IMG/VR virus record: IMGVR_UViG_3300030202_003349 | Span: 1-21,005 of that record | Reading direction: 5' to 3' (one strand) | Source: a virus | DNA: 21,005 nucleotides | Translations under genes and position numbers: made by a program | Part shown: one piece after another, positions 1 through 21,005 of the stretch | Layout of the letters: each line of letters starts with the position of its first letter | Position numbering within the stretch: position 1 is the first letter of the stretch | The notes under the pieces: generated by a model | What the model saw: only the letters and a program-made list of their open reading frames with translations | Databases searched by the model: none | What the model was told of the DNA's origin: nothing

Positions 1-2
1 AT

Positions 3-281
3 TTTGGGTATGAAAATGCATATCAAAAGTTTCTAGAGTATTATGTGGAGGATGAAACTCTTGTTGTTTTGATGAGTTCTGGTGGAGAGTCAAAAAATAT
101 TTTGAATTGTCTAACCTGGTGCGAAGAAAACAAGGTCAACTATGGTATTTTGACAGGGTTCTCTCCCGAAAATACTATTAGAACTAGGGCAACCAATGCC
201 CTTTGGAATTATTACATCTCTAGTCAAGATTATGGTGTAGTAGAATGTGTTCACCAAATTTTTCTACATGGAGTAGTATGA
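3..281 (+). CDS. SIS-domain sugar-phosphate isomerase, GmhA-like (5' end missing)
   Basis: The reading frame is already open at the left edge of the window and ends in TGA, so only the last 92 residues are present. They carry the pattern of the C-terminal half of a SIS (sugar isomerase) domain: a GYENAYQ-like helix, a hydrophobic strand, then MSSGGESKNILN, which matches the Ser/Thr-rich phosphate-binding loop usually written StSGnSpN. The nearest known family is phosphoheptose isomerase GmhA, which converts sedoheptulose 7-phosphate to a heptose 7-phosphate. The next gene starts inside the stop codon (ATGA), and the genes that follow encode a HAD phosphatase/nucleotidyltransferase and an SDR enzyme, which fits a sugar-nucleotide route. 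The family is clear; the exact substrate is inference because the N-terminal half is not visible. Confidence 0.75.
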   Translation, partial: FGYENAYQKFLEYYVEDETLVVLMSSGGESKNILNCLTWCEENKVNYGILTGFSPENTIRTRATNALWNYYISSQDYGVVECVHQIFLHGVV

Positions 282-1030
282 AATATTGTTTTGATATTGA
301 TGGCACACTTTGCCATACGCCTTCCAATCCAGATGGACATGGAATGAGATATGGAGATGCAACTCCATTTCCATGGATGGTTAAAATAGTTAATCGCCTT
401 TATGATGAAGGGCATTATATTATTATGATGACTGCTCGTGGTAGAGGGTCTGGTATTAATCATTCAGACTTGACTCGCAATCAACTTGCAATGTGGGGTT
501 ACAAGTATCATGAACTTGAACCAATGTTTCACAAACCCACTGCTGATATTTTCATCGATGATAAGGGCATTAATGTAAATGAATGGTTGAAACAACAACA
601 AATACCACAAACCAAAGGTATCATTGCCGGTGCATTTGATGTTATGCATCCCGGATACATCAGAATGTTTGCTGATGCAAAGCAACACTGCAATCATCTG
701 ACTGTTGCCTTACACGAAGACCCTTCAATGGCACGACCACATAAACTGAAACCGATTCAAACTGTTGAAGAGAGGAAGGAGATTCTCAAGGCAATCAAGT
801 ATGTTGATGATGTCGTAGTATATCAAGCAGAGGATACATTTCTCTCTTATCTTAATGATTATGATATTAGATTCTTGGGAACAGATTATAAGGACGGGAC
901 ATATTCAGGAAAAGAATTGGATATTGATATTGTTTGGTTGGATAGAGAGAATCATAACTATTCTTCTACAAAACTAAAAACAGATATTTTTAAATCAATT
1001 TTACCAAGGGCATCTGAAAATTATGATTAA
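278..1030 (+). CDS. Two-domain HAD-type phosphatase / sugar nucleotidyltransferase fusion
   Basis: This 250-residue protein has two domains. Residues 1 to about 105 are HAD-like: CFDIDGTLC (DxD nucleophile motif at D6 and D8), MMTARG as the second motif, and IFIDDKG with the acidic pair. From about residue 113 to the end is a cytidylyltransferase-like domain with GAFDVMHPGY (class motif GxFDxxHxGH), KPIQTVEERKEIL and a late YSST element like the ISTT motif. The second His of HxGH is Tyr here. In the family these domains activate sugar or polyol phosphates with CTP or ATP. A fusion would let one protein dephosphorylate one position and nucleotidylate another, like GmhB plus HldC, but that pairing is inferred. 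I chose the ATG at 278 because it overlaps the previous stop as ATGA and begins exactly at the HAD strand; an in-frame ATG at 245 lies inside the preceding gene. Confidence 0.82.
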   Translation: MKYCFDIDGTLCHTPSNPDGHGMRYGDATPFPWMVKIVNRLYDEGHYIIMMTARGRGSGINHSDLTRNQLAMWGYKYHELEPMFHKPTADIFIDDKGINVNEWLKQQQIPQTKGIIAGAFDVMHPGYIRMFADAKQHCNHLTVALHEDPSMARPHKLKPIQTVEERKEILKAIKYVDDVVVYQAEDTFLSYLNDYDIRFLGTDYKDGTYSGKELDIDIVWLDRENHNYSSTKLKTDIFKSILPRASENYD

Positions 1031-1919
1031 AAGTTTAGTAACAGGAGGAGCAGGATTCATTGGATCTAATCTAGTAGATGCTCTACTCGAACAAGGACAT
1101 GAAGTTGTCTGCGTTGATAATGAAAGTGCAAGTAATGAAAAGTTCTTTTGGAACGACAATGCAATTAACATCAATGCAGATGTAACTGATTACTCCTTGA
1201 TGAAAACTGCAATGACAAACGTTGATTATGTCTTTCATCTGGCAGCAGAATCACGTCTTCAACCTGCAATTGAAAATCCAATCGAAGCTATTGTAAAAAA
1301 CTGCGTTGGAACTACAACAGTTCTTCAGTGTGCCAGAGAAGCAGGTGTAAAGAAGTTAATGTATTCTTCTACATCTTCTGGATATGGAATGAATTCATAT
1401 CCTAATGTAGAAACTCAACCAGATGATTGTCTGAATCCATATTCTGCATCCAAAGTTGCAGCAGAAAAGTTCTGTAAAATGTATACCGATTTGTATGGAC
1501 TCAAGACAGTGGTATTCAGATACTTTAATGTATATGGAGAGAGGTCTCCCGTCTTTGGTCAGTATGCACCAGTCATCGGCATCTTCCTGAAGCAGAAGAA
1601 TGAAGGTAAGTCTCTCACGATTGTGGGTGATGGGTCTCAAAGAAGAGACTTCATTCATGTAAAGGATGTTGCTGCCGCAAATATTCTTGCTGCTACCACA
1701 GATATTCCTGATGAATACTATGGTCAGGTCTTTAATGTTGGTAGTAGCAATAGCATCTCTATTCAGGAAATTGCAGATTTGATTTCTAATGATCAGGTTT
1801 ACATCCCGAAGAGAGAAGGTGAAATGGAAACGACCTTTGCCAATATAGATAAGGTAAAAGAAGTTCTTGGTTGGACTCCCAAGATTGATGTCTCGGATTG
1901 GATTCGTGAAAACCTATGA
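1023..1919 (+). CDS. NAD(P)-dependent sugar epimerase/dehydratase (extended SDR)
   Basis: This 298-residue protein is an extended short-chain dehydrogenase of the nucleotide-sugar epimerase/dehydratase type. The Rossmann nucleotide-binding motif TGGAGFIGS lies at residues 7-15. HLAAES is the NAD-contact strand, YSSTSSGYG the active-site Ser/Thr region, and Y140-SAS-K144 the catalytic YxxxK. GDGSQRRDFIHVKDVA near residues 200-215 is the conserved substrate-domain segment of GalE-, RmlB- and HldD-like enzymes. The length is slightly below the usual 310-340 residues. The start overlaps the preceding gene by 8 bases and the end overlaps the next by 4, so it is translated as part of one operon. 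Its role is to remodel a nucleotide-activated sugar, with NAD as a bound cofactor. The exact reaction (4-epimerase, 4,6-dehydratase or heptose epimerase) cannot be decided from the motifs. Confidence 0.9.
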   Translation: MIKSLVTGGAGFIGSNLVDALLEQGHEVVCVDNESASNEKFFWNDNAININADVTDYSLMKTAMTNVDYVFHLAAESRLQPAIENPIEAIVKNCVGTTTVLQCAREAGVKKLMYSSTSSGYGMNSYPNVETQPDDCLNPYSASKVAAEKFCKMYTDLYGLKTVVFRYFNVYGERSPVFGQYAPVIGIFLKQKNEGKSLTIVGDGSQRRDFIHVKDVAAANILAATTDIPDEYYGQVFNVGSSNSISIQEIADLISNDQVYIPKREGEMETTFANIDKVKEVLGWTPKIDVSDWIRENL

Positions 1920-2827
1920 GTAAGTTTGTAGTATTAAAGTCTGCAGGACTAGGTAATAGAATTAAGTTATACGTATCTTATCTGCAAAGGTATGATGAAC
2001 TCTTGATTGAAAAAGAACCAGACATGCACCTCTTTGAAAATTTCAAGTTGTGTAATAAGGATGAGGATATTAAAATTCACCCATGGACTCATTCTGGATG
2101 GCGACTTCTAGTGAATGAAGATGAGGTTCAATATTGTGATGAGTATAAGACTATTGACCAATTATATAATGACACTCCTCAATATTTTATCGACAAGTAT
2201 CTTCCTGTATGGCAGAAACTGAAGATTCGTCCAGAGATTCAAAGTATTGTTGATGAGTTTACAAAAGACTGGGACAAAGATAATATGGTTGGAATCCATG
2301 TCAGAACTAATCTTCCTCCAGTCGATGACGGAAGTCGTAGTGTCTGGATGGACTATGAAGGATTTGAAAAAGAAATTGAAAAGTATCCTACAACTCAAAA
2401 GTTTTTTCTTGCCACTGACCACGAACCGATAGTTAGTCACTACAAATCAAAGTATCCGGATCAAATTATTACATTTCCTAGAAATGATATTGTTAGACAT
2501 GATAATCACACTGATAATGTGAGTCAAACAATCAGTGCGTTTCTTGATATGTATTTGTTGTCTCAATGTTATAAGAAGTTGATTCTCACATGGGGAACTT
2601 CTTTTTCTGAATGCTCCTGGTGGTTTGGTGGGTGTAGAGCTGAAGTGGTGATGCCAACACTTTGGGATAAAATTCCAGCAGATTTTTACGATATCATTTA
2701 CAATAAGAAGAATGTGTCCTATAATCTGGGAGGAGAACCAGTCTTCGCTGAAGGTTGTCGAACCTATGCTCCTCTCAATGTTGGAGACAATTACACTATC
2801 AAAAACTGGATGGTCCATCATGAATAG
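1916..2827 (+). CDS. Fucosyltransferase-like glycosyltransferase
   Basis: The 303-residue product begins VLKSAGLGNR, resembling the start of GT-B fucosyltransferase-like enzymes (a short strand then a glycine-rich loop). It carries GIHVRTN at residues 126-132, close to the HxR donor-binding motif of the NodZ/FUT8 and O-fucosyltransferase groups. GTSFSECSWW near residues 227-236 matches the later Ser/Glu-containing donor-site motif of that superfamily. It would transfer a sugar, possibly a deoxyhexose, from a nucleotide donor. The ATG is shared with the upstream stop (ATGA), and the 3' end overlaps nadE by 8 bases. The neighbourhood of sugar-nucleotide enzymes supports a glycosyltransferase. 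Fold assignment is from motifs only; donor and acceptor are unknown. Confidence 0.6.
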   Translation: MSKFVVLKSAGLGNRIKLYVSYLQRYDELLIEKEPDMHLFENFKLCNKDEDIKIHPWTHSGWRLLVNEDEVQYCDEYKTIDQLYNDTPQYFIDKYLPVWQKLKIRPEIQSIVDEFTKDWDKDNMVGIHVRTNLPPVDDGSRSVWMDYEGFEKEIEKYPTTQKFFLATDHEPIVSHYKSKYPDQIITFPRNDIVRHDNHTDNVSQTISAFLDMYLLSQCYKKLILTWGTSFSECSWWFGGCRAEVVMPTLWDKIPADFYDIIYNKKNVSYNLGGEPVFAEGCRTYAPLNVGDNYTIKNWMVHHE

Positions 2828-3575
2828 GGTAGAAGATTACACCACATTAAAAACAAGGATTGTAGATTGGATTCGTGATTATGCGAATAAGAATCAAATT
2901 AAATCTCTTGTAGTGGGAGTCTCTGGTGGTATTGATTCTGCTGTAGTTTCAAGTCTTTGTGCTGAAACTGGATTACCAACCTACGTGGTTGCTATGCCAC
3001 TTCATTCTAAAATTGAAAACAGCACGTTGTCAGTCGATCACTGTAAGTCTCTGGATGAAAAGTATGAGAATGTCACCTATGTTCGTGTAGAACTATCGAG
3101 TGTCTATGATCAATTCATGCACAGTTTAACCTGGTGGACTGGTGATTCATTTAATGGTAATGAACTTTCCAATGCAAATACAAAGTCTCGTCTTCGTATG
3201 GTGACTCTGTATCAAATTGCCGGATCTGTTGGTGGTATTGTTGTTGGCACTGGCAATAAGGTTGAAGATTATGGTATAGGTTTCTACACTAAATATGGTG
3301 ATGGTGGCGTAGACATTGCGCCCATTGCAGACTTATACAAAACTGAAGTATGGGAACTTGGAAAGCATCTTAATGTAAATCAGAACATTGTAGATGCAAA
3401 ACCAACGGATGGTCTGTGGAATGATGGACGAACTGATGAAGATCAGATTGGTGCATCTTATGAGGACTTGGAATATGCCATGGAACATGGTACTGGTCCT
3501 GCCGTCAGAATCTTGCATGATTACAATTGCAAGAACAAACACAAGATGAACCCCATTCCGACTTTTAAACTATGA
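2820..3575 (+). CDS. nadE: NH3-dependent NAD+ synthetase
   Basis: This 251-residue protein catalyses the last step of NAD synthesis: ATP-dependent amidation of nicotinic acid adenine dinucleotide with ammonia. The PP-loop SGGIDS is at residues 35-40. NANTKSRLRM is the conserved NaAD-contact helix, GTGNKVEDYGIGFYTKYGDG forms the active-site segment, and IADLYKTEVWELG and PTDGLWNDGRTDEDQIG are further NadE signatures. No glutaminase domain is present, so ammonia would come from free solution. The length is a little short of the 270 or so residues usual for bacterial NadE. I placed the start at 2820, where an 8-base overlap with the upstream gene gives MNRVEDY; upstream in-frame ATGs lie inside the glycosyltransferase. 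It sits between two sugar genes, one an NAD-dependent dehydrogenase, which suggests cofactor supply, but this link is inference. Confidence 0.9.
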   Translation: MNRVEDYTTLKTRIVDWIRDYANKNQIKSLVVGVSGGIDSAVVSSLCAETGLPTYVVAMPLHSKIENSTLSVDHCKSLDEKYENVTYVRVELSSVYDQFMHSLTWWTGDSFNGNELSNANTKSRLRMVTLYQIAGSVGGIVVGTGNKVEDYGIGFYTKYGDGGVDIAPIADLYKTEVWELGKHLNVNQNIVDAKPTDGLWNDGRTDEDQIGASYEDLEYAMEHGTGPAVRILHDYNCKNKHKMNPIPTFKL

Positions 3576-4726
3576 AAATTGGACTTATTGGTGCAGGAAG
3601 ACTTGGAATTTGTCTTGCTCTTTTGATTGAAAGTGTAGGATATGATGTTTTAGTATCCGACATTAGAGATAGTTACGTATTTAAGTTAAACGAAAAACGA
3701 ATTGATACTAATGAACCAGATGTTGAATGGTATCTTAAACGAACTAAAAAGTTTGAAGCAACAACAGAAAATCAGCGTGTTATCAACGAGTGCGACTTTA
3801 TTATTTGTCTCGTTGCAACTCCTTCTCTTGGTGATGGTTCTTATGATGTGAGTTCTGTTTGGGAAGTCATTGATGACTTTAAAAAATCATCAGCAAAATT
3901 GAATGGTAAGACATTTGTAATAGGATGCACCACTAATCCTGGCGATTGCAAACAATTTGCAGAAGAACTGGATTACTTTGGTATGAATGTTGTATATAAT
4001 CCAGAGTTTATTGCTCAAGGATCAATCATTCATGATTTGCAGAATGCAGATATGGTTTTGATTGGTGGTGCCGATGATAATACTTTTGCATTAATGCAAA
4101 AAATCTATGAAGGTATTCAAATCAAACCACCTCGTTGGGGTAGAATGTCAACCACTGCTGCTGAACTTGTAAAGTTGGCAGTTAATTGTTATCTAACAAC
4201 AAAAATTAGTTATGCCAACATGGTTGGTGAAGTAATGTCTCTATCTGGAATGGAAGATGAAATAGCAAATGTTTTATCTGCAATTGGTTCTGATAGTAGA
4301 GTTGGTAGAAAATATCTGAACTATGGATATGGATTTGGTGGTCCTTGTCTACCTAGAGATAATCGTGCCTTTGCTGCCTATGCCAAAAAACTTGGACTTG
4401 AATATAATCTAGGATTGACAACTGATAATTTTAATGATGAACATGCAAAATTTTTAAAAAATTATTTCATAGAAAAAAATACAGAAAATCTTCCATTCTG
4501 TTTTGATTATATTTCTTACAAAAAAGGAACTGATATTATAACCGAGAGTCAACAATACCGACTTTGTTTAGATCTACTTGAAAATGGGCACGAAGTTTTT
4601 GTAATTGAAAACGAATGTGTTGTTAAACAAGTTGCAGACGAACTTATAGATAAGTATCCTAATAAAATTACTTTCCTTTATGAGGAACAGTATCTCCCAC
4701 AAAATGTTTTTCGTATTGAATTATGA
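3572..4726 (+). CDS. UDP-glucose/GDP-mannose-type 6-dehydrogenase
   Basis: This 384-residue protein belongs to the UDP-glucose/GDP-mannose dehydrogenase family, which oxidises a nucleotide sugar to a uronic acid using two NAD+. The N-terminal Rossmann motif is GLIGAGRLG (residues 4-12). VYNPEFIAQGS carries the family's conserved Glu. FGGPCLPRD holds the catalytic cysteine, C259, in the place of the usual FGGxCFPKD. The C-terminal domain has FDYISYKKGTDIITES, matching the family's SYKxxTdDiReS segment. The protein is shorter than the 430-450 residues common in bacteria, mostly at the C-terminal end. The start shares ATGA with nadE and the end shares ATGA with the GT25 gene. The substrate (UDP-glucose, UDP-HexNAc or GDP-mannose) cannot be told apart here. 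Confidence 0.87.
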   Translation: MKIGLIGAGRLGICLALLIESVGYDVLVSDIRDSYVFKLNEKRIDTNEPDVEWYLKRTKKFEATTENQRVINECDFIICLVATPSLGDGSYDVSSVWEVIDDFKKSSAKLNGKTFVIGCTTNPGDCKQFAEELDYFGMNVVYNPEFIAQGSIIHDLQNADMVLIGGADDNTFALMQKIYEGIQIKPPRWGRMSTTAAELVKLAVNCYLTTKISYANMVGEVMSLSGMEDEIANVLSAIGSDSRVGRKYLNYGYGFGGPCLPRDNRAFAAYAKKLGLEYNLGLTTDNFNDEHAKFLKNYFIEKNTENLPFCFDYISYKKGTDIITESQQYRLCLDLLENGHEVFVIENECVVKQVADELIDKYPNKITFLYEEQYLPQNVFRIEL

Positions 4727-5523
4727 ACGACCCAGCAGATAAAAATAAATCAGTATACAAACTCAAAGGACTTCCTCACATCTATTGTATCAATTTGGAT
4801 GACAAGAAGGATAGATGGGAGTCCATGGAATCACAATTGAAATACTGGGAAATAGAAAACTATACTCGTGTATCTGCTTATGATGGACGCGAAGATGATC
4901 TTGGTTCAATATTGAAAGGACGTTATCCCGACAACATGAATTCTGGTGAGGTTGGATGTGTCACTTCACATCTCAAAGCACTCAAAGAGTTTCTAAATTC
5001 TGGTGAACAATGTGCTCTCATCATGGAAGATGATTGTGACATTAACACTGCTAGTTATTGGCCATTTTCTTGGAAAGATTTCTTTTGTAAAATTCCTTAT
5101 GATTACGATGTAGTTCAACTTGCAATTATTAATCCTGCACAGGTCAATGTAAAACTACATCGAAGATTTGTTAATGACTTTTCAACGGCATGTTATTTAA
5201 TCAATCGTCGATATGCTCAAAAGTTACTTGACCTTCATACTAGAGGTGACAAGTACAAACTTGATAATGGAGTCAAACCTCGCGCTGTTGCCGACGATTT
5301 GATTTATAATTCTGGAAATACTTTTGCAATCCCTCTCTTTCTTTATAAGATTGAATTGGGTTCAGACATTCATGATATTCATATCGATGTCTTTCATAAG
5401 AGTAGTTATGAGGGTCTGTGGAACTTTTGGAAGAATGATGCTTCTAGCATTGAAGATTGGGATGGATTGTTTGACTATGATCCATATTTTGGAACACTTC
5501 CACCTGGATGGGAAGGAAAGTAA
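4723..5523 (+). CDS. Family 25 glycosyltransferase (LPS-type)
   Basis: This 266-residue protein matches the GT25 (LPS biosynthesis galactosyltransferase-like) family. The N-terminal segment IYCINLDDKKDRW corresponds to the family start hvINLdrrpdRr. GEVGCVTSHLKALK is the conserved GEiGCalSHl block, and ALIMEDDCDI holds the acidic metal/donor motif E102-D103-D104. A later AVADDLIY segment resembles the second acidic motif, PxxvDh. It would add a hexose to a glycan or to a hydroxylated protein side chain. It is the last gene of the overlapping sugar cluster, with ATG and the preceding TGA sharing bases. A clear promoter for the ferredoxin gene starts 5 bases after its stop, so the operon probably ends here, although I see no terminator hairpin. 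Confidence 0.85.
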   Translation: MNDPADKNKSVYKLKGLPHIYCINLDDKKDRWESMESQLKYWEIENYTRVSAYDGREDDLGSILKGRYPDNMNSGEVGCVTSHLKALKEFLNSGEQCALIMEDDCDINTASYWPFSWKDFFCKIPYDYDVVQLAIINPAQVNVKLHRRFVNDFSTACYLINRRYAQKLLDLHTRGDKYKLDNGVKPRAVADDLIYNSGNTFAIPLFLYKIELGSDIHDIHIDVFHKSSYEGLWNFWKNDASSIEDWDGLFDYDPYFGTLPPGWEGK

Positions 5524-5527
5524 CACA

Positions 5528-5561
5528 TTGACATTTGTGACATAGTAACTTAAAATAAATA
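5528..5561 (+). promoter_or_regulatory. Composite sigma70 + T4-late-type promoter of ferredoxin
   Basis: A perfect -35 box TTGACA (5528-5533) is followed after 17 bases by TAAAAT (5551-5556), five of six bases of the -10 consensus. A late-type box AATAAATA (5554-5561), one base from TATAAATA, begins three bases into the -10. Both would start transcription a few bases downstream, in front of the ferredoxin ATG at 5586. The same geometry occurs upstream of psbA. Confidence 0.75.
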
Positions 5562-5585
5562 CACCCGCGTAGTAAAACAAAGCAC

Positions 5586-5876
5586 ATGCCAACTATTACA
5601 ATCCAAGATCCATCCGGTAATGTTGAAACTTTTGAGTGTGATGAGAATACTACAATCCTAGATGCTGCTGATGAAGCAGGTATTGATTTGCCATATTCTT
5701 GTCGTGCAGGTGCATGTTCATCATGTGCTGGTAAAATTGTAGAAGGAACAGTAAACCAAGAAGACCAATCATTCTTGGATGATGATCAAATTGAAGAAGG
5801 ATACGTCCTCACATGTGTTGCACTACCAACATCTGATGTAACTTTATTAACTGAACAAGAGGAATTTTTATACTAA
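5586..5876 (+). CDS. petF: Plant-type 2Fe-2S ferredoxin
   Basis: This 96-residue protein is a plant/cyanobacterial-type ferredoxin of normal length (96-99). Four cysteines, C39, C44, C47 and C77, are arranged Cx4Cx2C...C within [14 protein letters not shown] and the later VLTC, the exact ligand pattern of the 2Fe-2S cluster. It is highly acidic, with few Arg or Lys. The protein is soluble and accepts electrons from photosystem I. It can then serve reductases, including ribonucleotide reductase or bilin reductases, if those exist elsewhere in the phage. It has its own composite promoter just upstream. No strong Shine-Dalgarno sequence is visible before the ATG. The stop overlaps the start of the next small gene (TAATG), so the two are probably translated together. 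Confidence 0.96.
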
Positions 5877-6055
5877 TGGAAGAAAACATGGAACATGTCA
5901 ATGATTTATGGGAAGACATGGCTCGTCTCAATATGCTCTATGAAGAGTTGTGTTGGGGTCATGATGACGTTTTAGAATTTGTTCCAGACTACAATAAAAA
6001 CGTAATAATTATTAAAAACAAAACCAGAGGGGAAGCACCAGAAACAGGGGGTTGA
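5876..6055 (+). CDS. Small acidic conserved cyanophage-type protein after ferredoxin
   Basis: A 59-residue frame begins with an ATG that shares its A with the ferredoxin stop (TAATG) and ends at a TGA that is itself part of the psbA promoter's TTGACA box. The first 36 residues are rich in Glu and Asp with aromatic residues (LWEDM, YEELCWGHDDV), and the last 20 are basic then polar. I see no membrane segment or known domain. The precise coupling to ferredoxin and the coding-like codon use support a real gene. I do not recognise a function. One possibility is a partner or regulator of ferredoxin, which is a guess from position only. Confidence 0.7.
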   Translation: MEENMEHVNDLWEDMARLNMLYEELCWGHDDVLEFVPDYNKNVIIIKNKTRGEAPETGG

Positions 6056-6085
6056 CAAATCTGGAGAAATCGCTTAATATAAATA
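6052..6085 (+). promoter_or_regulatory. Composite sigma70 + exact T4 late promoter of psbA
   Basis: TTGACA (6052-6057, perfect -35) is spaced 17 bases from TAATAT (6075-6080, four of six -10 bases). An exact T4 late box TATAAATA (6078-6085) starts three bases into the -10. The -35 overlaps the stop codon of the small gene upstream. Transcription would begin around 6087-6092 and leave a leader of about 150 bases before psbA. Confidence 0.8.
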
Positions 6086-6093
6086 CATAGACG

Positions 6094-6111
6094 AGTGAGG
6101 GTTTCCTCACT
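6094..6111 (+). promoter_or_regulatory. Stem-loop at the 5' end of the psbA leader
   Basis: AGTGAGG (6094-6100) and CCTCACT (6105-6111) form a perfect 7-bp stem with a GTTT loop. It lies within a few bases of the predicted start site of both psbA promoters. There is no T-run after it, so it is not an intrinsic terminator. A stable 5' hairpin commonly protects an mRNA from decay; that role here is inferred. Confidence 0.55.
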
Positions 6112-6168
6112 TGACTATTCGACGCCTCACCGAGACTAAACAGCGTCATTAAATAAGAGTCTCTCATA

Positions 6169-6191
6169 CCTGATCTGGAGGGTAGATCAGG
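6169..6191 (+). promoter_or_regulatory. Second stem-loop in the psbA leader, GGAGG in the loop
   Basis: CCTGATCT (6169-6176) pairs perfectly with AGATCAGG (6184-6191), leaving the 7-base loop GGAGGGT. The stem is 8 bp. The loop contains a Shine-Dalgarno-like GGAGG, but it is about 60 bases from the psbA ATG, too far to act directly. Just before the psbA ATG (ccctatttcaa) there is no Shine-Dalgarno sequence. Together the two hairpins suggest a structured leader that tunes psbA mRNA stability or translation. Confidence 0.5.
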
Positions 6192-6239
6192 AATATTATA
6201 CTCAGTGCCACCCCGCACTCATACATAACCCTATTTCAA

Positions 6240-7319
6240 ATGACAACACTTTCAAGACAACAATCACAATCATCCATCTGGGAACAGTTTTGCCAGTGGG
6301 TAACTTCTACCAATAACCGCCTCTATGTCGGTTGGTTCGGTGTGCTGATGATCCCAACTCTGTTGGCAGCAACCGTATGCTTTATTACTGCGTTTGTCGC
6401 TGCTCCTCCTGTGGACATCGACGGAATTCGCGAACCAGTCGCTGGTTCACTCATGTATGGTAACAACATCATTTCTGGTGCTGTTGTCCCCTCTTCCAAC
6501 GCAATTGGTCTTCACTTCTATCCCATTTGGGAAGCCGCATCACTCGATGAGTGGCTGTATAATGGTGGTCCTTACCAACTCGTAGTCTTCCACTTCCTCA
6601 TTGGCATCTTCTGCTACATGGGTCGTGAGTGGGAACTGTCATACCGCTTGGGTATGCGCCCCTGGATCTGCGTAGCATACTCTGCACCTGTTGCAGCAGC
6701 ATCCGCAGTATTCCTCGTTTATCCTTTCGGTCAAGGTAGTTTCAGCGATGGTATGCCTCTTGGTATTTCTGGTACTTTTAACTTCATGCTTGTATTCCAA
6801 GCAGAACACAATATCCTTATGCACCCGTTCCACATGCTCGGTGTTGCTGGGGTATTCGGTGGATCTCTTTTCTCTGCTATGCATGGAAGTCTCGTTACTT
6901 CTTCGCTCGTCCGTGAAACCACCGAAACCGAGTCCCAGAACTACGGTTACAAGTTCGGTCAAGAAGAAGAGACTTACAACATCGTCGCAGCCCATGGCTA
7001 CTTCGGTCGTCTGATCTTCCAATACGCATCGTTCAACAACTCCCGTTCACTGCACTTCTTCCTGGCAGCATGGCCAGTAGTCGGCATCTGGTTCACCGCA
7101 CTGGGCGTAAGCACCATGGCATTCAACCTCAACGGTTTCAACTTCAACCAGTCCATCCTTGATGGTCAGGGTCGCGTCCTTAACACCTGGGCAGACGTTC
7201 TTAACAGAGCAAACCTGGGTATGGAAGTCATGCACGAGCGCAATGCTCACAACTTCCCTCTCGACCTCGCTGCTGCTGAGTCCACTCCTGTGGCTCTGAT
7301 TGCTCCTAGCGTCGGTTGA
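6240..7319 (+). CDS. psbA: Photosystem II reaction-centre protein D1
   Basis: This 359-residue protein is full-length D1, the rapidly turned-over core subunit of photosystem II. The functional residues are all present at standard positions: redox-active Tyr161, manganese-cluster ligands Asp170, Glu189, His332, Glu333, His337, Asp342 and Ala344 (after which the C-terminal tail is cut), and chlorophyll-ligand His198. Residue 130 is Glu (GREWELSYR), the form associated with high-light D1 isoforms in cyanobacteria. Five membrane helices are expected from the family. There is no intron or insertion. The phage copy is thought to keep the host's photosystem II repaired during infection. Base composition differs from neighbours: bases 7081-7140 contain 33 G/C of 60, against 12 of 60 at 4441-4500, consistent with host origin. 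It has its own promoter, structured leader and terminator. Confidence 0.99.
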
Positions 7320-7337
7320 TATAATCTGCTATAATGT

Positions 7338-7363
7338 GGGAGGTCTACGGACCTCCTTTTTTT
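7338..7363 (+). terminator. Intrinsic terminator of psbA
   Basis: GGAGGTC (7339-7345) and GACCTCC (7350-7356) form a perfect 7-bp stem with a TACG loop. Seven T residues follow (7357-7363). It lies 19 bases after the psbA stop. An extended -10 element, TGCTATAAT (7327-7335), sits immediately in front of it. Confidence 0.92.
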
Positions 7364-7368
7364 ATCTC

Positions 7369-7374
7369 TATAAT
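7369..7374 (+). promoter_or_regulatory. Possible -10 box for the 7386 gene and psbD
   Basis: TATAAT at 7369-7374 is a perfect -10 hexamer, 11 bases before the next ATG. No -35 box is visible at a suitable distance, and the leader would be only about 5 bases. The extended -10 at 7327-7335 is an alternative start for the same transcript. Confidence 0.3.
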
Positions 7375-7385
7375 TGTAAAGTTTT

Positions 7386-7616
7386 ATGCACGGCAGTTTA
7401 GATCCAGAAGAGAAAGTATTACCTGATTGGTTTGCTCAGACTTCTGATATGCCTTACGATAGGCATGAATACCGATTTATCTTTTCTAACCAAGAGAGTA
7501 TAATCTTTAAGAGTTATGAAGAGGTAATGGAACAATGGTTCAACACTCCACCACTCTTCAAATCACATGTGGAAGTGCTTGATACAAAGAAAAAAACAAA
7601 TGGAGGTTTTAAATAA
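7386..7616 (+). CDS. Small hypothetical protein between psbA and psbD
   Basis: This 76-residue soluble protein lies between the psbA terminator and psbD and ends 2 bases before the psbD start. The composition is ordinary and rich in aromatic and acidic residues ([38 protein letters not shown]), with a short basic tail. There is no signal peptide, membrane helix or recognised motif. Its last codons contain GGAGG (7602-7606), the likely ribosome-binding site of psbD, which supports co-transcription. I do not recognise the family or function. Its fixed place next to psbD suggests it belongs to the photosynthesis block. Confidence 0.7.
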
Positions 7617-7618
7617 TC

Positions 7619-8674
7619 ATGGTCGCATCAACTTTAACTCAACAAAGGAGGGGATGGTTTGATATCCTGGATGATTGGCTTAAACGCGATAGGTTCGTTT
7701 TTGTGGGCTGGTCTGGTATTCTGCTCTTCCCTACAGCTTATCTTGCTCTTGGCGGGTGGCTTACTGGGACAACGTTTGTCACCAGCTGGTACACCCACGG
7801 TCTGGCAAGTTCGTATCTTGAGGGCGCGAATTTCCTTACAGCAGCAGTTTCGACTCCTGCTGACGCTATGGGTCATAGTCTTCTTCTTCTCTGGGGTCCT
7901 GAGGCTCAAGGCAGTTTCGTCCGTTGGGTCCAACTCGGTGGACTCTGGCCTTTCGTCGCGCTACACGGTGCATTCGCTCTCATAGGTTTCATGCTCAGGC
8001 AGTTTGAAATCGCTCGTCTCGTCGGAATTAGACCCTACAATGCTATTGCTTTCTCTGGTCCTATTGCTGTCTTTTGCAGCGTCTTTCTCTTATATCCTCT
8101 GGGACAGTCGTCCTGGTTCTTCGCGCCATCGTTTGGGGTTGCCGCTATTTTCCGCTTCTTACTTTTCCTCCAGGGATTCCATAACTGGACGCTCAACCCG
8201 TTCCACATGATGGGTGTCGCCGGTATCCTTGGTGGTGCTCTGCTCTGTGCCATTCACGGTGCTACTGTAGAGAACACACTGTTTGAGGATGGAGAACAGG
8301 CAAACACATTCAAAGCATTTGAACCAACTCAAGAAGAAGAAACCTATTCGATGGTTACTGCCAATCGTTTCTGGTCACAGATTTTCGGTGTTGCTTTCAG
8401 TAACAAGCGTTGGTTGCACTTCTTTATGTTGTTCGTACCTGTGATGGGTCTCTGGACTTCATCAATTGGTATCATTGGACTTGCTCTTAACCTTCGTGCT
8501 TACGACTTCGTATCACAAGAAATTAGAGCAGCAGAAGATCCTGAGTTTGAAACGTTCTATACTAAGAACATTCTACTCAATGAAGGTCTCCGTGCTTGGA
8601 TGGCACCTGCCGACCAACCACATGAGAACTTTGTATTCCCTGAAGAAGTATTACCAAGGGGTAACGCTCTGTGA
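7619..8674 (+). CDS. psbD: Photosystem II reaction-centre protein D2
   Basis: This 351-residue protein is full-length D2, the partner of D1 in the photosystem II core. The numbering runs one residue short of the common 352-residue forms. The redox-active tyrosine YD is Tyr159 (in [13 protein letters not shown]). Its neighbour His is H188 (LQGFHNW) and the P680 chlorophyll ligand His is H196 (NPFHMMG). The protein begins typically ([24 protein letters not shown]) and ends in the usual [17 protein letters not shown] sits 12 bases before the ATG. The stop TGA is embedded in the GTG start of the next gene (GTGA), so expression of the following small membrane proteins is likely coupled to D2 translation. 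Like psbA, it is richer in G and C than the flanking phage genes. Confidence 0.99.
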
Positions 8675-9099
8675 TAAACTCTTTCGGGTTCCTCGCACTC
8701 CGACTCTGTGTCGGGGTGCTTCTTATCCATCATGGATATGAAAAATTAAACGACATTGAGAACTTTGCAAATGCATTCGTAAGACCACTGCATTTACCAT
8801 TCCCAATCTTCTTGTCCTACATTGCTGCTTTCTCTGAGATTGCCGGTAGTTGGGCATTGATTGTAGGAGTTGGTGCTAGACTTGGTGCTCTCTCAATCGT
8901 AGGCACCATGTCGATTGCTATCTATCATGCAGTTATGACTAGTGGATTCAACATCTATCTGTTAGAACTCTTAGGTCTGTATTGGGGTGGAGCAATTTGT
9001 GTCTTACTATGTGGACCCGGAATGTTCTCGGTAGATCATTTAATTAAGACTAGATACGGTACAGTATTAAAAGAAAACTTCGATCTCATGGGGTCCTAA
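8671..9099 (+). CDS. DoxX-family membrane protein, GTG start
   Basis: This 142-residue hydrophobic protein has four predicted membrane helices (about residues 4-20, 45-65, 68-90 and 97-118). It begins with the DoxX pattern: [18 protein letters not shown], then ENFANAF and a helix with [14 protein letters not shown]. DoxX/DoxD proteins are small membrane subunits linked to quinone-dependent oxidation and redox stress in other bacteria. The start is GTG at 8671, overlapping the psbD stop by four bases; the first downstream ATG would remove much of the DoxX fold, so GTG is preferred. The position directly behind psbD suggests action in the thylakoid or cell membrane alongside photosystem II, but the reaction is unknown. 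The next gene starts at its stop codon (TAATG). Confidence 0.8.
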
Positions 9100-9335
9100 T
9101 GCTAATCGGATTACTCTACTTTGCTTGTTTATTTGGTATTGGTGGAGCAGCATTTGCACTGATGTATAGGAACATTCAATCCATCAGTGAAATGAACAGA
9201 CCAACCATAACCAGAAGGCATCCAGAAGCACCAGAACCTGGTGAAGAAGTAATGTATGTGGATGTCTCTGGTATGAATAGTCAAGACTTCAACGATCAAA
9301 AACAAAGATTAGAAAAATTATTTGAAGAACAATGA
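9099..9335 (+). CDS. Small single-span membrane protein of the psbD operon
   Basis: This 78-residue protein has an N-terminal membrane helix (about residues 2-24, with GLLYFACLFGIGGAAFALMY). A polar tail follows, holding NRPTITRRHPEAPEPGEE, a short predicted strand (VMYVDVSG) and a charged C-terminal helix (QKQRLEKLFEEQ). The helix at the extreme N-terminus with a basic residue after it suggests anchoring with the tail in the cytoplasm. It is coupled to both neighbours: TAATG with the DoxX gene and ATGA with the PsbN-like gene. I do not recognise the family from a characterised protein. The context points to a role in the membrane with D2. Confidence 0.75.
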   Translation: MLIGLLYFACLFGIGGAAFALMYRNIQSISEMNRPTITRRHPEAPEPGEEVMYVDVSGMNSQDFNDQKQRLEKLFEEQ

Positions 9336-9445
9336 TTGCTGGAATTAGTTTATCAGTCCTTGCACTGACATTATATGGTATCTACCTAGGGTTTGGTCCT
9401 CCTTCTAAAGGACTAGACGATCCATTTGATGATCACGAAGACTAA
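9332..9445 (+). CDS. psbN: PsbN-like small membrane protein
   Basis: This 37-residue frame has one membrane helix (about residues 3-19) followed by YLGFGPPSKGLDDPFDDHED. That tail matches the conserved end of cyanobacterial and plastid PsbN, which reads approximately TAFGpPSxxLrDPFeeHeD. PsbN is not a stable photosystem II subunit; in chloroplasts it is needed for assembly and repair of the reaction centre, which suits a phage that supplies D1 and D2. It is slightly shorter than host PsbN (about 43 residues), lacking N-terminal residues. The ATG overlaps the preceding stop (ATGA), and the stop overlaps the next start (TAATG). I read this frame directly because it is very short; the tail motif makes the assignment fairly strong. 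Confidence 0.8.
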   Translation: MIAGISLSVLALTLYGIYLGFGPPSKGLDDPFDDHED

Positions 9446-9573
9446 TGTCGGATCATTCACATCAGGAACCAAACGGTGAGAGTACCACACTGAAAGAGTT
9501 GATAATTGGTTGTGCAGTAGTATTTGCATTCACCCTTATCTGCTTCTTGATAATGCTTGCAGGGATGCTCTGA
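9445..9573 (+). CDS. 42-residue single-span membrane protein, last of the psbD operon
   Basis: The frame starts with TAATG overlap with the PsbN-like gene and ends 13 bases before a terminator hairpin. The N-terminal 17 residues are polar (MSDHSHQEPNGESTTLK) and the rest is one long hydrophobic helix (ELIIGCAVVFAFTLICFLIM). This layout, a short polar N-terminus plus one helix, is typical of small photosystem and cytochrome subunits, but no specific family matches by eye. A role in membrane complex assembly is a guess from position. The overlap pattern and clean membrane profile support it being real. Confidence 0.65.
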   Translation: MSDHSHQEPNGESTTLKELIIGCAVVFAFTLICFLIMLAGML

Positions 9574-9585
9574 ATATGTTATACT
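9557..9585 (+). promoter_or_regulatory. Extended -10 promoter abutting the psbD-operon terminator
   Basis: TGTTATACT (9577-9585) is an extended -10 element. A weak -35-like TTGCAG lies at 9557-9562 with 17-base spacing. The predicted start is about 9592, inside the terminator hairpin, so a new transcript would lack the 5' arm of that hairpin and could run into the gene at 9611. Confidence 0.4.
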
Positions 9586-9609
9586 AGGGGGAGTTGATCC
9601 CCCTTTTTT
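9586..9609 (+). terminator. Intrinsic terminator of the psbD operon
   Basis: GGGGGA (9587-9592) pairs with TCCCCC (9598-9603) across a GTTGA loop, extended by A9586-T9604. Six T residues follow (9604-9609). It ends the psbD-DoxX-PsbN-like run, 13 bases after the last stop and one base before the next ATG. Confidence 0.9.
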
Positions 9610-9610
9610 A

Positions 9611-9916
9611 ATGGCTGCTAAGAAAAAAGAGTATGTCGATGTTGTCCTGCCTACCTCTGGCGACGGTGTTGAGTATGAAGTAATTAGTCGTCAGGTCACT
9701 GAGAACGCACACCGTCAATGGCCTGACGTTAAGGCAGACCCTTACGATGAGATCCTAGAGCAGAGGAAGAAAATCTGCCACGGTAATCCTGAAGAAGTAT
9801 TTGAAACATATGAGACGGTAAGGTATCGTAGATATTATCCAGTTCCTGACCCTGTTGCTCCTGTCGAAGTAAAGGTTGAAAAGAAGGTGGAGAAAGAACA
9901 GAAAGTTGAAGCATGA
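9611..9916 (+). CDS. Hypothetical protein with a charged Val/Glu/Lys tail
   Basis: This 101-residue soluble protein starts at the ATG just after the terminator's T-run; an in-frame ATG at 9557 would run back through the hairpin and is unlikely. The N-terminus is basic (MAAKKKEYVDVVLP). The middle holds HRQWPDVKADPYDEILEQRKK and an aromatic run (YETVRYRRYYPVPDP). The last 20 residues are low-complexity Val, Glu and Lys. No known domain is visible and there is no signal peptide or membrane segment. There is no usable Shine-Dalgarno sequence because the terminator occupies that place. Function unknown. Confidence 0.65.
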   Translation: MAAKKKEYVDVVLPTSGDGVEYEVISRQVTENAHRQWPDVKADPYDEILEQRKKICHGNPEEVFETYETVRYRRYYPVPDPVAPVEVKVEKKVEKEQKVEA

Positions 9917-9944
9917 CACGCTTTGATTTCCTAACAAAATATAC

Positions 9945-9972
9945 TTAAAGTTATTCTTTTTCATGCTATATA
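9945..9972 (+). promoter_or_regulatory. Possible promoter of plastocyanin
   Basis: TGCTATATA (9964-9972) reads as an extended -10, with a weak TTAAAG (9945-9950) 16 bases upstream. The same stretch, TATATAAAAG, also partly resembles the late box. The leader to the ATG at 9993 would be about 14 bases. Confidence 0.35.
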
Positions 9973-9992
9973 AAAGCAGTTGCGTAAACTCA

Positions 9993-10316
9993 ATGAAGTT
10001 TATTTTCGCACTTGTTGCTACACTTTTTCTTGCTGCTCCCGCATGGGCAGTAGATGTAACGATGGGTTCAAATGGAAGTTTAGTTTTTGATCCTGCAGAA
10101 GTTACTATTTCTGCTGGTGAAATAGTCCACTTTGAAAATAATATGTTACCTCCACATAATATTATTGTGGAGGGTCGTCCAGACTTATCAAGAGAATCTT
10201 TAATGTTTTCTCCTGGTGAATCACAAGACATCAAATTTGTTGATGCTGGTGAGTACACTTATTGGTGTGGTCCACACAAAGGTGCGGGTATGATTGGCAC
10301 TGTGCATGTAGAATGA
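9993..10316 (+). CDS. petE: Plastocyanin (type-1 copper electron carrier)
   Basis: This 107-residue precursor begins with a signal peptide (MKFIFALVATLFLAAPAWA, cleavage expected after A19) that would send it to the lumen or periplasm. The mature part is a cupredoxin with all four type-1 copper ligands: H55 (PPHN), C92, H95 and M100 (WCGPHKGAGM), spaced Cx2Hx4M as in plastocyanin. Plastocyanin carries electrons from cytochrome b6f to photosystem I. The mature length, about 88 residues, is shorter than the usual 97-105, with the shortening between the first His and the Cys. The residue before the Cys is Trp where hosts usually have Tyr. I chose the second ATG (9993) because it gives a textbook signal peptide; the ATG at 9963 adds ten residues that do not fit. 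Confidence 0.93.
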   Translation: MKFIFALVATLFLAAPAWAVDVTMGSNGSLVFDPAEVTISAGEIVHFENNMLPPHNIIVEGRPDLSRESLMFSPGESQDIKFVDAGEYTYWCGPHKGAGMIGTVHVE

Positions 10317-10325
10317 GGAGGATGT

Positions 10326-10466
10326 ATGGCACGCTGGTTGAATAAATTAAAAGAATGGGATAAGAGAATGATAGTCAGATTTCAGGATAAGTTTAACCTG
10401 ACTGATTATCAAATGCTTTGTCTTGCATTTGCAAAAGGATTCATTATTGGAGCAATTCTATTATGA
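10326..10466 (+). CDS. 46-residue hypothetical protein after plastocyanin
   Basis: This frame starts 9 bases after the plastocyanin stop with a strong GAGGAGG just upstream, and its stop shares ATGA with the next gene. The N-terminal half is a basic amphipathic helix (MARWLNKLKEWDKRMIVRFQ) and the C-terminal half is hydrophobic (CLAFAKGFIIGAILL), probably one short membrane segment. It does not carry the ExxNGRxAM motif of high-light-inducible proteins. I do not recognise it. The strong ribosome-binding site and coupling make it likely to be real. Confidence 0.65.
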   Translation: MARWLNKLKEWDKRMIVRFQDKFNLTDYQMLCLAFAKGFIIGAILL

Positions 10467-10669
10467 GACGTGAAATGTTAGAGGCTCTCAAGGCACTTGC
10501 CATTGGGAATATCAAAAAATCAAAAATGAATATTGAAGTTTATCTTTCCAATCCTGTTGGTATTGGTGAACATCCCGATGTTCTTGGTGCTATTCAAGAT
10601 CAAATTGATTTGATTGCAAAAGAGGAGGAGCGTTTGGAAGTTATTGAAAAATACTTTATTGACAAATAG
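10463..10669 (+). CDS. Small conserved marine-myovirus-type hypothetical protein
   Basis: This 68-residue protein starts at the ATG that overlaps the preceding stop. Its centre, NPVGIGEHPDVLGAIQDQID, flanked by two charged helices (REMLEALKALAIGNIKKSK and LIAKEEERLEVIEKYF), is a layout I associate with small conserved proteins of T4-like marine phages. It is probably an all-helical soluble protein. The role is not known to me. Its 3' end overlaps the -35 box of the next promoter. Confidence 0.75.
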   Translation: MRREMLEALKALAIGNIKKSKMNIEVYLSNPVGIGEHPDVLGAIQDQIDLIAKEEERLEVIEKYFIDK

Positions 10670-10687
10670 TCAAATGTCTTATATAAT
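10659..10687 (+). promoter_or_regulatory. Perfect-consensus sigma70 promoter
   Basis: TTGACA (10659-10664) and TATAAT (10682-10687) are both exact consensus hexamers with exactly 17 bases between them. There is no late box. It reads out of the end of the previous gene toward the ATG at 10712 and is expected to be used by the host polymerase early in infection. Confidence 0.9.
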
Positions 10688-10711
10688 TCATCATATGAGG
10701 GACCAACAATC

Positions 10712-10930
10712 ATGAAACTATTAACTCTAGAAGACTATCAAAAGGCAGGTGAAACATTCTGGCCTAAGTATTGGTACGTTGCCAAAGAACTTGGTGAAGA
10801 TGCAAAACCTGAAGAGATTATCAAAGTTATGGAAGCAGTTGGTGCTGTTGCATTGAAACTTGCACTGGAAGAAAAAGACGGACCATTTGGTTTCAATAAA
10901 AAAAAGGGTGAAGATGGGGAGGAAGAATAA
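10712..10930 (+). CDS. Small hypothetical protein, probable early gene
   Basis: This 72-residue soluble protein starts about 19 bases after the predicted start site of the perfect sigma70 promoter, with GAGGGA as a plausible ribosome-binding site. It is helical and charged (KPEEIIKVMEAVGAVALKLALEE) with an extremely acidic tail (GEDGEEE). Its stop is shared with the start of the Phd-like gene (TAATG). No family is recognised. An early promoter and the antitoxin-like partner suggest a host-takeover role, which is inference. Confidence 0.75.
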   Translation: MKLLTLEDYQKAGETFWPKYWYVAKELGEDAKPEEIIKVMEAVGAVALKLALEEKDGPFGFNKKKGEDGEEE

Positions 10931-11103
10931 TGGATGTGTTCAGTGTTGATGAAGCTCAAAAGAATTGGGACAAATTGATAGAGAGAGTTGAAAAAGGAGA
11001 ACATATTGGTATTGTAAGAGAAGATGGTAAAGCAGCAGTGATGATGCCCGCAGATGATGACCTCATACGAATATACAGGGATGCAAACAATGAGGCACAA
11101 TAA
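10930..11103 (+). CDS. Phd/YefM-type antitoxin-like protein
   Basis: This 57-residue frame reads VDEAQKNWDKLIERVEKGEHIGIVREDGKAAVMMPADD, matching the Phd/YefM antitoxin fold: a helix beginning SVDEA, the VExGExIxIxRxGKxxAVL strand pair, and a loss of pattern after the second strand. In type II systems this fold binds DNA as a dimer and uses a disordered C-terminal tail to block a Doc or YoeB toxin. Here the tail is short and no toxin gene follows; a tRNA begins 10 bases later. The upstream partner at 10712 does not look like Doc or YoeB. It may act as a stand-alone repressor or neutralise a host toxin. It is too short to be obvious in routine ORF calls. Confidence 0.72.
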   Translation: MDVFSVDEAQKNWDKLIERVEKGEHIGIVREDGKAAVMMPADDDLIRIYRDANNEAQ

Positions 11104-11112
11104 TTCATCTAC

Positions 11113-11184
11113 GGGACTATCGCATATTGGTTAATGCCCACTGCTTATAACGGTGTGAACTGGGTTCAATTCCCAGTAGTCCTA
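11113..11184 (+). tRNA. tRNA with UAU anticodon (Ile, AUA codon)
   Basis: The fold is a full cloverleaf of 72 bases. The acceptor GGGACTA pairs with TAGTCCT (one G-U at the end), and the discriminator is A. The D stem is GCAT/ATGC with GG in the loop. The anticodon stem CACTG/CGGTG encloses CTTATAA, giving anticodon TAT at 11146-11148. The T arm is CTGGG-TTCAATT-CCCAG. No CCA is encoded. Read literally this decodes AUA (isoleucine). Confidence 0.88.
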
Positions 11185-11187
11185 TCT

Positions 11188-11260
11188 GCTTCCTTAGCAA
11201 TCTGGTGAATGCAGCAAACTCATAATTTGCCTAAGGTGAGTTCGATCCTCACAGGAAGCA
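11188..11260 (+). tRNA. tRNA with CAU anticodon (elongator Met or Ile2)
   Basis: The acceptor GCTTCCT pairs with AGGAAGC, with discriminator A. The D stem is short (GCA/TGC). The anticodon stem GCAAA/TTTGC holds the loop CTCATAA, anticodon CAT at 11221-11223. The T arm is GTGAG-TTCGATC-CTCAC. The paired first base rules against initiator tRNA. If C34 is modified to lysidine it would read AUA; otherwise it is elongator Met. The UAU tRNA next door makes Met somewhat more likely. Confidence 0.9.
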
Positions 11261-11270
11261 TAAGACGGGG

Positions 11271-11341
11271 AATGAGCTCGCCCGCGACGGTGCTAACCAC
11301 ACTGTGATCTAGAGAGTTGGTCACTTTCTTCTTGCTCCATT
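11271..11341 (+). other. Structured-looking gap between tRNAs, possible small RNA
   Basis: The 149 bases between the CAU and UAA tRNAs contain no ORF of note and no tRNA (no GTTCRA T-loop on either strand). AATGAGC (11271-11277) can pair with GCTCCATT (11334-11341, one bulge), enclosing a second helix: GTGCTAAC (11290-11297) with GTTGGTCAC (11316-11324, one bulge). It could be a small RNA, a decayed tRNA or a processing element. Nothing else supports it. Confidence 0.3.
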
Positions 11342-11409
11342 ACAAACTGTCAGAATGTTAGGGTTTAGAAAATGCCCCATAGCAAGCATTCGGATAAGTG
11401 TAATGCCAT

Positions 11410-11494
11410 GCGAGTATGGCGGAATCGGTAGACGCATCAGACTTAAAATCTGCTGACCATTAAGGTCGTGGGAGTTCAAGTCTCCCTACTCGCA
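11410..11494 (+). tRNA. tRNA-Leu(UAA)
   Basis: The acceptor GCGAGTA pairs with TACTCGC, discriminator A. The anticodon loop CTTAAAA carries TAA (reads UUA). A class II variable arm GACC-ATTAA-GGTC confirms leucine. The T arm is GGGAG-TTCAAGT-CTCCC. CCA is not encoded. Confidence 0.97.
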
Positions 11495-11521
11495 CTATAT
11501 AAACTGACAAGCATTTTTAAG

Positions 11522-12175
11522 ATGAAAATTTTTCTGGACACGGCAGACACAGAACTGATTCAAAAATATAATGAGACTGGTTTGATTGATGGTATCACAA
11601 CAAACCCAACTCTTATTATGAAAAGTGGTAGAGATCCTGAGGATGTCTATCAAGAAATTAAAGACATGGGCATTAGAGACATCAGCATGGAGGTTGTTGG
11701 TAGTGCCGATGAGATGATTGAAGAGGGAGTTCGTTTATTTGAGAAGTTTGGTTTCTGCTCAACCATTAAAGTTCCCATGACTCGTGATGGACTTATGGCA
11801 TGTAGTAAACTGACTGATAAGGGTATTCGTGTTAATGTGACTCTCATCTTTGCTGCTGCACAGGCAATCCTTGCTGCTCGTGCAGGTGCATATTATGTTT
11901 CTCCTTTTGTGGGTAGACTTGATGATCAATCTATCGCAGGTTTGGAGGTTGTAAGATCTATTTCTGAACTCTATCGCATTCAAGGTGCTCCCACTCAAGT
12001 TCTTTCTGCATCTATTCGTAGTGTTCAACGTGCCGTGAGGTCTTGGTATAATGGTGCTAATGTTGTAACCATGCCGCCCAGTGTATTTGAACAGATGTAT
12101 GACCACATTTTGACTGATAAAGGTCTTGAAATTTTTGATCGTGATTGTGAAACAATAAAATCTAATATTAGTTAA
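11522..12175 (+). CDS. talC: Transaldolase of the TalC type
   Basis: This 217-residue protein is a small (TalC/fructose-6-phosphate-aldolase-like) transaldolase, a single TIM barrel of the usual 210-220 residues. The start MKIFLDTAD and the block DGITTNPTLIMKSGRD are family signatures. TIKVPMT contains the Schiff-base lysine, K83. VNVTLIF, YVSPFVGRLDD and QVLSASIRS are further active-site strands. In the pentose phosphate pathway it moves a dihydroxyacetone unit between sedoheptulose 7-phosphate and glyceraldehyde 3-phosphate. In cyanophages TalC is thought to favour NADPH and ribose production for DNA synthesis. I set the start at the ATG that begins the barrel; an ATG at 11468 lies within the tRNA-Leu gene. 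TATATAAA at 11496-11503 may be part of its promoter. It is the only pentose-phosphate enzyme in this window. Confidence 0.96.
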   Translation: MKIFLDTADTELIQKYNETGLIDGITTNPTLIMKSGRDPEDVYQEIKDMGIRDISMEVVGSADEMIEEGVRLFEKFGFCSTIKVPMTRDGLMACSKLTDKGIRVNVTLIFAAAQAILAARAGAYYVSPFVGRLDDQSIAGLEVVRSISELYRIQGAPTQVLSASIRSVQRAVRSWYNGANVVTMPPSVFEQMYDHILTDKGLEIFDRDCETIKSNIS

Positions 12176-12181
12176 TAAATA
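12174..12181 (+). promoter_or_regulatory. Late-type promoter box before the HNH gene
   Basis: AATAAATA (12174-12181), one base from TATAAATA, lies 20 bases before the HNH start and overlaps the end of talC. The match is the same variant as in the ferredoxin promoter, but no second element supports it. Confidence 0.4.
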
Positions 12182-12201
12182 AATGTAAGACGCAAGTTCT
12201 T

Positions 12202-12573
12202 ATGCCACTCTACAATTCTTTTCAAGCCTATGTCTTTAACCTCCACACAGCAAAATCTTCAGAAGCAAAAAGATTATGGAGGCAACAGATAAAGGAAGAA
12301 TGGGATTGGGAGTGTGCTTATTGCGGGTCCACACATCAACTTACAATAGACCACATTGTTCCGAGAGCAAAAGGAGGCACAGATTTTACTAAAAATTGTC
12401 TGTGTGCCTGTCATCATTGCAATCAAGATAAAAGTCATACTCCTATGGAAGATTGGTATCTTTCACAGGAGTTTTTTGATGCTGAAAGACATGAGAGGAT
12501 TAAAAACTGGATGAAACCAGAGGATCCTATCAGTCTTTATCGCTATGGTTCAAGAACAAATAAGGTCTCTTGA
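12202..12573 (+). CDS. Free-standing HNH endonuclease
   Basis: This 123-residue protein is an HNH nuclease. Zinc-binding pairs C38xxC41 and C70xxC73 flank the catalytic core LTIDHIVPRAKGG (D50-H51), N65 (TKNCL) and the CNQDK element. This is the standard compact CxxC...DH...N...CxxCN fold. Enzymes of this type in phages are often homing endonucleases or DNA-nicking enzymes; there is no intron or split gene here to home into, so a free-standing role is likely. The N-terminal 35 residues form a helical extension and the last 40 an uncharacterised tail. It sits between talC and the late promoter of the fibre genes, a typical site for mobile insertion. Confidence 0.9.
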   Translation: MPLYNSFQAYVFNLHTAKSSEAKRLWRQQIKEEWDWECAYCGSTHQLTIDHIVPRAKGGTDFTKNCLCACHHCNQDKSHTPMEDWYLSQEFFDAERHERIKNWMKPEDPISLYRYGSRTNKVS

Positions 12574-12579
12574 ATTTTT

Positions 12580-12587
12580 TATAAATA
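12580..12587 (+). promoter_or_regulatory. Exact T4-type late promoter of the tail-fibre genes
   Basis: TATAAATA (12580-12587) is the full late consensus, 47 bases before the ATG at 12634. It is the only promoter seen for the four structural genes that follow, which are spaced only 4 to 17 bases apart and so are probably one late transcript. Confidence 0.82.
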
Positions 12588-12592
12588 AATCA

Positions 12593-12632
12593 GCAGTATA
12601 TACTGCCGTCCATGGTAAATACCGAATATTCG
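12593..12632 (+). repeat. Two perfect palindromes in the leader of the structural operon
   Basis: GCAGTATATACTGC (12593-12606, 14 bases) and CGAATATTCG (12623-12632, 10 bases) both lie between the late promoter and the ATG at 12634. They lack T-runs, so they are not terminators. They may be leader hairpins or protein-binding sites. The second lies against the start codon and could hinder ribosome loading. Confidence 0.55.
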
Positions 12633-12633
12633 A

Positions 12634-14865
12634 ATGGCAACACCTATTAGGATTAAGAGGTCAGCTGTTGCTGGCAAAAAACCACAGACCGGTGATTTAC
12701 AGTTAGGTGAATTAGCTGTAAACTTTAATGATGGTAAAGTATTCCTTAAACAAGATACCAGTGGCGTTGGTGTTGGCACAAGAATTGTAGAAGTTGGAGC
12801 AGGAACTACAACTTTTGCCGGTAAGACTTTATTCGTTACTGAGAATGGTAATGATGATAATGATGGATTAAATGAGGGCAATGCAAAAGCAACAATTAAG
12901 TCTGCTGTTGCCTCTGCCTCTGAGGGAGATACTATTAAAGTATTTCCAGGAACGTATGTAGAAAATAATCCAATTAATTTACCAGACAATGTATCTGTTG
13001 AGGGAACAGAACTTCGTCGCTGTATTGTAACACCACAAAACGGCGGCGAAGATTTATTTTATGTTAGTCAAGGATGTCATCTGACAGACTTAAGTTTTGT
13101 TGGAACTGCTGCAACTAATAATTCAGCAGCTGTTTCATATAGACCACTTGTAGGAGTAGCATCTGATAGATTCTTTGATGGTGCCAGACTCATCCGTCAG
13201 AACATTGATTTCATTGCGGATGAAACTATTGGTTATATTGAAAGCACTGACTATCAAAATCCTGCAATCAGCGTAGATAATGCTGCATTCAGAACTAATA
13301 TCAAGCATGCAATGCGTTCTGTCTGTCATGATATTACGAGAGGTGGAAACTCCAAGTGTATCGGTGCAGGTCAATCATACTTCACTGGTGATGATTTAAC
13401 TTCTGGAATCGGTGCTACACACATTGCTGCTCTAGACTACTCGGTTGGTATTGCCAGATCATGTATCAATAACATTGGTTTTTCAAAAACAAGTGGTGGC
13501 AACTATCAAACAAGCTATACTCAGGTTAAGGACTTAAGTATTCAACCTGATGGTGGATCATTTGACATTGGCAATTGTGCTAATGTTCTTTCTGCAGTTA
13601 CAGTATGTGTCGGCATTGTAACTGGTATTATTCAGAATGGGATTAATGGAGTTGCAGCAGCCACAGGATTTACCACGAACTTCCCAGGAAATGACGGATC
13701 TTCTCCTAACTCTGGTATTCTGACTGCAGCACTGAGTCCACTGCAAGGAACTGGCATCATTACCAAAGGTCCTTACATTAGAAACTGCACCAACTTTATT
13801 CCTGATAGTATTGGAGCAAGAATTGATGGATTCAATGCTGATGAAGGAGATAAGATAAACAGAATTGGTGTTCAGGGTTCATTCAACGTAGACTCTTACA
13901 CACAATATAATCAGGGCGGCATCGGAGTTTCTGTAAGTAACGGTGCTTATTGTCAATTAGTTTCACTCTTCACCATCTGTAATGACATTGCAGTCTCTGC
14001 TACTGGTGGTGGTCAGTGTGACCTTACAAACTCTAATTCCTCTTTCGGTAGAGAGGGTCTTATTGGAATCGGAAGAGGTGATGAAACTACTAAAAACACT
14101 GACCGTTACACAGGAATCGTTACTTCAACTGCCGCAGTAAGTCAGAGTCAGATTGTTGTTAGTGGTGTTGGAAGCAACAGACCATATGATGGACAGGCAA
14201 TTTTCTTTGATAAGAAATATAATGTAGTCAGAAAGATTGACATCACGAATGGTGGTTCTGGATATACTTCCGCACCAACAGTAACAGTTGCTGCTCCCAC
14301 AGGACCTGGTGTTGCCGTTCGTGCAACTGCAACTGCGACTATTGAAAATGGTGTTGTTACTGCGGTCACCATGACAAGTCAGGGATCGCAGTATGAAGTT
14401 GTTCCGGCAGTTACTTTCTCTGGTGGCGGCGGTTCAGATGCTGCTGCAACGGCAGTTCTTGATCCAATTTATTATGAGATTGGTTCAGCAACAGAACCAT
14501 CTGCTGGTATATCAACCATCACTTTGATTCAGAATCTAAATAATGAAGTTGGAGTTGGATCAACAGTATTCTTTGCTAGACAAAGTTTGCAAATCGTAAG
14601 TTCACATTCATTCGAATATGTTGGTGCAGGAAACACTATCGAGTTAGCATATCCATCGAGAGGTGGAATCGTTATTCAAGATAATGAAGTAATTGAACTT
14701 GACGGTGCAAGAGTTGTTTATACGAGCACCGACCAAGCTGGTAACTTCAGAATTGGTGATGGTGTTCAAATCAATCAATCAACTGGAACAATATCCGGAG
14801 ACATTTATGTTAAGAGTTTATTCACACAAGTAACACCATTCATTCTTGCATTAGGAGGAGATTAA
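12634..14865 (+). CDS. Virion structural / tail-fibre-like protein with a beta-helix region
   Basis: This 743-residue protein begins MATPIRIKRSAVAGKKPQTG and continues with GELAVNFNDGKVFLKQD, the N-terminal anchor pattern of many phage tail-fibre proteins. From about residue 65, TLFVTENGNDDNDG and DTIKVFPGTYVENN start a pectate-lyase-like right-handed beta-helix, rich in Gly, Asn, Ser and Thr. Residues about 535-615 hold two copies of a GGSGYTSAPTVTV / GSQYEVVPAVTFSGGGG module (Gly-rich beta repeat). The C-terminus ends in a compact LDGARVVYTSTDQAGNFRIGDGVQINQ segment that resembles fibre collar ends. It is first of a late operon and most likely builds a tail fibre or spike that recognises the host surface. 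No catalytic residues of pectate lyase can be confirmed by eye. Confidence 0.85.
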   Translation: MATPIRIKRSAVAGKKPQTGDLQLGELAVNFNDGKVFLKQDTSGVGVGTRIVEVGAGTTTFAGKTLFVTENGNDDNDGLNEGNAKATIKSAVASASEGDTIKVFPGTYVENNPINLPDNVSVEGTELRRCIVTPQNGGEDLFYVSQGCHLTDLSFVGTAATNNSAAVSYRPLVGVASDRFFDGARLIRQNIDFIADETIGYIESTDYQNPAISVDNAAFRTNIKHAMRSVCHDITRGGNSKCIGAGQSYFTGDDLTSGIGATHIAALDYSVGIARSCINNIGFSKTSGGNYQTSYTQVKDLSIQPDGGSFDIGNCANVLSAVTVCVGIVTGIIQNGINGVAAATGFTTNFPGNDGSSPNSGILTAALSPLQGTGIITKGPYIRNCTNFIPDSIGARIDGFNADEGDKINRIGVQGSFNVDSYTQYNQGGIGVSVSNGAYCQLVSLFTICNDIAVSATGGGQCDLTNSNSSFGREGLIGIGRGDETTKNTDRYTGIVTSTAAVSQSQIVVSGVGSNRPYDGQAIFFDKKYNVVRKIDITNGGSGYTSAPTVTVAAPTGPGVAVRATATATIENGVVTAVTMTSQGSQYEVVPAVTFSGGGGSDAAATAVLDPIYYEIGSATEPSAGISTITLIQNLNNEVGVGSTVFFARQSLQIVSSHSFEYVGAGNTIELAYPSRGGIVIQDNEVIELDGARVVYTSTDQAGNFRIGDGVQINQSTGTISGDIYVKSLFTQVTPFILALGGD

Positions 14866-14869
14866 TCAA

Positions 14870-15211
14870 ATGGCAGTCGCAGCAGCAGCAGTAAACCAGT
14901 TCCAGACAATTACACATGTTGTTGGTATTAATACTGTTGGAATTTACACAGCACCAACTGGATATACAGGTGTTGTTCTTTTAGCACAGGTGACAAACAC
15001 TGACTCAGTAACTAAGACTGTCAGTTTTGGTCATCGCAGAAGTGGAACTGATACGGAGATTGTTAAGAACTTGGCAATTCCTGCAAGTGACACTGCCAAT
15101 CTTCTTCCAGGAAAGTTGGTCGTAGAAACCGGTGATACATTAACCATGGTTGGTAGCACTACCGCAACTTTGAAAGTTATTACTAGTGTTCTGGAAACAT
15201 CAAATCTCTAA
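14870..15211 (+). CDS. Small virion-associated beta protein
   Basis: This 113-residue protein sits between two fibre-like genes, with AGGAGG at 14853-14858 as its ribosome-binding site. After a short Ala-rich start, it consists of alternating beta strands and turns (GIYTAPTGYTGVVLLAQVTNTDS, TLTMVGSTTATLKVITSVLE), a jelly-roll-like composition. There is no signal peptide or membrane segment. Position and composition suggest a structural or fibre-tip protein, but no specific family is recognised. Confidence 0.75.
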   Translation: MAVAAAAVNQFQTITHVVGINTVGIYTAPTGYTGVVLLAQVTNTDSVTKTVSFGHRRSGTDTEIVKNLAIPASDTANLLPGKLVVETGDTLTMVGSTTATLKVITSVLETSNL

Positions 15212-15228
15212 TAATTTAAGTAGGTAAA

Positions 15229-18200
15229 ATGGCAGCACCAATTCGTTTTCTTAGCGGCAGACAACAGCAGCAAAAAATTGGTATAGAAGGAAGTACCGAA
15301 GACACAAAGGTGCTAGAGGTAGTTGGTCGTGCTGGTATTGGCACAACTTCTTTTGATCCCACTGTACAATTAGAGATTCGTGGTGATGCGATTGTAGAAG
15401 GAACTACTACGGTAGGAAAACTTGAGATTACCGGAACTGGTGATGTTCCTGCTAGCATTACTGTAGAAACTGCAAATGTTACTGGTGTATCTACATTCGG
15501 TGGTGCTGTCGATGTAAATGCCGGACTGGATGTTGATGGTCAGGCAGATTTAGATGAGGTTGTCGTTGCTGGTGTTGCAACCTTTAGTAATGCTGTAGAT
15601 ATTAATAGCACTCTTGATGTAGATGGAGATACTCAGTTAGATGATCTGAACGTTGCCGGTGTTGCCACATTCAGTTCTGCTATCAATGCGACAGATATAA
15701 TTAAGGGATACGAATATACTGCTGCTCCTTTTGGAAGCACGGTCACACTTGCGGTTACTGTTGCAAGTAAGGATTCTACTCACAGATATAATGGAACAGG
15801 AAGTGGCAATGCCTATGTAATCGATGGAATTCAATCTCCATTCCTAACATTAACACCCGGAAGAACATATAGATTTACGAATAACAATACCGGAAGTCAT
15901 CCTTTCAGATTCTATCTTGAAGCAGATAAGACAACTCAATATGATACAAATGTCAATTTTCAAGACACATATACTGAAATAACAATAACTGATGAAACTC
16001 CAACAGTTCTTCATTATCAATGTAGTAGCCACCAATACATGGGTAATGCTATTCAAACGAATGCGAATGTTGTTAATACCAACTATCCGGCAACAATTAG
16101 AAGCACCTTAAATGTTACTGGTGTTTCAACTTTCCCACAACTCGATGTCAGCACTGGTGGACTCGATGTAGATGGACTCACTAATTTAGATGAAGTTGTT
16201 GTTGCTGGTGTATCTACTTTTACCGGGAACATCGTTGCTGTTTCGGCAGAATTCAGTGGTAATGTAACAATTGCCGGAACTTTAACTGCAGAAGATAAAA
16301 CTAATATAGATTCACTTGGAATTGTAACTGCAAGAACAGGAGTCAGAGTCGATGCTGGAGGTTTAATTGTAACTTCCGGTGTATCAACATTTACTGATTC
16401 TGTAGATATTGATAATGGTGTTGGTGTAGTTGGTGGATTAACCGCAGATTCTTTAACTATTTCTGGAGTCACCACGGGTATTAATGCTGCTGGTATTTCA
16501 TCATTTGTTAGAATTGATGTAGATGGTCAGGCTGATTTAGATGAACTGGTTGTTGCTGGTGTTGCCACATTCCAAGGTGCCGTTAATTTTGATGTTAATA
16601 GTGAAGTTAATATTGGAACTGGTGTCACCATACTTGGCGACAACTTACATGTAACTGGTATTGTTTCTGCATTAAAATTTATCGGTGATGGTTCTGGTAT
16701 TACGAATCTTCCTGGTATTAACACCATTGGTTCTTCAAATCTTACTGATGTTAATGTTTCTGGAACAACCACGACTGTTCAGTTAAGAGTCAGTGGTGTT
16801 GGAACTGCTGAGAAATTATTTGTCAGCACTGGCGGATTTGAAGTTGATGGTCAATCAGATCTTGATGAACTGGTTGTTGCCGGTGTATCAACCTTTAATG
16901 CTAATACTAATGTTGTTGGAGATCTTTCCGTCACCGGAGATATTGGTGCATCAGGAATCATTACTGCTACAGGAATCAATCTAGTTGCCGGTAGTGGACT
17001 TGATGTTGGTGCTATTGGTGTCCTGACTGCACTTTCAGTAGATGTCAGCACTGGTGGTATTGATGTAGATGGACAAGCAACCTTAGATGAAGTTGTAGTT
17101 GCTGGTGTTGCTACATTCAGTGCTCTTGCAGATGTTAATAATAGATTAGATGTTGCTGGTGGTGCTAATATTGATCAGTTAAATGTTGCTGGTATTGCAT
17201 CCTTCACTCAGTTAGATGTAAGCACTGGTGGTATTGATGTAGATGGACAGGCAACCTTAGATGAACTTGTTGTTGCCGGTGTCTCTACATTTACTGGCAC
17301 GGTTAAGATTGATGGAGCATTAGACATTGGTGTTGCCGGTGTTGATGTAGAGGGACTTACCAACTTAGATGAACTGATTGTTGCCGGTGTATCCACCTTT
17401 AGTAGCACTATTAATGGTAATCTAACTGGAGATGTAACTGGAACTGCATCAAATGCATCAGGTGCAACCGGAGACTTCTCAATTGCAGATAAGATTGTTC
17501 ATACTGGTGATACTGATACCGCGATTAGATTCCCTGCTGCTAATACATTCAGTGTAGAAACTGCTGGTAGTGAAAGACTTCGTGTTCGTAATAACGGTGT
17601 CGTTGCCATAGGAACAGACGAAAGTACCACCATTAATTTCTCAGCAGCACAGACTCAGATTTTTGGCACCGTTGGTGATAGGGCACTTAGCCTGATGTAT
17701 ACTCAGGCAAATGCTTCTGGTCCTCAACTTAATTTTGCCAAAGGAAGAGATTTAGATAATAGTGCTTCAACTGCTGTTAGCAGTGGTGATCTTCTTGGAA
17801 GTCTTCACTTTGCTGGAGCTGATGGATCTGATTTCAATTCTGTGGGAGCAGAAATTGTAGTCAAAGTAGATGGAACTCCTGGCAGTAATGATATGCCCGG
17901 AAGAATTGAATTCAAAACAACATCTGACGGAGCATCAACAACTACAGAAAGACTTCGTATCAGTGCTGATGGCACATGTTTATTCAGTGGTGCTGTTGAT
18001 ATTAATGCCGGACTTGATGTTGATGGACAAACCGACCTTGATGAACTTCAAGTTGCTGGTGTATCTACATTCTCTGCTAAGGCAGTATTCAATACCGCAT
18101 ATCCGTCCATCGATGCCGATAATGAAATTCAAGTTGGCACTGCTATTCAGTTAGGTAAAGCAGGTGTTGTAACGGCAACAAGTTTTGTAGGTTCAGGTGC

Positions 18201-20043
18201 AAACTTAACTGGTGTTGGTACTCAAGGCATTAATATACAGGCACGATCAATAGTAATTGCTGGTGTATCCACATTCAATGATAATGTAAGAATACTTGCA
18301 GGTGGATTAGATGTTACTGGTGTTGTCACTGCCACTACATTTGTTGGTGCTTTAACTGGAACTGCATCAAATGCATCGGGTGCAACTGGAGACTTCTCAA
18401 TTGCAGATAAGATTGTTCATACTGGTGATACTAATACTGCATTAAGATTCCCTGCTGCTGATACATTCACTGTAGAGACTTCTGGTAATGAAAGAATTCG
18501 TGTTAGTGCTGCTGGTACAGTTTCTATAGGAAGTGCAGGTAGAACCGATTGGGATAATAGCACGAATGTAGGATGTCAGTTCCAAATTGAAGGACTGACA
18601 CAACCAACTTCCAGAATGAGCATTACTAGAAATTCTAATGATGCATTTGATGGTGGTATAATATTGGGTAAGAGTAGAGGAACTTCTGATGGATCAGATA
18701 CGATTGTTCAAGATGGTGATGGGTTAGGATTTATTAGTTTCCAAGGTACTGATGGCACCACAATGCTAGAAGGTGCAAAGATTGATGCCATAGTTCAATC
18801 TAGTGTTGCCAGTGATGATATGCCAACTGATCTGGTATTCTATACAAATAATGATACAACTACCACAGCAGAAAGACTTCGTATAACTTCTACTGGTAAT
18901 GTTGGTATTGGACTGACTAATCCATCGGCAAAGTTACACACCATTGGTGATGTAATGATACAAGGCACTGGTGGAACTGGAGAACAAACACTCTTTATTG
19001 GTAAATCTGCACTGTATTTACCAAATAGTAGAGGTGTTGCTGTTGCAGCAGATCAAAATAGTTCAGCAGACCATGATATGGTGCTGAAGACTTCTACTGG
19101 TTCCAGTGGTCTTGTTGAGAGAGTTCGTATAACTTCTGGTGGTAATGTTAATTTCTTAGGAAGTCTTGTTAATGTTAATGCGACTGGAGTTTCATCTTTC
19201 GTCCAATTAGATGTTAGTACCGGTGGTTTAGATGTTGATGGACAAACCGACCTTGATGAACTTCAGGTTGCTGGTATTTCTACATTCAATGGTAATGTTT
19301 CCATAGGATCTTCGGTATTATTTGGTGACAATAATAAGGCAATGTTTGGTGCCGGTGATGACTTACAGATTTATCACGATGGAACTGATTCTTATGTAGA
19401 TAATAGTACGGGCGATCTGATTTTAAGAAGCACTGGTGATGATGTAATTATTAGAGCTACTGATGATGTAATCATTCAGAATGGTGGTTCTGATAATGCT
19501 ATTATTTGTAATAATGATGGCAATGTAGAACTATATTTTAATACTGCCAAGAGATTTGAAACCACGACTGATGGTGCTGATTTTAGTGGAACAGGTGGAG
19601 TTAAACTTCCGGTAGGTTCAACAGCACAAAGACCAGGTTCTCCTACTGCAGGTGATCTGAGATATAATAGTGATGATGGTGCCTTTGAAGGATACACCGA
19701 CTCTTGGGGTGCCATTGGTGGAGGCGGTGGAGCAGAAGAGGTTGATACAAATGTATCAAGCACCAGTGCGGTCGGTGTTGGTTCTTTCGCAACCGCATCC
19801 TTCCGTTCTGCCGAGGTCATCGCACAGATTGTTCAAATCGATGAATATCAGGTTGGCAAATACTTAATGATACATGATGGCACAACGGTGACGGTCATTG
19901 AACAAGCAGCAGTCTCAACCGGAGATTCTATGATTGGATCATTCGATGGTGCGATTAATGGTTCAAATGCCGAATTGAGAGTCAACATGGTGACTTCTGG
20001 AATTGCAACGGTCACCACTAAGATATCAACCGTAACTGTATAG
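15229..20043 (+). CDS. Giant repetitive tail-fibre-like protein with an inserted cupredoxin-like domain
   Basis: This 1604-residue structural protein starts MAAPIRFLSGRQQQQKIGIEG, then VGRAGIGTT, a start shared in style with the next gene. It is mainly built of about eleven copies of a 21-residue unit, GLDVDGQTDLDELVVAGVSTF and variants, separated by beta-rich spacers. Residues about 160-285 form a different domain with H224, C265, H268 and M271, the type-1 copper ligand pattern. Two copies of a TGTASNASGATGDFSIADKI module (17437 and 18355) precede long beta segments ending in RLRISxTGxVGIG repeats. The C-terminal 350 residues include LQIYHDGTDSYVDNSTGDL and GAIGGGGG, common in phage fibres. 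It probably forms a long trimeric fibre. Function beyond host attachment is unproven. Confidence 0.9.
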   Translation: MAAPIRFLSGRQQQQKIGIEGSTEDTKVLEVVGRAGIGTTSFDPTVQLEIRGDAIVEGTTTVGKLEITGTGDVPASITVETANVTGVSTFGGAVDVNAGLDVDGQADLDEVVVAGVATFSNAVDINSTLDVDGDTQLDDLNVAGVATFSSAINATDIIKGYEYTAAPFGSTVTLAVTVASKDSTHRYNGTGSGNAYVIDGIQSPFLTLTPGRTYRFTNNNTGSHPFRFYLEADKTTQYDTNVNFQDTYTEITITDETPTVLHYQCSSHQYMGNAIQTNANVVNTNYPATIRSTLNVTGVSTFPQLDVSTGGLDVDGLTNLDEVVVAGVSTFTGNIVAVSAEFSGNVTIAGTLTAEDKTNIDSLGIVTARTGVRVDAGGLIVTSGVSTFTDSVDIDNGVGVVGGLTADSLTISGVTTGINAAGISSFVRIDVDGQADLDELVVAGVATFQGAVNFDVNSEVNIGTGVTILGDNLHVTGIVSALKFIGDGSGITNLPGINTIGSSNLTDVNVSGTTTTVQLRVSGVGTAEKLFVSTGGFEVDGQSDLDELVVAGVSTFNANTNVVGDLSVTGDIGASGIITATGINLVAGSGLDVGAIGVLTALSVDVSTGGIDVDGQATLDEVVVAGVATFSALADVNNRLDVAGGANIDQLNVAGIASFTQLDVSTGGIDVDGQATLDELVVAGVSTFTGTVKIDGALDIGVAGVDVEGLTNLDELIVAGVSTFSSTINGNLTGDVTGTASNASGATGDFSIADKIVHTGDTDTAIRFPAANTFSVETAGSERLRVRNNGVVAIGTDESTTINFSAAQTQIFGTVGDRALSLMYTQANASGPQLNFAKGRDLDNSASTAVSSGDLLGSLHFAGADGSDFNSVGAEIVVKVDGTPGSNDMPGRIEFKTTSDGASTTTERLRISADGTCLFSGAVDINAGLDVDGQTDLDELQVAGVSTFSAKAVFNTAYPSIDADNEIQVGTAIQLGKAGVVTATSFVGSGANLTGVGTQGINIQARSIVIAGVSTFNDNVRILAGGLDVTGVVTATTFVGALTGTASNASGATGDFSIADKIVHTGDTNTALRFPAADTFTVETSGNERIRVSAAGTVSIGSAGRTDWDNSTNVGCQFQIEGLTQPTSRMSITRNSNDAFDGGIILGKSRGTSDGSDTIVQDGDGLGFISFQGTDGTTMLEGAKIDAIVQSSVASDDMPTDLVFYTNNDTTTTAERLRITSTGNVGIGLTNPSAKLHTIGDVMIQGTGGTGEQTLFIGKSALYLPNSRGVAVAADQNSSADHDMVLKTSTGSSGLVERVRITSGGNVNFLGSLVNVNATGVSSFVQLDVSTGGLDVDGQTDLDELQVAGISTFNGNVSIGSSVLFGDNNKAMFGAGDDLQIYHDGTDSYVDNSTGDLILRSTGDDVIIRATDDVIIQNGGSDNAIICNNDGNVELYFNTAKRFETTTDGADFSGTGGVKLPVGSTAQRPGSPTAGDLRYNSDDGAFEGYTDSWGAIGGGGGAEEVDTNVSSTSAVGVGSFATASFRSAEVIAQIVQIDEYQVGKYLMIHDGTTVTVIEQAAVSTGDSMIGSFDGAINGSNAELRVNMVTSGIATVTTKISTVTV
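17437..17589 (+). repeat. Long direct repeat, copy 1
   Basis: About 150 bases here recur at 18355-18507 with scattered differences. The core encodes TGTASNASGATGDFSIADKI, followed by VHTGDT, RFPAA and a SGxERxRV element. The copies are 918 bases (306 codons) apart, so recombination between them would delete or duplicate in frame. Confidence 0.9.
18355..18507 (+). repeat. Long direct repeat, copy 2
   Basis: This is the partner of the copy at 17437. The first 80 bases differ at only a few positions and the rest diverges gradually (NTALRFPAADTFTVET against DTAIRFPAANTFSVET). This looks like an older in-frame duplication. Confidence 0.9.
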
Positions 20044-20053
20044 GTAATATAAT

Positions 20054-21005
20054 ATGCCTGCTATTCGTTCTGGTTTTGGATCAGACTTTGTTCTCAAAAA
20101 TGAAAATATTGGTATAGGGTCAACAACACCGACTAGTGTTTTTGATGTTGCGGGAGCAATTAAAGGTGACTTTGCAATCACTGGTGTTGCCACACTCACA
20201 TCCTATGGTGGTTTTGTTGCACAGAATCAGCACATCAATAAGGCATCATCAATTGGTTTTGCAACTGTTGGTCTTCAAACTGGTGCTGGTATAATAACGT
20301 CAGTTCAATACTATGAAACCGAGACAGGATTCACTGATCTGGGGGGTGTTCATCACGGAGATGATCAATATTTCAATACGCTCTCTGAGGATCTGGTCAT
20401 TGATGATGGTCAGATCTTAAATATCACCAACACAGAGATGGTTGGTCTTACAACCATTGGTGAGTATGACCCACACAGTCACTCATCATATGTTTGTGCA
20501 GGATCACTAGAACAAGTATCAGTCACTGATCACTTCTCTGTTCCTTGTGGTGGAAGTAATGATAGAAAAGATAATCCAATAGAAGGAACCGTAAGATTTA
20601 ATGATGATTTGAATACACTTGAGTTCTTCAATGGAAATGAGTGGAGACAATTCACTTATAATCAAGGACAAAGTGGTCGTGCGATTTATGGCGGCACTAG
20701 TAATAACCCATACTATCAGGTACTACATTATGTTAATATTCACACCACGGGTAATTCTATAGATTTTGGTAGTTTACTTGTACAAAGGTATGGCACAACA
20801 GGTTCTTGTAGTTCTAACACCAGAGCCCTTGTTGCTGGAGGTTGGACAGGTTCCTCAACTGACACCATAGAGTATTTCACCATGGCATCTAATGCTCAAG
20901 CAATAGATTTTGGTAATCTTGCACAAGCAGAGTATGCTATGTTGTCATGTTCATCATCAACTCGTGGATTATTTACTGGTTCATATGCAGCACCAAGTAA
21001 TACTG
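20054..21005 (+). CDS. Kelch-like beta-propeller structural protein (3' end beyond window)
   Basis: An open frame starts 10 bases after the giant fibre gene and runs off the window with no stop, giving 317 residues. The N-terminus MPAIRSGFGSDF, NIGIGSTTPTSVFDVAGA and ITGVATLTSYGG resembles the fibre gene before it. HHGDDQYFNTLSEDLVIDDG and GTVRFNDDLNTLEFFNGNEW are typical fibre attachment segments. From about residue 235, units of the type IDFGSL...RYGTTGSCSSNTRALVAGG, then TDTIEYFTMASNAQAIDFG and CSSSTRGLFTGS, repeat about every 45-50 residues, a Kelch-like beta-propeller. The repeats probably continue outside the window. It is probably a tail fibre or adhesin. As it is truncated by the window, its true length is unknown. 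Confidence 0.85.
   Translation, partial: MPAIRSGFGSDFVLKNENIGIGSTTPTSVFDVAGAIKGDFAITGVATLTSYGGFVAQNQHINKASSIGFATVGLQTGAGIITSVQYYETETGFTDLGGVHHGDDQYFNTLSEDLVIDDGQILNITNTEMVGLTTIGEYDPHSHSSYVCAGSLEQVSVTDHFSVPCGGSNDRKDNPIEGTVRFNDDLNTLEFFNGNEWRQFTYNQGQSGRAIYGGTSNNPYYQVLHYVNIHTTGNSIDFGSLLVQRYGTTGSCSSNTRALVAGGWTGSSTDTIEYFTMASNAQAIDFGNLAQAEYAMLSCSSSTRGLFTGSYAAPSNT

Follow-up and report, generated by a model that had tools for sequence, protein, structure and literature searches.

A candidate operon for the maintenance of photosynthesis in a T4-like marine cyanophage, with psbD at the head of an overlapping string of genes for a DoxX-family protein, a PsbN-family protein and two further small membrane proteins

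The window, by which is meant the whole 21,005-nt stretch of viral DNA analysed here (positions 1 to 21,005 of IMG/VR record IMGVR_UViG_3300030202_003349), carries a compact run of six genes downstream of psbA, flanked by genes for plastocyanin and ferredoxin. The genes and terminators of this region, all on the + strand, are as follows.

7338..7363, +, terminator with an 8-bp stem and a T tract, between psbA and p76
7386..7616, +, p76, first gene of the unit, of the DUF7441 / phrog_897 family (PF24225, 87.3 bits)
7619..8674, +, psbD, D2 protein of 351 aa (TIGR01152, 755 bits against a cut-off of 600.6; PF00124)
8671..9099, +, DoxX-family membrane protein of 142 aa with a GTG start (PF07681; phrog_4606, 'TQO')
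9099..9335, +, p78, 78 aa, of the phrog_275/32637 family, a distant DUF2973 relative with host homologues
9332..9445, +, PsbN-family protein of 37 aa, N-terminally shortened (PF02468), with the host-type C-terminal tail FGPPSKGLDDPFDDHED
9445..9573, +, p42, single-span protein of 42 aa from a phage-only family (71 IMG/VR loci and S-SCSM1)
9586..9609, +, intrinsic terminator, hairpin and T tract (-13.2 kcal/mol, z = -2.2), identical to the copy in locus L018

From psbD onwards each gene overlaps the next, through GTGA at 8671-8674 (psbD/DoxX), TAATG at 9097-9101 (DoxX/p78), ATGA at 9332-9335 (p78/PsbN) and TAATG at 9443-9447 (PsbN/p42), and the initial annotation had described these five genes, their four junctions and the single terminator at the end correctly to the base. 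Its description of the operon as led by psbD is not exact, since p76 ends only 2 nt before the psbD start codon; p76 lies upstream of psbD in many other loci as well. The series p76-psbD-DoxX-p78-PsbN-p42, bounded by two terminators, is thus likely to be a six-gene transcription unit in which psbD comes second.

A scan of the region for sigma-70-like promoters returned one match where 4.8 are expected by chance, and the late-promoter motif CTAAATA has two matches in the window, below the chance level, with none near the operon; both results weigh against the proposed operon. A TATAAT/TATACT box directly precedes both terminator hairpins (TGCTATAATGTGGGAGG... and GTTATACTAGGGGG..., window 7333-7363 and 9578-9609, respectively). 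Immediately 5′ of psbA, at window 6107-6204, is a PhotoRC-II RNA (RF01717, 61.7 bits), already described from cyanophages as a candidate cis-regulatory element. As a point of nomenclature, PHROG 182 labels D2 as 'photosystem II D1', and the same label is found on psbD in RefSeq phage records.

The overlaps recur in independent phage contigs in which the frames are under selection, and the pattern is therefore not a product of chance. The GTGA junction between psbD and DoxX is present in 32 of the 39 IMG/VR loci that have both genes, and the entire five-gene string is kept with the same four junctions in three loci (L012-L014). Two others (L016 and L017) preserve the last three junctions base for base while accommodating a relative of another small gene, p81, between psbD and DoxX, and the junctions past p78 also recur base for base in L063. 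Synonymous changes prevail in every frame, as expressed by dN/dS values between the window and L016 of 0.094/0.873 for PsbN, 0.114/1.286 for p42, 0.044/0.230 for p78 and 0.004/0.189 for D2, and between the window and L013 of 0.003/0.216 for DoxX. The corresponding ratios for the small frames (about 0.1 for PsbN and p42, about 0.2 for p78) are rough owing to low counts. Absence of the small frames from relatives had been named beforehand as one outcome that would speak against the operon; all three are conserved and under purifying selection. In the comparison with L016, the synonymous divergence of PsbN and p42 (0.9-1.3) is several-fold above that of psbD (0.19), which suggests that exchange of psbD, or constraint on it, is independent of the small genes next to it.

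Among the 80 best p78 loci, drawn from at least 546 IMG/VR relatives, 67 have psbD upstream of p78 in the same orientation, and most of the remaining 13 end at a contig edge. The p78 family is also represented in 206 cultured-phage records, and the DoxX search led to 45 viral contigs; no cultured-phage record was found to match more than 80% of the operon. Around the psbD-p78 pair the gene content is variable. Orders with PsbN include psbD-p78-PsbN-p42, psbD-DoxX-p78-PsbN-p42 and psbD-p81-DoxX-p78-PsbN-p42, and those without it include psbD-p78, psbD-DoxX-p78, psbD-DoxX-p81-p78 and psbD-p78-p42; diverged lineages (L064-L066 and L068) have p78-PsbN-p42 without DoxX. What follows psbD is accordingly a modular cassette that has been shuffled, with DoxX, PsbN and p42 as optional parts, and not a fixed unit of five genes. 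Because these three genes vary among relatives, none of them is required for the delivery of D2.

This fluidity has to be weighed as a possible explanation of the whole arrangement, in which a frequently recombining psbA/psbD region has gathered short light-related genes, the overlaps reflect compaction, and the products act independently of one another. A hot spot near psbA has been described (Sullivan et al., 2010; PMC3037559), the phages in question often have small gene overlaps, and the members of the cassette vary freely. In L018, as in L015, p42 directly follows p78 with no PsbN between them, and the L018 junction of p78 and p42 retains the TAATG together with 15 nt (ACGAAGACTAATGTC) identical to the PsbN/p42 junction of the window, as would fit a recombination event at this breakpoint that added or removed psbN. 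Adjacency in the phage may thus mark a light-gene hot spot instead of joint action, which counts against a role of the small proteins as D2 helpers. Set against this are the persistence of p78 behind psbD in most of the best loci, a GTGA link to DoxX that endures while the neighbors change, and a gene content biased toward photosynthesis or light stress, and we regard packing at a hot spot as a possible, if on balance doubtful, account.

The 37-aa product, termed PsbN-like in the initial annotation, belongs to the PsbN family, scoring 61.5 bits against PF02468, for which the Pfam cut-off is 25. It scores below the cut-off of the NCBIfam equivalog PRK13183 (57.9 bits against 70), the first 12 positions of which are absent, and because it is the short N terminus that costs it this cut-off, the protein is filed as a shortened member of the PsbN family and not as an equivalog. 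Its hydrophobic stretch (residues 1-19) is followed by a hydrophilic tail of the host type, the topology used to recognize PsbN. The protein is conserved in L013, L016, L017, L063, L131 and diverged loci, and PsbN is present in 92 of 101 Cyanobiaceae genomes. A host-type PsbN adjoining p78 and p42 has been seen only in uncultivated contigs. For this protein and the 42-aa p42, collections were searched with alignments and not with single sequences. PDB sequence searches with p78, DoxX, PsbN and p42 returned nothing significant.

Of the two remaining small membrane proteins, both unrecognized in the initial annotation, p78 does have recognizable relatives. It consists of an N-terminal membrane anchor and a conserved tail (HPEAP..GEEVMYVD), and the window protein has no Pfam match, DUF2973 (PF11189) included. 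Weak DUF2973 matches appear in 9 of 15 phage relatives (best E = 3.7e-4), the best host relative reaches 19.1 bits against a cut-off of 22.2, and a profile-profile alignment covers the full length (probability 91%, E = 1.2e-6); on these comparisons p78 is classed as a distant relative of DUF2973 and not as a member. Homologues of p78 with 38-46% identity occur in 26 of 101 Cyanobiaceae genomes, those of DoxX have 54-70% identity, with host copies reaching 65-70%, and both genes are derived from the host.

In these hosts, 30 of 56 p78 loci have a high-light-inducible (hli) type gene no more than 1.5 kb away, set against an expectation of about 1% (genomes of 2.6-3.3 Mb hold 10-14 hli-type matches), a difference that serves as an indication and not as a P value because related genomes are not independent. 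In 18 of the 56 loci DoxX lies within 4.1 kb of p78 and in the same orientation, and a pyridoxamine-phosphate-oxidase-like gene and a photolyase gene are found in this host stretch as well. The p78 of marine Synechococcus overlaps p81, which in other phages is located between DoxX and p78. The phage and host neighborhoods of p78 agree, and hence point to light stress and PSII. The phage p81 gene itself (L004 4935-5180, in ACG-2014i, and L161 4177-4422) is labelled 'carboxylesterase'; as it has no Pfam match and its host homologue, 81% identical, is the gene overlapping p78 in marine Synechococcus, this label is probably wrong.

p42, by contrast with p78, remains without a known host homologue. 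Its relatives (36-46 aa, 71 IMG/VR loci) have an EPNGE motif followed by one membrane helix, and only sub-threshold matches were obtained in Pfam, NCBIfam, PHROG and the PDB. Among 251 Cyanobiaceae genomes there were four marginal matches (E 0.002-0.008, about the chance level), and among 194 genomes of Cyanobacteria there was none, in searches that recovered five of five positive controls, with phage controls scoring 1e-22 to 1e-30. In the genomes sampled, p42 is thus restricted to phages, and it seems to be an accessory that phages themselves have added to the photosynthesis module. The family sits either behind psbD/p78 or between plastocyanin (petE) and PTOX, the latter in S-SCSM1 and eight IMG/VR loci (L115, L116, L119, L120, L122-L124 and L126), and given this second position p42 is equally likely to be linked to electron transport or to PSII repair. 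Immediately ahead of PTOX, S-SSM4 carries a diverged PsbN (L009 2899-3108) and S-SCSM1 a p42 relative (L002 6001-6135), two different small membrane proteins at the same place. A p42-like layout is also seen in the L019-L027 group, where another single-span protein, of 32 aa (MNEHS... or MDDHS...; L019 1100-1198, L024 4621-4719), precedes glutaredoxin.

The DoxX-family protein is well supported as such (PF07681, 69.6 bits against a cut-off of 23.6), and DoxX has been labelled a terminal quinol oxidase, both as T4-GC555 (Sullivan et al., 2010; PMC3037559) and in phrog_4606. If the label were apt, DoxX and p42 could act on the plastoquinone pool in PTOX-like handling of quinol or redox state, with PsbN and p78 secondary, and the operon would couple the renewal of D2 with relief of over-reduction; the petE-p42-PTOX loci and the plastocyanin and ferredoxin genes flanking the operon are in keeping with such a role. 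However, the window protein has no match at E ≤ 1 to DoxD (PF04173), the small subunit of thiosulfate:quinone oxidoreductase (TQO), its relatives fall just below the cut-off (22.2 and 19.9 bits against 22.7), and the oxidase activity of DoxX is an annotation only. The oxidase label is not supported by this comparison with DoxD, and we consider an electron-valve function of the operon rather unlikely.

Conceivably, DoxX could instead be a membrane-protein assembly chaperone that assists the folding or insertion of D2, much as NACHO/TMEM35A, which is DoxX-like, does for receptor subunits in eukaryotes. NACHO/TMEM35A, an assembly factor according to its PDB entry, is the top PDB match of the predicted DoxX structure (probability 1.00, TM 0.61/0.65), and no other gene is joined to psbD as tightly as DoxX. 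The match is nonetheless weak (E-value 0.46, from a model with a mean pLDDT of 73), four-helix folds are common, and the host copy of DoxX does not adjoin psbD, so that a chaperone role is a lead only, and an improbable one.

We lean, with somewhat better than even confidence, toward an operon with which a T4-like marine cyanophage would maintain photosynthesis, and in which D2 would be co-translated with helpers of PSII assembly and of the light-stress response. A single message most likely spans p76, D2, DoxX, p78, PsbN and p42, and the stop/start overlaps would tie translation of the last four genes to that of D2, so that the helpers would be present at the membrane during D2 insertion. The role of PsbN is well grounded: Synechocystis RCII complexes contain it, and assembly and repair of the D1-D2 reaction center in tobacco require it (PMC4823308, PMC11449106, PMC12164590). 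The phage protein most likely acts like its host counterpart, promoting the joining of pre-D1 and pre-D2 into the PSII reaction center in the course of repair, whereby phage D1, from the neighboring psbA, and phage D2 would take the place of photodamaged subunits. p78 and DoxX, captured from the host light-stress neighborhood with its hli genes and photolyase, most likely stabilize or protect new D2 or reaction centers, or relieve redox stress in the membrane, and p42 may serve the photosynthetic electron-transport module, with either PSII or the plastoquinone pool as its place of action.

The initial suggestion that the phage delivers D2 with its own assembly helpers is borne out to the extent that the pairing with PsbN fits the known role of that protein, and weakened by the optional presence of DoxX and PsbN among relatives. 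Loss of psbN in Synechocystis, moreover, gives no strong phenotype (PMC4823308, PMC9145668), which also counts against D2 helpers. That D2 is made together with PsbN, p78, DoxX and p42, and that these four bind pre-D2 or RCII, is a tentative proposition that may well fail; if true, p42 and both the phage p78 and its host homologue would be undescribed factors of PSII assembly or photoprotection. An operon that joins D2 with PsbN and with light-stress proteins of the host offers concrete candidates for the assembly of viral D2. In addition, a widespread and unannotated picocyanobacterial protein, p78, becomes linked to PSII and the high-light response through two independent neighborhoods, in phage and in host, and p42 represents a newly defined family of small phage-only proteins tied to photosynthetic electron-transport genes.

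Parts of this inventory are already known, namely psbN in cyanophages (T4-GC163) and DoxX (as "TQO"). In the literature searched, no description was found of the coupled arrangement, of the link of p78 to host light stress or of the p42 family, no mention of DUF2973, and nothing combining DoxX with cyanophages. T4-GC163 was reported to occur in all Prochlorococcus phages and in no others (Sullivan et al., 2010; PMC3037559), and in one data set from the Pacific the PsbN family ranked near the top in abundance among viral genes for photosynthesis (PMC8940887). The PF02468 domain is common to T4-GC163 (29.4 bits in P-RSM4, 37.3 in S-SSM4) and the window protein. The T4-GC163 copies, however, are 49-101 aa long, extended at the N terminus and diverged in the tail, and are encoded at a distance from psbD, next to gp5, the clamp loader or PTOX; assignment of the window protein to this type was rejected, as it has 37 aa, no extension and a host-type tail, and is encoded within the psbD operon.

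T4-like cyanomyoviruses such as S-SM1 and S-CAM22 have psbA followed by psbD, as in the window. In S-SM1, a short gene (T4-GC987) precedes psbD and a p78 relative (T4-GC988) directly overlaps its end, but unlike in the window DoxX, PsbN and p42 are absent after psbD. The ACG-2014a/h/i phages, although they place p81 between DoxX and p78, and PsbN and p42 were not found there, share with the window the GTGA overlap of psbD and DoxX and the downstream p78 relative. The p78/DoxX/hli neighborhood of host Cyanobiaceae differs more, in that psbD does not adjoin it, several genes intervene and hli is on the opposite strand, but it contains homologues of both the p78 and the DoxX of the window.

Follow-up and report, generated by a model that had tools for sequence, protein, structure and literature searches.

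Does a long tail-fibre-like protein, encoded by a virus that seems to infect marine photosynthetic bacteria, carry a domain of the blue copper kind, and if so are its metal-binding residues kept in related virus proteins? We addressed this question in IMG/VR record IMGVR_UViG_3300030202_003349, the whole of which (21,005 bases, probably a genome fragment) is referred to here as the window. The window encodes psbA- and psbD-type reaction-centre proteins, ferredoxin-like, transaldolase-like and plastocyanin proteins, followed by tail genes; of these names only petE was supported by profile, the others being tentative readings of the sequences. It also contains three tRNA genes, Ile(TAT), Met(CAT) and Leu(TAA), at 11113-11495 and an HNH endonuclease ORF just before the tail genes at 12202-12573 (PHROG 2214, 5.9e-33). 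The features relevant to this question are as follows.

9963..10316 (+), phage plastocyanin petE, a separate cupredoxin given for context (Pfam Copper-bind 1.2e-18; PHROG 515 PetE)
15229..20043 (+), 1604-aa tail-fibre-like structural protein that carries the domain (PHROG tail fiber families 18345, 6e-63, and 30742, 9.4e-61)
15510..15680 (+), last two shaft repeats before the domain (84-nt units at 15510 and 15597)
15745..16077 (+), predicted cupredoxin-like domain, residues 173-283
15898..15900 (+), codon of H224, putative N-terminal His ligand
16021..16023 (+), codon of C265, putative Cys ligand
16030..16032 (+), codon of H268, putative C-terminal His ligand
16039..16041 (+), codon of M271, axial ligand position
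16146..16229 (+), next 84-nt shaft repeat after the domain

The first-pass annotation had claimed that residues about 160-285 of this protein hold a complete type-1 copper ligand set, and this observation is confirmed. SHPFRF starts at residue 223 and CSSHQYMG at 265, placing the four residues at H224, C265, H268 and M271 with a His-Cys distance of 41. The match to PHROG 30742 starts at residue 160 and includes the domain (4e-49 over residues 4-130 of the query, P0002), although the conserved core starts near residue 173. One detail needs correcting: the Cx2Hx2M spacing had been ascribed to both amicyanin and pseudoazurin, but while it appears to be that of amicyanin, pseudoazurin probably has Cx2Hx4M (the aligned pseudoazurin sequence reads CAPHVGMGM, with a Met at both places). 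The motif is not due to chance, as Cx2Hx2M occurs 393 times inside 414 domain copies but 13 times elsewhere in about 1.08 million residues of six-frame ORFs, with 0.2 occurrences expected after shuffling the domains. The domain is a separate module within the protein: the protein holds shaft repeats of about 28-29 residues, and none of the listed repeat copies starts between 15654 and 16107, the gap which holds the domain.

We next asked whether the predicted fold is that of a cupredoxin. AlphaFold2 with 54 aligned sequences gave a beta sandwich of eight strands with a mean pLDDT of 94.5 and a pTM of 0.86. C265 (model residue 93) is the last residue of strand 88-93, H268 and M271 lie in the next loop and H224 (model residue 52) precedes another strand, which is consistent with the cupredoxin plan. 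Foldseek against solved structures placed rusticyanin, McoA and nitrite reductase on top, but it should be noted that this match is weak: the best E value was 4.6e-3, there were no matches at 0.001 and 8 of the 50 rows listed are immunoglobulin-type chains. VIA-align gave a Z of 8.7 (rmsd 3.6, 90 residues) to the N-terminal cupredoxin domain of 2dv6, which is only just above what the tool calls common; however, the 50 structures listed are all nitrite reductases, rusticyanins, laccases, multicopper oxidases or factor VIII, and so all belong to the cupredoxin superfamily if the A domains of factor VIII are counted as cupredoxin-like. A sister domain from related viral contigs gave a stronger answer, with a pLDDT of 98.1, a Foldseek match of 1.5e-5 to rusticyanin (91 matches at or under 0.001) and a Z of 11.4 over 94 residues at rmsd 2.0. 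The profiles of the two phage domains match each other at 99.7% probability, with H, C, H and M in register. We have very high confidence in the cupredoxin fold.

The relationship to cupredoxins was also found by sequence, but only with profiles. No Pfam model reaches its cut-off in the window fibre or domain, and no NCBIfam model, including amicyanin TIGR02657 and pseudoazurin TIGR02375, matched the two protein queries (P0001 and P0002). The window domain has no match to PF00127 Copper-bind, whereas 5 of 34 and 7 of 40 members of two of our alignments match it at E up to 0.1, the two seen singly being under the cut-off. When the single window domain was compared to solved structures with phmmer, only antibody chains were found, at E 0.25 or worse. 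In contrast, a profile of 34 phage domains hit 6hbe at 3.5e-6 and 4kns at 8.3e-6, a second profile of 40 members hit plastocyanin 3bqv at 1.9e-5, with the best 21 of the 60 sequences shown being cupredoxins, and a third gave 30 of 30 cupredoxins at 0.01 or better. Antibodies and FimG follow the cupredoxins in the first two of these searches (from 0.017 on in the second). Hits included plastocyanins, pseudoazurin and copper nitrite reductase, and in the printed plastocyanin alignments the phage His, Cys and His stand opposite the plastocyanin ligands. It is on these alignments and the positions of the residues along the model, rather than on measured distances, that we base the suggestion that the four residues form one site.

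We then examined whether homologues lose these residues. In the 34-sequence alignment, which was built from 37 distinct stretches by leaving out three near-duplicates and using the window in place of one sequence, and which reaches 25% identity to the window domain, the four ligands are invariant, with only one G, one F and one Y besides. Among 309 distinct copies, the three most conserved columns of those filled in at least 60% of copies are H224 (His in 304 of 308), C265 (Cys in 302 of 307) and H268 (His in 301 of 308), while position 271 is Met in 292 and Gln in 11 of 308. In the full set of 414 copies in 328 ORFs, 358 are distinct, and of these 338 have His, Cys, His and Met, 11 have Gln and 1 has Leu in place of Met, one is truncated and seven differ otherwise, of which six lack both Cys and the second His. 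His, Cys and His are thus kept in 350 copies, and together with Met or Gln in 349. The 11 copies with Gln form a subfamily with HTGQG instead of HxxMG, and Met to Gln would be the classical exchange at the axial position of type-1 sites, as in stellacyanin.

These counts include loci which were found with patterns containing ligand residues, and so lean upward. For that reason we also scanned with only the part of the domain before the ligands, which gave 103 relatives, of which the best 80 were kept. These hold 61 distinct downstream stretches and all 61 have H, then Cx2Hx2M, with His-Cys distances of 41 to 50, although this sample covers only the subfamily with the KDSTHRYNG-like stretch and overlaps contigs found before. 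In 25 isolate or single-virus loci picked from our hits, 27 of 31 domain matches carry the full set, three are partial or cut and one (S-SZBM1) has lost Cys and His. Codons at the His and Cys columns vary synonymously. The absence of any second Cys in 342 of 358 copies argues against a disulfide, and this explanation of the Cys was rejected.

To determine where the domain occurs we searched 50,697 phage records by tblastn with three different query domains, which found 20, 279 and 56 records. By name these are Synechococcus, Prochlorococcus and other cyanophages, Pelagibacter and Methylophilales phages and marine or unnamed viruses. Annotations under the listed matches include tail fiber, proximal tail fiber, tail spike, virion structural protein and gp9 baseplate wedge tail fiber connector, and often hypothetical protein. 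In syn9 the protein has the T4 gp9/10 N-terminal domain and ends in this domain, and in S-ShM2, P-RSM4 and syn9 both the gp9-type connector and the next gene carry a copy. In S-H9-1 a protein with a subtilisin-family peptidase domain (Peptidase_S8, 2.4e-21) ends in the same domain with all four ligands (1465-1791 of that locus). The cultured isolates P-SSM2, P-TIM68, Bellamy, syn9, HTVC028P and Melnitz carry the domain with its full ligand set. BFVD added many cyanophage structural proteins and small beta-sandwich proteins of pithovirus- and marseillevirus-like genomes, including A0A481Z6J5, A0A481Z7Q7 and A0A481YY19, which match the model at TM 0.80-0.85. Eight loci were found in bacterial genome contigs; by eye, without profiles, six of these look like phage contigs and two cellular, so an origin could not be traced. 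One of the latter is a Prochlorococcus single-cell contig with an open 2168-aa ORF (3195-9698) containing RTX repeats, Big domains, a CopC match under its cut-off and a copy of the domain, a possible cellular secreted relative. The other is a gammaproteobacterial lipoprotein-like ORF (4698-6194) carrying a relative that passes the cut-off of Pfam PF25489 At5g54830-like, a possible cellular root of the family.

The first-pass annotation had also considered recruitment from the plastocyanin encoded in the same window conceivable, while noting its different spacing. The spacing does differ (CGPHKGAGM, His-Cys 37). A close origin from this protein is not supported. BLASTP gave only a chance match (E 0.35) and profile comparison gave 2.7% probability over 25 columns that hold no ligand (E 0.017). 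PetE matches 401 phage records, all with cyanophage names, whereas the fibre domain also occurs in Pelagibacter and Methylophilales phages.

Taken together, our preferred explanation is that this is a cupredoxin domain of a phage family, placed as a module in the shaft of a tail fibre, with what appears to be an intact type-1 copper site. The suggestion of the first-pass annotation that the fibre may carry copper remains an inference, as does any redox role. The retained site, its absence as a set in most exceptions and the Met-to-Gln exchange point to metal binding, and the ligand chemistry points to copper. We infer that the fibre, which has no obvious export signal by a simple hydropathy check, is made and assembled in the host cytoplasm with an empty or Cu(I)-filled pre-formed site, and on lysis holds a copper ion taken from the dying cell or seawater. 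The metal would pin the N-terminal His loop to the C-terminal Cys-His-Met loop, giving a rigid, protease-resistant surface module without disulfides, whose exposed face is used as an exchangeable contact or decoration domain of the tail, perhaps as Ig-like domains are in other phages. It should be noted that cytoplasmic assembly is an unusual place for a type-1 site, that the presence of the protein in the virion rests on annotation and genome context, and that some copies have lost the site and still match the family, so the fold may serve without metal. We consider a functional metal site likely and copper as the native metal probable, while a structural or contact role rather than a redox one is only slightly more likely than not; the probability of the whole chain is roughly 0.55.

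Of the alternatives, an unlikely but not excluded one is a redox-active blue copper centre, in which the fibre copper accepts or gives an electron at the cell surface, so that adsorption or fibre state depends on the redox state of host or seawater. The full ligand set, including an axial Met or Gln of the sort that may tune potential in cupredoxins, is conserved, and light-dependent adsorption has been reported for several marine cyanomyoviruses (PMC2984593). However, no partner or pathway is known, the two residues between H268 and M271 vary, and the domain is also in phages of non-photosynthetic Pelagibacter and Methylophilales, so light cannot be the general reason. In its widest form, which is equally speculative, many marine tailed phages would carry such centres on the outside of their virions, on fibres and baseplate connectors, and use their redox state to gate contact with the host, making the phage particle a copper redox protein assembly and a carrier of oceanic copper. 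It is also doubtful, although possible, that the same ligands hold another metal in vivo (Zn(II) or Cu(I) only) as a purely structural clip formed during cytoplasmic assembly. The lack of a hydrophobic export-like N-terminus is in keeping with this, and azurin may take up zinc when made in E. coli, but one Cys, two His and a thioether Met replaced mainly by Gln would be a copper pattern rather than a usual zinc pattern. Still less likely is a metal bait, in which the copper-loaded domain docks on host copper-uptake receptors as a copper version of the Ferrojan horse idea. There is a precedent in the iron of T4 gp37 HxH motifs and its proposed use at receptors (PMC11705849), and possibly in the docking of azurin on OprC in Pseudomonas, but marine picocyanobacteria and SAR11 seem to have few TonB-type receptors, and the domain sits in gp9-type connectors and here within the first fifth of a long shaft, not at a receptor-binding tip. 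A relic fold used only as a beta-sandwich spacer, with ligands kept by chance or packing, is the least likely, because although a few copies such as that of S-SZBM1 still match the family after losing the site, the ligands are the most conserved columns, are kept in 61 of 61 stretches of the sample fetched without the ligand region, and are absent jointly in the exceptions, which points to a shared duty.

Metal in phage tails is already known for iron, but in a literature search which was partial and did not cover most subscription journals and preprints (papers consulted: PMC11705849, PMC2984593 and PMC9605863) we found no report of a cupredoxin in a phage tail protein, and the Borg paper names plastocyanin and cupredoxins only as encoded proteins. 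These virus particles may display copper sites which nobody appears to have measured.

The closest known systems are cupredoxins of the plastocyanin/amicyanin/rusticyanin kind and the N-terminal cupredoxin domain of three-domain copper nitrite reductase (2dv6). The fibre domain shares with these the predicted beta-sandwich fold, the His...Cys-x2-His-x2-Met order probably found in amicyanin, the axial Met with Gln variants and sequence-profile similarity. It differs in sitting inside a very long tail-fibre-like protein with no export-like N-terminus, in having Pro after the first ligand in 285 of 308 copies, where plastocyanin has Asn, in the variable distance between His and Cys and in the absence of a Pfam cupredoxin match for the window domain. 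The phage PetE plastocyanin (PHROG 515) shares the superfamily and the type-1 ligand set, but is a separate small protein with an export-like N-terminus, Cx2Hx4M and no significant pairwise similarity. Nine of the 40 members of our second profile match Pfam PF25489 at E up to 0.1, but the window domain does not match it, and of ten members scanned singly two matched, both under its cut-off; a search for this family in the window record and 14 control genomes found it nowhere, controls included, and so shows nothing. Finally, the iron-binding HxH motifs of T4 gp37 and of the alterophage R22Y tail fibre also place a metal site on a phage tail fibre with a proposed role in host contact (PMC11705849), but there the iron is held by pairs of histidines in a trimer, not by a cupredoxin domain within one chain.
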